From the NCBI RefSeq assembly GCF_030332225.1, contig NZ_JAOWIF010000033.1, positions 434,001-498,000 on the forward strand: a stretch of DNA of 64,000 nt, in the 5' to 3' direction. Below are positions 1 through 64,000 of this stretch, one piece after another. The translations under genes and the position numbers were made by a program. The notes below the pieces were generated by a model. The model was not told where the DNA came from, ran no database searches, and saw nothing but the letters and a program-made list of their open reading frames with translations. The stretch's first letter is position 1. Every line of letters starts with the position of its first letter. The stretch comes from Citrobacter sp. Cu233 (GTDB taxonomy: Bacteria; Pseudomonadota; Gammaproteobacteria; Enterobacterales; Enterobacteriaceae).

Positions 1-79
1 GCTGTTTGATAACGGCGTGGCGCGACTGATTCGTCGTCGTCAGACCATTGAAGAGCTGTTAGCGCTGGAGCTTATCTGA
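1..79 (+). CDS. lysA: diaminopimelate decarboxylase, C-terminal end (partial)
   Basis: Only the last 25 codons are in the window. The reading frame starts at base 2 and ends with TGA. The residues LFDNGVARLIRRRQTIEELL match the extreme C-terminus of E. coli LysA, which differs at one position (Gln for Val). LysA is the PLP-dependent enzyme that decarboxylates meso-diaminopimelate to L-lysine, the last lysine step. It converges on the two LacI-family genes to its right, with a REP element between. Neighbouring galR is as in E. coli, which supports the call. Confidence 0.9.
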   Translation, partial: LFDNGVARLIRRRQTIEELLALELI

Positions 80-83
80 TTGC

Positions 84-159
84 AGGCCTGATGGCGCTGC
101 ACGTATTGGGCCTGTGGAGTCAGTAGGCCGGATAAGACGCTTGCGCCGCCATCCGGCAT
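84..159. repeat. REP/BIME element between lysA and the LacI-family gene
   Basis: Two REP-type units face each other: one beginning GCCTGATGGCGCTGC and one running from GGCCGGATAAG to CATCCGGCA. The element separates two convergent genes, where it may act as a 3' mRNA stabiliser or terminator-like structure. Confidence 0.75.
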
Positions 160-170
160 CTGATTACGAA

Positions 171-1181
171 TTACTTATAATACGGCCCTGTCGTCACCGA
201 TTCCCGCAACACCAGCGTGCCCGTAAACGGTGGAATGGGGTCTACATTTTCGTCATTAGCCAGACGAATAGCCTGATCGATTGCCGTGGTTATCATGGTA
301 TCAATCGGCAGATAGACAGTAGAGAGTCCTGGCTCCAGCCATTTCGCGCTGGGCGCATCATCAAAACCAAACAACGAAACGTCCTCGGGGACCTTGAGTC
401 CAGCCTGATGTAATGCTTTTGATGCACCTAACGCCATGTCATCGTTACAGGCGAACAGCGCACTGAATATCACCCCTTCATCCAACAGTTCACGACAGGC
501 TTCATAGCCCCTGGTCATCGTTGAATCGCCGTATTTGACCCTGGTGGGTTCCCAGGGAATACCGTTTTTTTCCAGCGCCTTACGATATCCCATCAACCGA
601 GATTTACCGGTTGGCGTATGGCCGGGTACAGTGATGCAGGCAATATCACGATGTCCTTGCGAGATGAGGTAATCGACTGCCTGAAACGCCGCGTCTTCCT
701 GTTCAAAGAAAATCGCGCGGTCGCGGGCCTGGCTGACGTCGCGGTTAATGACCAGTAATGGCATATCAATGCGGGTCATCAGCGACATAATCGCTTTTTC
801 GCTCATGTAGCGGGTGTAGAGAATAATGGCGTCGCACTGTCGGTCGGCCAACATTTGAACGGCTTCCTGCTCACGCTCTGGTGTGTCATGGCCGTCGGTG
901 ACAATCAGCTGTTTGCCGTGAGACTCCGTCTGGCGCGATGCCTGTTGCAGCAAACGACCAAAGTAGAATCCATCAAATGTAGACACCACTAAACCAATGC
1001 TGTTGCTGGTGCGGTTTGCCAGTGAGCGCGCTAAAAAATTAGGCCGATAATCTAATGCCTGCATGGCTTTGAAGACTTTCTGGCGCGTGCTTTCTTTAAC
1101 CTGCCCCGTACCATTAAGTACGCGTGAAACGGTCGCTTTCGATACGCCAGCATGTCGTGAAACGTCTAACATCGTTGTCAT
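171..1181 (-). CDS. LacI-family transcriptional regulator, AscG-like
   Basis: A 336-residue LacI/GalR-family repressor. The N-terminal helix-turn-helix (MTTMLDVSRHAGVSKATVSR) is followed by the hinge pattern RPNFLARSL and a periplasmic-binding-protein-like effector domain with the usual CNDDMALGA and GFDDAP motifs. The start resembles AscG, the repressor of the cellobiose-type asc operon, but the effector domain clearly differs, so the ligand is unknown. Its ATG lies 13 bp after the galR stop codon with a CAGGA ribosome site, so it is probably co-transcribed with galR. The E. coli K-12 locus has no such gene. No catabolic operon adjoins it, so its target must be elsewhere. Confidence 0.85.
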   Translation of the reverse strand: MTTMLDVSRHAGVSKATVSRVLNGTGQVKESTRQKVFKAMQALDYRPNFLARSLANRTSNSIGLVVSTFDGFYFGRLLQQASRQTESHGKQLIVTDGHDTPEREQEAVQMLADRQCDAIILYTRYMSEKAIMSLMTRIDMPLLVINRDVSQARDRAIFFEQEDAAFQAVDYLISQGHRDIACITVPGHTPTGKSRLMGYRKALEKNGIPWEPTRVKYGDSTMTRGYEACRELLDEGVIFSALFACNDDMALGASKALHQAGLKVPEDVSLFGFDDAPSAKWLEPGLSTVYLPIDTMITTAIDQAIRLANDENVDPIPPFTGTLVLRESVTTGPYYK

Positions 1182-1194
1182 GACGTAATCCTGA

Positions 1195-2223
1195 TTAATC
1201 GTTTGACGAAGATTTTCCCGGCTCTGTCAGCGCCGAAACGGAATGCCGACGTACCAGCGTTGGGTTAAAGACGTGAGTGATATCCGGGATCGGGCGTTTT
1301 TCGGCCAGCGCCAGCGCCAGCTCGGCGGCCTGGGTTGCCATCGTCACGATCGGGTAGCGTACCGTCGTCAGCCGTGGACGCACGTAGCGTGAAACCAGTA
1401 CATCATCGAAACCAATTAGCGAGATTTCGCCCGGTACATCAATGCTATTATCATTTAACACACCCATCGCGCCCGCCGCCATTGAGTCGTTATAACAGGC
1501 GATAGCCGTGAAGTTTTTGCCGCGGCCAAGCAGCTCAGTCATTGCCTGCTCGCCGCCGCTTTCATCGGGCTCGCCAAACGTGACCAGTCGATCGTTGACC
1601 GGAATATTGCTTTCCGCCAGCGCGTCGTAATAGCCTTGTAAACGGTCTTCCGCATCTGAAATGCTGTGGTTGGAACACAGATAACCGATGCGCGTATGGC
1701 CCTGCTGAATAAGATGACGGGTTGCCAGCCAGGCACCGTAACGATCGTCCAGCGCAACGCAGCGTTGTTCGAATCCCGGTAAGATTCGGTTAATCAGTAC
1801 CATACCGGGGATTTGTTTCATCAATGATGCCAGCTCAGCATCCGGGATAATTTTAGCGTGGACCACGAGGGCCGCGCAGCGGTGGCGAATAAGCTGCTCA
1901 ATCGCCTGACGTTCCTTTTGCTCGTTGTGGTAGCCGTTGCCAATCAGTAAAAAATTACCGGTGTTATAGGCCACCTGCTCGACAGCTTTAACCATTGCCC
2001 CAAAGAATGGATCGGACACATCACCTACGACCAGACCGACGGTTTCAGTAGATTGTTGTGCCAGCGCACGCGCGTTGGCATTGGGGTGGTAGCTGAGTGA
2101 TTCCATTGCACTCGTTACGGCCAGACGCGATGCTTCGCTGGCTTTGGGGGAGTCATTGATCACTCGAGAAACGGTGGCGACTGATACACCAGCTAGTCGG
2201 GCTACATCCTTTATGGTCGCCAT
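1195..2223 (-). CDS. galR: galactose operon repressor GalR
   Basis: A 342-residue LacI-family repressor nearly identical to E. coli GalR: HTH MATIKDVARLAGVSVATVSR, hinge HPNANARALAQQ, then the D-galactose-binding domain. It represses galETK, galP and mgl promoters until galactose binds. An upstream in-frame ATG would add 22 residues, but the MATIKDV start matches the family and the upstream stretch overlaps the operator. A consensus-like GalR operator lies 16 bp before this start, indicating autoregulation. It is followed immediately by a second LacI-family gene. Confidence 0.97.
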   Translation of the reverse strand: MATIKDVARLAGVSVATVSRVINDSPKASEASRLAVTSAMESLSYHPNANARALAQQSTETVGLVVGDVSDPFFGAMVKAVEQVAYNTGNFLLIGNGYHNEQKERQAIEQLIRHRCAALVVHAKIIPDAELASLMKQIPGMVLINRILPGFEQRCVALDDRYGAWLATRHLIQQGHTRIGYLCSNHSISDAEDRLQGYYDALAESNIPVNDRLVTFGEPDESGGEQAMTELLGRGKNFTAIACYNDSMAAGAMGVLNDNSIDVPGEISLIGFDDVLVSRYVRPRLTTVRYPIVTMATQAAELALALAEKRPIPDITHVFNPTLVRRHSVSALTEPGKSSSND

Positions 2224-2239
2224 GATAGTACCTGTTGTG

Positions 2240-2253
2240 GGTAAACGCTTACA
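2240..2253. promoter_or_regulatory. GalR-type operator in the galR leader
   Basis: GGTAAACGCTTACA is a near-palindrome matching the GalR/GalS half-site pattern (TGTAAnCGnTTnCA). It lies between the predicted galR -10 box and the start codon, over the expected transcription start, which fits autorepression. Confidence 0.75.
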
Positions 2254-2261
2254 TCCCGCCA

Positions 2262-2289
2262 GTGTTACGGAAAACGGCTGTCTGTTCAA
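2262..2289 (-). promoter_or_regulatory. predicted galR promoter
   Basis: On the minus strand, TTGAAC and TAACAC are separated by 16 bp. Transcription would start about where the GalR-type operator lies. The boxes are imperfect, so this is a prediction by eye. Confidence 0.45.
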
Positions 2290-2439
2290 GCAGATTGCCC
2301 GTCAGGAGGTCGCAAATGTGAGCGGACACGAGCGAAGTAAGACAGAAAAGTGAAAATGAAAACCTTTGCTTACACTTTGCGATGTGCTGTTGCGATTGTT
2401 TGCTGGTGAGGGGAGAGAGCGGATTGATAGAGTTGAGAT

Positions 2440-2522
2440 CCCAGAGGTATTGATAGGTGAAATCAACTTTCGGGTTGATCACATGATTTACACCAGCCTG
2501 CGCAGATGCGCAGGTTTTTTTT
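2440..2522 (+). ncRNA. omrB: OmrB small regulatory RNA
   Basis: The sequence begins CCCAGAGGTATTGATAGGTG and ends in a hairpin (CCTGCGCAGATGCGCAGG) with a U run. This matches E. coli OmrB in both ends and in its distinct middle part. OmrB is an Hfq-dependent sRNA activated by OmpR that represses outer-membrane proteins such as OmpT, CirA and FecA, curli regulator csgD, and ompR itself. Its 5' end, the main pairing region, is nearly shared with omrA downstream. Position between galR and aas is conserved. Confidence 0.93.
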
Positions 2523-2637
2523 TGCGTTCAGCGTATCTGTAACAGTAACCGATAATTTACACAACTCGTTGCACTTGGGTTCATTCCTTTGCGTTTTCCA
2601 ACTGGCGGAACGGCGCGGTGACGACCACAATCAAGAT

Positions 2638-2724
2638 CCCAGAGGTATTGATTGGTGAGATTATTCGGTACGCACTTCGTACCTGTCTCTTGCACCGACC
2701 TGCGCGGATGCGCAGGTTTTTTTT
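2638..2724 (+). ncRNA. omrA: OmrA small regulatory RNA
   Basis: It begins CCCAGAGGTATTGATTGGTG, nearly the same 5' seed as OmrB 198 bp upstream, and ends in a terminator hairpin (CCTGCGCGGATGCGCAGG) plus a run of eight T. The middle region matches E. coli OmrA and differs from OmrB. Regulation by EnvZ-OmpR and Hfq-dependent action on outer-membrane protein mRNAs are known for the family. Confidence 0.93.
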
Positions 2725-2820
2725 CGGAGTTTACTCACCACTTACCTGTCGCGCCCACCCCCCAACTCGTATAATCTGCCACCATTCATCTTTAGATAAT
2801 CGATGGTACAGGGAGTTGAG

Positions 2821-4980
2821 ATGCTATTCGGGTTTTTTCGTAATTTGTTTCGCGTGCTTTTCCGCGTTCGCCTTACGGGTGATGTCAGTGCGCTACGGGG
2901 AGAACGCGTCTTAATCACTCCCAATCATGTCTCTTTTATCGATGGTATGCTGCTGGCGCTGTTCTTACCTATTCGCCCGGTTTTTGCGGTTTACACCTCG
3001 ATCAGCCAGCAATGGTACATGCGCTGGCTCACTCCGCTGATTGATTTCGTACCGTTAGACCCAACCAAACCAATGTCAATTAAACATCTGGTACGTCTGG
3101 TTGAGCAGGGCCGTCCGGTGGTTATCTTCCCGGAAGGGCGTATTTCGACCACCGGTTCGTTGATGAAAATCTATGACGGTGCCGGATTTGTCGCTGCGAA
3201 ATCGGGCGCGACGGTGGTGCCTGTACGCATTGAGGGTGCGGAACTGAGCTATTTCAGCCGCCTGAAAGGTCTGGTTAAACGGCGCTTCTTCCCGCGCATT
3301 CAGTTGCACATCCTGCCTCCCACCAGGCTACCGATGCCGGAAGCGCCGCGTGCACGCGATCGTCGTAAGATCGCCGGTGAAATGCTGCACCAGATTATGA
3401 TGGAAGCGCGCATGGCTGTGCGACCGCGTGAAACGTTATATGAATCTTTGCTGGCGGCAAAATACCGTTTTGGCGCTGGCAAAAACTGCATTGAAGACGT
3501 TAATTTTATCCCGGACAGCTACCGTAAGCTGCTGACCAAAACGCTGTTTGTCGCACGTATTTTGGAAAAGTACAGCGTAGAAGGCGAGAAGATTGGCCTG
3601 ATGCTGCCGAACGCGGGGATCAGCGCCGCCGTGATTTTTGGTGCCATTGCCCGTCGACGTATTCCGGCGATGATGAACTACACGGCGGGCGTGAAAGGAT
3701 TAACCAGCGCCATTACCGCCTCCGAAATCAAAACTATTTTTACCTCCCGCCAGTTTCTCGACAAAGGTAAGCTCTGGCATCTGCCGGAACAACTCACCCA
3801 GGTGCGCTGGGTGTACCTGGAAGACCTGAAGGCAGATGTGACCTTTGGCGATAAGCTGTGGATTTTTTCACATCTGCTGGCTCCGCACCTGGCACAGGTG
3901 AAACAGCAGCCTGAAGAAGCGGCGGTGATCCTCTTTACCTCGGGATCAGAAGGCCATCCGAAAGGTGTAGTGCACAGCCACAAAAGTATTCTGGCGAACG
4001 TCGAACAAATTAAAACGATTGCCGACTTTACTGCTGACGATCGCTTTATGTCGGCGCTGCCGCTGTTCCACTCTTTTGGCCTGACGGTGGGGCTATTCAC
4101 GCCGTTGCTGACCGGTGCTGAAGTGTTTTTGTACCCCAGTCCGCTGCATTACCGCATCGTTCCTGAGCTGGTATATGACCGGAACTGTACCGTGTTGTTT
4201 GGTACCTCAACGTTCCTCGGCAATTATGCGCGGTTTGCTCATCCCTATGATTTCCACCGTCTGCGCTATGTCGTTGCCGGAGCCGAAAAGCTGCAAGACA
4301 GCACGAAGCAGTTGTGGCAGGAAAAATTCGGTCTCCGCGTTCTTGAAGGCTATGGGGTGACGGAGTGCGCACCTGTGGTGTCGATTAATGTACCAATGGC
4401 GGCGAAATCGGGAACGGTAGGGCGCATTCTGCCTGGTATGGATGCCCGACTGTTAGCGGTTCCTGGTATTGAAGATGGTGGGCGTTTACAGCTGAAAGGC
4501 CCTAATATTATGAGCGGCTATCTGCGTGTCGAAAAGCCGGGTGTACTGGAAGTCCCAACTGCAGAAAATGCGCAGGGTCAGATAGAACACGGCTGGTACG
4601 ACACCGGTGATGTTGTGCGCTTTGATGAAAATGGCTTTGTACAGATTCAGGGACGTGCCAAGCGCTTTGCCAAAATCGCCGGTGAGATGGTGTCACTGGA
4701 AATGGTTGAACAGCTGGCGCTGGCGGTATCTGCTGACAAAATGCATGCCACAGCTATCAAGAGCGATGCCAATAAAGGGGAAGCGCTGGTGCTGTTTACT
4801 ACCGACAGCGAGCTGACCCGTGAAAAATTACTCCAGTATGCGCGCATCCACGGCATTCCAGAGCTTGCCGTACCGCGTGATATCCGCCACCTGAAACAAC
4901 TCCCTCTGCTCGGCAGCGGTAAGCCAGATTTTGTCACACTGAAAAGCTGGGTCGATGAACCGGAAAAACAACATGCGTGA
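2821..4980 (+). CDS. aas: bifunctional acyl-ACP synthetase / 2-acylglycerophosphoethanolamine acyltransferase
   Basis: This 719-residue inner-membrane enzyme re-acylates lysophospholipids using acyl-ACP. The N-terminal acyltransferase domain has the HX4D motif (NHVSFID, H36/D41) and an FPEGR motif. The C-terminal AMP-binding domain has the [15 protein letters not shown] motif near residue 372. An earlier in-frame ATG would add six residues, but MLFGFF matches the E. coli start. The stop overlaps the start of lplT by 8 bp, so lysophospholipid import and repair are coupled. Confidence 0.96.
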
Positions 4981-6166
4981 GTCAGTACACACTAGCACTT
5001 CAATCTGGTCAAAAGGGATGATGTCCGTTATCGCCGCGCAGTTTTTGTCAGCGTTTGGCGATAACGCGTTGTTGTTTGCTACCCTGGCTTTGCTCAAGGC
5101 GCAATTCTACCCGGACTGGAGCCAGCCAATCCTGCAAATGGTGTTTGTAGGTGCTTACATTCTGTTTGCTCCTTTTGTCGGGCAGGTCGCGGATAGCTTT
5201 GCGAAAGGCAGAGTGATGATGTTCGCCAACGGCCTCAAGCTACTGGGGGCGGCGAGTATCTGTTTCGGCTTGAACCCGTTTCTGGGGTATACGCTGGTGG
5301 GTATTGGCGCAGCAGCTTATTCTCCGGCCAAGTATGGCATCCTGGGGGAGCTGACGACCGGCGACAAACTGGTGAAAGCGAATGGCCTGATGGAGGCGTC
5401 AACCATTGCCGCTATTTTGCTGGGTTCTGTTGCAGGCGGTGTGCTGGCCGACTGGCATGTCATTGCTGCGCTCTCCGCTTGCGCACTGGCCTATGCGGGC
5501 GCCGTGGTGGCTAACCTGTTTATTCCTAAACTGGCCGCGGCTCGCCCCGGTCAGTCGTGGCATCTGGGGAAAATGACACGGCGCTTTTTCTGCGCAGCGT
5601 CTTCGCTGTGGCGCAACGGCGAAACACGTTTCTCATTGGTAGGAACCAGCCTGTTTTGGGGCGCGGGCGTCACACTGCGTTTTCTTCTGGTGTTGTGGGT
5701 GCCGGTTGCGCTGGGCATTACCGATAACGCCACACCTACCTATCTTAACGCTATGGTGGCTATCGGGATTGTTGTGGGGGCCGGTGCGGCAGCAAAACTG
5801 GTGACGCTGGAAACGGTGTCGCGCTGTATGCCTGCGGGGATACTGATCGGCGTGGTAGTCCTGATCTTCTCGCTCCAGCATGCGCTGTTACCGGCCTATG
5901 CCTTACTGATGCTTATCGGCGTGTTGGGCGGTTTTTTTGTCGTACCATTGAATGCGTTGTTACAGGAGCGAGGCAAAAAAAGCGTGGGGGCTGGCAACGC
6001 TATTGCGGTGCAAAACCTGGGTGAAAACAGCGCGATGTTGCTGATGCTCGGTATCTACTCACTGGCGGTGTTGGTGGGTATTCCAGCGGTAGCCATTGGC
6101 GCTGGATTTGGCGCTCTGTTTGCCCTGGCGATTACGGCGCTGTGGATCTGGCAGCGCCGCCGGTAA
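4973..6166 (+). CDS. lplT: lysophospholipid transporter LplT
   Basis: A 397-residue major-facilitator protein with about 12 hydrophobic segments, closely matching E. coli LplT. It flips lysophosphatidylethanolamine and related lysolipids across the inner membrane for re-acylation by Aas. The start overlaps the aas stop by 8 bp. A longer frame starting upstream inside aas is rejected because the MRESVHT start gives the family length. A REP element follows the stop. Confidence 0.95.
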
Positions 6167-6170
6167 CATT

Positions 6171-6250
6171 GCCGGATGACGACGCAAGCGTCTTATCAGG
6201 CCTACAGGAAGAACAATTTGTAGACCTGATAAGCGCAGCGCCATCAGGTA
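6171..6250. repeat. REP/BIME element between lplT and tas
   Basis: A pair of inverted REP-like units (GCCGGATGACGACGCAAGCG and a second unit with CCTGATAAGCGCAGCGCCAT) joined by a short A/T-rich spacer. It lies between the 3' ends of two convergent genes. Confidence 0.75.
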
Positions 6251-6257
6251 CTAAAAA

Positions 6258-7298
6258 TTACGGTGCAGGATAGGTATACACCTGATGCACCGCTTCAATC
6301 TCCGCCAGTACTTCTTCACTCAACTCCAGATACAGACTTTCAACGTTGGTTTTTAGCTGCTCCATCGTCGTTGCGCCCAGCAGTGTGCTGGCGACAAACG
6401 GCTGACGACGAACAAAGGCCAGCGCCATCTGCGCAGGATCGAGGTTATGGCGTTTGGCGATATCCACATAGGCCGCTACCGCTTTTTGCGTTTGCTCGCT
6501 GCTGTAGCGCGTAAAACGGCTAAACAGCGTATTGCGCGCGCCGGCAGGTTTCGCACCGTTCAGATATTTACCGGTTAAGGTGCCAAAACCAAGGCACGAG
6601 TAGGCCAGTAGCTCAACGCCTTCATACTGGCTCACTTCGGCCAGTCCAACTTCAAAGCTGCGGTTTAGCAGGCTGTACGGGTTCTGGATAGTGGCGATAC
6701 GCGGCAGGTCATGCTTGTCTGCCAGGTGCAGGTAACGCATTACGCCAAATGCCGTTTCGTTGGAAACACCGATGTAACGAATCTTACCTGCACGCTGAAA
6801 CTCTGCCAGCGCATCCAGCGTATCCAGCAGGGAAACGACCGGGGCAGAGTCCGTCCAGCTATATCCCAGCTTACCAAAGCAGTTTGTCGGACGCTGCGGC
6901 CAGTGGACCTGATAGAGATCGAGATAATCGGTCTGCAGTCTTTTCAGACTGTCGTGCAGTGCTTCGCGGATGTTTTTACGATCCAGCGCCTGATTCGGTC
7001 GAATACCGCTGTCATTGTTACGTGCCGGGCCGCTGACTTTAGAGGCAACGATCAGTTTTTCGCGGCTGCCGTGTTTGGCGAGCCAGTTGCCCACGTAAGT
7101 TTCGGTGAGTCCCTGGGTTTCTGGGCGAGGCGGTACCGGATACATCTCGGCAACGTCGATTAAATTTATGCCTTGTGCAACGGCATAGTCGAGCTGTGCA
7201 TGTGCGTCGGCTTCGCTGTTTTGTTCACCAAACGTCATTGTGCCCAGCCCCAGTGTACTGACTTCCAGCGAGCTGTGGGGTATACGGTGATATTGCAT
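6258..7298 (-). CDS. tas: NADP(H)-dependent aldo-keto reductase Tas
   Basis: A 346-residue aldo-keto reductase. The catalytic tetrad is visible as D48, Y53, K87 and H132 (NLIDVAEMY, ASKVSG, YQVHWPQ), and the C-terminal cofactor-binding stretch is present. Known in E. coli as a multicopy suppressor of a tyrosine auxotrophy; the physiological substrate is unclear. Length and sequence are those of E. coli Tas, and ygdR-tas-lplT order is conserved. Confidence 0.95.
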   Translation of the reverse strand: MQYHRIPHSSLEVSTLGLGTMTFGEQNSEADAHAQLDYAVAQGINLIDVAEMYPVPPRPETQGLTETYVGNWLAKHGSREKLIVASKVSGPARNNDSGIRPNQALDRKNIREALHDSLKRLQTDYLDLYQVHWPQRPTNCFGKLGYSWTDSAPVVSLLDTLDALAEFQRAGKIRYIGVSNETAFGVMRYLHLADKHDLPRIATIQNPYSLLNRSFEVGLAEVSQYEGVELLAYSCLGFGTLTGKYLNGAKPAGARNTLFSRFTRYSSEQTQKAVAAYVDIAKRHNLDPAQMALAFVRRQPFVASTLLGATTMEQLKTNVESLYLELSEEVLAEIEAVHQVYTYPAP

Positions 7299-7373
7299 AG
7301 CCGTTTCCTTTTTATAATCACGACATAAGGATTATAAAAATGGCTGAGGGAAGGGAAAAAGGGAAGCAAAATT

Positions 7374-7403
7374 GTTAAGGCCAGCAGCGTGGCTGACCTT
7401 AAC
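7374..7403 (-). terminator. predicted terminator after ygdR
   Basis: The minus strand reads GTTAAGGTCAGC, a short loop, then GCTGGCCTTAAC, followed by AATTTTG. The imperfect stem starts three bases after the ygdR stop; the U tract is short. Confidence 0.55.
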
Positions 7404-7405
7404 CA

Positions 7406-7624
7406 TCAACGCTCAATAATTTGAGAGACTTCGTCGCGGTTAATTTGCATCGCATTGCCTTGCTGATCGTGATAACTCACCAGACCGGTATCATCGTCAA
7501 TTTCTGGTTTACCATCGGTCAGGATCATTCGACCATCTTTTGTTGCCATCACATAATCACTGCTGCATCCGGAAACGGCAAAAGCCAGCCCGACGGCGGA
7601 AATTAAAACTGCCCATTTTTTCAT
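7406..7624 (-). CDS. ygdR: small lipoprotein YgdR (YgdI/YgdR family)
   Basis: A 72-residue predicted lipoprotein. The signal peptide ends in a lipobox VSGC with the acylated Cys at position 20, followed by Ser-Ser, which favours outer-membrane sorting. The mature part (about 52 residues) is the YgdI/YgdR domain, a small beta-rich fold with no known function. A paralogue, ygdI, lies 28 kb away in this window. It is monocistronic, between ygdQ and tas. Confidence 0.93.
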
Positions 7625-7740
7625 CTGCTTATCCTCACATGACCTGCGTCTGACACTAGTTTAGTAATAACGCGAAGTTGTGCAGGGTGAAAGCAGTAAA
7701 ATCTTAATCTGTGAGAGAAGGAAGGTGCCGGGGAGTATTC

Positions 7741-7758
7741 GCTCCCCATGCGGGGAGC
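7741..7758. other. GC-rich hairpin downstream of ygdQ
   Basis: GCTCCCC, a four-base loop, then GGGGAGC, 11 bp past the ygdQ stop. No T run follows on either strand, so it is more likely an RNA-stabilising hairpin or a weak terminator. Confidence 0.4.
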
Positions 7759-7769
7759 GATAGCGTCTG

Positions 7770-8483
7770 TCAGAGCGGATTTTTTTTATTGCGCCACAGG
7801 TTCAGGGTCTCTACAGCGATAGAGAAGAACATAGCGAAGTAAATGTATCCTTTCGGCACATGGACATCGAAGCTTTCCAGAATTAGCGTGAAGCCAACCA
7901 GTATCAGGAAAGAGAGTGCCAGCATTTTTACCGAAGGGTGACGATCAACAAACTCACCGATTGGGCGGGCTGCAAACATCATTACACCCACGGCAATCAC
8001 GACGGCTGCCATCATAATAAACAGATGATCGGACAAGCCTACTGCGGTGATTACTGAGTCCAGACTGAAGATAATATCCAACAGCATGATCTGCACAATC
8101 GCGCCGAGAAAAGAGGAGACCCGGGTTTTCAGCCCTTCCTCTTCGCCCTCAATGGATTCGTGGATCTCTTTACTCGCTTTCCAGATCAGGAACAATCCGC
8201 CGAGCAGAAGGATCAGATCGCGCGCCGAAATTGCCTCGCCAAACAGTTCGAATAACGGGTTAGTGAGCCGCGTTACCCATGCGATGGATGCCAGCAGCGC
8301 CAGACGCATCACCATCGCCGCTGCCAGCCCGATTCGTCGGGCATGATTGCGTTGTGCTGTTGGGAGTTTTGCTACAACCAGAGAAAGGAAAATAATATTG
8401 TCGATCCCGAGAACGATCTCCAGCAGCGTCAGCGTACCGAGCGCCAGCCAGGCGTTAGGATCGGTTATCCATGCAAATAACAT
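7770..8483 (-). CDS. ygdQ: TerC-family inner membrane protein YgdQ
   Basis: A 237-residue integral membrane protein of the TerC family with about seven transmembrane segments. It has the acidic intramembrane motifs typical of the family (EIVLGIDNIIF near the N-terminus and DIIFSLDSVITA in the middle), which suggest metal-ion handling; a manganese export role is known for other TerC members. The start at MLFAWI is chosen over one six codons upstream because it matches E. coli YgdQ. mutH lies upstream on the same strand with a 74-bp gap. Confidence 0.92.
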   Translation of the reverse strand: MLFAWITDPNAWLALGTLTLLEIVLGIDNIIFLSLVVAKLPTAQRNHARRIGLAAAMVMRLALLASIAWVTRLTNPLFELFGEAISARDLILLLGGLFLIWKASKEIHESIEGEEEGLKTRVSSFLGAIVQIMLLDIIFSLDSVITAVGLSDHLFIMMAAVVIAVGVMMFAARPIGEFVDRHPSVKMLALSFLILVGFTLILESFDVHVPKGYIYFAMFFSIAVETLNLWRNKKNPL

Positions 8484-8557
8484 CGAACAAAGTCCTGCCA
8501 AAAAAAAGAAGCGGTAATTATAGGCGCGTAACGCGACGGGCGAAAGGTCAGGGTGTG

Positions 8558-9253
8558 TTATTGAGCCTGGATTAGAAAATGCCGTTCCAGCAGTGCGCGC
8601 GTGAAGTTCTTTTTCAGGTAAAACCCGCGTGGCAGAGTCAGGATCGGCTCACCATGGGCACCGATAGCCTCGGTAAGCGCCCGGGCGTTGGCGGCTTTTG
8701 GGCGTAGTTGTAAAACTTCACCATGACGGGCGGTGATACGTTCGACGTGCCCTAACACAATCATGTCCATTAACTCTTCCCAGTCCAGACGCAACTGTCG
8801 ATCTTCCTCTTCATTCGGACTCCACAACAGCGGGGAGCCAACGCGACGTTCAGCCACAGGGATGCTGCGTTCACCTTCTACAGGCACCCACAACACGCGT
8901 TTAAGCTTGTGTCGAACATGGCTGGTTTCCCAGGTCACGCCGGTATTGCCGGTTAATGGTGCCACGCAGACAAAAGTCGTTTCCAACGGTCTGCCAAGGC
9001 TATCCACTGGGATCGTCTTTAACTCCACTCCCAGCGCGGCAAAATCCTGCTCCGGTTTACTGCCCGCACTGGCCCCAAGCCAAATTTCCAGCAGCACGCC
9101 AATCCAGCCTTTGTCCCGCTTCAGATCCTTTGGCGCGACGAGTCCTGCCATCGTCGCCAGTTCTCCCAGCGTGTAGCCCGAAAGTTGCCGTGCCTGGTGC
9201 AGCAACTGGGCTTCGGATTCAGGAGGAGAAAGCAATGGATGGAGTTCTGGCAT
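8558..9253 (-). CDS. mutH: methyl-directed mismatch repair endonuclease MutH
   Basis: A 231-residue endonuclease that nicks the unmethylated strand at hemimethylated GATC sites when activated by MutS-MutL. The catalytic residues D70, E77 and K79 are present in [10 protein letters not shown]. Length is close to the E. coli protein (229). It diverges from rppH across a 684-bp gap containing DnaA boxes (the DARS2 position). Confidence 0.96.
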
Positions 9254-9299
9254 CAGGTTTACCCTTGGGTTAAAAAATGAGCAATGATTTTATACCGTG

Positions 9300-9790
9300 T
9301 GGACAGAGTTTATCTTTTTCCACATGCTTTATCCAATTGCATGATTTATATTGGTTTTTATATTTTGATGTAGAAAGTTGCGCAACTGAAAACCGGGTTT
9401 TCCAATTCTGGTCACTGACAATGAACAGGATCTTACACCATGTTATCCACAGAAAGATGGGATAACTGTGAAAAACCCCCACTACTGTTTCAATTTACAG
9501 CCTTGACGTGCGACGAAAATCGAATTTTCACACAAATTGTGCCTAACTTATTGGCATAATCTGTGGATAAAACCAACGCTGGTCGATCTTTCATCAGCCC
9601 GAAGATCGTATGCGTGATGTACATCACATTTCTGCATGTTTAGCTACAGCTTTTGATTTTAACTTGATGAATATATAAGACTATTTTTGTTATGTGACGG
9701 ATGTCTTATTCAGACTGTTCCGGGTTTTCCCATAGTAATTCCGTACTTCTTCACAACTATATCCACAGAAAAGGTGAATAAAATCGCCTA
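9300..9790. other. DARS2-type DnaA-reactivating region with DnaA boxes
   Basis: This AT-rich non-coding stretch contains two perfect DnaA boxes TTATCCACA (9443-9451 on the plus strand; 9562-9570 as TGTGGATAA). Near-matches lie at 9316-9324 (TTTTCCACA), 9329-9337 (TTATCCAAT), 9457-9465 (reverse TTATCCCAT) and 9769-9777 (ATATCCACA). In E. coli the interval between mutH and rppH holds DARS2, which regenerates ATP-DnaA from ADP-DnaA with help from IHF and Fis. Location plus boxes support the call. I did not identify the IHF or Fis sites. The rest of the 9254-9937 gap should hold the mutH and rppH promoters, which I could not place. Confidence 0.82.
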
Positions 9791-9937
9791 TGTAGCGTAT
9801 CTTCTGTTTATAACTCGGCCCTTTGCTGTGAGTTATTCAATTGTTATTAGATTATCGCGCCCTTAACAGAGTGGTTTACCGCCCCTCTGGAGTGTGAAAC
9901 AATCGTTTGTATATAAGGTTTATGTTGAGGTAGTCCG

Positions 9938-10468
9938 GTGATTGATGACGATGGCTACCGCCCGAATGTAGGGATAGTAATTTGTAACCGCCAGGGGCAG
10001 GTCATGTGGGCCCGGCGATTTGGTCAGCACTCCTGGCAATTCCCGCAAGGCGGGATAAATGCAGGAGAGACAGCAGAGCAGGCGATGTACCGGGAACTCT
10101 TTGAAGAAGTCGGTCTGAGTCGTAAAGATGTACGGATCCTTGCTTCTACTCGTAACTGGTTGCGTTACAAGTTACCGAAACGTTTGGTGCGTTGGGACAC
10201 AAAGCCGGTTTGTATCGGCCAGAAACAAAAATGGTTTCTTCTGCAGTTGGTCAGCAGTGATGCTGAAATCAATATGCAAACCAGCAGTACACCTGAGTTC
10301 GACGGCTGGCGCTGGGTGAGTTACTGGTATCCGGTTCGACAGGTGGTGTCATTTAAACGCGATGTCTATCGCAGGGTGATGAAAGAATTCGCAAGTGTTG
10401 TGATGGCGCTTCAGGAGAGCACTCCTAAGCCGCAAAGCGCACCTGCGTACAGACGTAAAAGAGGTTAA
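9938..10468 (+). CDS. rppH: RNA pyrophosphohydrolase RppH
   Basis: A 176-residue Nudix hydrolase that converts 5'-triphosphate (or diphosphate) RNA ends to monophosphate, triggering RNase E decay. The Nudix box is complete ([22 protein letters not shown]). The start is GTG, chosen because [12 protein letters not shown] is the family N-terminus and no in-frame ATG precedes it. ptsP starts 12 bp after the stop, forming the usual rppH-ptsP unit. Confidence 0.96.
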
Positions 10469-10480
10469 GCTACGCAAATT

Positions 10481-12727
10481 ATGCTCACCCGCCTGCGCGA
10501 AATAGTCGAAAAGGTGGCCAGTGCGCCACGTCTCAATGAGGCGTTGAATATTCTGGTTACTGACATCTGTCTTGCGATGGATACAGAGGTCTGCTCGGTC
10601 TACCTGGCCGATCACGACCGACGCTGTTATTACCTGATGGCGACCCGAGGACTTAAAAAACCACGCGGTCGCACTGTTGCACTGGCGTTTGATGAAGGGA
10701 TCGTTGGCCTGGTTGGCAGGCTGGCGGAACCAATTAATCTCGCCGATGCGCAAAAACACCCCAGCTTTAAATATATTCCTTCGGTGAAAGAAGAACGTTT
10801 TCGTGCGTTCTTAGGCGTACCGATCATCCAGCGGCGCCAGTTATTAGGCGTCCTGGTGGTACAGCAACGTGAGTTGCGCCAGTACGACGAAAGCGAAGAA
10901 TCTTTTCTGGTCACGCTTGCCACACAAATGGCCGCTATTCTGTCTCAGTCGCAGTTAACCGCGCTATTTGGGCAATACCGGCAAACGCGTATCCGCGCGT
11001 TGCCTGCAGCACCCGGTGTGGCGATCGCCGAAGGCTGGCAGGATGCCACGCTGCCGCTGATGGAGCAGGTGTATCAGGCTTCAACATTGGATCCGGTGCT
11101 TGAGCGTGAACGTCTGACTGGCGCACTGGAAGAAGCCGCGAATGAATTTCGCCGCTACAGCAAGCGCTTCGCTGCGGGAGCACAGAAAGAAACGGCGGCG
11201 ATCTTCGATCTTTACTCGCACCTGCTCTCCGATACCCGTCTGCGCCGTGAGCTGTTTGCAGAAGTGGATAACGGCTCGGTGGCCGAGTGGGCGGTTAAAA
11301 CCATCATCGAGAAGTTCGCCGAACAGTTTGCCGCGCTGAGCGATAACTATCTCAAAGAACGCGCCGGGGATTTGCGCGCGTTGGGGCAGCGTCTGCTGTT
11401 CCATCTTGATGACGCGATCCAGGGACCGAACGCCTGGCCGGAACGTTTCGTGCTGGTGGCGGATGAGCTGTCTGCTACTACGCTGGCGGAACTTCCCCAG
11501 GACCGGTTGGTCGGGGTTGTCGTCAGGGATGGTGCCGCCAACTCTCACGCGGCGATTATGGTCCGTGCGCTGGGGATCCCGACCGTAATGGGGGCTGATA
11601 TCCAGCCGTCTGTGTTGCACCGCCGCACGTTGGTGGTGGATGGCTATCGTGGCGAACTGTTGGTTGATCCGGAGCCGGTATTAATCCAGGAATATCAGCG
11701 TCTCATTAGTGAAGAGATCGAACTGAGCCGCCTGGCGGAAGATGATGTTAATCAACCGGCACAGTTGAAAAGCGGCGAGCGCGTGAAGGTGATGCTCAAC
11801 GCGGGGCTAAGCCCGGAACATGAAGAGAAGCTGGGTAGCCGAATTGACGGTATCGGGCTGTATCGTACAGAAATCCCGTTCATGCTGCAAAGCGGCTTTC
11901 CATCTGAAGAAGAGCAGGTTGCGCAGTATCAGGGCATGCTGCAGATGTTTAACGATAAGCCCGTAACTTTGCGTACGCTGGATGTCGGGGCCGATAAACA
12001 ACTGCCTTACATGCCCATCAGCGAAGAGAATCCGTGCCTTGGCTGGCGGGGGATCCGCATAACGCTCGATCAACCGGAGATCTTTTTGATCCAGGTTCGC
12101 GCCATGCTGCGTGCGAATGCGGCAACCGGAAACCTGAGCATTTTACTGCCGATGGTGACCAGTATTGATGAAGTGGACGAAGCGCGACGCCTGATAGAAC
12201 GTGCCGGACGCGAAGTGGAAGAGATGATCGGCTACGAGATCCCAAAACCACGCATTGGCATCATGCTGGAAGTCCCGTCGATGGTGTTTATGCTGCCGCA
12301 TTTGGCAAACAGGATTGATTTTATCTCGGTTGGGACCAACGACCTGACCCAGTATATTTTAGCTGTCGATCGGAACAACACGCGCGTTGCCAGTATTTAT
12401 GACAGCCTGCATCCGGGGATGTTACGTGCGCTGGCAATGATTGCGCAGGAAGCGGAGAAAAGCGGTATCGATTTGCGATTGTGTGGTGAAATGGCGGGGG
12501 ACCCGATGTGTGTCACCATTCTCATTGGGCTCGGTTTCCGTCATTTATCGATGAACGGGCGTTCTGTTGCACGCGTGAAATACCTGCTGCGCCATATCGA
12601 TTTTGACGAAGCGCAAACGCTGGCGCAGCGCAGCCTGGAAGCGCAACTGGCGACGGAAGTACGCCATCAGGTGGCGGCCTTTATGGAGCGTCGTGGCATG
12701 GGGGGATTGATTCGCGGAGGATTGTAG
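10481..12727 (+). CDS. ptsP: phosphoenolpyruvate-protein phosphotransferase PtsP (Enzyme I-Ntr)
   Basis: A 748-residue first component of the nitrogen PTS, passing phosphate from PEP to NPr and on to EIIA-Ntr. An N-terminal GAF domain (about residues 1-130), which senses glutamine in E. coli, precedes a complete Enzyme I: the active histidine is H356 in ANSHAAIMVR and the PEP-binding region contains VGTNDLTQY. Length equals the E. coli protein. The TAG stop codon is the first part of a REP element. Confidence 0.96.
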   Translation: MLTRLREIVEKVASAPRLNEALNILVTDICLAMDTEVCSVYLADHDRRCYYLMATRGLKKPRGRTVALAFDEGIVGLVGRLAEPINLADAQKHPSFKYIPSVKEERFRAFLGVPIIQRRQLLGVLVVQQRELRQYDESEESFLVTLATQMAAILSQSQLTALFGQYRQTRIRALPAAPGVAIAEGWQDATLPLMEQVYQASTLDPVLERERLTGALEEAANEFRRYSKRFAAGAQKETAAIFDLYSHLLSDTRLRRELFAEVDNGSVAEWAVKTIIEKFAEQFAALSDNYLKERAGDLRALGQRLLFHLDDAIQGPNAWPERFVLVADELSATTLAELPQDRLVGVVVRDGAANSHAAIMVRALGIPTVMGADIQPSVLHRRTLVVDGYRGELLVDPEPVLIQEYQRLISEEIELSRLAEDDVNQPAQLKSGERVKVMLNAGLSPEHEEKLGSRIDGIGLYRTEIPFMLQSGFPSEEEQVAQYQGMLQMFNDKPVTLRTLDVGADKQLPYMPISEENPCLGWRGIRITLDQPEIFLIQVRAMLRANAATGNLSILLPMVTSIDEVDEARRLIERAGREVEEMIGYEIPKPRIGIMLEVPSMVFMLPHLANRIDFISVGTNDLTQYILAVDRNNTRVASIYDSLHPGMLRALAMIAQEAEKSGIDLRLCGEMAGDPMCVTILIGLGFRHLSMNGRSVARVKYLLRHIDFDEAQTLAQRSLEAQLATEVRHQVAAFMERRGMGGLIRGGL

Positions 12728-12754
12728 GCCTGATAAGCGTGGCGCCATCAGGCA
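12725..12754. repeat. REP element at the end of ptsP
   Basis: A single REP unit (TAGGCCTGATAAGCGTGGCG, then CCATCAGGCA) whose first three bases are the ptsP stop codon. Confidence 0.7.
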
Positions 12755-12843
12755 ATACGGAGGGTAAAGATTACCTATACAGATCTTTTACATCTTCCCG
12801 GCATCCGCTGCGATCCCCTTGTGCTATCATTCGCACCTTTGGA

Positions 12844-12864
12844 GCGCCTGCATTATGCAGGCGC
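12844..12864. other. perfect hairpin between ptsP and lgt
   Basis: GCGCCTGCA, loop TTA, TGCAGGCGC: nine perfect pairs without a following T run. It sits 54 bp before lgt, so it is probably in the lgt leader rather than a classical terminator. Confidence 0.5.
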
Positions 12865-12917
12865 GCTTATCAATTGCTGTCTGACTTCAGCGAAATAACA
12901 AGAACTTGTGGTGACAG

Positions 12918-13793
12918 ATGACCAGTAGCTATCTGCATTTTCCGGATTTCGATCCGGTCATTTTCTCAATTGGACCCGTCGCGCTTCACTGGTACGGCAT
13001 GATGTACCTGGTGGGGTTTATTTTCGCGATGTGGCTGGCGACGCGCCGGGCTAATCGCCCGGGCAGTGGCTGGACCAAAAACGAAGTAGAAAACTTACTT
13101 TATGCAGGCTTCCTCGGGGTTTTCCTCGGCGGGCGTATTGGCTACGTGCTGTTCTATAACTTCCCGCTGTTCCTTGATAACCCGCTGTATCTGTTCCGCG
13201 TCTGGGACGGGGGCATGTCCTTCCATGGTGGGCTTATCGGGGTGATCCTGGTGATGATTATCTTCGCCAAACGCACCAAGCGTACATTCTTCCAGGTCTC
13301 TGATTTTATTGCTCCACTGATTCCGTTTGGTCTGGGCGCAGGCCGTCTGGGTAACTTTATTAACGGTGAACTGTGGGGGCGCGTTGACCCGAACTTCAAG
13401 TATGCCATGTTGTTCCCTGGCTCCCGCACTGAAGATATTTTATTGCTGCAAACCAACCCGCAGTGGCAGTCTATTTTTGACACATACGGCTCTTTGCCTC
13501 GCCATGCCTCACAGCTTTATGAGATGGCGCTGGAAGGGGTTGTGCTGTTTATCATTCTTAACCTGTTTATTCGCAAACCCCGTCCGATGGGCTCGGTTTC
13601 CGGCCTGTTCCTGATTGGCTATGGCGCATTTCGTATTATCGTCGAATTCTTCCGCCAGCCGGATGCACAGTTTACCGGCACATGGGTCCAGTACATCAGC
13701 ATGGGGCAGATCCTGTCTATCCCGATGATTGTCGCAGGTATTATTATGATGGTCTGGGCGTATCGTCGCAGCCCGCAGCAACACGTTTCCTGA
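12918..13793 (+). CDS. lgt: prolipoprotein diacylglyceryl transferase
   Basis: A 291-residue inner-membrane enzyme with about seven transmembrane segments that moves diacylglycerol from phosphatidylglycerol to the lipobox cysteine, the first step of lipoprotein maturation. Key residues H103 (MSFHGG) and R143 in the Lgt signature [12 protein letters not shown] are present. thyA follows after 6 bp, the conserved lgt-thyA pair. Several predicted lipoproteins in this window (YgdR, YgdI, MltA) would be its substrates. Confidence 0.96.
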
Positions 13794-13799
13794 GGAACC

Positions 13800-14594
13800 A
13801 TGAAACAGTATTTAGAACTGATGCAAAAAGTGCTGGATGAAGGCACACAGAAAAACGACCGCACCGGAACCGGAACGCTTTCCATTTTTGGTCATCAGAT
13901 GCGTTTTAATCTGCAGGAAGGGTTTCCGCTGGTTACGACTAAACGCTGCCATTTACGCTCGATCATCCATGAGCTGTTGTGGTTTTTGCAGGGCGACACC
14001 AACGTTGCCTACCTGCATGAAAACAACGTCTCAATCTGGGATGAATGGGCTGATGAGAACGGTAATTTAGGTCCGGTGTACGGCAAACAGTGGCGTGCAT
14101 GGCCAACACCGGATGGCCGTCATATTGACCAGATCACGACAGTGTTGAACCAGTTGAAAAACGACCCGGATTCCCGTCGTATTATCGTTTCCGCGTGGAA
14201 CGTAGGCGAACTGGATAAGATGGCGTTGGCGCCGTGTCATGCGTTTTTCCAGTTCTACGTGGCGGATGGCAAACTCTCTTGCCAACTGTATCAGCGTTCA
14301 TGCGATGTCTTCCTCGGTCTGCCGTTCAACATCGCCAGCTACGCCTTACTGGTTCACATGATGGCGCAGCAGTGCGATCTTGAAGTCGGTGATTTTGTCT
14401 GGACAGGCGGCGACACGCACCTGTACAGCAACCATATGGATCAAACACATCTGCAGCTTAGCCGTGAGCCACGCGCGCTGCCTAAGCTGGTTATCAAACG
14501 TAAGCCAGATTCAATTTTCGACTATCGTTTCGACGACTTCGAAATTGAGGGTTACGATCCGCACCCAGGCATTAAAGCACCGGTCGCTATCTGA
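13800..14594 (+). CDS. thyA: thymidylate synthase
   Basis: A 264-residue enzyme that methylates dUMP to dTMP using 5,10-methylene-tetrahydrofolate. The nucleophile is C146 in [10 protein letters not shown], and the phosphate-binding [13 protein letters not shown] motif is intact. The C-terminus PVAI is that of the E. coli enzyme. It is translationally close to lgt, and a terminator follows 19 bp after the stop. Confidence 0.97.
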
Positions 14595-14613
14595 TCGGGG
14601 CTAATTCTGTCAC

Positions 14614-14643
14614 AACCGGCGCCTTACGCGTCGGTTTTTTTTT
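14614..14643 (+). terminator. intrinsic terminator after thyA
   Basis: ACCGGCG, loop CCTTACG, then CGTCGGT (one G-U pair), followed by a run of nine T. Confidence 0.75.
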
Positions 14644-14778
14644 GCCTTACATTCCATTCTGCGGCGCTGATTCCTGAAATTTTGCAACGTGATGCAATGC
14701 GATAAATATTCTCCGTAGCTTGCCGAAGAAGCTGAATTTCTCCCTCGTTATTAATTTCTCTCACGCCATACTGGCGAC

Positions 14779-15249
14779 ATGAAAAAACAACAAGGCTACA
14801 CGCTTCTCGAAACTCTGATTGCGATGCTGATTGTCGCAGTGCTTGGCGCATCGGGGTTGTACGGTTGGCAGCGCTGGCAACAACAGCAACGGTTATGGCA
14901 AACAGCCAGTCAGGTGCGGGATTACCTGCTGCAATTGCGTGAAGATGCTAACTGGCGCAATCGCGATCACGTCATCAACGTGCTCCGTGAAGGGGGGTCA
15001 TGGTGCCTGGCAAGCTCAGCGACGTCACAAACTTCGTGTCAGCCTGATTCACCATTGATATTTACGCCACTCTGGGTTGATGTCGAGATGGCAGAGATAA
15101 CACCGTCACTGGCTTTTTTTGGCCTACGTAATACAGCGTGGGCCGGGCATATCTACCTGAAGAATGCTGCAGGTGAATGGCGTGTGGTGGTGTCTGGTTG
15201 GGGACGAATCAGACTTTGCGAACGCGGTGAGGCAGATCAATGTCGGTAA
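14779..15249 (+). CDS. ppdA: prepilin-type minor pseudopilin PpdA (GspH-like)
   Basis: A 156-residue type IV pilin-like protein. The leader MKKQQG ends at a prepilin peptidase site followed by [11 protein letters not shown] with the Glu at position +5 and a hydrophobic helix. The C-terminal part contains several Cys. It is the first of four overlapping minor pseudopilin genes before recC. In E. coli these genes are usually silent or weakly expressed and contribute to initiating pilus or pseudopilus assembly. Confidence 0.9.
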
Positions 15250-15803
15250 GTGAACGTGGCTTTTCACTGCTTGAGGTGCTTATCGCTATGGTGATAAGCA
15301 GCATTTTACTCCTCAGCGCTGCGCGATTTTTACCTGCGCTGCAGCGAGAGATTTTGCATAACACTCGTCAGCTAGTGCTTGAAGATGAGCTCTGGCAGCG
15401 GATCTATACCGTGGCGAAGCATCTCCAGCGGGCTGGTTATTGTCGGGGAAACTGTATTGGAGAAGGGCTGATGATATCAGCCGCGGGAGACTGTGTGATT
15501 GCACGCTGGGATGCCAACAGCAACGGTGTCTGGGAAGATATTCCGGCAAGGGAGGCCGATGCCGTTGGGTTTCGTGTTCAAGATAAGGTGCTGGAAACCT
15601 TGCGTGGCGCAACAACCTGCGTGGGAAAAGGTTGGGATAAAATGACCGACCCGGATTCTATTCAGATTGAGGTATTTCAGGTGGAGCGCCTGAATATCAG
15701 CGGATTTGCGCCAGTGCTTTCGTTGCGCCTGCGCGGGAGAAGCAACGCCAGGCCTCAAAAGGTCATTGATGTAATCTATGACGTCACAGGATTCAACCTG
15801 TGA
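15240..15803 (+). CDS. ppdB: prepilin-type minor pseudopilin PpdB (GspJ-like)
   Basis: A 187-residue pilin-like protein with the leader MSVSERG, cleavage before [11 protein letters not shown] (Glu +5 present) and a large soluble domain with the GspJ-like length. It overlaps ppdA by 10 bp and ygdB by 4 bp, indicating translational coupling across the cluster. The products likely form a tip complex with PpdA, YgdB and PpdC; this is inferred from type II secretion minor pseudopilins. Confidence 0.9.
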
Positions 15804-16207
15804 ACCGCGAGCGAGGTGTTTCATCGCTTGCAATGGTACTTTTACTCCTGGTACTCGGCAGTCTGTTGCTGCAGGGCGTGAGCCGACAGGAGGCGAGTTT
15901 TGCGTCACGGGTGGCAACGGAAAGCCAGTCGCTACAACATCAGGCAATGGTGCAATCCGCCATGGAGTGGGCACGTATGCAGTCCTGGAACTTGCAGATG
16001 GCTGCACAGTGTCGACGCTATTCCACGCAGGGCGCGACAGTCTGCCTGCGTGTGATCGACGACGATCTTGTGCTGCTTATTGCGCAATATGAAGGTATAT
16101 CGCTATGGCGTCAGGGGATGATTATCGAGGGTACTATCGAATTCTCAGCGCATGGCTGGAGCGATTTCTGCCCGTTAAAGGTGCAGGCGTTATGTCTGAT
16201 CCCCTGA
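15800..16207 (+). CDS. ygdB: minor pseudopilin-like protein YgdB
   Basis: A 135-residue protein starting at GTG within the ppdB stop (GTGA overlap). The leader MNRERG is followed by [14 protein letters not shown]: a pilin-type helix but without the Glu at +5. Lack of Glu +5 is typical of the tip (GspK/PilX-like) pseudopilin, which fits its place between ppdB and ppdC. Cys residues downstream may form a disulfide. The 3' end overlaps ppdC by 16 bp. Confidence 0.85.
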
Positions 16208-16515
16208 ACAGTCAGCGTGGTTTTAGCCTGCCGGAAGTGATGTTGGCGATGGTGCTAATGATTATGATCGTGACAGCACTATCTGGGTATCAGCGGGCGC
16301 TAATGAACAGCTTTTTAGTCCGAAGCCAGTACCAACAATTGTGGCATCACGCATGGCAGCAAACACAGTTGCATGTGTTTTCACCACCTTTAAACTGGCA
16401 AACTAACCGAATGCAGACAACGGTAGCGGGATGTGTCAGCATCGATGTTAAAATTACTTCCCCTCTGGGCAGGCAGGGTCAGATGACACGACTGCACTGC
16501 CCAAATCGTCAGTAG
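16192..16515 (+). CDS. ppdC: prepilin-type minor pseudopilin PpdC (GspI-like)
   Basis: A 107-residue pilin-like protein. Start chosen at [10 protein letters not shown] because this yields a normal leader ending in Gly before [11 protein letters not shown] (Glu +5 present); an upstream in-frame start inside ygdB would bury the leader. The small soluble domain has two Cys. It is the last pseudopilin gene; recC begins 12 bp later. Confidence 0.88.
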
Positions 16516-16527
16516 TCAGGAGTTGCT

Positions 16528-19500
16528 ATGTTAAGGGTCTACCACTCCAATCGTCTGGATGTGCTGGAAGCGTTGATGGAATATATCGTTGAGCGCGAGC
16601 GGCTGGACGACCCCTTTGAGCCCGAGATGATCCTGGTTCAAAGCACCGGTATGGCGCAGTGGTTGCAAATGACTCTGGCACAGAAGTTTGGTATTGCCGC
16701 TAACATTGATTTCCCGCTGCCAGCGAGTTTTATCTGGGATATGTTTGTGCGCGTATTGCCGGATATCCCAAAAGAGAGCGCATTCAGCAAACAGAGCATG
16801 AGCTGGAAGCTGATGACACTGCTACCCCAATTGCTGGATAACGATGATTTCGCACTGCTACGCCACTATCTCACCGACGACACAGACAAACGTAAGCTGT
16901 TTCAGCTTTCATCACGCGCCGCGGATTTGTTCGACCAGTATTTAGTCTACCGTCCGGAATGGCTGACGCAGTGGGAGGCGGGGCTGCAGGTGGAAGAGTT
17001 AGGGGACGCTCAGGCCTGGCAAGCGCCATTGTGGAAAGCACTGGTGGAATACACGGCAGAACTGGGACAGCCACGCTGGCATCGTGCCAATTTATATCAG
17101 CGGTTCATTCAGACCCTGGAAAGTATGTCTGACTGCCCGCAGGGGCTGCCTTCGCGCGTCTTTATTTGTGGTATCTCCGCGCTACCGCCCGTGTATCTGC
17201 AGGCATTACAAGCGCTGGGTAAGCACATTGATATTCATCTGCTTTTTACCAATCCCTGTCGTTACTACTGGGGGGATATTAAAGATCCCGCTTATCTGGC
17301 AAAACTGTTGGCGCGTCAGCGTCGGCATAGCTTTGAAGAACGACATTTACCGCTGTTTCGCGATAGTCATAATGCTGAAGGACTGTTTAACAGCGACGGC
17401 GAGCAGGATGTGGGCAACCCTATGCTGGCCTCATGGGGCAAACTGGGTCGCGATTATATTTACCTGCTCTCAGAGCTGGAAAACAGCCAGGAGCTGGACG
17501 CGTTTGTCGATATTACCCCCGACAACCTGCTGCACAATATCCAGTCGGATATCCTCGAACTGCAAAGCAGAGCGGTGGCGGGTGTTAATCTGGAAGAATA
17601 TTCTCGCAGCGACAATAAACGACGGCTTGAGCCGAATGATACCAGCGTGACTTTTCACGTCTGTCATAGCCCGCAACGCGAAGTGGAAATTCTCCACGAC
17701 CGGCTGCTGGCGATGCTGGAGGCGGACCCAACGCTCACTCCGCGTGACATCATCGTGATGGTGGCGGATATCGACAGCTACAGTCCATTTATTCAGGCGG
17801 TGTTTGGCAGCGCGCCAGCCGAACGTTACCTGCCGTATGCGATTTCCGACCGTCGTGCGCGTCAGTCTCATCCCGTCTTACAGGCGTTTATTAGCCTGCT
17901 TTCGCTACCGGACAGCCGCTTTGTCTCGGAGGATGTGCTGGCATTACTGGATGTGCCAGTGCTGGCTGCGCGTTTCAACATCAATGAAGAAGGGCTGCGC
18001 TATCTTCGTTTGTGGGTCAATGAGTCTGGAATTCGCTGGGGCATTGATGACGACAACGTGCGCGAACTCGCGCTTCCCCCAACTGGCCAGCATACCTGGC
18101 AATTTGGTTTAACACGTATGCTGCTGGGCTATGCGATGGAAAGCGCACAGGGTGAGTGGCAGTCGGTATTGCCCTATGATGAGTCCAGTGGTTTGATTGC
18201 TGAGTTAGTCGGGCATTTGGCCTCGCTGCTCATGCAGCTTAATCTCTGGCGCCGGGAGCTGGCAGTAGAGCGTCCGCTGGAGGCATGGCTGCCTGTTTGT
18301 CGCGAAATGCTGAATGATTTCTTCCTGCCGGATGCTGATACCGAAGCCGCGATGACGCTGATTGAACAGCAGTGGCAGGCCATTATTGGCGAAGGTTTGG
18401 GAGCCGAGTATGACGGTGCCATACCGCTTTCGTTGTTGCGTGATGAGCTGGCACAGCGACTCGATCAGGAACGAATCAGCCAGCGTTTCCTGGCTGGGCC
18501 TGTCAATATCTGTACGCTGATGCCGATGCGCTCCATTCCTTTCAAGGTGGTGTGTCTGCTTGGTATGAACGATGGCGTTTACCCGCGCCAGCTTGCGCCG
18601 CTGGGTTTTGATCTGATGAGCCAAAAACCGAGGCGTGGCGACCGAAGCCGCCGTGATGATGACCGCTATCTGTTCCTGGAAGCGCTGATTTCGGCGCAGC
18701 AAACGCTTTATATCAGCTATATCGGCCGCTCAATCCAGGATAACAGTGAGCGCTTCCCGTCGGTGCTGGTGCAGGAACTTATGGATTACATTGGGCAAAG
18801 CCACTATTTGCCGGGCGATGAATTACTCACTAGCGATCAAAGTGAAGCGAGAGTAAAAGCACACATTACCCGTTTACATACCCGTATGCCCTTTGATGCA
18901 CAAAACTATCTGCCAGGTGAGCAGCAAAGTTATGCGCGCGAGTGGTTGCCTGCGGCAAGCCTGTCAGGCAAAGCGCACACGGATTTTGTCCAGCCGCTCC
19001 ACTTTGAAATGCCTGAAACCCTGACGCTGGAAACGCTGCAACGCTTTTGGGCTCATCCGGTGCGGGCGTTTTTCCAGATGCGCCTGAGGGTAAATTTCCG
19101 CTCTGAAGAGAGCGAGATCCCGGAAACTGAACCCTTTATCCTCGAAGGGCTCAGTCGCTATCAGCTTAATCAGCAGTTGCTTAACACGCTGGTCGAAGAA
19201 CACGATGCTGAACGTTTGTTCCGCCGCTTCCGCGCTGCGGGGTCGCTTCCCTATGGTGCATTTGGTGAAATTCTCTGGGATACACAACACCAGGAGATGC
19301 AGTCGCTGGCTGAGCGCATTATTGCCTGCCGTCAGCCCAGCCAGAGCATGGAAATTGACCTGACCTGTAATGGTGTACAAATTACGGGTTGGTTGCCGCA
19401 GGTACAAGAGGACGGATTGTTGCGCTGGCGCCCATCTTTGATAAGCGTTTCGCAGGGTGTGCAACTTTGGCTGGAACATCTTGTCTATTGTGCCAGTGGC

Positions 19501-19896
19501 GGCACGGGAGAAAGCCGGTTGTTCTTACGCAAAGACGGCGAGTGGCATTTCCCTCCACTGGAGGCTGAACAGGCGTTACAGTATCTGTCGCAACTTATTG
19601 AGGGATATCGGGAAGGCATGTCATCACCGCTACTGGTATTACCGGAAAGTGGTGGGGCGTGGATAAAAACCTGTTATGACGCCGTAAATGATGCCATGTT
19701 AGATGACGATGATACGTTGCAAAAAGCGCGCAGTAAGTTTTTGCAGGCCTATGAAGGCAACATGATGGTACGCGGTGAAGGTGATGATATTTGGTATCAA
19801 CGCCTGTGGCGTCAACTGGAACCTGAAACTCTGGAGACTATTGTTTTACAGTCTCAGCGTTATCTGTTACCGATTTTTCGATTTAATCAGTCGTGA
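16528..19896 (+). CDS. recC: exodeoxyribonuclease V subunit gamma (RecC)
   Basis: A 1122-residue protein, the same length as E. coli RecC. RecC holds RecB and RecD together, splits the duplex ahead of the two helicases and recognises the Chi octamer within the tunnel in its inactive helicase and nuclease-like domains. Near-continuous agreement with the E. coli sequence is the evidence. A good ribosome site (AGGAG) lies 7 bp before the ATG. It precedes ptrA-recB-recD with a 178-bp gap containing a likely promoter. Confidence 0.97.
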   Translation: MLRVYHSNRLDVLEALMEYIVERERLDDPFEPEMILVQSTGMAQWLQMTLAQKFGIAANIDFPLPASFIWDMFVRVLPDIPKESAFSKQSMSWKLMTLLPQLLDNDDFALLRHYLTDDTDKRKLFQLSSRAADLFDQYLVYRPEWLTQWEAGLQVEELGDAQAWQAPLWKALVEYTAELGQPRWHRANLYQRFIQTLESMSDCPQGLPSRVFICGISALPPVYLQALQALGKHIDIHLLFTNPCRYYWGDIKDPAYLAKLLARQRRHSFEERHLPLFRDSHNAEGLFNSDGEQDVGNPMLASWGKLGRDYIYLLSELENSQELDAFVDITPDNLLHNIQSDILELQSRAVAGVNLEEYSRSDNKRRLEPNDTSVTFHVCHSPQREVEILHDRLLAMLEADPTLTPRDIIVMVADIDSYSPFIQAVFGSAPAERYLPYAISDRRARQSHPVLQAFISLLSLPDSRFVSEDVLALLDVPVLAARFNINEEGLRYLRLWVNESGIRWGIDDDNVRELALPPTGQHTWQFGLTRMLLGYAMESAQGEWQSVLPYDESSGLIAELVGHLASLLMQLNLWRRELAVERPLEAWLPVCREMLNDFFLPDADTEAAMTLIEQQWQAIIGEGLGAEYDGAIPLSLLRDELAQRLDQERISQRFLAGPVNICTLMPMRSIPFKVVCLLGMNDGVYPRQLAPLGFDLMSQKPRRGDRSRRDDDRYLFLEALISAQQTLYISYIGRSIQDNSERFPSVLVQELMDYIGQSHYLPGDELLTSDQSEARVKAHITRLHTRMPFDAQNYLPGEQQSYAREWLPAASLSGKAHTDFVQPLHFEMPETLTLETLQRFWAHPVRAFFQMRLRVNFRSEESEIPETEPFILEGLSRYQLNQQLLNTLVEEHDAERLFRRFRAAGSLPYGAFGEILWDTQHQEMQSLAERIIACRQPSQSMEIDLTCNGVQITGWLPQVQEDGLLRWRPSLISVSQGVQLWLEHLVYCASGGTGESRLFLRKDGEWHFPPLEAEQALQYLSQLIEGYREGMSSPLLVLPESGGAWIKTCYDAVNDAMLDDDDTLQKARSKFLQAYEGNMMVRGEGDDIWYQRLWRQLEPETLETIVLQSQRYLLPIFRFNQS

Positions 19897-19910
19897 CGGT
19901 TGTATAAAAA

Positions 19911-19939
19911 TTGCGCAATTTGATCGCTTCCACTATGAT
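19911..19939 (+). promoter_or_regulatory. predicted promoter for ptrA-recB-recD
   Basis: TTGCGC and TATGAT separated by 17 bp, about 136 bp before ptrA. The -35 box lies within the palindrome ATTGCGCAAT. Confidence 0.5.
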
Positions 19940-20074
19940 GCGCTTTCTGTCACGGACTGATTCTTACAAAGAGAAGAGGCTGACGCGTTCAGCACAGAGT
20001 CTTGCCCTGTTCAGACCACGCTAAATGCGTTGTTTGCAGTGAACAGGTGAATACGTTAATGATGAGGTTTGTGA

Positions 20075-22963
20075 ATGCCCCGCAGCACCTGGTTCAGCGC
20101 ATTACTGTTGTTCGTCGCCTTTTGGGCGCCCGTAAGTCAGGCAGATACCGGTTGGCAGCCTTTAGCTGAAACCATCCGTAAAAGCGATAAAGATACCCGC
20201 CAGTATCAGGCCGTACGCCTTGATAATGGCATGATCGTGTTGTTGGTATCCGATCCTCAGGCCGTGAAATCCCTTTCTGCTCTGGTGGTGCCTGTCGGTT
20301 CGCTGGAAGATCCGAACGATCATCAGGGGCTGGCACATTATCTTGAACACATGTGCCTGATGGGGTCGAAAAAATATCCACAGCCGGACAGCCTGGCCGA
20401 ATTTCTGAAAATGCACGGTGGTAGCCATAATGCCAGCACTGCGCCTTATCGTACTGCTTTCTATCTTGAAGTCGAAAATGACGCGCTGGTTGGGGCGGTA
20501 GATCGTCTGGCAGATGCGATTGCCGATCCGTTGCTGGATAAAAAATATGCCGATCGCGAGCGAAATGCCGTTAATTCTGAGCTGACGCTGGCGCGTACCC
20601 GCGACGGTATGCGTATGGCACAGGTGAGTGCGGAGACGATCAACCCGGCACATCCTGGTTCGCGCTTCTCCGGCGGAAATCTGGAAACGTTGAGCGATAA
20701 GCCGGGCAATCCGGTATTGAAAGCGTTACAGACATTCCATGAAAAGTACTACTCAGCTAACCTGATGAAGGCGGTGATTTACAGCAATAAACCGTTGCCA
20801 GAGTTGGCGAAGATAGCTGCTGACACCTTTGGACGCGTGCCAAACAGAAATATCGAAAAACCGGAAATAACCGTCCCGGTTGTCACCGATGCGCAAAAGG
20901 GCGTCATCATCCACTATGTTCCCGCGATGCCGCGTAAAGTTTTGCGTGTCGAGTTTCGAATTGATAACAACAGCGCACAGTTTCGCAGTAAAACCGATGA
21001 GCTGGTGACCTATCTGATTGGTAATCGCAGTCCGGGAACGTTGTCAGACTGGTTGCAAAAGCAGGGATTAGTTGAGGGCATTCGTGCAGACTCCGATCCT
21101 GTCGTTAATGGCAACAGCGGTGTGTTAGCGATTTCCGCGACGTTAACCGACAAAGGGCTGGCAAATCGAGATGAGATTGTTGCCGCAATTTTTAGCTATC
21201 TCAATCTGTTACGTGAAAAAGGTGTCGATAAACGCTATTTTGACGAGCTGGCGCACGTGCTGGATCTCGACTTCCGTTACCCCTCTATCACCCGTGATAT
21301 GGACTACGTTGAATGGTTGGCGGATACCATGATCCGTGTTCCCGTGGAACATACCCTCGATGCGGTAAACATTGCCGACCAGTACGATGCCAAAGCCGTT
21401 GAGCAACGGTTAGCGATGATGACACCGCAGAATGCGCGCATCTGGTATATCAGTGAGAAAGAGCCACACAATAAAACCGCTTATTTTGTCAACGCGCCTT
21501 ATCAGGTAGATAAAATCAGCGAGAAAACATTCGCCGACTGGCAGCAAAAAGCGAAGGGCATTGCGCTGTCGTTGCCGGAGCTGAACCCGTATATTCCGGA
21601 TGATTTCACGCTGATTAAGACGGATAAAAAATATGCTCATCCGGAGCTGATCGTTGATGAGCCTGATTTACGCGTGGTGTATGCCCCGAGTCAATATTTT
21701 GCCAGCGAGCCAAAGGTTGATGTCAGCGTGATACTGCGTAACCCGAAAGCGATGGACAGTGCCAGAAACCAGGTCTTATTCGCCCTGAACGATTATCTGG
21801 CGGGTATTGCACTCGACCAGTTAAGTAACCAGGCCGCAGTGGGGGGTATTGGTTTTTCTACTAACGCTAATAACGGCCTGATGCTCAATGCCAACGGCTA
21901 TACTCAGCGTTTGCCGCAGCTTTTTCAGGCGCTGCTGAGCGGTTATTTCAGTTACACCTCAACAGATGAACAGCTGGAACAGGCGAAATCCTGGTACGCC
22001 CAGATGATGGACTCTGCGGAGAAAGGCAAAGCCTACGATCAGGCGATCATGCCGGTGCAGATGCTGTCTCAGGTACCGTACTTCTCACGTGATGAACGGC
22101 GTGAGCTGTTGCCATCTATTACGTTGAAAGAAGTGATGGCCTACCGTGACACCTTAAAAGCCGGTGCGCGTCCCGAGTTCCTGGTGGTCGGCAATATGAG
22201 TGAAACTCAGGCGAAAACCATGGCGCGGGATATCCAGAAGCAGCTTGGTGCGAATGGCTCACAGTGGTGCCGAAACAAAGATGTTGTGGTAGACAAGAAG
22301 CAGTCTGTCATCTTTGAAAAAGCGGGCAGTAGTACGGATTCAGCGCTGGCGGCGGTATTTGTACCCACCGGCTATGACGAGTACATCAGCTCGGCTTACA
22401 GCGCGATGCTAGGACAGATTGTTCAACCGTGGTTCTACAATCAACTGCGTACTGAAGAGCAATTAGGTTATGCCGTCTTTGCTTTCCCAATGAGCGTTGG
22501 CCGCCAGTGGGGAATGGGCTTCCTGTTGCAAAGCAGTGACAAGCAACCGTCCTATCTCTGGGAACGCTATAAGGCATTTTTCCCGACGGCGGAAGCGAAG
22601 CTGCGGGCGATGAAAGCCGATGAGTTTGCACAAATTCAGCAGGCGATCATCGCGCAAATGCTGCAGGCTCCGCAAACTTTGGGGGCCGAAGCTTCTCAGT
22701 TAAGCAAAGATTTCGATCGCGGCAATATGCGCTTCGATTCACGTGATAAAATCGTGGCTCAGATTAAACTGCTGACGCCGCAAAAGCTTGCCGACTTCTT
22801 CCATCAGGCGGTGGTTGAGCCGCAAGGCATGGCGATACTGTCACAGGTTTCCGGTAGCCAGAATGGGAAAGCAGAATATGTGCACCCGGAAGGCTGGAAA
22901 GTGTGGCAGACCGTCAGCGCGTTGCAGCAAACCTTACCCCTGATGAGTGATAAGAATGAATGA
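20075..22963 (+). CDS. ptrA: protease III (pitrilysin), periplasmic zinc metalloprotease
   Basis: A 962-residue M16-family protease. The signal peptide (MPRSTWFSALLLFVAFWAPVSQA) directs it to the periplasm. The inverted zinc motif HxxEH is H88-Y-L-E91-H92. It degrades small peptides such as insulin-sized chains. It is sandwiched between recC and recB as in E. coli although unrelated to recombination, and its end overlaps recB by 8 bp. Confidence 0.96.
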   Translation: MPRSTWFSALLLFVAFWAPVSQADTGWQPLAETIRKSDKDTRQYQAVRLDNGMIVLLVSDPQAVKSLSALVVPVGSLEDPNDHQGLAHYLEHMCLMGSKKYPQPDSLAEFLKMHGGSHNASTAPYRTAFYLEVENDALVGAVDRLADAIADPLLDKKYADRERNAVNSELTLARTRDGMRMAQVSAETINPAHPGSRFSGGNLETLSDKPGNPVLKALQTFHEKYYSANLMKAVIYSNKPLPELAKIAADTFGRVPNRNIEKPEITVPVVTDAQKGVIIHYVPAMPRKVLRVEFRIDNNSAQFRSKTDELVTYLIGNRSPGTLSDWLQKQGLVEGIRADSDPVVNGNSGVLAISATLTDKGLANRDEIVAAIFSYLNLLREKGVDKRYFDELAHVLDLDFRYPSITRDMDYVEWLADTMIRVPVEHTLDAVNIADQYDAKAVEQRLAMMTPQNARIWYISEKEPHNKTAYFVNAPYQVDKISEKTFADWQQKAKGIALSLPELNPYIPDDFTLIKTDKKYAHPELIVDEPDLRVVYAPSQYFASEPKVDVSVILRNPKAMDSARNQVLFALNDYLAGIALDQLSNQAAVGGIGFSTNANNGLMLNANGYTQRLPQLFQALLSGYFSYTSTDEQLEQAKSWYAQMMDSAEKGKAYDQAIMPVQMLSQVPYFSRDERRELLPSITLKEVMAYRDTLKAGARPEFLVVGNMSETQAKTMARDIQKQLGANGSQWCRNKDVVVDKKQSVIFEKAGSSTDSALAAVFVPTGYDEYISSAYSAMLGQIVQPWFYNQLRTEEQLGYAVFAFPMSVGRQWGMGFLLQSSDKQPSYLWERYKAFFPTAEAKLRAMKADEFAQIQQAIIAQMLQAPQTLGAEASQLSKDFDRGNMRFDSRDKIVAQIKLLTPQKLADFFHQAVVEPQGMAILSQVSGSQNGKAEYVHPEGWKVWQTVSALQQTLPLMSDKNE

Positions 22964-25900
22964 TGCCGCTGAGCCCCTTGATCCCCTACGCTTGCCCCTG
23001 ACGGGTGAGCGTCTGATTGAAGCCTCTGCAGGCACCGGTAAGACCTTTACCATCGCCGCCCTGTATTTGCGTTTACTGCTTGGACTGGGCGGCTCTGCCG
23101 CCTTTCCTCGTCCTCTGACTGTCGAAGAGCTGCTCGTGGTGACTTTCACTGAAGCCGCTACAGAAGAGCTGCGTGGTCGAATTCGTAGCAACATTCATGA
23201 ACTACGCATCGCCTGCCTGCGTGAAACCACGGATAACCCGCTCTACGCTCATTTGTTGGAAGAAATCGCCGATAAAAAGCAGGCCGCACACTGGTTGTTA
23301 TTGGCTGAAAGGCAGATGGATGAAGCTGCGGTGTTTACCATCCACGGCTTTTGTCAGCGCATGCTTAGTCTGAATGCCTTTGAGTCAGGCATGTTGTTTG
23401 AACAGCAGTTGATTGAGGATGAGTCGCTGTTGCGCTATCAGGCCTGCGCAGACTTCTGGCGTCGACATTGTTACCCGTTGTCTCGCGACATTGCACAGGT
23501 TGTTTTTGAAACGTGGAAAGGTCCACAGGCGCTGCTAAGGGATATCGATCGCTACCTGCAGGGTGAATCCCCGGTGATTAAAGCACCACCGCCAGCCGAT
23601 GAAACGCTGGCAGCCCGGCACGAAAAAATTCTGGCGCGTATCGACCAGATTAAGCAGCAATGGCGTGATTCCGTTGCTGAACTGGACGGTCTACTGGAAG
23701 CATCCGGGATCGACAGACGTAAATTTAATCGTGGTAATCAGGGGAAGTGGATCGAAAAGATCAGCGCCTGGGCACAGGAAGAAACCCGAAGCTACCAGCT
23801 TCCTGACGCACTGGAGAAATTCTCTCAGCGCTTTCTGGAAGACCGCACCAAAGCGGGTGGTGTAATCCCTCAACATCCGCTGTTTGTCGCGATTGATGCA
23901 CTGCTGAGTGAACCGCTGACAATCCGCGATCTGGTGATCACCCGGGCATTGTCGGAAATCCGCGAGGCTGTCGCACAGGAAAAACGCCGACGTGGTGAGC
24001 TTGGTTTTGACGATATGCTCAGTCGCCTGGACGCGGCGCTGCGTAGCGAAAGCGGCGATGCGCTGGCGGCGGCCATTCGTACCCGTTTCCCGGTGGCGAT
24101 GATTGATGAATTCCAGGATACCGACCCACAGCAATACCGTATTTTCCGCCGTATCTGGCAGCATCAACCGGATACAGCGTTGTTGCTGATAGGCGATCCT
24201 AAACAGGCTATTTACGCATTTCGTGGCGCGGATATTTTTACCTACATGAAGGCGCGTAGCGAAGTCAGCGCGCACTATACGCTTGATACTAACTGGCGTT
24301 CGGCCCCAGGCATGGTTAACAGTGTTAATACGTTGTTCAGCCAGATGAGCGACGCTTTTATGTTCCGCGAAATTCCCTTTAGTCCGGTGAGGTCCGCAGA
24401 AAAAAATCAGTCGTTACGGTTTGTGCTGCAAGGGGAAACGCAGCCGGCGATGAGTATGTGGCTGATGGAAGGGGACAGCTGCGGCGTGGGTGATTATCAG
24501 AACTTTATGGCCCAGGTGTGTGCGACACAAATTCGCGATTGGCTCAAAGCCGGACACTCTGGCGAAGCGTTGCTGGTCAGCGGTAAAACGTCCAGGCCGG
24601 TACGCGCGTCTGATATCAGCGTGCTGGTGCGCAGCCGCCAGGAGGCGGCGCTGGTACGCGATGCGTTGACGCAACTGGCCATCCCATCGGTGTATCTTTC
24701 TAACCGCGACAGCGTCTTTGATACGCTGGAAGCGCAGGAACTGTTGTGGGTTCTGCAGGCAGTGATGACGCCGGAGCGTGAAAATACGCTGCGTAGTGCG
24801 CTGGCAACCTCAATGATGGGATTGAATGCGCAGGATATTGAAGCGCTGAATACTGACGAGAAAGCCTGGGATGTGGTTGTTGAGGAATTTGATAGCTACC
24901 GACAGGTCTGGAATCGACGTGGCGTGATGCCCATGCTGCGCGCGCTGATGTCCGCTCGCCATATTGCGGAAAACCTGCTGGCAACGGCAGGGGGCGAACG
25001 CCGTCTGACCGACATTTTGCATATCAGCGAGCTGTTGCAGGAAGCGGGTGCTCAACTGGAAAGTGAGCATGCGCTGGTACGCTGGCTATCGCAACATATT
25101 CTGGAGCCTGACAGTAATGCTTCCAGCCAGCAGCTGAGGCTGGAAAGTGATAAGCATCTGGTCAAAATCGTCACTATCCATAAATCGAAAGGGCTGGAAT
25201 ATCCGCTCGTCTGGCTGCCGTTTATCACTAATTTTCGCGTCCAGGATCAGGCGTTCTATCACGATCGCAGTTCGTTTGAAGCCGTGCTGGATCTCAGCGA
25301 AGCGGATGAAAGCGTTGAACTGGCAGAGGCTGAACGTCTGGCAGAAGACTTGCGTTTGCTTTACGTCGCGCTCACCCGCTCGGTCTGGCACTGTAGTCTT
25401 GGCGTGGCGCCGTTGGTACGCCGCCGGAGCGATAAGAAAGGTGATACCGATGTGCATCAAAGTGCTCTTGGTCGCCTGTTGCAACGGGGTGAACCAATGG
25501 ATGCCGCAGGTCTGCGTAGCGCTATTGAGGCGCTGTGCGGTGAGGATATCGCCTGCCTGACGCCGAATGAACCGGATGGAGAGCGCTGGCAGGTTGTACA
25601 GCCTGCCAGTTCTACGTTGAATGCAAAAATGCTGCAACGAACGCCAGGTGACAGTTGGCGTGTCACCAGCTATTCCGGTCTGCAACAGCGTGGTCATGGT
25701 ATTGCACAGGATCTGATTCCACGCCTGGATATCGACGCGGCAGGCGTCGGTGAAACCATTGAGGAATCAGGCCTTACGCCACACCAGTTTCCTCGCGGCG
25801 CGTCACCAGGGACATTTTTGCATAGCTTGTTTGAAGATCTGGATTTCACCCAGCCGGTTGAGCCGGTGTGGGTACAAGAAAAGCTTGCGCTTGGCGGATA

Positions 25901-26501
25901 TGACGCGCACTGGGAGCCCGTTCTGACGCAGTGGCTGGATACTATTTTGCATGCGCCGCTCAATGAAACCGGTGTGAGTTTGAGTAATCTTTCTGCGCGT
26001 GAAAAACAGGTGGAAATGGAGTTTTACCTGCCGATTTCGCAACCGCTGGTGGCCGACCAGCTCGATGCAGTGATCCGTCAATACGATCCTCTTTCGGCCG
26101 GCTGCCCGCCGCTGGATTTTATGCAGGTACGCGGCATGCTGAAAGGGTTTATTGACCTGGTGTTCCGCCACCAGGGGCGTTATTACCTGCTCGACTACAA
26201 GTCAAACTGGCTGGGTGAAGACAGTTCTGCGTATACCCAGCAGGCAATGGCCTCAGCCATGCAGGCACACCGCTACGATCTGCAGTATCAGTTGTATACC
26301 CTGGCACTGCACCGTTATCTGCGCCATCGCATCGCTGATTATGACTATGAACGCCATTTTGGTGGCGTTATCTACCTTTTCCTGCGCGGCGTTGACGGCA
26401 ACGATCCGCTGCAGGGAATTTACGCCACCCGACCCGATGGGGAATTGATCGCGTTGATGGACGAGATGTTTGCCGGCGCGGCTCTGGAGGAGATGCAATG
26501 A
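22956..26501 (+). CDS. recB: exodeoxyribonuclease V subunit beta (RecB)
   Basis: A 1181-residue UvrD-type 3'-5' helicase fused to the nuclease domain of RecBCD. The Walker A motif ASAGTGKT has K29; the [12 protein letters not shown] motif follows. The C-terminal nuclease site is intact with D1080 and K1082 (LLDYKSNW). The start [15 protein letters not shown] matches E. coli [15 protein letters not shown]; a start three codons earlier is less likely. It overlaps both ptrA (8 bp) and recD (4 bp). Confidence 0.97.
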
Positions 26502-28327
26502 CAATCCAGAAACGATTGCTGGAGGCAGTAGAGCAAAAACAGCTCCGTCCTCTGGATGCTCAGTTTGCGCTGGCGGTTGCCGGAAACGACAACCCTGCCG
26601 TTACGCTGGCGGCGGCTCTGCTCAGCCGTGACGCGGGCGAGGGGCACGTTTGCTTACCGCTTTCCCGGCTATCTTTACGCGAAGATGCCCATCCGCTGTT
26701 GAGCGCCTGGCTGTGCGAGGCCGGTGAACCAGAAGATTGGTCGGAATGCCTGCTGGCCTCCGCTGCGGTAAGTCGCGGCGAACAGCCAACACCGCTGGTG
26801 TTATATGACAATCGCCTGTATTTGAACCGTATGTGGAATAACGAACGCACGGTGGCCCGTTTTTTCAGTGAGGTTAACCAGGCCATTGAGGTGGATGAGC
26901 CACGATTGATTCGCACGCTGGAAGCGCTCTTCCCACCATCGGAAGGCGTGAACTGGCAAAAAGTGGCGGCTGCTGTGGCGTTGACCCGCCGTATATCGGT
27001 GATCTCCGGGGGACCCGGCACCGGTAAAACGACAACGGTAGCCAGACTGCTGGCAGCATTGATTCAGATGGCGGAGGGGGAGCGCTGTCGTATCCGTCTG
27101 GCGGCACCGACGGGAAAAGCGGCAGCACGTCTGACGGCATCGCTGGGGGCGGCATTGCGTGAGTTACCGCTGACCGATGAGCAAAAGAAACGTATTCCCG
27201 ATGATGCCAGTACGCTGCACCGGTTGTTAGGCGCACAGCCAGGTAGCCAGCGTCTGCGCCATCATGCGGGTAATCCGCTGCATCTGGACGTGCTGGTGGT
27301 GGATGAAGCTTCCATGATTGATTTGCCCATGATGTCGCGCCTTATCGATGCACTACCGCCGCACGGACGGGTGATTTTTCTTGGCGATCGTGACCAGCTT
27401 GCTTCTGTTGAGGCGGGGGCGGTGCTGGGAGACATTTGTGCATTTGTGAATGACGGATTTACCCCGGAACGTGCCAAACAACTCAGTCGGCTGACCGGTA
27501 GTCCCATTCCTGCGGGAACCGGAACTCAGGCCGCGTCTTTACGTGACAGTTTATGCTTGCTGCAAAAGAGTTACCGTTTTGGCAGTGATTCTGGCATCGG
27601 TCAACTGGCTGCGGCCATTAATCGGGGTGACAAGGCAGCGGTTAAAACCGTTTTCCAACAGGGATTCGGTGATATCGAAAAGCGTACGCTTAATAGCAGC
27701 GAAGATTACACCGGGATGCTGAATGAAGCGCTGGCGGGGTATGGTCGCTACCTGGATTTGCTGCGTGAAGGGGCCGAGCCGGACACCATTATTCAGGCCT
27801 TCAATGATTATCAGTTGTTGTGTGCACTGCGCGAAGGTCCATTTGGCGTAGGCGGATTGAATGAGCGCATTGAGCAGGCGATGGTGCAAAAACGTAAAAT
27901 TTACCGATTTGCACACTCTCGCTGGTATGAAGGGCGACCGATAATGATTACGCGTAATGACAGTTCGCTGGGACTGTTTAACGGTGATATCGGCATTGCG
28001 CTCGATCGTGGTGAAGGTTTACGCGTGTGGTTTGTATTACCGGATGGCTCTATCAAGTCGGTACTGCCTGGCCGTTTGCCGGAGCATGAAACGACCTGGG
28101 CGATGACTGTGCACAAGTCACAGGGTTCTGAGTTCGACCATGCGGCGTTGATTTTGCCCAGCCAGCATTCGCCAGTTGTTACCCGAGAGTTGGTTTATAC
28201 CGCAGTGACCCGTGCCCGCCGCCGCTTGTCGCTTTATGCCGATGAGCGGATTTTGAGCGGGGCGATCGCCACGCGTACTGAACGTCGCAGCGGACTGTCA
28301 GCATTGTTTAATGACGACATGATGTAG
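26498..28327 (+). CDS. recD: exodeoxyribonuclease V subunit alpha (RecD)
   Basis: A 609-residue superfamily 1B 5'-3' helicase, the fast motor of RecBCD. The Walker A motif [10 protein letters not shown] contains K177, and the [11 protein letters not shown] Walker B and C-terminal [11 protein letters not shown] motifs are present. The ATG overlaps the recB stop in an ATGA junction. The TAG stop forms the beginning of a REP element, so translation ends at the repeat boundary. Confidence 0.96.
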
Positions 28328-28466
28328 GCCGGATAAGCGTCAGCGCCATCCGGTTACAGTGTGCCTGATGGCGACGCTAACGCGTCTTATCAGGCACACT
28401 ATCTGCCGACAAAAGATGTGCCAGTAAATTGTTGGCCGGATAAGGCATCCATACCGCATCCGGCAA
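28325..28466. repeat. REP/BIME cluster between recD and argA
   Basis: Several REP-like units in alternating orientation: TAGGCCGGATAAGCGTCAGC, GCCTGATGGCGACGC with GCGTCTTATCAGGC, and GGCCGGATAAGGC with GCATCCGGCA. They fill the gap between two convergent genes. Confidence 0.75.
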
Positions 28467-28472
28467 TGACCA

Positions 28473-29804
28473 CTACCCCAGATCCGCCATCAATACTTTT
28501 GACCGCCGCTGATAGTTGTACATCTCTTTTTTGCTTTCCGGCAGCAGATCGATATCGACTGGCGTGAAGCCGCGCTCCTGGAACCAGTGAATGCTGCGCG
28601 TCGTCAGCACGAACAGCTTGCTGAGCCCCATTTGTCTGGCCTGCACAGCGATCCGCTCCAGCAAAACTTCGCCGCGCGATGAGCTACGGTAGTCCGGATG
28701 CACTGCCACGCACGCCATTTCACCAATCTTCTCCTCCGGAAAAGGGTACAGGGCTGCACAGGCAATGGTCAGATTATCGCGCTGAATTATGGTGAACTTG
28801 TCGATCTCCATTTCCAGTTGTTCACGGGAGCGACGTACCAGAATACCTTGCTGTTCCAAAGGACGAATCAATTCCAGAATGCCGCCAATATCGTTAATGG
28901 TGGCGCGACGGATCTGCTCGGCGCTTTCCATCACGATTTGCGTACCGATCCCATCTCGAGAGAACAGTTCTTGTAACAACGCGCCATCTTCCTGATAGCT
29001 AATCAGGTGACAACGGCGCACGCCGCTACGACAGGCTTTAACTGCACCGCGCAGGAAACGCACCGTACCGGAGCTGTAATCACCTTTCTCTTCCTGTGAC
29101 TCAACACGCGCTTGCGCTTCGTTGGGAAAGAGTTCGGAAACAATATCGCCATTATCGTTAGTCACTCCTTGAGAGGAGCAAAAACCGATCATTTTCTCTG
29201 CTTTCAGTTTGATCGCCAACTGGGTGGCAACCTCTTCGGAGGTCAGATTAAAGCTCTCACCGGTTACGGAAACAGCCACCGGACCCAACAGAACAATAGC
29301 ACCGCTGTCCAGTTGACGGTGAATCGCTTCTTCATCAATTCGACGAATACGTCCGCTATGGCAGTAATCCACCCCGTCATCCACACCCAACGGTTGCGAG
29401 ATAATAAAATTACCGCTGACCACATTGATGTGTGCGCCTTGCAAAGGCGTATTGTTCAGACTCATTGACAGGCGGGCGGTAATATCAAGCTGGAGCAAAC
29501 CCGCAGCCTGCTTGACCAGCTCCAGGGTTTTGGCGTCGGTAACGCGCGTATTTTTGTGATACACCGGTTCATGGTGATGCGCGGCCAGATTGGCATCAAT
29601 CTGCGGCCGTGCGCCATAGACCACGACAAGGCGAATGCCGAGGCTATGAAGGAGACCAATGTCATTGACGATACTGGAAAAGTTTTCATGCTCGATGGCT
29701 TCGCCGCCCAGCATAATGACAAACGTTTTTCCCCGATGGGTATTGATATAGGGAACAGAATGGCGGAATCCCTGTACCAGTTCGGTTCTACGTTCCTTCA
29801 CCAC
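28473..29804 (-). CDS. argA: amino-acid N-acetyltransferase (N-acetylglutamate synthase)
   Basis: A 443-residue enzyme that acetylates glutamate with acetyl-CoA, the first step of arginine synthesis, inhibited by arginine. An N-terminal amino-acid-kinase-like domain (about 1-280; [15 protein letters not shown]) is followed by a GNAT domain with the acetyl-CoA loop ([18 protein letters not shown]). The start is GTG, as in E. coli, giving [11 protein letters not shown]. Two ARG-box-like sequences lie just upstream, consistent with ArgR repression. Divergent from amiC. Confidence 0.96.
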
Positions 29805-29818
29805 GGCACACCCTCATT

Positions 29819-29857
29819 GCATGATTATTCGTAATTAGTGTATTTTTATTCTGTTTC
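29819..29857 (-). promoter_or_regulatory. predicted tandem ARG boxes upstream of argA
   Basis: On the minus strand, ACAGAATAAAAATACACT and TTACGAATAATCATGCA resemble the 18-bp ARG box (WNTGAATWWWWATTCANW), spaced about 3 bp as is usual for ArgR hexamer sites. They lie immediately before the argA start. Matches are imperfect. Confidence 0.6.
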
Positions 29858-30038
29858 TGCCCTGTGTGCAAGCGTAATTTTTACCCCAGCCTAAGATTTT
29901 CTTCAGTAATACCGCGAATATAAAAACAATGTTTACCCTTTTATAGATGACAGATTATGCGTCATTCGCTAAAGTTTCCGGTCAATTCGGACGTTTTACG
30001 TATTACCTCAATATAGATTTCTTTTGCTCGGGAGAAGC

Positions 30039-31292
30039 ATGTCGGGATCCAACTCAGCAATCAGTCGCCGCCGTTTACTGCAAGGTGCGGGTGCTATGTG
30101 GCTTTTAAGCGTCAGCCAGGTCGGTCTGGCTGCCGTGAGTCAGGTCGTTGCCGTACGTATCTGGCCCGCGTCCAGTTATACCCGCGTTACGGTGGAATCC
30201 AACCGTCTGCTGAAATACAAACAGTTTGCCCTGAGTAATCCTGAGCGTGTGGTTGTAGATATTGAAGGCGTTAATTTGAACTCGGTGCTCAAGGGCATTG
30301 GAACGCAGATCCGCCCAGACGATCCCTACATTAAGTCCGCACGCGTCGGGCAGTTTGACCCGCAGACCGTGCGTATGGTGTTTGAACTGAAACAAAATGT
30401 GAAACCTCAACTCTTTGCGTTAGCGCCAGTTGCAGGCTTCAAAGAACGTTTGGTGATGGATCTTTATCCTGCCAATGCTCAGGATGTCCAGGATCCTCTG
30501 TTGGCATTGCTTGAAGATTACAACAAAGGCGATCTGGATAAACAGGTACCACCTGCGCAAAGCGGACCACAGCCGGGTAAAGCGGGGCGCGATCGTCCGA
30601 TTGTTATTATGCTTGACCCTGGCCATGGCGGAGAAGACTCCGGTGCTGTGGGGAAATACAAGACACGTGAAAAAGATGTGGTATTGCAGATAGCCCGTCG
30701 CCTGCGAGCACTTATCGAGAAAGAAGGCAACATGAAGGTCTATATGACGCGTAATGAAGATATCTTCATTCCGTTAAAAGTGCGCGTGGCGAAAGCCCAG
30801 AAACAGCGTGCTGACCTGTTTGTTTCTATTCATGCTGATGCGTTTACCAGTCGCCAACCCAGTGGTTCGTCGGTGTTTGCACTCTCAACCAAAGGCGCGA
30901 CCAGTACAGCGGCAAAATATCTGGCACAAACCCAGAACGCCTCGGATTTAATTGGTGGCGTCAGTAAAAGCGGTGATCGCTACGTCGACCACACCATGTT
31001 TGATATGGTGCAATCGCTGACTATTGCCGACAGCCTGAAGTTCGGAAAAGCGGTGCTGAATAAACTCGGTAAGATTAATAATCTGCATAAAAATCAGGTT
31101 GAACAGGCCGGGTTCGCCGTGTTGAAAGCGCCGGATATTCCGTCCATTCTCGTAGAAACTGCATTCATCAGTAACGTTGAAGAAGAACGCAAGCTCAAAA
31201 CGGCGACCTTCCAGCAGGAAGTGGCAGAGTCGATTCTGGCCGGGATTAAAGCTTACTTTGCTGATGGGGCGACGCTGGCGAGAAGGGGATAA
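30039..31292 (+). CDS. amiC: N-acetylmuramoyl-L-alanine amidase AmiC
   Basis: A 417-residue periplasmic amidase that splits septal peptidoglycan during daughter-cell separation, activated by NlpD. It has a twin-arginine signal (S9-RRRLLQ), an AMIN targeting domain (about 35-150) and an Amidase_3 catalytic domain with zinc-binding [11 protein letters not shown] and the VETAFISN motif near the end. The start at MSGSNS is preferred over one five codons upstream because it matches E. coli and has a GGAGAAG ribosome site. Confidence 0.96.
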
Positions 31293-31293
31293 C

Positions 31294-31320
31294 AAAAAAG
31301 CGCTGAGAAGCGCTTTTTTT
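31294..31320 (+). terminator. intrinsic terminator after amiC
   Basis: AAAAAAGCGCT, loop GAGA, AGCGCTTTTTTT directly after the amiC stop. The A tract before the stem makes it potentially bidirectional, so it may also end the tRNA transcript arriving from the right. Confidence 0.85.
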
Positions 31321-31366
31321 ATGGGCGACAGAAACAAAAAAACACCCGTTAAGGTGTTTAATATGT

Positions 31367-31443
<77 letters not shown>

Positions 31444-31476
31444 TCACCGTACTGCTTATATTTTATCAAATTTGAT

Positions 31477-31553
<77 letters not shown>

Positions 31554-31587
31554 TCACCGTACTGCTTGTACTTCATCACATTTTAAT

Positions 31588-31664
<77 letters not shown>

Positions 31665-31677
31665 TCCGTGGATGCGC

Positions 31678-31705
31678 ACTATACTCTGCTCGCATTTTCA
31701 TGCAA
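31678..31705 (-). promoter_or_regulatory. predicted promoter of the tRNA-fMet operon
   Basis: Minus-strand TTGCAT and TATAGT with 16-bp spacing, followed by a GC-rich discriminator (GCGCATCC) typical of stringently controlled stable RNA promoters. Confidence 0.7.
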
Positions 31706-31869
31706 CCCTTTTTTCTCCTTGATCACGTTTTTAGGCTGAAAATGAACAAAAACAACGCATTCTGGATTATTTTTTGCTCAAAATTTGCGTTGGGGTATGT
31801 ATACGCATTTCATTAGGTTCAGGGGTTTGTTATCTTCGTCTCGCATTCAGGCAACATAAGACGAGAACA

Positions 31870-32967
31870 ATGAAAGGACGTTGGGCAAAATATCTTCTGG
31901 CGGGGGCGGTCGTCGCGATGCTCGCCGCGTGTTCCTCAAAACCCACCGATCGTGGGCAGCAGTATAAAGACGGGAAATTTACCCAGCCTTTCTCACTGGT
32001 GAACCAACCTGATGCGGTTGGTGCGCCAATTAACGCCGGTGATTTCGCCGAGCAGGTTAATCAAATTCGCAGCGCTTCCCCGCGTTTGTACGGTAACCAG
32101 AGCAACGTCTACAACGCTATCCAGCAGTGGCTACGTGCGGGCGGTGATACGCGCAGTATGCGCCAGTTTGGTATTGATGCCTGGCAAATGGAAGGGGCGG
32201 ACAATTACGGTAACGTCCAGTTTACCGGTTACTACACGCCGGTTATCCAGGCGCGACATACGCGCCAGGGCGAGTTTCAGTATCCTATCTATCGCATGCC
32301 GCCAAAACGTGGGCGCTTACCCTCTCGTGCCGAGATCTACGCAGGTGCGCTAAGCGACAATTACATTCTGGCGTACAGCAACTCTCTGATGGATAACTTC
32401 ATCATGGATGTTCAGGGCAGCGGCTACATTGATTTTGGTGATGGTAGTCCGCTTAACTTCTTTAGCTATTCCGGGAAAAATGGCCACGCTTATCGCAGTA
32501 TCGGTAAGGTGCTGATCGATCGCGGTGAAGTGAAGAAAGAAGATATGTCGATGCAGGCTATTCGCCATTGGGGTGAGACGCACAGTGAAGCCGAAGTGCG
32601 TGAGCTTCTGGAGCAAAACCCATCATTCGTTTTCTTTAAGCCGCAATCTTTTGCGCCGGTCAAAGGGGCCAGCGCTGTACCGTTGATTGGTCGTGCATCT
32701 GTTGCGTCTGACCGCAGTATTATTCCTGCAGGTACGACGTTACTGGCGGAAGTCCCGCTACTGGACAATAACGGGAAATTCACCGGTCAGTATGAATTAC
32801 GTCTGATGGTCGCGTTAGATGTCGGGGGGGCGATCAAAGGGCAGCACTTCGACATCTATCAGGGTATTGGTGCAGACGCCGGACACCGTGCAGGGTGGTA
32901 TAATCACTACGGACGCGTGTGGGTGCTGAAAACAGCGGCCAACGCGGGTAACGTATTTAGCGGTTAA
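31870..32967 (+). CDS. mltA: membrane-bound lytic murein transglycosylase A
   Basis: A 365-residue outer-membrane lipoprotein that cleaves peptidoglycan glycan strands to 1,6-anhydro-muropeptides. The signal peptide ends in the lipobox LAAC with Cys21 followed by Ser-Ser. It has the MltA domain and a C-terminal 3D domain with conserved Asp residues (LMVALDVGGAIKG). A longer in-frame start 32 codons upstream is rejected because it would hide the signal peptide. A REP element follows. Confidence 0.95.
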   Translation: MKGRWAKYLLAGAVVAMLAACSSKPTDRGQQYKDGKFTQPFSLVNQPDAVGAPINAGDFAEQVNQIRSASPRLYGNQSNVYNAIQQWLRAGGDTRSMRQFGIDAWQMEGADNYGNVQFTGYYTPVIQARHTRQGEFQYPIYRMPPKRGRLPSRAEIYAGALSDNYILAYSNSLMDNFIMDVQGSGYIDFGDGSPLNFFSYSGKNGHAYRSIGKVLIDRGEVKKEDMSMQAIRHWGETHSEAEVRELLEQNPSFVFFKPQSFAPVKGASAVPLIGRASVASDRSIIPAGTTLLAEVPLLDNNGKFTGQYELRLMVALDVGGAIKGQHFDIYQGIGADAGHRAGWYNHYGRVWVLKTAANAGNVFSG

Positions 32968-32968
32968 T

Positions 32969-33040
32969 TGCCGGATGGCGCTTCGCTTATCCGGCCTACA
33001 TTATTGAGTAGGTCTGATAAGGCGTAGCCGCCATCGGGCA
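32969..33040. repeat. REP/BIME element between mltA and tcdA
   Basis: Two REP units: TTGCCGGATGGCGCTTCGC with TATCCGGCC, then GGTCTGATAAGGCG with GCCATCGGGCA, in opposite orientation. Confidence 0.75.
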
Positions 33041-33101
33041 GCGATGCAGTCATCAAGGGCGGTATTTGTCCGCTCTTTTTGTTTTCTCTATCTGAGGTTC
33101 T

Positions 33102-33908
33102 ATGTCAGTGGTAATAAGTGACGCCTGGCGTCAGCGTTTTGGCGGCACTGCGCGTTTATATGGTGAACATGCGCTGCAGCTCTTTGCCCAATCGCACGTT
33201 TGTGTCGTTGGAATTGGCGGCGTGGGGTCGTGGGCGGCGGAAGCACTGGCGCGTACCGGTATTGGTGCTATTACACTCATCGATATGGATGATGTGTGCG
33301 TCACAAATACTAACCGTCAAATCCATGCGTTGCGTGATAACGTCGGCCTGGCGAAAGCTGAGGTGATGGCCGAGCGGATACGCCAGATTAACCCGGAGTG
33401 TCGGGTGACCGTGGTTGATGATTTTGTCACGCCGGATAACGTTGCCGAATATATGAGCGCAGGATTCTCGTATGTTATTGATGCAATTGATAGTGTACGC
33501 CCAAAAGCGGCACTGATTGCATATTGCCGACGTAATAAAGTTCCGCTGGTGACAACCGGAGGCGCGGGGGGACAGATTGATCCGACGCAGATTCAGGTGG
33601 TTGATTTGGCAAAAACCATCCAGGATCCGCTGGCGGCGAAACTACGCGAGCGGCTGAAAAGTGATTTTGGGGTGGTGAAAAATAGCAAAGGCAAGCTGGG
33701 CGTGGATTGTGTGTTTTCGACGGAGGCGTTAGTTTACCCGCAGGCCGATGGGTCTGTGTGTGCAATGAAGGCCACGGCGGAAGGGCCGAAGCGTATGGAT
33801 TGTGCGTCCGGGTTTGGCGCTGCCACCATGGTGACGGCGACTTTTGGTTTTGTTGCGGTCGCCCACGCGTTGAAGAAAATGATGGCGAAAGCCGCGCGTC
33901 AGGTATGA
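33102..33908 (+). CDS. tcdA: tRNA threonylcarbamoyladenosine dehydratase TcdA
   Basis: A 268-residue E1/ThiF-like ATP-dependent enzyme (formerly CsdL/YgdL) that cyclises t6A37 of tRNA to ct6A. The nucleotide-binding GIGGVGSWAAEAL motif is near residue 38, and the cysteine-containing RMDCASGFG segment lies near the C-terminus. Activity uses the CsdA-CsdE sulfur relay, whose genes lie just downstream on the other strand, giving a functional cluster. Confidence 0.95.
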   Translation: MSVVISDAWRQRFGGTARLYGEHALQLFAQSHVCVVGIGGVGSWAAEALARTGIGAITLIDMDDVCVTNTNRQIHALRDNVGLAKAEVMAERIRQINPECRVTVVDDFVTPDNVAEYMSAGFSYVIDAIDSVRPKAALIAYCRRNKVPLVTTGGAGGQIDPTQIQVVDLAKTIQDPLAAKLRERLKSDFGVVKNSKGKLGVDCVFSTEALVYPQADGSVCAMKATAEGPKRMDCASGFGAATMVTATFGFVAVAHALKKMMAKAARQV

Positions 33909-33920
33909 TGGTATTGGATG

Positions 33921-33996
33921 ATGTGACGCTTATCCGACCTACGGTTCATGCAGTGTTGTAGGCCGGATAGGACGCATCAATGTTGCCATCCGGCAT
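33921..33996. repeat. REP/BIME element overlapping the end of csdE
   Basis: REP-like unit GACGCTTATCCGACC followed by TAGGCCGGATAGGACGC and GCCATCCGGCATC. The last unit runs into the csdE reading frame and encodes its final residues. Confidence 0.75.
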
Positions 33997-34420
33997 CCTG
34001 AGCTGCCTCAACGAGCGCATTCAGCCCCTGACTACGTGAAGCGCTCAGTTGTGCGCTTAAGCCCAACTCATCAAATAACGCCATCGGTGAATGCGCCTGT
34101 AACTCCGCAGTAGTTTTACCTTCGATAGCCGTGAGTAGTACTGCCAGCAGGCCGCGCACAATTCGGCCTTCACTATCACCGAAGAAGTGAAGTGTGCCAT
34201 TCTCATGCAGGCTGTACCCCAGCCAAACGCGGTTTTCACATCCGGCAATCTCTTTTGCCTGCGCCTTCAGATCATCCGAAAGGGCCGGAAGTTGCTTACC
34301 CAGTAGAATAAGTTGACGATATTTATCTTCCCACTGAGTGAGCGGGATAAAGGTATTGCGTAACGTCTCTTCAGTTACGATTGTGCCAAACGGGTGTCCG
34401 GCGAACAGAGGGCTTGTCAT
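33977..34420 (-). CDS. csdE: sulfur acceptor protein CsdE
   Basis: A 147-residue SufE-like protein that accepts sulfane sulfur from CsdA on a conserved cysteine ([13 protein letters not shown], about residue 61). It shares one base with the end of csdA, so the two are translationally coupled. The C-terminus is DAGWQH, whereas E. coli CsdE ends with an unrelated sequence; here these codons are read from a REP element. Confidence 0.93.
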
Positions 34421-35625
34421 TAGTCCACCAATATTTCCAGTGCGCGGTCAACGGCCGTGACCAACGCGTCAACATCGCTTCGTGTATTATAAGGTGCAAA
34501 TGAGGCGCGCAGCGTCCCGGAGACCCCCAACTCGGCCAGTAACGGTTGCGCACAGTGCTGTCCGGCGCGCAGCGCAATGCCATACTCGGCCAGCAGCGTC
34601 ACCATATCGCTGTGGTGCACACCTATAAAATCAAAGGCTAACAGACTTGAGTCCTGACAACGGAAGGAGCGAAATCCCGGCCGTTTCGCCAGCGCATCTT
34701 CTGCCAGCGTAGCCAAACTGCGGCTCCAGTTTTCGGCTTGCACGATATCAATATTCGCGAGCCATTCAAGCGCCGCACTTAATCCAATGACGCCCGCAAC
34801 GTTCGGCGTGCCTGCCTCAAGCTTCCACGGTGCCGCTTGTGTGGTGAAACCGTCAAAGCTGACTTCGCTAATCATTTTACCGCCGCCGAGCCATGGCGAC
34901 ATGGCTTCCAACAGCTCTGGCTTACCATACAATGCACCAATGCCCGTCGGACCATATAATTTGTGACCAGAAAAAGCATAGAAATCAATATCTAACTGCT
35001 GGACGTCAGCAGGGAAATGTACCACGCCCTGAGCGCCATCCACCATCACCACCATGCCTGCTGTATGAGCAAGCGCAATCGCGCGGGCTAAGTCAGGGCA
35101 GCCACCGGTGACGTTCGACATCTGACCGAGAGCCAGAATGCGACTGCGTGGGGTGATGAGGTCCGCCAGACACTCCGTGTCAGGCAGCAAATGGGCATTG
35201 AGCGGAAGCTTGATGACTTTAGCTCCCGTTTGCTCCGCTACCATCAACCAGGGAACCAGGTTGGCGTGATGTTCTGCCACGCTAACGATAATCTCGTCGC
35301 CCGGTTGTAAGCGCGGACGCGCGTAACTTTGGGCAACCATGTTGATCGCTTCCGTCGTACCGCGGGTCCAGACCACCGTCTTGTCATCGGGAGCATTGAT
35401 GAGACGCGCGACTTTTTCCCGCGCGGCCTCATAGCGTGCGGTCAGACGCTGGGCTTGTGCAAACTGGCTGCGATGGACGTTTCCGGCGCTCAGACTATAA
35501 AACTGATGGGTCGCCTCAATCACCGCCTGCGGCTTCAATGCCGTCGCGGCGCTGTCGAGATAGACACCTGCATCGTTGAGTGCGGGAAATTGTGCGCGAA
35601 ACTGCGTGGGGTTAAAAGCGTTCAT
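34420..35625 (-). CDS. csdA: cysteine desulfurase CsdA
   Basis: A 401-residue group II cysteine desulfurase. PLP binds the lysine in [11 protein letters not shown], and the active cysteine is in [11 protein letters not shown]. It passes sulfur to CsdE for TcdA-dependent tRNA modification and possibly Fe-S assembly. The start [14 protein letters not shown] matches E. coli; the longer frame (23 more codons) has no support. Divergent from ygdI. Confidence 0.95.
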
Positions 35626-35817
35626 GGTATTCCTCAGTTCAGTAAACCGATCGTGGCGCAAAAAGGGCGCAGACACAAGGGTTGCGCTAACCATCGGAAT
35701 CCTCTGGATATCCCGGCGAGGTCTGTGCAGTGTCTTATGCTAAATAGTGTTAGGCGAATAATTTTGCCTGTTATGGAATTTGTTTTATCTGGCATAAATT
35801 GCTGTGAGGAGAAGAAT

Positions 35818-36045
35818 ATGAAAAAGACTACTGCCATAATCTCTGCCTGTATGCTGACTTTTGCCCTGAGCGCCTGTTCCGGTCCGAATTACGTGATGCA
35901 CACCAACGATGGCCGGACAATCGTGTCTGACGGTAAGCCAAAGACCGATAATGAGACAGGAATGATTTCGTATAAAGACGCTAACGGCAACAAACAGCAG
36001 ATTAACCGTACCGATGTGAAAGAGATGGTAGAACTGGAGAAATAG
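35818..36045 (+). CDS. ygdI: small lipoprotein YgdI (YgdI/YgdR family)
   Basis: A 75-residue predicted lipoprotein with signal peptide and lipobox LSAC (Cys20). The mature domain shares motifs with YgdR in this window (NYVMHTNDGRTIVSDGKP compared with [18 protein letters not shown]). Function unknown. The reading frame is open far upstream, but the start here has the ribosome site GAGGAG and a proper signal peptide. It converges on the gcvB sRNA gene. Confidence 0.93.
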   Translation: MKKTTAIISACMLTFALSACSGPNYVMHTNDGRTIVSDGKPKTDNETGMISYKDANGNKQQINRTDVKEMVELEK

Positions 36046-36072
36046 CCGGTCGTCATTGGCAGACACACGGAC

Positions 36073-36279
36073 AAAAAAAAGCACCGCAATTTGGCGGTGC
36101 TACATTAATCACTATGGACAGACAGGGTAAATGTACAGGAAGTGAAAAAGGGTAGCTTTGCTACCATGGTCTGAATCGCAGACCAATTGCAAACACAACA
36201 ACACAACATCACAACCGTAAGCCAAAAGCCCACCAGAACACGCATTCCGATAAAACTTTTCGTTCCGGCTTCAGGAAGT
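36073..36279 (-). ncRNA. gcvB: GcvB small regulatory RNA
   Basis: On the minus strand it starts ACTTCCTGAAGCCGGAACG, contains the G/U-rich region 1 (GTTGTGATGTTGTGTTGTTG), and ends in the hairpin AGCACCGCCAAATTGCGGTG followed by U8, matching E. coli GcvB (about 206 nt). GcvB is an Hfq-dependent repressor of many amino-acid and peptide transporter mRNAs, made when glycine is abundant. It is transcribed divergently from gcvA, its activator, as in E. coli. A 69-codon open frame across it is not a gene. Confidence 0.96.
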
Positions 36280-36285
36280 GCCGCC

Positions 36286-36314
36286 ACTATAGGTATTTGC
36301 TGGTAGAACCTCAA
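36286..36314 (-). promoter_or_regulatory. predicted gcvB promoter
   Basis: Minus-strand TTGAGG and TATAGT with 17-bp spacing. The -10 box ends 7 bp before the expected GcvB 5' end, which independently supports both calls. Confidence 0.75.
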
Positions 36315-36407
36315 CGGACAATTTATAATGGCTCAGATTAAAAAAACTAATAGGTTACAGCCTGTTAGGTAATTGTTAAATTCATTTAACATCAAAGCCT
36401 AAAAGTC

Positions 36408-37325
36408 ATGTCAAAACGATTACCACCCTTAAATGCGTTACGTGTTTTTGATGCTGCCGCGCGCCATTTAAGCTTTACGCGCGCAGCAGAAGAACTTTTT
36501 GTGACGCAGGCCGCAGTAAGTCACCAAATCAAGTCACTTGAGGATTTTTTGGGGCTGAAGCTGTTTCGTCGGCGCAATCGATCGCTGTTGTTGACGGAAG
36601 AGGGGCAAAGCTATTTCCTCGACATCAAAGAGATTTTTTCGCAATTAACCGATGCGACGCGTAAACTTCAGGCACGCAGTGCAAAAGGCGCGCTTACCGT
36701 CAGTTTATTGCCCAGTTTTGCGATTCAATGGCTGGTGCCCAGACTCTCTAGCTTTAACTCAGCTTATCCGGGAATCGATGTCAGGATCCAGGCCGTGGAC
36801 CGTCAGGAAGATAAACTGGCCGACGACGTCGATGTGGCTATTTTCTACGGACGAGGCAACTGGCCTGGCTTACGCGTAGAGAAATTGTACGCAGAATACT
36901 TGCTACCAGTTTGCTCTCCTTTGTTGCTGACTGGCGATAAACCGCTGAAGACGCCTGAAGATCTGGCAAAACATACGTTATTGCATGATGCGTCACGCCG
37001 TGACTGGCAAGCTTATACGCGCCAGCTCGGGCTGAATCATATCAACGTACAGCAGGGACCTATCTTCAGCCATAGCGCCATGGTGCTACAGGCCGCTATC
37101 CATGGACAGGGCGTTGCGTTGGCCAATAACGTTATGGCGCAGTCCGAAATTGAAGCCGGACGTCTGGTTTGTCCTTTTAATGATGTTCTGGTCAGCAAAA
37201 ACGCATTTTATCTGGTTTGTCATGACAGTCAGGCAGAACTGGGTAAAATAGCCGCCTTCCGTCAGTGGATACTGGCGAAAGCGGCCACGGAACAAGAAAA
37301 ATTCCGCTTTCGTTATGAACAATAA
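36408..37325 (+). CDS. gcvA: glycine cleavage system transcriptional activator GcvA
   Basis: A 305-residue LysR-type regulator. The N-terminal HTH spans LSFTRAAEELFVTQAAVSHQ; the remaining part is a substrate-binding-like effector domain. It activates gcvTHP and gcvB with glycine and represses with GcvR when purines are present. Near-identical to E. coli GcvA and divergent from gcvB. Confidence 0.96.
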   Translation: MSKRLPPLNALRVFDAAARHLSFTRAAEELFVTQAAVSHQIKSLEDFLGLKLFRRRNRSLLLTEEGQSYFLDIKEIFSQLTDATRKLQARSAKGALTVSLLPSFAIQWLVPRLSSFNSAYPGIDVRIQAVDRQEDKLADDVDVAIFYGRGNWPGLRVEKLYAEYLLPVCSPLLLTGDKPLKTPEDLAKHTLLHDASRRDWQAYTRQLGLNHINVQQGPIFSHSAMVLQAAIHGQGVALANNVMAQSEIEAGRLVCPFNDVLVSKNAFYLVCHDSQAELGKIAAFRQWILAKAATEQEKFRFRYEQ

Positions 37326-37343
37326 TTTACGTAGGGTATTAAC

Positions 37344-37739
37344 ATGACCAGCCGTTTTATGCTGATTTTTGCCGCCATCAGTGGCTTTATCTTTGTCGCT
37401 CTGGGAGCCTTTGGGGCACATGTTCTGAGTAAAACCCTCGGCGTTGTTGAAATGGGGTGGATCCAGACTGGCCTTGAGTATCAGGCATTTCATACGCTGG
37501 CTATTTTTGGTCTGGCCGTCGCCATGCAGCGACGTATTAGCATTTGGTTTTACTGGAGTAGCGTGTTTCTGGCGTTAGGGACCGTGCTGTTTAGCGGCAG
37601 TCTGTATTGCCTCGCGCTTTCTCATTTACGCCTGTGGGCGTTTGTTACCCCCGTCGGTGGTTTTAGCTTCCTTGTAGGCTGGGCACTGATGTTAGTGGGC
37701 GCTATTCGATTGAAACGTAAGGGCGTAAGCCATGAATAA
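37344..37739 (+). CDS. ygdD: DUF423 inner membrane protein YgdD
   Basis: A 131-residue protein with four hydrophobic segments, of the DUF423 family. The GAFGAHVL motif after the first helix is characteristic. No function is established. It overlaps rlmM by 8 bp and follows gcvA after 18 bp, so the three genes are probably co-transcribed. Confidence 0.92.
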
Positions 37740-38832
37740 GGTTGTATTGTTGTGTCGCCCGGGTTTTGAAAAAGAGTGCGCCGCAGAAATTACGGATAAA
37801 GCAGGGCGTCGCGAAATCTTTGGTTTCGCCCGCGTCAAAGAAAATGCGGGTTATGTCATCTTCGAATGCTATCAGCAGGAAGATGCGGAAAAGCTGGTTA
37901 AAGAGTTGCCGTTCAGTTCACTGATTTTTGCCCGCCAAATGTTTGTTGTCGGCGAGCTACTGCAATATTTGCCGCCGGAAGACCGCATCACACCGATCGT
38001 CGGTATGCTGCAGGGCGTGGTGGAGAAAGGCGGCGATTTGCGTGTCGAAGTTGCCGACACGAATGAAAGCAAAGAGCTGGTTAAATTTTGCCGTAAATTT
38101 ACCGTACCGCTTCGCGCCGCGCTGCGTGAAGCGGGTGTGCTGGCAAAGTATGAAACGCCAAAACGTCCGGTAGTGCACGTCTTCTTTATTGCACCTGGCT
38201 GTTGCTACACTGGCTACTCCTGGCCTGATAATAACTCGCCGTTCTATATGGGGATTCCGCGACTGAAATTCCCGGCTGATGCGCCGAGCCGTTCAACGCT
38301 GAAGCTGGAAGAGGCGCTGCATGTGTTTATTCCTGCCGATGAGTGGGATGAGCGTCTGGCCAATGGAATGTATGCCGTTGATTTAGGAGCATGTCCTGGC
38401 GGTTGGACCTATCAACTGGTTAAACGCAATATGTGGGTATACTCGGTGGATAATGGTCCGATGGCGCAAAGCCTGATGGATACCGGGCAGGTCACCTGGT
38501 TGCGGGAAGATGGATTTAAGTATCGCCCGAATCGTAACAACATTTCGTGGATGGTCTGCGATATGGTGGAGAAACCGGCCAAAGTTGCTGCGCTGATGGC
38601 GCAATGGCTGGTGAACGGCTGGTGCCGCGAGACGATTTTTAACCTTAAGCTGCCGATGAAAAAGCGCTACGAGGAAGTGTCGCAAAACCTGGCTTATATT
38701 CAGGCACAGCTTGATGAGCATGGCGTGAATGCGCAGATTCAGGCGCGTCAGCTTTATCACGACCGTGAAGAAGTCACCGTGCACGTGCGCCGTCTGTGGG
38801 CTGCCGTCGGTGGTCGCCGCGACGAACGATAA
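37732..38832 (+). CDS. rlmM: 23S rRNA 2'-O-ribose C2498 methyltransferase RlmM
   Basis: A 366-residue enzyme methylating the ribose of C2498 in the peptidyl transferase region of 23S rRNA. An N-terminal THUMP-like domain precedes a Rossmann methyltransferase domain with SAM motif [14 protein letters not shown] (about residue 215) and the RrmJ-like K-D-K-E tetrad residues (for example WMVCDM). Length equals E. coli RlmM (YgdE). Confidence 0.95.
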
Positions 38833-38839
38833 TACTTAT

Positions 38840-38875
38840 TTGCCGGATGGCGCTGTGAACGCCTCATCCGGCCTG
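38840..38875. repeat. REP element overlapping the end of fucR
   Basis: TTGCCGGATGGCGCTGTGAA, then CGCCTCATCCGGCC. The right arm contains the fucR stop codon and the two codons before it. Confidence 0.7.
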
Positions 38876-39592
38876 GATTGTTTCAATCATTTCTGTATCT
38901 GAAATAATATGCGTCACATTTTCCAGATGCCCAATCTGCGTCTCACCCGAGCGATTAAATTTACTCTTATCAATCAATAATAATGACTGCGCCGCACGCT
39001 TAAGCAGGATGGATTTAAAATCGGCGTTGGTAGCATTTGAATCCCAGAGTGTACCGTCGCGGTCGATCCCCTCGCAGGAAAAGATAAACAGGTCGATATC
39101 AAGTGACTTTAGCTGTGAGATGAGCGATGGATTAACGTAGCAACCGTATTTACGCTCAAGTCGACCACCAGAACTGATCAGCTGAATATTTTCACGTTTT
39201 CCCAATTCGAGGCAAATCGGTTGGCTATTCGTAAATACGTGAATGTTAATGTCTGGCAACAGGCGAGCCAGGTACCAGCAAGTAGAACTGGCATCCAGAG
39301 CGATCACCATGCCCTCCTCTATCCACGTTAACGCGTCTCTGGCGATATCGGCTTTGTGGGAATAATGGCTTTTCAGTCTGATATGAAACGGCTCGCCGCA
39401 GTCCTGGTTTACCCGATGTATCACTTTGGCTCGCCCGTGATTACGCAGTACCTTACCCTGCGCCTGCAGTTGCGTAAGATCGCGACGGATAGTTTCTTTA
39501 CTGACATTGAGCTGTGAGGATAAGGTTTCAGTCGTCAGACTTTTATGGTTGCTCAACAGATCCAGGATCGCTTGCAGGCGTGCTGCTTTCAT
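38864..39592 (-). CDS. fucR: L-fucose operon activator FucR (DeoR family)
   Basis: A 242-residue DeoR-family regulator with HTH LTTETLSSQLNVSKETIRRDL and a sugar-phosphate-sensing domain. In E. coli it activates the fuc promoters in response to L-fuculose-1-phosphate. Identity to E. coli FucR is high except at the C-terminus, which here ends ETIQAG within a REP element. It is the last gene of the fucIKUR unit. Confidence 0.93.
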   Translation of the reverse strand: MKAARLQAILDLLSNHKSLTTETLSSQLNVSKETIRRDLTQLQAQGKVLRNHGRAKVIHRVNQDCGEPFHIRLKSHYSHKADIARDALTWIEEGMVIALDASSTCWYLARLLPDINIHVFTNSQPICLELGKRENIQLISSGGRLERKYGCYVNPSLISQLKSLDIDLFIFSCEGIDRDGTLWDSNATNADFKSILLKRAAQSLLLIDKSKFNRSGETQIGHLENVTHIISDTEMIETIQAG

Positions 39593-39615
39593 GTTTTCTC
39601 ACCCCATCATGCGGT

Positions 39616-39640
39616 GAATGCCCGTACCTGCCGGGCATTC
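39616..39640. other. intercistronic hairpin between fucU and fucR
   Basis: GAATGCCCG, seven-base loop, CGGGCATTC: a perfect 9-bp stem with no T run, within the 58-bp gap. Likely an mRNA-processing or stability element setting fucR levels. Confidence 0.5.
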
Positions 39641-39650
39641 AGGTAAGAGA

Positions 39651-40073
39651 TTATGGCGTTACCCCTTTTTTTAACAGGATATTTCCGTACTTTGCCCGCT
39701 CCCCTGTAATAACGATTGCGAATACTTTTTGTGCTCGTTCATAAAATGCATAACGGTCAATGCGAGTGATGTCCGGGCAAGGTGTTTGTAATGACAGGGC
39801 CTGCCGATATCGCGCTTCTACGTCGGGGTCGAGCGAGTCTCCTTCGACGGCGGCCATCATCACCAGTGGTGGGGCGTAACAGTCCAGTTCAAACAGCGGA
39901 ATAATCGCCCGCAACAGGTCGCCGACCTGCAGACCATCGGCCCGGATAACCTGCGGGCCCATACTGTGGGCCGGAAAGTGGGCGTCGGAAAAGATAATCT
40001 CATCACCGTGACCCATTTCAGCCAGCACCTTTAACAGATCAGGGGAAATTAAGGGGGAAATCGTTTTGAGCAT
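39651..40073 (-). CDS. fucU: L-fucose mutarotase FucU
   Basis: A 140-residue RbsD/FucU-family protein that interconverts the anomers of L-fucose (and accepts some other sugars), supplying the form used by FucI. The start [14 protein letters not shown] is the family N-terminus; an open frame of 51 further codons upstream lies inside fucK and is rejected. The start is one base after the fucK stop codon. Confidence 0.94.
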
Positions 40074-40074
40074 G

Positions 40075-41493
40075 TCACTCGACTCCTGTGAATACGGGTT
40101 CTGTTTGTGGATAGAAGTAACGATATTGATAGTCCACCTGCGCACGAGCCAGCTCCGGAGAGGCAAATTCGCCGATACCGGACCAGGCAAACATTGCAGC
40201 ACCGGCAACCGTCGTTTCGGCGTCATCCAGCACTTTGATGGGAATACCCAGAACGTTTGCTTTTATTTGATTCCATAGTGCATTACGACTTCCTCCACCA
40301 ACCAGAAGTAGCTCTGTCGCTTTGAAATGACCGATGGTTTCTAGTGTGTGTAGATTGTGCTGCAGCTGGGCCGTCAATCCTTCCAGCGCAGCGCGGTAGA
40401 AGTGTCCGCGGGTACTGTTGAGTGTGACTCCCTGCCAGCCTGCACGTGGACTGGCAAGCAGATCGCAGTGCATGGTTATCCCTTCAGCGCCCGCCGGGAC
40501 GGCCTGCGCTTCATCAATGAGCGTTTGCCAGGGGGTGTCGGGTGTCCACAGCAACTTACGTATCCACTCAAGCACGCCGGATGCCAGCCACTGCATACCG
40601 GGGTTATAGAGTCCCGGCCGGCTGTCCAGTTCACAGGTAGAACCCACATAGTCGCTGAGTAAGGTAGTATTCACCTGTGCGCTGCGTACCATCAGTATTT
40701 CCCATGTACCGGAAGAGAGCACGGGTTCATCTGGCTGCGCGCCTGCGCCAAAGAGCGCAAACTGCGTGTCGTGGCCGGCAGAAATAACCGGAATGCCCGC
40801 TGTGAGCCCAAGTTGCTTTGCCGCGTCATTTTTCAACGTTCCGATCTGCTCTCCCGCTTCAACTAAACGTGGAAACAGTCGGCGTGCTATCCCGGTAGCC
40901 TGCAAAATATCAACACTGAAATCTCGCTGATGAATATCCAGCATCTGACTGGTACCGGCCATGGTGATATCTGTGGTGAACTCACCGGTGAGGCGATGGT
41001 TGAGCAGTGATGAAATAAATAGCCAGGCGTGTGCCTGTTCCAGCAATTGCGGGTGATTCTCTTTAAGCCATACCAGCTTGTACAGCGTGTTGAAGCTGAA
41101 CGCGCCGACGCCGGATATATCCTGTAATTTCTGAGGTGATATCCGTTGGCGGATAGAGGCCATGATGGCGGCAGTACGTGGACATTTCCAACTGATAACC
41201 GGATAAAGCAGTTTGCCATACACATCAACCAGCGCGCCATCAACGCCAAATGTGGTGACCGTTATCCCTCGAATATTACAGGCGGTCAGTTCCGTTGTGA
41301 GTTGTTGGCAGCAATCGGCAAAGCGCTGCACAATGGCGTCGAGGGACCACTGATGCCAGCCAGCGTTCTCTATGGCGGTATCACTGGCGTTCGGGGTTGA
41401 GGCGCGGGCGATAATTTTTCCCTGGCGGTCAACAGCAATGGCTCGCACGTTCGTCGCACCACAGTCGAGGACCAAAATAACGTCATTATTCAT
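40075..41493 (-). CDS. fucK: L-fuculokinase
   Basis: A 472-residue FGGY-family kinase. The phosphate-binding motif [13 protein letters not shown] is at the N-terminus, and the catalytic Asp lies in [12 protein letters not shown]. It phosphorylates L-fuculose to L-fuculose-1-phosphate and also acts on D-ribulose at C1. It is distinct from the second FGGY kinase in this locus. A BIME lies between it and fucI. Confidence 0.95.
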
Positions 41494-41508
41494 AATCTCC
41501 CCCGAGAT

Positions 41509-41600
41509 GTTGCCGGATGGCGGCGTAAACGCCTTATCCGGCCGATAGGCTACTCACCCGTAGGCCTGATAAGACGCGTTAGCGTCGCCATCCGGCAATC
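41509..41600. repeat. BIME between fucI and fucK
   Basis: Paired REP units (TTGCCGGATGGCGGCGTAAA with CTTATCCGGCC; TAGGCCTGATAAGACGCG with GCCATCCGGCA) inside the operon, where they may lower expression of fucK relative to fucI. Confidence 0.75.
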
Positions 41601-41608
41601 GCAGATGC

Positions 41609-43384
41609 TTAACGCTTATACAGCGGGCCGTAGTTTTGGCAGGCGCGATAGTCCTGGCCTTCGCTATCCATACCGTGGGCAGCCCATGCGGAAGGGCGAT
41701 AGATCTTCTCTTCTTCCACGTTGTGCATACACACTGGGATACGCAGCATGGCGGCGAGCGTAATAAAGTCCGCACCAACGTGGCCAATCGTCAGCACACC
41801 GTGGTTGGCACCCCAGTTAGCCATGACGGAATAGACATCGTTGAACGGACCTTTGCCGGTTAAGCGCGGTGCAAACCAGGTTGTTGGCCAGGTAGAGTTG
41901 GTGCGAGCATCAAGCTGAGCATGCACCTCCTTCGGTAATTCCACACTCCAGCCTTCCGCAATTTGTAGCACTGGGCCCAGGCCTTTGATGATATTGATGC
42001 GGGTCATGGTGAACGGTACGCCACCTTCGGTAAGAAAACGGGAAGAGTAGCCGCCGCCCCGGAAATATTCGTGGATCGCCGGACACCATTCGGTCGCCGC
42101 CAGGCAATCATCGGCTTCCTGCTGTGAGATCTCCCAATGTGGTTTCATGGTTGGCTGGCCTTCGCTGTCACGCTGTTTGCAGGAACCATCCAGTGCCGCA
42201 GAGCCGGAGTTAATCAGGTGAATAATGCCGTGCTCAGCAAGACCGGTTAGCGGTTTACCTGTGACGCGTTCTACTGCTTCCGGTGACCAGTAGGTCCGTA
42301 CATCAGCAAAGACCTGCGCCGTGCCCGTGAGTTGGTGGCCAAACAACATTGCGACACCGTTCAGGCTGTCGTTCTCGGTGGCAACGACATACGGTTCGCG
42401 CACGCCATTCCAGTCAAATGAGCTATTCAGCAACGCTTCGGCGGTGTCGCCGTTTGGATATTGATCCGTCCAGTGGCGCTGGCCCTGGAAACCGGCGGCA
42501 ATCGCGTTGTACCCCATAGACTCTTCAACCCGGCCTTTCTCTGCCAGTTTCTGGTTACCCTGCATCATGTCGCGGATGCACATTGCCATCAGCAGGCTCT
42601 CTTTCAGCACTGCACGGCTCTGTTCTTCATTTCGCTTATACTGTTGTGCGTTCTGATCCTCACCATAACGGAAATGTTTATCCGCCCACGCCAGGGCAAT
42701 TTCCAGCTCCGCTTCGTCATAGATTTTCTGGTCGATGCGACGACGCAATTCTGTCATATCAACAGGTTGAACCTTCATTCCCAGCCAGGATTCAAAGAAG
42801 TTATGGTCGACAATAGAGCCTGCAATTCCCATTGAAACGCCGCCGACGGACAGATAGCTTTTGCCTTTCATGCTGGCAACGGCTAAACCTGCCCGAGTGA
42901 AACGCAGCAGTTTTTCTTCAACATCGGCAGGGATAGTGGTATCACCTGCATCCTGCACGTCATGACCGTAAATAGAGAAGGCGGGAAGCCCTTTTTGATT
43001 ATGTGCAGCCAGCGCTGCAGCCAGATACACGGCACCTGGACGTTCCGTCCCGTTGAAACCCCAGATGGCCTTCGGGCGCATGGGGTCCATATCGATAGTT
43101 TCGCTGCCGTAGCACCAACACGGCGTGACGGTAATTGTCACGCCGACGTTCAGGCGACTGAATTTTTCTTCACAGGCGGCAGATTCAGCTAATCCGGCAA
43201 TACAGGTGTCTGCGATAACGCACTCGATCTGTGCCCCGCAGGCATGACGAAGTTTCTCGGAAATCAGTGCTGCAGTGGCTTTTGCCATGTTCATGGTTTG
43301 TTCTTCGAGCGACTCGCGTACACCCATACGACGCCCATCAATCACCGGACGGATACCGATTTTCGGTAAACTATTTTTTTTCAT
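41609..43384 (-). CDS. fucI: L-fucose isomerase (also D-arabinose isomerase)
   Basis: A 591-residue manganese-dependent ketol isomerase converting L-fucose to L-fuculose and D-arabinose to D-ribulose. Length and sequence agree with E. coli FucI (for example [19 protein letters not shown] at the N-terminus). In E. coli fucP precedes fucI in the same operon; here fucI is the first gene, directly facing the ABC-importer module. A perfect 16-bp palindrome lies 86 bp upstream of its start. Confidence 0.96.
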
Positions 43385-43469
43385 TCGAGGTTCCTCATCT
43401 CACTTTATGCCGTGCTGCAAAAGCGGATGTCGGACACCACTGTCGCAGTTGGCTGAATTACCCATTTTT

Positions 43470-43485
43470 GCTAACTCGAGTTAGC
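43470..43485. promoter_or_regulatory. operator O1, perfect 16-bp palindrome
   Basis: GCTAACTCGAGTTAGC. Central CG and outer GCT/AGC match the FruR (Cra)/ScrR operator pattern GCTnAnnCGnnTnAGC. It is on the fucI side of the control region. Confidence 0.8.
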
Positions 43486-43526
43486 TTAGGTATCAGAGAG
43501 TTTTTTGCACAACTTTTTTGTTATGG

Positions 43527-43548
43527 AACTGTGAGAAACCTCACGAGA
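43527..43548. promoter_or_regulatory. CRP-binding site
   Basis: The core TGTGAGAAACCTCACG matches TGTGA-N6-TCACA at nine of ten positions. Centred about 153 bp from the fucI start, between O1 and O2, it fits catabolite control of the locus. Confidence 0.75.
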
Positions 43549-43708
43549 AGTGGTTAAAATTCGATCTGCGTCAAATAAACAAATAAAGACTTTCTTATTA
43601 AATTCTTTTTAAATTAATAAGATAAAATAAATTGTCTGTTCAGTGTCACAGTTTTAAACCAAATGATTTGGCTATTTTTGGCAGCTAAAATAGCTTTAAA
43701 AGGCAATC

Positions 43709-43724
43709 GCTAACTCGAGTTAGC
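43709..43724. promoter_or_regulatory. operator O2, identical copy of the palindrome
   Basis: The same GCTAACTCGAGTTAGC, 239 bp from O1. It overlaps the -35 box of the predicted importer-operon promoter, so binding would block RNA polymerase. Confidence 0.8.
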
Positions 43725-43747
43725 ATCGTTGATAAAACGCATATGAT
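43720..43747 (+). promoter_or_regulatory. predicted promoter of the ABC importer operon
   Basis: TTAGCA and TATGAT with 16-bp spacing, about 100 bp before the ATPase gene. The -35 box falls within O2. Confidence 0.5.
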
Positions 43748-43848
43748 CTTGTAGGCACATTCGCATTAACGGTGACGATGGCTTCCCGGCAACGCTGTTT
43801 TTCGCCTGATTCACTGATTACAGTTTCTGTATATTGAGGAAAGCAGCA

Positions 43849-45348
43849 ATGTCTGAAACATTTTTACAGATGAGTCATATTACGAAACGCTTTCCCGGCG
43901 TATTAGCGTTGAGTAATGTGGATTTTACTTTACGCAAAGGTGAGGTTCATGCGCTGTTGGGGGAGAATGGCGCGGGAAAGTCTACCCTGATGAAAATTTT
44001 ATCCGGTGTATATCAACCTGATGAAGGGGATATTATTTTTGAGGACCAACCCGTTTCGTTTGCAAACCCATTGAGCGCACAAAGCCTGGGTATCACCATT
44101 ATTCATCAGGAGTTTAACCTTTTTCCTGAGCTGACGGTCGAAGACAATATATTTATTGGCAGGGAGTTTTGCAAAAATAATCGCTGGCGTCTTGATGAGA
44201 AACAACAGCGACAGGCTGCTATCGATATTTTGCAAAAATTAAACCTGAATATCTCCCCAGACACGCTGGTTGCCGATCTTACTGTTGCTCAGCAACAAAT
44301 GGTTGAGATTGCGAAAGCGATATCGGTGAATGCCAAGATTCTTATTATGGATGAACCAACGGCGGCGTTGACGGAAACTGAAATTGACAGTTTATTCCGG
44401 GTTACACGTTTACTTAAAGAACAGGGAACGGGCATCGTTTATATCTCGCACCGACTGGAGGAGTTGGCGCTGATCGCCGATCGCGCTACCGTCATGCGGG
44501 ATGGACAGTTTATTGCCACAGTGGATTATGACTCGGTCAAAATCAGCGACCTGATTGCCATGATGGTTGGGCGTGACCTTGGCAATATCTATCCCCGCCG
44601 GGAGCCTCAACCCCAGCGTAAACCTGTGCTGGAAGTCAGTGGCCTGACGCGCAAAGGCGTACTGAACAATATCGATTTTACCTTGCATCAGGGGGAAATC
44701 TTAGGTTTTGCCGGACTGATGGGGGCCGGGCGTACAGAGCTGGCACGGGCGATCTTTGGTGCCGATCCCATCGACAGCGGAACCATCAAGCTGAACGGTA
44801 AAGAGACGGTAATCAAGGATATTCCTGATGCCATCCAGCAGGGTATTAGCTACTTAACCGAGGACAGAAAAAAAGAGGGCCTGGCATTAGGATTGTCTGT
44901 TGAACGCAATATTATGCTAGGAAATTACCCCGAGTATTCCAACCGATATGGCAACGTGGATAGCAAACGCTGTCAGCAAACCAGCGAAGAGCAGGTGAAA
45001 GCACTGCGTATTAAGACGCCACATCTTGAACAGGCTGCGTTGAATTTAAGTGGCGGTAATCAGCAAAAAATTATTATTGCCAGATGGGTATGCAAGGACA
45101 CCGACATTCTCATCTTTGATGAACCCACGCGCGGTATTGATGTGGGAGCCAAACTTGAAATTTATGAATTAATGAATCGACTGGTGGCAAAAGGGAAATC
45201 AATTATCATGATTTCCTCTGAATTACCGGAAGTGCTGGGTATGTGCGATCGCATTTTAGTTATGCGTAATGGGCGTATTACCGGAGAGTTAGCTTCTGAT
45301 GACGCCACACAAGAAAAAATCATGCAATATGCGACGTTAGAGGACTAA
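43849..45348 (+). CDS. sugar ABC transporter ATP-binding protein (RbsA-like, two NBDs)
   Basis: A 499-residue double ATPase of the ribose/galactose importer class. NBD1 has Walker A GENGAGKST (38-46) and Walker B ILIMDEPTAAL. NBD2 has the degenerate GLMGAGRTEL loop, signature LSGGNQQ (about 400) and ILIFDEPTRGIDVG. The ATG at 43849 has a GAGGA site 8 bp upstream; an in-frame TTG 15 bp earlier is unlikely. First gene of the importer-kinase-regulator-fucAO arm. The sugar is not shown by sequence; context suggests D-arabinose, L-fucose or D-ribulose. Confidence 0.9.
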   Translation: MSETFLQMSHITKRFPGVLALSNVDFTLRKGEVHALLGENGAGKSTLMKILSGVYQPDEGDIIFEDQPVSFANPLSAQSLGITIIHQEFNLFPELTVEDNIFIGREFCKNNRWRLDEKQQRQAAIDILQKLNLNISPDTLVADLTVAQQQMVEIAKAISVNAKILIMDEPTAALTETEIDSLFRVTRLLKEQGTGIVYISHRLEELALIADRATVMRDGQFIATVDYDSVKISDLIAMMVGRDLGNIYPRREPQPQRKPVLEVSGLTRKGVLNNIDFTLHQGEILGFAGLMGAGRTELARAIFGADPIDSGTIKLNGKETVIKDIPDAIQQGISYLTEDRKKEGLALGLSVERNIMLGNYPEYSNRYGNVDSKRCQQTSEEQVKALRIKTPHLEQAALNLSGGNQQKIIIARWVCKDTDILIFDEPTRGIDVGAKLEIYELMNRLVAKGKSIIMISSELPEVLGMCDRILVMRNGRITGELASDDATQEKIMQYATLED

Positions 45349-45351
45349 TTT

Positions 45352-46335
45352 ATGACTATCTCTGTAACCTCTTCAGACAGCAATAATAAGAAAATAAAAA
45401 TTAACAAAGAGCTTTTAATGCGCCTGGCGCCGCTTTTGAGTCTGATTATTCTGGTGATATTTTTTAGTTTTGGATCACCTTTCTTCTTTAACACTGAAAA
45501 CATTATGACCATTGCCCTGCAAACCTCGGTGATTGGCATCATGGCGATTGGTGTGACTTTCGTCATTATCACCTCAGGAATTGACCTCTCTCTCGGTTCG
45601 GTAGTGGCCTTTTCTGGCGTAGCGGTAGGCATTTGCGCCACCCTGGGTTTGCCTTTGCCGGTATGCATTCTGGCCGGCGTACTCGCTGGTGGATTATGCG
45701 GCTATATCAATGGGTTGCTGGTCACTAAAATGACTATTCCGCCCTTTATTGCCACCCTGGGTCTGATGATGTCCGTCCGGGGGATCAATATGGTGATGAC
45801 TGATGGCCGGGCGATTTACTTTGCTGATTATCCCACCTTCAAGATGCTGGCGCAGGGACGCTTGTTCGATGTGCTGCCTTATCCCGTTTTTTACCTCGTG
45901 GTCGTCGCACTGATCGCCGCATATATTCTCAAGAAAACGGTGATTGGCCGTTATGTTTATGCCGTGGGGAGTAATGAGGTTGCTGCGCATCTTTCCGGGA
46001 TTAAAGTCCAGCGCGTGAAAATTTTCGTCTACGCATTTTGTGGTCTGCTGACCGGGATTGCTGGGGTCATTCTGGCTTCTCGTCTTAACTCGGGCCAGCC
46101 GACCGTTGGTGTGGGCTATGAACTGGAAGCCATTGCTGCGGTGGTCATTGGCGGCACGAGCCTGATGGGGGGGATTGGTACTATTGGCGGCACCATTATC
46201 GGCGCATTCATTATGAGCGTGTTGAAAAATGGTCTGAACCTGATGGGCGTCTCGCAGTTCTGGCAAATGGTGGCTATGGGCGTCGTCGTTATCGCCGCGG
46301 TTTATCTCGACACTTTACGCAAAAAAATTCGTTGA
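45352..46335 (+). CDS. sugar ABC transporter permease (RbsC-like)
   Basis: A 327-residue membrane protein with about eight to ten hydrophobic segments, of the BPD_transp_2 family. The family motif near the middle (SGIDLSLGSVVAFSG) and the coupling stretch YAVGSNEVAAHLSGI are present, as is GGTSLMGGIGTIGG near the end. It begins 3 bp after the ATPase stop, with GAGGA upstream. It would homodimerise as the channel for the adjacent ATPase and periplasmic protein. Confidence 0.92.
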   Translation: MTISVTSSDSNNKKIKINKELLMRLAPLLSLIILVIFFSFGSPFFFNTENIMTIALQTSVIGIMAIGVTFVIITSGIDLSLGSVVAFSGVAVGICATLGLPLPVCILAGVLAGGLCGYINGLLVTKMTIPPFIATLGLMMSVRGINMVMTDGRAIYFADYPTFKMLAQGRLFDVLPYPVFYLVVVALIAAYILKKTVIGRYVYAVGSNEVAAHLSGIKVQRVKIFVYAFCGLLTGIAGVILASRLNSGQPTVGVGYELEAIAAVVIGGTSLMGGIGTIGGTIIGAFIMSVLKNGLNLMGVSQFWQMVAMGVVVIAAVYLDTLRKKIR

Positions 46336-46408
46336 TTTACGCACCCGGAAGTCACGGGACAACATAACCCTGACGTTTAGGGTGACTCACTCAGAACGGA
46401 GTAAAACA

Positions 46409-47359
46409 ATGAGAACCAGGAATTTTGTCTATGCGTTATCCCTGCTGGCCTGCATGACATCCAGCGCACTGGCTAAAGATATGAACCTTCCTGTGGTCAG
46501 TAAAGGTTTCCAGCATGAATTCTGGCAGACCGTAAAAATGGGTACCGAAGCGGCAGCGAAAGAGTTGGGCGATAAGACCAGCTATGTTGGGCCTGCCGAT
46601 GAAACTCAGATTGCTGAGCAGATTCAGTTGGTTGAAAACGCAATGGCGCAAAAACCTAATGGGTTGCTGCTGGCGGCATTAGACGCCAATGCGCTTGCAC
46701 CACTAGTGGAAACAGCGAATTCGCGCGGCATAAAGGTTGTGACGTTTGACTCAGGCGTAAATTCTGACATTCCTGTCAGCTTTGTGGCAACGAATAACCG
46801 TAAAGCAGGGGCTGAAGCGGCAGATGCTCTCGCTGCACAAGTGGGTAGCAAAGGGAAAGTAGGCATTATTGCGCACGTGGCCGGAACCTCTTCCGCAATT
46901 GAACGTTCGGAAGGTTTTGTGGCCAGAATGAAGGAAAAATATCCGGATATCAAAGTACTGCCGGTTCAGTACAGCGATGGCGATCCGCAAAAAGCGATGG
47001 ATAAAACCATCGATATGATCCAGGCAAACCCCGATATTGCCGGGATCTACGGCACCAATGAAGGCTCAACGCTGGGCGTGGCGAATGCCATTGATAGCCA
47101 AAACCTGAAAGGTAAAGTGAAGGTGATTGGTTTTGATAGCACCGAAGCAATCATTGCCTTCCTGAAATCAGGCGTGATCCAGGGCTTTGTTGTACAGGAC
47201 GCGTACCAGATTGGCTATCAGGGTATTAAGACGCTGAATGCGGCCGTGTCAGGTCAGTCAGTACCGAAAGAAATTGATATTCCGGTGAAATTTGTTAATG
47301 CGCAGAATATTGATACGCCGGAAATCGACAAGTTATTACATCCATTCGGTAAAAAATAA
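46409..47359 (+). CDS. periplasmic sugar-binding protein (RbsB-like)
   Basis: A 316-residue substrate-binding protein (Peripla_BP_4). A signal peptide (MRTRNFVYALSLLACMTSSALA, cleavage about residue 22) directs it to the periplasm. Two-lobe pentose/hexose-binder motifs are visible, such as PNGLLLAALDANALAP and IAGIYGTNEGSTLGVANAI. An upstream in-frame GTG would add nine residues before the signal peptide and is rejected. Ligand unknown; family members bind ribose, allose, xylose and similar sugars. Confidence 0.92.
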   Translation: MRTRNFVYALSLLACMTSSALAKDMNLPVVSKGFQHEFWQTVKMGTEAAAKELGDKTSYVGPADETQIAEQIQLVENAMAQKPNGLLLAALDANALAPLVETANSRGIKVVTFDSGVNSDIPVSFVATNNRKAGAEAADALAAQVGSKGKVGIIAHVAGTSSAIERSEGFVARMKEKYPDIKVLPVQYSDGDPQKAMDKTIDMIQANPDIAGIYGTNEGSTLGVANAIDSQNLKGKVKVIGFDSTEAIIAFLKSGVIQGFVVQDAYQIGYQGIKTLNAAVSGQSVPKEIDIPVKFVNAQNIDTPEIDKLLHPFGKK

Positions 47360-47413
47360 GACCGTGGGGGCGACATCGCTCGCCCCATTATTAGCCAGCA
47401 TCAGGGAGCTACT

Positions 47414-48994
47414 ATGAGCAGTGGATATTTCCTCGGAGTGGATGTCGGTTCTGCCAGTGTCAGGGCTGGTGTTTTTGATGCCAGTGGCAAACGGCTGGCT
47501 TTTGCGACATTCCCTATCTCGCAGTTTCGACCTGGTCCTGAGCGGGTAGAGCAGTCATCTGCCGAAATCTGGCAGCAGGTTTGCCATGCCGTGAAAGAGG
47601 CTGTGTCGTCAGCCGGGGTTTGTGTTGAGGAGATCCGCTCGTTGGGGTTTGATGCCACCTGTTCGTTAGTGGCTCTGGATGAACAGGGGCAGGGTCTGGC
47701 GGTTTCACCTGGTGAACCGTCAGACCACAACATCATCATGTGGATGGATCATCGTGCTGTGCAGGAGACACAGCGTATCAACGCTACACAGGACCCAGCG
47801 TTGTGCTATGTCGGTGGTGAAGTCAGTGTCGAAATGGAACTACCCAAAGTGTTGTGGCTAAAAAACCATTTCCCTGCGACCTGGCAGAGTGCACACCGCT
47901 TCTACGATCTGGCGGATTTTTTGGTCTGGAAAGCCACCGCTTGTGATGTTGCAGGTCTGTGTACTTTAACCTGTAAATGGAACTATCTGGCACATGAACA
48001 ACGCTTTAGCCACTCCCTGCTGGATGCGGTTGAATTAACGGATTTACTGAACAAAATTCCGTCGCGGATCCTGCCCCCTGGCGCGGCGGTTGGGACGCTC
48101 AGCCCCGATGCGGCACAGGCGCTGGGACTGACGACAGCGGTGTTAGTCGCCAGTGGTATGATTGATGCGCATGCGGGTGGTGTGGCGCTTGCCGGTGTTG
48201 AGCCTGCGGGAACATTGGCGTTGATCTGCGGAACATCAAACTGCCATATGTTGTGCAGCGAGCAGGAAATTCATACACCGGGTGTATGGGGGCCGTACTG
48301 GTCCGCCATGCTGCCTGGTTACTGGCTGACGGAAGGGGGACAAAGCGCTGCTGGGGCGCTGGTTGACTGGACGCTTCAGGAGTCAGGTGCCAGCGCTGAG
48401 TTGTATCACAAGGCTGAGGCACGGGGTTGTCATCCGATAGTGTTAGTTAATGAATGGGTGGCTGCACTGGAAGAGCAGGAGCCAGAGCCTGGTCGTTATC
48501 TGCATGTACTGGCCGATCATCATGGTAACCGTTCCCCGCGTGCGCGACCCGATGCCCGGGGCAGCGTGTGCGGTTTGACTCTTGAACGAGGTGAGATGCA
48601 GGTTGCTCGTCTGTATCTGGCGACATTACAGGCGATTGCCTGCGGCACCCGACACATTATGGAAGTGATGCGCGAAAACGGTCATACCATTTCTCGACTG
48701 ACACTGTGTGGCGGCGCAACACATAATCCACTGTGGTTGCGAGAGTATGCAGACGCCACCGGATGCGATATCCATCTTTTGCAGGAAGAAGATGCTGTGA
48801 CGTTAGGTGCGGCTATCACTGGTGCGGTAGCCTGCGGGGTGTGGGCAAATGTTCCCTCCGCCTGCCGGGCGATGGTTCGCCCAGGCGGGGTGATTAAAGC
48901 TAATCCGGCACGACAGGACTTCTATGACCGTAAATACCAGGCATATCTGATGATGTGGGATCAACAGCAGGCGCTTAACCAGGTTATGCAGTAA
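47414..48994 (+). CDS. FGGY-family pentulose kinase, predicted D-ribulokinase
   Basis: A 526-residue sugar kinase. The phosphate motif FLGVDVGSASVRAG is at the N-terminus, TCSLV is at 82-86, and the catalytic Asp is about D251 in MIDAHAGG. The segment from GFDATCSLVALD through IMWMDHRAV and YVGGEVSVEM closely resembles human FGGY and yeast Ydr109c, which phosphorylate D-ribulose at C5; TCSLV is the signature of that group. It is unlike FucK of this locus. I infer conversion of D-ribulose to D-ribulose-5-phosphate. An L-ribulose or ribitol-linked role cannot be excluded. Confidence 0.85.
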   Translation: MSSGYFLGVDVGSASVRAGVFDASGKRLAFATFPISQFRPGPERVEQSSAEIWQQVCHAVKEAVSSAGVCVEEIRSLGFDATCSLVALDEQGQGLAVSPGEPSDHNIIMWMDHRAVQETQRINATQDPALCYVGGEVSVEMELPKVLWLKNHFPATWQSAHRFYDLADFLVWKATACDVAGLCTLTCKWNYLAHEQRFSHSLLDAVELTDLLNKIPSRILPPGAAVGTLSPDAAQALGLTTAVLVASGMIDAHAGGVALAGVEPAGTLALICGTSNCHMLCSEQEIHTPGVWGPYWSAMLPGYWLTEGGQSAAGALVDWTLQESGASAELYHKAEARGCHPIVLVNEWVAALEEQEPEPGRYLHVLADHHGNRSPRARPDARGSVCGLTLERGEMQVARLYLATLQAIACGTRHIMEVMRENGHTISRLTLCGGATHNPLWLREYADATGCDIHLLQEEDAVTLGAAITGAVACGVWANVPSACRAMVRPGGVIKANPARQDFYDRKYQAYLMMWDQQQALNQVMQ

Positions 48995-49060
48995 GACAAA
49001 AGTTTAAAATACTTTTATGATTGTGAATTGACGTTTTTGGATGTGAACTGGGACATATAA

Positions 49061-50059
49061 ATGGCTAAAACAGTAGAACAGATAGCCAGCGATCTGAATT
49101 TATCGGTAACGACCGTGCGACTGGTGCTGAACGGGAAGGCTGAGCAATATCGTATCAGTGTCAAAACCCAAACGCGTATTAATGAATACGTTGAACGGTA
49201 TGGTTATGTCATAAACCATTCAGCCCGCAGCCTGAAACTGAATAAAACAGATACGTTGGGGCTGATTGTGCCCAATATATCTAACGTCTTTTTTGCCACA
49301 CTTGCCGAGAAACTTGAACAACGTTGCCGTCGCTCTGGATACCAATTAACGATTAGTTGTACCTACGATGATGTTGATTATGAAAACAAATTAACTAAAG
49401 CGCTAATAGCTCGTAATGTTGATGGTCTTTTTATTGTTCCCTCAACATTAGAGAATCAGCAACACCATTTGCGTCAGGTCAGAAAACCGATGGTGCTACT
49501 CGACAGGGATTTTAAGTATACCGATAACGCGCTGGTTGAAAGTCATAACATTTTAGGTGGTGAAAAGCTGACGCAAAGTTTGTTTGATGCAGGAAAATCT
49601 CCGATCTGGTTTTTAGTCGGGGATACCGGATTGCCCAGTATTGGTGATCGTTTGAAAGGTTATCTTAACGCATTGAACAGTAATGGCATTACTCATCGTG
49701 ACTGGGTGCGTGAAGGTCCGGATAATACGCCGGATGGTGGCTACCGGTTGATGGAGAAATTGATCAATGAACAGGGCTGTCCGCAGGCATTTATTGCCTC
49801 ATCATTACCTGTGCTGGAAGGTGCCGTCATTGCTATTCGCAATCGTTTTGGTGTGATTCCACCGGATATTAATATCGGAACATTTGATGAACATCCGATG
49901 CTGGGATTCCTCGCTAATAATGTCTGGTCAATGCAGCAGGATGAAAATGTCTGGGCGGAAAAAGCCTTCGCTATGATGATGAGTGCTATTGATGACCAGC
50001 CAATTAAAGAAACTGTAAAAGTTGAGATGAAGCTAATTAAGCGTGTAAGACAACAATAA
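49061..50059 (+). CDS. LacI-family regulator of the FruR/ScrR subgroup, probable local regulator
   Basis: A 332-residue repressor. The HTH with VRLVLNGKAEQYRISVKT shares the extended NGKA-QYR(V/I)S-KT element of FruR (Cra) and ScrR rather than the GalR form, and the effector domain is ScrR-like (TLGLIVPNISNVFFA). The operators upstream of the importer operon and fucI match the DNA pattern of this subgroup, so I infer this protein binds them. The inducer is probably a sugar or sugar phosphate of the pathway. Begins 66 bp after the kinase gene. Confidence 0.85.
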   Translation: MAKTVEQIASDLNLSVTTVRLVLNGKAEQYRISVKTQTRINEYVERYGYVINHSARSLKLNKTDTLGLIVPNISNVFFATLAEKLEQRCRRSGYQLTISCTYDDVDYENKLTKALIARNVDGLFIVPSTLENQQHHLRQVRKPMVLLDRDFKYTDNALVESHNILGGEKLTQSLFDAGKSPIWFLVGDTGLPSIGDRLKGYLNALNSNGITHRDWVREGPDNTPDGGYRLMEKLINEQGCPQAFIASSLPVLEGAVIAIRNRFGVIPPDINIGTFDEHPMLGFLANNVWSMQQDENVWAEKAFAMMMSAIDDQPIKETVKVEMKLIKRVRQQ

Positions 50060-50201
50060 TTCGTCGCACTAACTAAATCGGCCAACTGAATCTGAATAAA
50101 TATGTTCAGTGGCTGCTCATACCTGAAACCTGACCCGTCTTACTCTGCGGCAGCATTTTTTCGCAATAAAGACGAGGGGCAACTGTACCCGGAGAATCAT
50201 T

Positions 50202-50849
50202 ATGGAAAGAATGCGTTTATCACGTGAAATCATCGAAACCTGCCTGGAAATGACCCGTCTTGGGTTGAATCAGGGAACCGCCGGAAATGTGAGTGCACGA
50301 TATGAAAATGGAATGCTGATCACACCCAGCGGTATTCCTTACGAAAGACTCACTGAAAACATGATCGTGTTCGTAGATAACGATGGCAAATATGATAAAG
50401 GACAATTACCTTCCAGTGAATGGCGTTTTCACCTGGCGGCTTATCAGACGCGCCCGGATGCCAATGCGGTCGTTCATAACCATGCGATTCATTGCACCGC
50501 CGTGTCGATTCTGAACCGTCCTATTCCGGCAATCCATTACATGATTGCCGCGGCTGGGGGGAACTCTATCCCGTGTGCGCCGTATGCGACGTTTGGTACA
50601 CGAGAGCTGTCAGAGCATGTGAGCGTCGCTTTGAAAAGCCGTAAGGCAACGTTGTTGCAGCACCATGGGTTGATTGCCTGTGAAGCGAATCTGGAAAAAG
50701 CACTATGGCTGGCGCATGAAGTGGAAGTCCTGGCCCGCCTTTATCTGAGCACTCTGGCGATTGTCGACCCGGTGCCGGTGCTGGATGACGAAGAGATCGC
50801 CATTGTGCTGGAGAAATTCAAATCTTACGGATTACGAATTGAAGAGTAA
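50202..50849 (+). CDS. fucA: L-fuculose-phosphate aldolase
   Basis: A 215-residue class II aldolase splitting L-fuculose-1-phosphate (or D-ribulose-1-phosphate) into dihydroxyacetone phosphate and L-lactaldehyde (or glycolaldehyde). Zinc ligands are visible in VVHNHAIHC and QHHGLIAC, with the catalytic Glu in SSEWRFH. It is followed by fucO. The upstream 142-bp gap should contain a fucAO promoter, but I see no clear boxes or operator there, so it may also be read from the importer promoter. Confidence 0.96.
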   Translation: MERMRLSREIIETCLEMTRLGLNQGTAGNVSARYENGMLITPSGIPYERLTENMIVFVDNDGKYDKGQLPSSEWRFHLAAYQTRPDANAVVHNHAIHCTAVSILNRPIPAIHYMIAAAGGNSIPCAPYATFGTRELSEHVSVALKSRKATLLQHHGLIACEANLEKALWLAHEVEVLARLYLSTLAIVDPVPVLDDEEIAIVLEKFKSYGLRIEE

Positions 50850-50876
50850 TTTCGCATAGCGAAAAGGAGAAATACG

Positions 50877-52025
50877 ATGGCGAACAGAATGATTCTGAAT
50901 GAAACGGCATGGTTTGGCCGGGGGGCTGTTGGGGCATTAACGGACGAGGTCATCCGCCGGGGTTATCGCAAGGCTTTGATTGTCACCGATGCAAACCTGG
51001 TACAGTGCGGTGTTGTCGATAAGGTGACATCCCGTATGGATGCGGCTGGTTTACCGTGGGAAATCTATTCCGGCGTGATCCCGAATCCTACCATTGCAGT
51101 GGTGAAGGAGGGATTGGGCGTCTTTCAGCAAAGTGGTGCTGATTATCTGATAGCGATAGGCGGCGGCTCCCCGCAGGATACCTGCAAAGCGATTGGCATT
51201 ATCCACAATAACCCTGAGTTTGCCGATGTACGCAGTCTTGAAGGGTTATCGCCAACACGTGCTGCGAGCGTACCGGTGATGGCAATCCCTACGACGGCAG
51301 GGACGGCAGCGGAAGTGACCATTAACTATGTGATCACGGATGAAGAAAATCGGCGTAAATTTGTCTGTGTCGATCCGCATGACATCCCGCAGGTGGCGTT
51401 TATTGATGCCGATATGATGGACGGTATGCCTGCCGCGTTAAAAGCGGCGACTGGGGTCGATGCGTTGACCCATGCTATTGAAGGTTATATTACGCGGGCG
51501 GCGTGGGCACTCACTGACGCGTTGCACATCAAAGCCATTGAGATCATTGCCGGGGCGTTGCGCGGCTCTGTTAATGGTGACAGCCAGTCCGGTGAGGCAA
51601 TGGCGCTTGGTCAGTACGTTGCCGGGATGGGATTTTCAAACGTCGGTCTGGGACTCGTGCATGGGATGGCGCATCCGCTAGGGGCGTTTTATAACACACC
51701 ACACGGCGTCGCCAATGCCATTTTGTTACCGCACGTGATGCACTACAACGCCGACTATACCGGGGATAAATTCCGCGATATTGCTCGCGCAATGGGCGTG
51801 AAGGTGGAAGCGTTGACGCTGGATGAGGCGCGTAAAGCTGCTGTAGATGCTGTGTTTGCGCTTAACCGTGATGTGGGGATCCCGCTGCATTTACGTGATG
51901 TTGGCGTGCGTAAAGAGGATATCCCGGCGCTGGCGCAGGCGGCATTCGACGACGTGTGCACTGGTGGTAATCCGCGTGAAGCAAGCATTGCCGATATTGT
52001 CGAGCTTTACCATACCGCCTGGTAA
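50877..52025 (+). CDS. fucO: lactaldehyde reductase / L-1,2-propanediol oxidoreductase
   Basis: A 382-residue iron-dependent group III alcohol dehydrogenase that reduces L-lactaldehyde to 1,2-propanediol anaerobically (and glycolaldehyde from D-arabinose to ethylene glycol). The nucleotide motif GGGSPQDTCKAIG and iron-ligand segments DALTHAIEG and GLVHGMAHPLGAFYNTPHG are present. Strong ribosome site AGGAG upstream. REP elements follow the stop codon. Confidence 0.96.
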   Translation: MANRMILNETAWFGRGAVGALTDEVIRRGYRKALIVTDANLVQCGVVDKVTSRMDAAGLPWEIYSGVIPNPTIAVVKEGLGVFQQSGADYLIAIGGGSPQDTCKAIGIIHNNPEFADVRSLEGLSPTRAASVPVMAIPTTAGTAAEVTINYVITDEENRRKFVCVDPHDIPQVAFIDADMMDGMPAALKAATGVDALTHAIEGYITRAAWALTDALHIKAIEIIAGALRGSVNGDSQSGEAMALGQYVAGMGFSNVGLGLVHGMAHPLGAFYNTPHGVANAILLPHVMHYNADYTGDKFRDIARAMGVKVEALTLDEARKAAVDAVFALNRDVGIPLHLRDVGVRKEDIPALAQAAFDDVCTGGNPREASIADIVELYHTAW

Positions 52026-52027
52026 TC

Positions 52028-52097
52028 ACCTGGCGTTTATCCGGCCTACAGGGGGTACGATGCGTAGGCCGGATAAGCGCAGCGCTATCCGGCAATA
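52028..52097. repeat. BIME between fucO and xni
   Basis: CTGGCGTTTATCCGGCCTAC followed by TAGGCCGGATAAGCGCAGCG and CTATCCGGCAATA, separating two convergent genes. Confidence 0.75.
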
Positions 52098-52100
52098 AGA

Positions 52101-52874
<774 letters not shown>

Positions 52875-52932
52875 TCAGGCTGTAGGGTAACATTCATGGT
52901 TGGGGGAGGCGAATAGTTGGACGCAAAATGGG

Positions 52933-52958
52933 AAGAGGTCTCGTAAAAGAGACCTCTT
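52933..52958 (-). terminator. predicted terminator after sdaB
   Basis: AAGAGGTCTC, loop of six bases, GAGACCTCTT: a perfect 10-bp stem just past the sdaB stop. The T-rich tail on the minus strand is weak (CCCATTTTG). Confidence 0.65.
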
Positions 52959-52967
52959 AAGGTGCGG

Positions 52968-54335
52968 TTAATCGCAGGTGACAATCTTCATCGCCAGACC
53001 GCCACGCGAGGTTTCGCGGTATTTGGCGTTCATATCTTTACCTGTCTCGTACATGGTCTCGATAACTTTATCGAGGCATACACGAGGCTCGCTGGTACGG
53101 CGTAGCGCCATACGAGCAGCGTTCACCGCTTTCACCGATGCAATGGCGTTACGCTCAATGCACGGAACCTGAACTTGTCCGGCTACGGGATCGCAGGTCA
53201 GACCCAGGTTGTGTTCCATACCGATTTCTGCGGCGATACATACCTGCGTCGGGCTACCGCCCAGCAGCTCTGCCAGACCTGCCGCCGCCATAGAACACGC
53301 TACACCGACTTCACCCTGACAGCCGACTTCAGCACCTGAAATTGAGGCATTCATCTTGTACAGGGAACCGATGGCGCTCGCGACCAGCATATAGCGTGCC
53401 AGTGAGTTAGCGTTCACTTCGCGGATAAACTTGTCATAGTACGCCAGCACTGCAGGAACAATCCCGCATGCGCCGTTAGTCGGGGCGGTAACTACACGTC
53501 CACCGGCAGCGTTCTCTTCGTTTACGGCCAGCGCAAACATGTTGATCCAGTCTACAACAGCCATCGGGTCAGTCGTGGTTTTGTCACTGCTAACCAGCAT
53601 ACGACGCAGCGCTGCCGCACGACGAGGAACGCGCAGTTTGCCCGGCAATACCCCTTCGGTGGTGATTCCGCGCTCAATTCCACTACGCATCACTTCCCAG
53701 ACGTTTGCAAAGTGCTGTTCCAGCTCTTCTTTGCTGTGCAGGGCTAGCTCGTTCTGCATCATCAGACCGGAAAGTGACAGACCGGTTTCCTGACAGTGTC
53801 GTTGCAAATCGGCTGCGGATTTATACGGGTACGGCACGTTTACCGGATTGTTATTCGGCAAACCAAAGTGTTCTTCATCAACGATAAATCCACCGCCGAT
53901 GGAATAGTACGTCTGGCTGTAAATGGCTTTTTCGCCTGCCAGCGCGGTAATACGCATCCCGTTCTCGTGCAGTGACAGATTATCTGTATGGAAATTCATG
54001 CACTTATCAACCGGGAATTCGACCTCATGTTGACCGTCTGCCAGCAGCAAACGTCCATGGGTATTCACATCCTGGATAAAAGCCGGGATAGCATCAATGT
54101 CTACGGTATCCGGCAGATTACCTGCCAGGCCCATAATAATCGCGATGTCGGTATGGTGTCCTTTCCCGGTCAGGGACAGAGAGCCATAGACATCAACCAC
54201 TACGCGGGTTACGTCAGTCAATATTCCGCGTGCAATCAGGTCATCCGTGAATTGTTTGCCTGCTTTCATTGGTCCCACAGTGTGGGAGCTGGAAGGGCCA
54301 ATGCCGATTTTGAAGATATCGAATACGCTAATCAT
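52968..54335 (-). CDS. sdaB: L-serine dehydratase 2 (iron-sulfur)
   Basis: A 455-residue single-chain L-serine deaminase giving pyruvate and ammonia. The N-terminal beta domain carries GIGPSSSHTVGPMKAG; the alpha domain has the cysteines that bind the [4Fe-4S] cluster (for example GACGIVPA and GLTCDPVAG). Nearly identical to E. coli SdaB. Cotranscribed with sdaC, the serine importer, 50 bp upstream. Confidence 0.95.
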   Translation of the reverse strand: MISVFDIFKIGIGPSSSHTVGPMKAGKQFTDDLIARGILTDVTRVVVDVYGSLSLTGKGHHTDIAIIMGLAGNLPDTVDIDAIPAFIQDVNTHGRLLLADGQHEVEFPVDKCMNFHTDNLSLHENGMRITALAGEKAIYSQTYYSIGGGFIVDEEHFGLPNNNPVNVPYPYKSAADLQRHCQETGLSLSGLMMQNELALHSKEELEQHFANVWEVMRSGIERGITTEGVLPGKLRVPRRAAALRRMLVSSDKTTTDPMAVVDWINMFALAVNEENAAGGRVVTAPTNGACGIVPAVLAYYDKFIREVNANSLARYMLVASAIGSLYKMNASISGAEVGCQGEVGVACSMAAAGLAELLGGSPTQVCIAAEIGMEHNLGLTCDPVAGQVQVPCIERNAIASVKAVNAARMALRRTSEPRVCLDKVIETMYETGKDMNAKYRETSRGGLAMKIVTCD

Positions 54336-54385
54336 TAGGCGTCCATTGTGTAACGAGGTGCGCCGCCCGAAGGCGGCGCAGGGGA

Positions 54386-55675
54386 TTAACTAAACAGCGA
54401 GTAGAAAATAGCGGAGATGGCAATCAGACCCATAATCACAACGAACACGTTGCTGATGTGGCCACTGTATTTACGCATTGCCGGTACTTTCTGAATCGCA
54501 TACATCGGCATCAGGAACAGAATCATCGCGATGATTGGGCCACCCAGGGTCTCAATCATACCGAGGATGCTCGGGTTCAGCGTTGCCACAATCCAGGTGG
54601 TTACCAGCATGAACAGCGCAGTGATTTTGTTCAGTTTGTTGATTTCGATGGACTTGCCTTTGCTACGCAGAGACTTAATTACCATACCGTTGAAACCTTC
54701 ACGCGCGCCCAGGTAGTGGCCGAGGAAGGATTTGGTGATAGCGATAATCGCGATGATCGGTGCCATCCAGGCAATGATCGGTGCGTTAAAGTGGTTCGCC
54801 AGATAAGACAGGATAGAGATGTTCTGCTCTTTCGCCGCAGCCAGATCCGCCGGAGTCAGGCTGAATACGCAGCTGAAGACGAAGAACATAACGGTCAGCA
54901 CCATCATGATGTGAGCGAATGCCAGAATCTTGGAACATTTCTTCTCAGCTTCATCACCGTACTCTTCACGTTTCGCCACGGCGAAGGAGGAGATGATCGG
55001 TGAGTGGTTGAAGGAGAACACCATAACCGGGATGGCCAGCCACAGGGTCAACAACAGGCCGTTACCGGTGGTTGCTGCAGAGTCAAAAGACAGCGTTTCC
55101 AGAACTGCACCGCTCCACTGTGGGATCAGGTATAGCGCCAGCAGCATCAGTGCCGCAACAAACGGGAATACCAGGATGCTCATCGCTTTTACGATCATCT
55201 GCTCACCGAAGCGCACGATGGTCATCATGCCGACAATCAGAATCAGAGAGAGGATTGCACGCGGCGGCGGAGTAATCGCCAACTGGTGAGTCAGGAAGCT
55301 TTCAACGGTGTTGGTGATTGCAACGCTGTAAACCAGCAGAATTGGGTAGATAGCGAAGAAGTAGAGCAGAGTAATCAGTTTACCTGCGCCAACGCCAAAG
55401 TGCTCTTCTACAACTTCAGTGATGTCTTCACCCGGATTTTTACCGGACAACACGAAGCGGGTCAGACCACGGTGAGCAAAGAAGGTCATTGGGAAGGCAA
55501 GAATGGCCATGATGATCAGCGGGATCATACCGCCAACGCCTGCGTTAATTGGCAGGAATAATACACCCGCGCCAATCGCCGTGCCGTAAAGGCCCAGCAT
55601 CCACATGGTGTCTGTCTTGCGCCATGCGCTGCGGGTCTGGCCCGTAACGATAGTGCTGGTTTGAGTGTTTTCCAT
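54386..55675 (-). CDS. sdaC: serine:proton symporter SdaC
   Basis: A 429-residue inner-membrane permease of the HAAAP family with about 11 transmembrane helices (first helix [19 protein letters not shown]). It imports L-serine for degradation by SdaB and is the receptor used by colicin V in E. coli. Strong ribosome site AGGAG. The leader carries a terminator-like hairpin 23 bp before the start. Confidence 0.95.
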
Positions 55676-55697
55676 CTGTTTCTCCTGGAGGAAGCTT

Positions 55698-55741
55698 AAA
55701 AAGTCGGGTTTGGGTTCAATCCAATGAAAAAATACCCGACT
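55698..55741 (-). terminator. terminator-like hairpin in the sdaC leader
   Basis: On the minus strand AGTCGGGT pairs with ACCCGACT across a 24-base loop that itself can pair (TTGG/CCAA), followed directly by UUUUU. It sits between the sdaC promoter region and its ribosome site, so it could attenuate transcription. Alternatively it is a 5' stabilising stem. Confidence 0.55.
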
Positions 55742-56131
55742 GTAAAACGAAATTCGTTTAGCGATTTTTATATAATTTTTCGCCGTAATAATTTTCGGGC
55801 GGAAAGATACATTTAAGTAATGAATGTATCAGTGATCGCGATCTCAAATGCAATAATCCACCTTTTATGTGGATAAATTTGGACCATTAATCTGTTAAAA
55901 AATAGTCAAAGCGAATTTACGGGCGTGAAGGCTAACATTAACGACATATGGCATGAAAGGCAGGGTGCGAAGATACGAGGGTTGCGCTATAAAAACTGTT
56001 GTTTTTAGTGAATTCTGGTGACTAATTATAATTTGCGGCGATAAATCACGGTTTTCTTTGAAAGGTAATCGTTTGCTTTTTGGGTCTCTTCAGGCGAAAG
56101 ATAATCGATATTTATGTTATGGCGTGAGCTA
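55742..56131. other. sdaC upstream region
   Basis: AT-rich non-coding DNA containing the sdaC promoter. No ORF with codon structure is visible. Several T/A-rich stretches could be Lrp or H-NS targets, but I could not assign a -10/-35 pair with confidence. Confidence 0.5.
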
Positions 56132-56147
56132 TGTGACTGGTATCACT
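56132..56147. promoter_or_regulatory. CRP-like site between ppnN and sdaC
   Basis: TGTGACTGGTATCACT matches TGTGA-N6-TCACA at nine of ten core positions. It lies about 460 bp from sdaC, next to the ppnN terminator. Serine catabolism is CRP-activated in E. coli, but the distance is large. Confidence 0.6.
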
Positions 56148-56185
56148 AAAAAAGCCGGGAGGCTGATGCGCCAAACCCGGCTTTG
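56148..56185 (-). terminator. intrinsic terminator after ppnN
   Basis: Minus-strand AAAGCCGGG, 16-base loop, CCCGGCTTTTTTAG. It follows the ppnN stop by about 50 bases. A second hairpin (56203-56227, GGTAGC/GCTACC) lies between it and the stop. Confidence 0.75.
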
Positions 56186-56235
56186 ATATGGACAAAACTG
56201 TCACCGAGGTAGCATCAGCTACCCGGTTTTGAAGG

Positions 56236-57600
56236 TTATGCGCAGATCTCGTAACAAGGGATATACGCAGTGCCCGGCAACTTCATACGATGTTGTGCAA
56301 CAAAGCCCTGCAGGAGATCGTCCATGCGGCGCATCATCTCAGGGTCCCCGTGGATTTTGTACGGGCCAAACTCTTCAATGGCGCGAATGCCGACTTCTTT
56401 CACGTTCCCCGCGACAATACCGGAGAACGCGCGACGCAGGTCTGCCGCCAGCACTTCAACAGGCTGGTCTGGATACAGTTTCAGATTCGCCATGTTTTCG
56501 TGGGACGGTTCGAACGGCATCTGCAAATCAGGCGCGATGCGAATTGACCAGTTAAAGCTGTAGGCATCACCGGTGTCCCGGCGGTTCTCTTTCACCAGCG
56601 GCATCGCTTTTTTCATCAGACGAGCGACTTCCGCTGCATCGTCAATGATAATGCGATAGTGACGGCGCGCCTCTTCTCCCAGCGTGTGCACGATAAACTC
56701 GTCCAGTACGCGGAAGTAATCTGCGCTCTCTTTTGGCCCGGTCAGGATCAATGGCAGAACCTGATCTTTGTTCGCCGGATTCATCAGTATACCCAGCAGG
56801 TACAGCAGCTCTTCTGCAGTTCCAACGCCGCCGGGGAAGATGATAATGCCGTGAGCGATACGGACGAACGCTTCCAGACGTTTTTCAATGTCCGGCATGA
56901 TGATGAGTTCGTTAACCAGCGGATTTGGTGGTTCTGCAGCGATAATTGACGGCTCGGTCATACCGATAAAGCGGCTGTCTTTGTAGCGCTGCTGAGCGTG
57001 GCCGACTGCGGCCCCTTTCATTGGTGCTTCCATCGCGCCCGGACCACACCCGGTGCAGATGTTCAGTTCACGCAGGCCTAACTGAGTGCCCACGCGACGC
57101 GCATACAGGTACTCGTTCTCGTTGATTGAGTGACCGCCCCAGCAGACGACCATGTTCGGCGCTTCACCGACGTGAAGTGCCCGGGCGTTACGCAGAATGG
57201 AGAAGACCAGGTTGGTGATGTGAACCGAGCTTTCGAGATCCAGATGCTGAAAACGACCCGCGTTATGGATCTGACCATTGACGAAGAGAATGTCGCGCAG
57301 TACGGCAAACAGGTTGGCCTGCAGCGCGCGAATGATGCGCCCATCGACAAACGCGTCTTCAGGTGGGTTGATCAGTTCCAGCTTCACACCGCGTTCACGG
57401 CGCAGCACGTTAATGTCGAAACTTTCAAAACGAGACAGCAGCTCTTTGCTGTTGTCTGTCAAACTGCCGGAGTTCAGAACGGCAAGCGAACAGTTACGAA
57501 ACAGTTGATACAGGTCGCTGCTGGCCGTGCGTTTAAGCATATCGACTTCCAGCTGCGACAACATGTCCATTGAGCCAAGCGGGCTAATATGTGTAATCAA
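56236..57600 (-). CDS. ppnN: pyrimidine/purine nucleotide 5'-monophosphate nucleosidase PpnN
   Basis: A 454-residue LOG-family nucleosidase (formerly YgdH) that splits nucleoside monophosphates to base and ribose-5-phosphate, regulated by (p)ppGpp. The family motif [15 protein letters not shown] is present in the central domain, flanked by N- and C-terminal extensions typical of the long form. Length equals E. coli PpnN. Confidence 0.95.
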
Positions 57601-57713
57601 GTAAACTCCTTACGGGACGAGAGATATCATCCTCTGTTGATTACAATAGCCCTGGCGTATGACCTTTCACAACCTTGCGTGCGGAATCCGACACGCAAAA
57701 TTGAGAAAAAAGA

Positions 57714-58562
57714 TTACTGACGCACCAGTCTGCCTGTTGCGGGGGTGAAATCTGTGTTGGTGCGCCATGGGTTGATATCGAGGCCGCCGCGTCGCGTGTA
57801 GCGTGCGTATACGCTCAGTTTCTCCGGATGACAGAAACGCAGGAGGTCATTGAAAATGCGTTCCACACACTGCTCGTGAAATTCATTGTGGTGGCGGAAG
57901 GAGACCAGATAGCGCAGCAACTTTTCCCTGTCGATTTTGCGTCCACGATACTGAATTTGTATGGAACCCCAGTCAGGCTGGTGGGTGATCAGGCAGTTGG
58001 ATTTCAGCAGATGACTGACTAGCGTCTCTTCTACTGCTTTGTCGCCGCTCACGGCGTTTTCCAGATAGTCGGTGCTGAACTGGTAGTTATCAATGACGAT
58101 ATCCTGATTGTCGATACAGGTGCCATTGAAGTGGGCTATCGGCTGCCCTTCCTGTTCATCAAGACGGTAGAGCGCCACACTGACATCACCCTGCGCGCAG
58201 GCGCGTAGATCGTGCTCCAGTGTCTGACGGACGTGTTCCCATGAGTCAAAACGCGTCTGATTAAAACTGTTCAGATACAGCTTAAAGCTTTTTGATTCAA
58301 TCAGATTAACGCTGGTGTAATCCAGCTCCACATGGCCGACCGCAACCTGCGGTAAGCCGTTGGCATTCAGCCATGATAGTTCATACAGCGTCCAGATATC
58401 CGCGCCGTGAAAAGGCAGATTATCGGCCTTTAGATCCAGCGGGTCGCGGTTCAGGCTACGCGGAACCCCCTGCAGCAGGCTGGCGTCGTAAATATCTCGG
58501 TAATCCGTTGATTTTCCGAGAGTCAGGCCGTCAAGCGCCCGATGATTTTCATAAGAAGACAT
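57714..58562 (-). CDS. queF: NADPH-dependent 7-cyano-7-deazaguanine reductase QueF
   Basis: A 282-residue two-domain T-fold enzyme reducing preQ0 to preQ1 in queuosine synthesis. The catalytic Cys is in [16 protein letters not shown] and the QueF motif [15 protein letters not shown] is intact. The long, bimodular form is that of enteric bacteria. It diverges from syd over 68 bp containing an inverted repeat. Confidence 0.95.
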
Positions 58563-58581
58563 GTTTCACCGTCATAAACCA

Positions 58582-58605
58582 GATACACTATGCGACAAGT
58601 GTATC
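58582..58605. promoter_or_regulatory. inverted repeat in the queF-syd divergent promoter region
   Basis: GATACACT and AGTGTATC separated by eight bases, extendable outwards by CCAG/CTGG with a one-base slip. Placed centrally in the short gap, it could be an operator for both genes or simply overlapping promoter elements. Confidence 0.4.
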
Positions 58606-58630
58606 CTGGCTTTTGTGAAGAGAGAAATCA

Positions 58631-59176
58631 GTGGACGAATTGACAGCACAGGCGTTGACAGCCTTTACGACGCGTTATTGCGATGCATGGCATGAAAAAA
58701 ACAGCAGTTGGCCGCTGAGTGAAGAGTTGTATGGCGTACCGTCTCCGTGCATCATCTCCTCCACGAACGATGCGGTGTACTGGCAACCGCAGCCTTTTGT
58801 GGGCGAGCAGAATGTAAACGCGGTTGAACGCGCCTTTGATATTGTGGTACAACCCGCTGTTCATGCGTTTTATACCACCCAATTTGCCGGGGACATGCAC
58901 GCACAATTTGCGGATGAGAAACTGACTCTTCTGCAAACCTGGTCTGAAGATGACTTCAGACGCGTACAGGAAAACCTGATTGGCCACCTGGTTACGCAAA
59001 AACGCCTTAAGCTCTCTCCTACGCTTTTTATTGCCACACTGGACAATGAACTTGATGTTATTTCAGTGTGCAACTTGTCAGGGGAAGTCTGCAAGGAAAC
59101 GCTGGGAACCCGTAAACGAACGGTTCTGGCGGCTTCACTTGCGGAATTTCTTACTCAACTTAAGCCTGTTCTGTAA
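58631..59176 (+). CDS. syd: SecY-interacting protein Syd
   Basis: A 181-residue cytosolic protein that binds SecY and appears to monitor assembly of the SecYEG translocon. It begins with GTG, chosen since MDELTAQAL matches E. coli Syd. No catalytic motif; identity to E. coli Syd is throughout. csrB lies downstream. Confidence 0.94.
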
Positions 59177-59195
59177 TCCAGTTTGCTCTGGGGCG

Positions 59196-59213
59196 TGTGA
59201 GAGATCTCTTACA
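59196..59213. promoter_or_regulatory. UvrY (GacA/SirA)-type inverted repeat upstream of csrB
   Basis: TGTGAGAGATCTCTTACA is an 18-bp palindrome with one mismatched pair, agreeing with the BarA-UvrY box TGTAAG-N6-CTTACA. It is centred about 180 bp upstream of the csrB start, comparable to known UvrY sites. Confidence 0.75.
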
Positions 59214-59352
59214 AACCCTGTAGGAGATTGCCAGGTGATCAGTAAAGACTTCATCGACCGATATAATATTAAATATTTATAATTCAATTGGTTAATGTTT
59301 TATTGTCAACTTTCATACGAAAATAATCATTAGGGTATGTCTGTAAGTGTCT

Positions 59353-59380
59353 TGTAAGACAATGCGAAACAGGCGATTCT
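59353..59380 (+). promoter_or_regulatory. predicted csrB promoter
   Basis: TTGTAA and GATTCT with 16-bp spacing, ending 6 bases before the expected CsrB 5' end. The -35 box overlaps a GTCTT/AAGAC repeat. Confidence 0.55.
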
Positions 59381-59386
59381 ATCCCT

Positions 59387-59752
59387 GTCGACAAGGAGTC
59401 GCGTAACGAAGTGAACATCAGGATGATGACACTTCGGCAGGACACACCAGGACGGTGCTGCAAGGACAGGTTTCAGGATGAAGCAAAGAGGAAAACGCGG
59501 GAAGCGTTAAAGGACACCTCCAGGATGGAGAACGAGAGCCGGTCAGGATGTTCGGCGGGTCAGGATGGCCAGGGACACTTCAGGATGAAGTTTTCACATC
59601 GGGGGCGGTGTGAGCAGGATGCAAATGTTCAGGATGAACGAGGTCGCAAGACCACAGGAAAAGTTGTCACGGATGAGCAGGGAGCACCAAAAGTAGCTGG
59701 AATGCTGCGAAACGAACCGGGAGCACTGTTTTTACAGTGCTCCCTTTTTTTT
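59387..59752 (+). ncRNA. csrB: CsrB regulatory RNA (CsrA-sequestering)
   Basis: This 366-nt RNA begins GTCGACAAGGAGTC and ends in a strong terminator hairpin (GGGAGCACTG/CAGTGCTCCC plus U8). I count 22 GGA triplets, eight of them in CAGGATG, the CsrA-binding motif in hairpin loops. CsrB sequesters many CsrA dimers and so relieves CsrA control of glycogen, biofilm and motility genes. Its place between syd and yqcC is as in E. coli. Open frames across it are not genes. Confidence 0.97.
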
Positions 59753-59811
59753 ATTTCCCTTCGACTAGTGCTATTCTTCGCGCCAGATTTTTCATCATTG
59801 AGGTTAATTTC

Positions 59812-60141
59812 ATGACGACTCATGACCGTGTGCGTGAGCAGTTGCATGCGCTTGAAGCCCTGCTGCGTGAACATAATCACTGGCGGATGGATGCGCCAGA
59901 AGCGCATCTGTTTTCCAGCACGCAGCCTTTTTGTATGGATACCATGGAACCGGTTGAATGGCTGCAGTGGGTGTTGATTCCCCGCATGCATGCGCTGCTT
60001 GATAATGCGCAGCCACTTCCGGAAGCGTTCGCTATTGCGCCATATTATGAAATGGCGCTGGCAGCCGATCATCCGCAGCGCGATGTGATCCTGATTGCAT
60101 TGCAGGATCTGGATGCGCTATTTACCCGTGATGACGCCTGA
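59812..60141 (+). CDS. yqcC: YqcC family protein (DUF446)
   Basis: A 109-residue soluble protein of the YqcC family; the start MTTHDRVREQL matches E. coli. The motif FCMDTMEPVEWLQWVLIPRMH is the most conserved part. Function not established. Its stop overlaps the truC start (TGATG), and the yqcC-truC-yqcA operon is conserved. Confidence 0.92.
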   Translation: MTTHDRVREQLHALEALLREHNHWRMDAPEAHLFSSTQPFCMDTMEPVEWLQWVLIPRMHALLDNAQPLPEAFAIAPYYEMALAADHPQRDVILIALQDLDALFTRDDA

Positions 60142-60923
60142 TGCTGGAAATTCTCTATCAAGACCAATGGCTGGTTGCAGTCAACAAACCTTCGGGCTGG
60201 CTGGTTCATCGTAGCTGGCTCGACCGCGATGAGAAAGTGGTGGTAATGCAAACAGTGCGTGACCAGATTGGTCAGCACGTTTTTACAGCCCACCGACTCG
60301 ACAGACCGACATCCGGTGTGCTGTTGATGGGGCTGTCCAGCGAGGCCGGACGACGGCTGGCACAGCAGTTTGAGCAGCATCAGATCCAAAAACGCTACCA
60401 TGCCATTGTGCGCGGCTGGCTGATGGACGACGCCATTCTGGATTATCCGTTGGTGGAAGAGCTGGACAAGATTGCCGATAAATTTGCCCGTGACGACAAA
60501 GGCCCACAGCCTGCGGTCACCCACTATCGCGGGCTGGCTACGGTAGAAATGCCCGTGGCAACCGGTCGCTATCCAACCACCCGTTACGGGCTGGTGGAGC
60601 TGGATCCTAAAACCGGCCGTAAACATCAGCTCAGACGTCACCTGGCGCATTTGCGTCATCCGATTATTGGCGATAGTAAGCACGGTGATTTGCGACAAAA
60701 CCGCAGCGCCGCAGAGCATTTTGGCTGCCAGCGCCTGATGTTGCATGCCAGCCAGCTTGAACTTACGCACCCCTTCACCGGTGAACCACTGGTTATTCGT
60801 GCCGGGTTGGATAACGTCTGGATGCAGGCGCTATCACAGTTTGGCTGGCTCGGGCTTCTCCCTGAGAATGAAAGGGTTGAGTTCAGCGGGCTGTCAGGTC
60901 AGGATGAGCAGACAGATTATTAA
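60141..60923 (+). CDS. truC: tRNA pseudouridine(65) synthase TruC
   Basis: A 260-residue RluA-family pseudouridine synthase modifying U65 of tRNA-Ile1 and tRNA-Asp. The catalytic Asp is in the family motif [12 protein letters not shown] (about residue 54), and the conserved [13 protein letters not shown] stretch is present. Overlaps yqcC by one base. Confidence 0.95.
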
Positions 60924-60942
60924 GTCCCTGGAGATAAAGGTT

Positions 60943-61392
60943 ATGGCGGAAATTGGTATTTTTGTCGGCACAATGTATGGAAACGCGCTGCTGGTTGCCG
61001 AAGAGGCCGAAGCTATCCTCGCAAATCAGGGGCATAAAGCCACGGTTTATGAAGATCCGGAACTGGCGGATTGGGAAAAGTACAAAGATAAGTACATCCT
61101 GGTCGTAACGTCGACGACGGGACAAGGCGATCTGCCGGACAGCATCGTGCCGCTGTTTCAGGGGATTAAAGACCAACTGGGTTATCAGCCCGACATCCAC
61201 TACGGAATTATTGCACTCGGTGACAGTTCATATGCCAATTTCTGCGGCGGCGGTAAGCAGTTTGATGCGCTTTTGCAAGAACAGAGCGCCCAGCGTGTGG
61301 GTGAGATGTTGCTGATTGATGCCGGTGAACATCCGGAACCGGAAAGCGAATCCAATCCCTGGGTAGAACACTGGGCGACGCTCCTCAAATAG
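60943..61392 (+). CDS. yqcA: flavodoxin YqcA
   Basis: A 149-residue FMN flavodoxin. The phosphate loop near the N-terminus reads [10 protein letters not shown], followed by the [12 protein letters not shown] and [14 protein letters not shown] loops around the isoalloxazine ring. Start at MAEIGIF, 19 bp after truC, preferred over an in-frame start inside truC. Its association with TruC is conserved but unexplained. Confidence 0.93.
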
Positions 61393-61738
61393 AATATTAC
61401 CCAACAATCCGCACTGTTCGAATGATAAGCCGGGGAAGGCGTCGCCGCCGCCCGGCAATAAAACCCCTGCAAACGCCAATTTCGTGAAGCATCTTCCATT
61501 CCCTTAGGCTTATGCCATAAACAACCTCATTCACCTCCTGCAATGTTGTGTTTTTGCACGGTGAGGGACAGAGGCACTCCTTCATATACTTTTCCCGTCA
61601 GTTCCCGGAAAGGCAGCGAGTCAGAATAAAACGGCCCCGAGCTGTACCAAAACTGCCACACACTAACCTCTCATTCTGATCACCCTACAGGTGCTGTACA
61701 GAATGAACTGGCGAAAGCCAAGATTCAGGAGTGCAACA
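61393..61738. other. non-coding region between yqcA and gudP
   Basis: The first part (about 61422-61461) is a degraded REP-like element (GATAAGCCGGGGAAGGCGTC with GCCGCCCGGCA). The remainder should hold the gudP promoter, activated by CdaR in E. coli, but I found no clear boxes. No ORF of note. Confidence 0.5.
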
Positions 61739-63091
61739 ATGAGTTCATTAAGTCAGGCGGCGAGCAGCGCGGAAAAACGCACTAACGCTCGCTACTGGAT
61801 AGTGGTGATGTTGTTTATCGTCACATCCTTCAACTACGGCGACCGCGCCACTTTATCCATTGCCGGTTCAGAAATGGCCAAAGACATTGGTCTGGATGCG
61901 GTCGGGATGGGATATGTATTTTCCGCTTTTTCATGGGCCTATGTTATCGGCCAGATCCCCGGCGGCTGGCTGCTTGACCGCTTTGGTTCAAAGCGCGTTT
62001 ATTTCTGGTCCATCTTTATCTGGTCCATGTTTACCTTGCTGCAAGGTTTCGTCGATATCTTTAGCGGCTTCGGCATTATCGTTGCGCTGTTTACCCTGCG
62101 CTTCCTCGTGGGGCTAGCTGAAGCACCCTCGTTCCCTGGCAACAGTCGCATTGTGGCGGCGTGGTTTCCGGCGCAGGAAAGGGGCACGGCGGTCGCTATC
62201 TTTAACTCTGCGCAATACTTTGCCACCGTTATCTTCGCGCCAATTATGGGCTGGCTGACCCACGAAGTGGGCTGGTCGCACGTGTTCTTCTTTATGGGTG
62301 GACTCGGGATCATCATCAGCTTTATCTGGCTGAAAGTGATTCACGAACCGAACCAGCATCCGGGTGTAAACCAAAAAGAGCTGGAGTACATTGCCGAAGG
62401 TGGGGCGCTGATCAACATGGATCAGGCGGCTGCTAAAGCTAAAGTTCCGTTCAGCGTGAAATGGGGGCAAATCAAACAGTTGTTGGGTTCCCGCATGATG
62501 ATCGGTATCTACATCGGCCAGTACTGTATTAACGCGCTGACCTACTTCTTTATCACCTGGTTCCCGGTCTATCTGGTACAGGCGCGCGGTATGTCGATTC
62601 TGAAAGCGGGATTTGTCGCGTCGGTCCCGGCTATTTGCGGATTCGCAGGCGGTGTGCTCGGCGGCATTATTTCCGACTGGCTGATGCGTCGCACTGGTTC
62701 GCTGAATATCGCCCGTAAAACGCCAATCGTGTTGGGTATGTTGCTGTCAATGGTGATGGTGTTCTGTAACTACGTCAACGTTGAATGGATGATTATCGGC
62801 TTTATGGCGCTGGCCTTCTTCGGTAAAGGTATCGGTGCACTGGGCTGGGCGGTAATGGCAGACACGGCCCCCAAAGAGATTAGCGGCCTGAGCGGCGGTC
62901 TGTTCAACATGTTCGGTAATATCTCCGGCATCGTGACACCGATTGCTATCGGCTACATTGTGGGCACGACGGGGTCGTTTAATGGTGCCTTGATTTACGT
63001 TGGAGTGCATGCGCTGATTGCCGTAGTGAGCTATCTGGTGCTGGTTGGCGATATTAAACGTATCGAACTGAAACCTGTCGCAGGACAATAA
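61739..63091 (+). CDS. gudP: galactarate/glucarate/glycerate transporter GudP
   Basis: A 450-residue MFS permease (anion:cation symporter family) with 12 hydrophobic segments. The cytoplasmic loop motif [15 protein letters not shown] after helix 2 is family-typical. It imports D-glucarate and related sugar acids. Start [13 protein letters not shown] matches E. coli; an upstream in-frame start adds 16 codons without support. gudX begins at its stop codon. Confidence 0.95.
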
Positions 63092-63093
63092 TG

Positions 63094-64000
63094 ATGACAA
63101 CACAATCGAGTCCCGTTATTACCGACATGAAGGTCATCCCGGTGGCTGGTCATGACAGCATGCTGCTCAATATTGGTGGCGCGCATAACGCCTGGTTTAC
63201 CCGCAATATCGTGGTCCTTACTGATAACGCCGGGCACACCGGTGTGGGGGAAGCGCCAGGCGGTGAAGTGATCTATCAAACGCTGGTGGACGCTATTCCG
63301 CAGGTGTTAGGCCAGGAAGTGGCGCGCCTGAATAAGGTGGTCCAGCAGGTGCATAAAGGCAATCAGGCTGCTGACTTTGATACCTTCGGCAATGGAGCCT
63401 GGACATTTGAGCTGCGCGTCAATGCTGTGGCGGCGCTGGAAGCCGCGCTGCTGGATCTGCTGGGCAAAACGCTGAATGTACCGGTCTGCGAGCTGTTAGG
63501 TCCGGGTAAGCAGCGTGATGCAGTGACCGTGCTCGGTTATCTGTTCTATGTAGGCGATCGCACCAAAACCGATCTGCCGTATCTGGAAAGTACGCCGGGT
63601 AAACATGAGTGGTATCACTTACGTCACCAGCAAGCGATGACCAGCGACGCGGTGGTGCGTCTGGCGCAGGCGTCACAGGATCGTTATGGCTTTAAAGATT
63701 TCAAACTGAAGGGCGGTGTGCTGCCTGGTGAGCAAGAAATTGAAACCGCCCGTGCGCTGAAATCTTGCTTCCCGGATGCGCGTATTACGGTGGACCCTAA
63801 CGGTGCCTGGTTGCTGGATGAAGCGATCTCCTTGTGCAAAGGGCTAAATGATGTACTGACTTACGCAGAAGATCCGTGTGGTGCTGAACAGGGATTTTCC
63901 GGGCGTGAAGTGATGGCCGAGTTCCGCCGCGCAACGGGATTACCGGTGGCGACCAACATGATTGCTACCAACTGGCGCGAAATGGGCCACGCGGTAATGC
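63094..64000 (+). CDS. gudX: glucarate dehydratase-related protein GudX (5' part)
   Basis: About 302 N-terminal residues of an enolase-superfamily protein are present; the gene runs off the window. [21 protein letters not shown] is the GudX start, with another ATG three bases earlier overlapping the gudP stop. The KxK motif (DFKLKGG) and metal ligands in VDPNGAW and YAEDPCG are visible. GudX resembles GudD but is much less active on glucarate in E. coli. Confidence 0.92.

Follow-up and report, generated by a model that had tools for sequence, protein, structure and literature searches.

A probable Citrobacter form of the E. coli B-type fuc/dar locus, with an ABC importer, a predicted DarK kinase and a LacI-family regulator in place of fucP

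The window, a stretch of 64,000 nucleotides from Citrobacter sp. Cu233, carries at positions 38864..52025 six fuc genes, all of them intact open reading frames, whose identities were assigned by NCBIfam equivalog matches above the respective cut-offs. On the reverse strand lie fucR, coding for the DeoR-family activator of the L-fucose operon (38864..39592; NF007720, 455.8 bits, cut-off 259), fucU, coding for the L-fucose mutarotase of 140 aa (39651..40073; NF011949, 292 bits, cut-off 141), fucK, coding for L-fuculokinase (40075..41493; TIGR02628, 750 bits, cut-off 471) and fucI, coding for L-fucose isomerase (41609..43384; TIGR01089, 1206 bits, cut-off 850). The forward strand carries fucA, the gene of L-fuculose-1-phosphate aldolase (50202..50849; TIGR01086, 409 bits, cut-off 400), and fucO, that of lactaldehyde reductase (50877..52025; NF007911, 728 bits, cut-off 537). 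For fucU a longer open reading frame, reaching to 40226, starts at an upstream in-frame codon; NF011949 covers residues 52-191 of its product.

Between fucI and fucA, open reading frames and profile matches identified a ribose-type ABC importer, a TIGR01315 kinase and a LacI-family regulator, all on the forward strand. The importer has the composition of the CUT2 class: an RbsA-like sugar ATPase with tandem domains (43849..45348; PF00005 matched twice), an RbsC-like BPD_transp_2 permease (45352..46335; PF02653, 162 bits) and a periplasmic Peripla_BP_4 sugar-binding protein (46409..47359; PF13407, 231 bits; best-matching PDB sequences 4rxt and 4wut). The RbsABC equivalog cut-offs were not reached (RbsA 596 of 745 bits, permease 306 of 398, RbsB 123 of 337), and all three proteins stayed under every substrate-specific NCBIfam cut-off. 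The FGGY pentulose kinase (47414..48994; TIGR01315, 520.3 bits, cut-off 408.7; 3gg4, 474 bits) is a predicted D-ribulokinase, DarK. The regulator (49061..50059) scored 228 bits with TIGR02417, below the cut-off of 390, and is predicted from its co-occurrence with a predicted operator (see below) to repress both transcription units of the locus. The divergent region now separates fucI from the ATPase gene, which leaves importer, kinase, regulator, fucA and fucO all on one strand. These assignments bear out a sequence-only reading of this DNA, according to which every fuc gene except fucP is present and intact and the fucP slot holds a ribose-type ABC importer, a second FGGY kinase and a LacI-family regulator.

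The same reading had named beforehand a fucP copy elsewhere in the genome as one of the findings that would speak against it. A TIGR00885 search of the genome, which measures 4.79 Mb and is 100% complete with 0.17% contamination, found no fucP above the cut-off, the single match being partial and of 26 bits, while the E. coli control was positive; nor was fucP found beside fucI, its K-12 position, in the window locus. Within the genus of the window, the importer occurs in 14 of 17 genomes and a fucP orthologue in the remaining three, a new observation which identifies importer and true fucP as alternatives in this genus. Among 246 sampled genomes of the family, the importer was present in 15, none of which had a fucP above 450 bits (expected 1.3, p=0.62, not significant); the exclusion is significant only in the genus pattern, which is uncorrected for kinship. 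A second FucP-like protein, scoring 326-329 bits, is encoded by 6 of the 17 genus genomes, four of them importer-positive, but was not found in the window's genome in this survey; where compared, in four loci, it is 35% identical to FucP of K-12. Such a weaker FucP-like protein, above the TIGR00885 cut-off, accompanies the importer in 4 of the 14 importer-positive genomes of the genus; the same was seen in G076, G099 and G102 of the family sample, and a FucP homologue (40%) adjoins the importer locus of a Vibrio (L031). That the FucP symporter has given way to an ABC importer, with kinase and regulator added, as proposed earlier, is supported by the profiles, the K-12 comparison and the genus pattern.

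The divergent control region between fucI and the importer (43385..43848), which stands in place of the fucA-fucP intergenic region of K-12 and was covered by a 29-locus alignment, matched nothing in the K-12 locus by blastn. It contains two copies of a perfect palindrome, GCTAACTCGAGTTAGC, each with 0 mismatches: O1 on the fucI side (43470..43485) and O2 on the importer side (43709..43724), 239 bp from O1. Shuffled windows gave 0.17 matches to GCTAACTCGAGTTAGC at up to 3 mismatches, and two matches in 1 of 100 shuffles. A predicted CRP-like site, TGTGAGAAACCTCACG (43530..43545), has the form TGTGA-N6-TCACG, whose two halves are each conserved across the 29 aligned loci. Scanned for promoters, the new control region yielded 2 sigma-70-like sites against 1.2 in shuffles, no better than chance.

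The palindrome pair between fucI and the importer genes, a feature defined in this work and present in the window, recurs in 30 of the 32 module loci examined, with a spacing of 238-240 bp; no GCTAACTCGAGTTAGC site was found in the 8 fucP-type loci examined. In the 246-genome sample, a homologue of the LacI-family regulator was present in 30 of 31 genomes with the site vs 8 of 215 without it: one genome has the site without the homologue, and eight have a homologue at 53-56% without the exact site. In L032 and L035 the site is perfect and no LacI match was found within the fetched stretch. The two palindromes are thus newly predicted as the operators of the LacI-family protein, a prediction that makes the regulation of the locus directly testable. 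A literature search for LacI-family regulation or an operator of fucI, D-arabinose or fucose utilization found no paper, and the searched terms were absent from the main text of a LacI-regulon survey (PMC4052901).

Inspection of the K-12 locus confirmed the order assumed earlier, fucO-fucA divergent from fucP-fucI-fucK-fucU-fucR. When a module-type locus of E. coli was compared with it, the exchanged block proved to be more than the fucP slot: it spans the old control region and takes about 240 nt of the 5' part of fucA, which had not been described. A foreign island recently inserted into Citrobacter by horizontal transfer, an origin that we consider improbable, would suit the patchy presence of the importer (15 of 246 family genomes, 378 of 5426 complete E. 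coli genomes) and the kinase, which at 72% nucleotide identity between the window and E. coli L002 is more diverged than the rest. In the same comparison, however, the ABC ATPase (78%), permease (82%), binding protein (82%) and LacI (79%) genes resemble the flanking core genes rlmM (82%), fucI (80%) and xni (80%). Because the module genes, the kinase apart, diverge about as much as the core flanks, old alternative alleles exchanged by recombination would fit better than a recent insertion.

The ligand of the importer was approached through structure and gene context. The predicted model of the binding protein (pLDDT 91.8) matches many sugar-binding proteins, and the structure leaves the ligand undecided because the top matches are nearly tied in Z. 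We take 4rxt to be D-arabinose-bound and 4wut to be D-fucose-bound; a literature search on the matched PDB entries and the kinase motif TCSLV returned titles on other matters. In L029, L031, L032 and L035 the importer genes accompany fucI, fucK and fucU with no kinase or LacI match in the fetched stretch, and the kinase is absent from 11 of 28 enterobacterial importer loci. Since the kinase is missing from these related loci, the core of the set is the importer with the Fuc enzymes, which is new. FucI is a D-arabinose isomerase as well as an L-fucose isomerase, and since the importer accompanies fuc genes even without the kinase, its ligand would most simply be a FucI substrate. Among neighbours in relatives, the alpha-L-fucosidase of L146 points to L-fucose and GH172-like genes point to D-arabinose; context picks neither.

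The kinase stretches examined all contain TCSLV (60 of 60, the stretches not being independent), a motif which we take to be a D-ribulokinase signature. We conclude with good confidence that Citrobacter has here its own form of the fuc/dar locus of E. coli B, which likely serves combined use of L-fucose and D-arabinose. The earlier proposal of combined use stands for these two sugars, in line with what is in print on E. coli B and BL21; import of D-ribulose or ribitol is less likely, since the importer genes stay with fucI where no kinase adjoins. It is possible, though rather doubtful, that the system serves mainly L-fucose, the importer standing in for FucP and the kinase being an accessory for spill-over D-ribulose. 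The kinase-less importer-fuc loci would agree with this, and so would the alpha-L-fucosidase operon that adjoins the site pair in L146, as would clinical E. coli isolates, all fucose-fermenting, 3 of 40 of which lacked fucP and had an ABC permease (PMC10221146, where the ABC gene, presumably this permease, is named yjfF). Against it, importer-less genomes have the site ahead of DarK-like kinase genes and of GH172-like genes, and BL21(DE3), unlike K-12, grows on D-arabinose (PMC6150544).

For the combined system we propose the following working. The binding protein and importer would take up D-arabinose and probably L-fucose too, sugars that share the same configuration at carbons 2-4. FucI would isomerise both, yielding D-ribulose from D-arabinose and L-fuculose from L-fucose; DarK would phosphorylate D-ribulose to D-ribulose-5-phosphate, which would enter the pentose phosphate pathway, and L-fuculose would follow the FucK, FucA and FucO route. 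The LacI-family protein may repress both units, fucIKUR and importer-kinase-regulator-fucAO, through the two palindromes, probably by DNA looping, until a sugar of the pathway releases it; CRP would probably activate from its site between O1 and O2.

In relatives, as newly observed here, the site also precedes other cassettes. Among operator genomes without the importer it precedes a DarK-like kinase gene in 11 of 16; in two Vibrio loci (L030, L038) it separates the LacI gene from the kinase gene, in L020, L021, L141 and L144 it precedes GH172-like genes, and in L146 the site pair adjoins an alpha-L-fucosidase operon. GH172 enzymes include exo-D-arabinofuranosidases (PMC10115798); the GH172 (PF11175) search of the window's genome gave no match, the control genomes being silent as well. 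Tentatively, and with somewhat less than even confidence, we suggest that the LacI-family regulator and GCTAACTCGAGTTAGC form an undescribed plug-in regulon for FucI-substrate sugars. Through the control-region swap, fucIKUR would have lost the old fucA-fucP promoter region and come under the control of a looping repressor. In relatives this operator would recruit interchangeable cassettes, namely the ABC importer, DarK, a GH172 D-arabinofuranosidase together with a GPH transporter, or an alpha-L-fucosidase and its transporter. If so, enterobacteria would use actinobacterial cell-wall D-arabinan fragments as well as fucosides.

Among known systems, Rbl of Citrobacter rodentium (PMC12307932) likewise has an FGGY D-ribulokinase coupled to a ribose-type ABC importer. 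This pairing would favour D-ribulose, the sugar that Aau and Rbl import, as the ligand here too, with FucI a bystander and the kinase opening a D-ribulose pathway, an explanation to which we give little credence. By its description, Rbl includes a KpsF-like isomerase and lies in another genomic context, whereas no such isomerase gene was found beside the window kinase, which is flanked by the genes of the binding protein and the LacI-family regulator; the importer genes, moreover, accompany fucI and fucK even without an adjoining kinase. The Klebsiella-type ribitol locus (cited in PMC12307932) has a D-ribulokinase, as predicted for the window, but is described there with ribitol dehydrogenase and a polyol permease and no ABC importer.

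The fuc locus of K-12 has fucA, fucO, fucI, fucK, fucU, fucR and the flanks in common with the window; it differs in having fucP and another fucA-fucP control region, without the importer, kinase and LacI genes or the palindrome. The closest counterpart is E. coli B: in REL606 and BL21(DE3) the fuc/dar cluster has the gene content, order and orientation of the window, with the importer, kinase and LacI genes between fucI and fucA and no fucP, and the same flanks, rlmM and xni-sdaB-sdaC. Two further E. coli loci agree in order and content, and at least 80% of such a locus was matched in 377 of 5426 complete E. coli genomes. The ABC-for-fucP variant (PMC10221146) and the insertion in the E. coli fucose locus of the kinase there named DarK (PMC12307932) are already in print, so that the earlier view of the arrangement as undescribed does not hold, and its novelty is ruled out by the genome matches together with these accounts. 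REL606 also carries the same two palindromes as the window, 239 bp apart. In both REL606 and BL21(DE3) an IS1 splits fucA, which is intact in the window; this is a confound for fucose growth, for which BL21 is the published fucP-less strain. Escherichia and Citrobacter offer a natural two-allele system at one locus, a symporter versus an ABC importer with a kinase.

In the window, the locus lies between rlmM on one side and xni-sdaB-sdaC on the other. The genes fucR, fucU, fucK and fucI occupy the minus strand. Beyond 464 bp of intergenic DNA next to fucI, the plus strand carries the genes for the ABC ATPase, the permease, the binding protein, the FGGY kinase (DarK) and the LacI-family regulator, then fucA and fucO, in that order. 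The sequence-only reading had described six intact fuc genes and a missing fucP: all six scored over the NCBIfam cut-offs, no fucP was present in the locus, and a search of the whole genome yielded zero fucP matches above the family cut-off. Another pentulose kinase, sharing 45% identity with that of the window, is encoded at a different place in this genome (G000:C20:62661-64283). The binding proteins of Citrobacter sp. wls619 and C. youngae CCUG 30791 are 100% identical to that of the window.

The locus is likely to be a combined L-fucose and D-arabinose system. FucI isomerises D-arabinose too, and the K-12 fucP operon is activated by FucR. The sugar would enter through the importer and pass to FucI, after which D-ribulose would be taken by DarK and L-fuculose by FucK, FucA and FucO, a LacI-type repressor acting on two operators. 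TCSLV is a D-ribulokinase signature, and the structures 4rxt and 4wut contain D-arabinose and D-fucose, respectively.

Among 17 genomes of the window's genus, the binding protein was found in 14 and a true fucP (656-658 bits) in the other three, where it adjoins fucI and fucA (L083-L085); none carried both. The chance of this exclusion is 0.0015 assuming independent genomes, which these are not. A second, weaker FucP-like protein, scoring 326-329 bits and thus above the TIGR00885 family cut-off, was observed in the genus genomes G002, G006, G007, G008, G014 and G015; it occurs in 4 of the 14 importer carriers, shares 35% identity with K-12 FucP (four loci compared) and was not found in the window's genome. 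Among 246 sampled family genomes, with scoring limited to the top few candidates in each, the importer was present in 15 and a fucP above 450 bits in 21 (one with an internal stop); no genome had both, 1.3 being expected by chance, so that this sample provides no test of exclusion. Three of these importer genomes carry a FucP-like protein of 325-360 bits.

The exchange of fucP for the module, proposed from the sequence alone, is supported, and comparison of the E. coli module-type locus L002 with K-12 shows its extent. The two are 99% identical until approximately 13 bp before the fucI start and unmatched from there through the module; likeness resumes inside fucA, with 58 mismatches in the first 240 nt and at most 3 per 60-nt block beyond, as far as the end of fucO. 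What was exchanged is therefore fucP or the module plus the entire control region and roughly the 5' third of fucA. FucA follows the allele in Citrobacter as well, being 85% identical to that of the window in the fucP-type loci L083-L085 and 90-100% identical in module loci L004-L012, L014, L016 and L034. L045 (FucA 83%), labelled C. freundii but Atlantibacter-like, was left out of this comparison; the importer locus of this contig, labelled Citrobacter freundii M-21, is nearer to those of Atlantibacter (L025, L026, L028) than to those of Citrobacter, and the label may be wrong. Divergence between the window and E. coli is similar for the module genes, the kinase excepted, and for the core genes on either side, which favours two long-standing alleles over a recent import.

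Of 319 binding-protein relatives, the best 80 were kept; they represent 78 loci. The importer is followed by the LacI gene in 28 of these 78, with the kinase between them in 17 and absent in 11. L012 (C. amalonaticus) retains a short stretch resembling the end of the kinase gene, indicating that the kinase was lost there. In L029 and L031 (Vibrio), L032 (Sodalis) and L035 (Acerihabitans) the importer runs with fucI, fucK and fucU, and the fetched stretches gave no kinase or LacI match; L031 also has a FucP homologue (40%). Two other Vibrio loci, L030 and L038, carry a kinase and a LacI homologue of 42-44%. More distant relatives (L039-L081) are mostly located elsewhere. The one partner that the importer keeps throughout these loci is the FucI pathway, an argument that its ligand is a substrate of FucI (D-arabinose or L-fucose).

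When the fucI/importer region of 29 loci was aligned, the palindrome GCTAACTCGAGTTAGC appeared as two blocks flanking a CRP-like TGTGA-N6-TCACG. The corresponding predicted operators in the window, O1 (43470-43485) and O2 (43709-43724), have 0 mismatches to the palindrome. Shuffled windows yielded 0.17 matches when up to 3 mismatches were allowed; two matches turned up in 1 of 100 shuffles. The pair was found in 30 of 32 module loci when the limit was 4 mismatches per site, and in 29 when it was 2, with a spacing of 238-240 bp, though the length of the region ranges from 380 to 503 bp; of the two exceptions, the L007 contig starts too late for the region and L045 is without the second site. 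None of eight fucP-type loci had the palindrome at up to 2 mismatches. O1 and O2 are the only exact copies of this palindrome in the window's genome, which has one further copy at 2 mismatches; a reversed control pattern gave 8 matches at 2 mismatches.

Of the 246 family genomes, 31 contain the degenerate site GCTAANWCGARTTAGC, namely the 15 importer genomes without exception and 16 more. A LacI homologue (E <=1e-60) is present in 38, 30 of which are operator genomes (Fisher p ~5e-30, uncorrected for kinship); the exceptions are G251, with the site and no homologue, and eight genomes with homologues of 53-56% and no exact site. A perfect site precedes the importer in L032 and L035, whose fetched stretches gave no LacI match, and a one-mismatch site lies between the LacI and kinase genes of the Vibrio loci L030 and L038. 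Regulator and palindrome thus pair well, binding itself being predicted; the predicted control comprises repression, probably with looping between the sites, release by an effector, and CRP action. No printed description of this operator was found in the literature within reach on the locus, its genes and its authors, much lying beyond it; the main text of a LacI survey (PMC4052901) contains none of six terms sought there.

Fifteen of the 16 importer-less operator genomes gave loci, and in 10 a DarK-like kinase (60-70%) lies within approximately 200 bp of the site; in the sixteenth genome, G182, such a kinase follows it by about 79 bp. Near the site there is a GH172-like gene in G197 and fucI in G111, and none of the queries matched in the 3-kb stretch around the site in G250, G251 and G158. 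Wider stretches, taken for 12 places, showed fucI / site / kinase / LacI as well as GPH / GH172-like / site in G118; site / GH172-like / GPH, then LacI / site / fucI, in G197; and fucA-LacI-alpha-L-fucosidase-transporter, two sites 239 bp apart and fucI-fucK in G111. In Huaxiibacter L020 and Lelliottia L021 a third copy of the site lies upstream of a GH172-like gene, beside the importer locus. A GH172-like (DUF2961) gene and a GPH-type transporter behind the predicted operator were observed in L020 (12338-15183), L021, L141 and L144. The L020 protein, the one scanned, matched DUF2961 with 273 bits (Pfam), and the others are 73-98% identical to it. PMC10115798 places in GH172 (DUF2961) both a difructose dianhydride enzyme and exo-D-arabinofuranosidases that attack the arabinan of mycobacteria. 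The link to D-arabinose is therefore only suggestive; these genes suggest D-arabinofuranoside use in Enterobacteriaceae. Separate kinase-led operons behind the same site encode DHDPS-like and BNR_2 proteins where scanned. In L139, L140, L142, L147, L148, L149 and L150 the site and a DarK-like kinase are followed by an ORF of approximately 550-580 aa; Pfam scans of this ORF from L139, L140 and L142 gave no match. L139 and L140 continue past it with the DHDPS-like and BNR_2 proteins.

The sequence-only reading knew of no description of the arrangement, but one already exists for E. coli. PMC10221146 reports an ABC system in place of fucP in 50 of 1058 E. coli genomes, BL21 being the representative. 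Here, 378 of 5426 complete E. coli genomes carried the binding protein gene, always on the chromosome and with 80-90% nucleotide identity, and in 377 of the 5426 a 10.4-kb query running from fucI to fucO, taken from a module-type E. coli strain, was matched over at least 80% of its length. Counted separately from the importer, fucP was found in 4993 (at least 80% of the gene covered in 4962). Gene order is the same in the four E. coli loci opened (PapRG-06-3, 2012C-4431, REL606 and BL21(DE3)). PMC10221146 also states that 60% of 15 Citrobacter genomes have neither the ABC genes nor the permease, at odds with the 14 of 17 binding-protein carriers found here, though the two sets may differ in genomes and criteria.

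In the E. coli B strains REL606 (L106, 5971-7395) and BL21(DE3) (L151, 30632-32056) fucA is split by IS1; it is unsplit in E. coli L002 and L003. The slow growth of BL21 on fucose was put down mainly to the missing FucP in PMC10221146, although its discussion notes that E. coli B is without aldolase activity; against a simple picture, a table in PMC6150544 lists BL21(DE3) as positive for L-fucose. Because fucA is split, slow growth is not attributable to the lack of FucP alone, and the insertion bears on the fucose phenotypes of BL21 in print.
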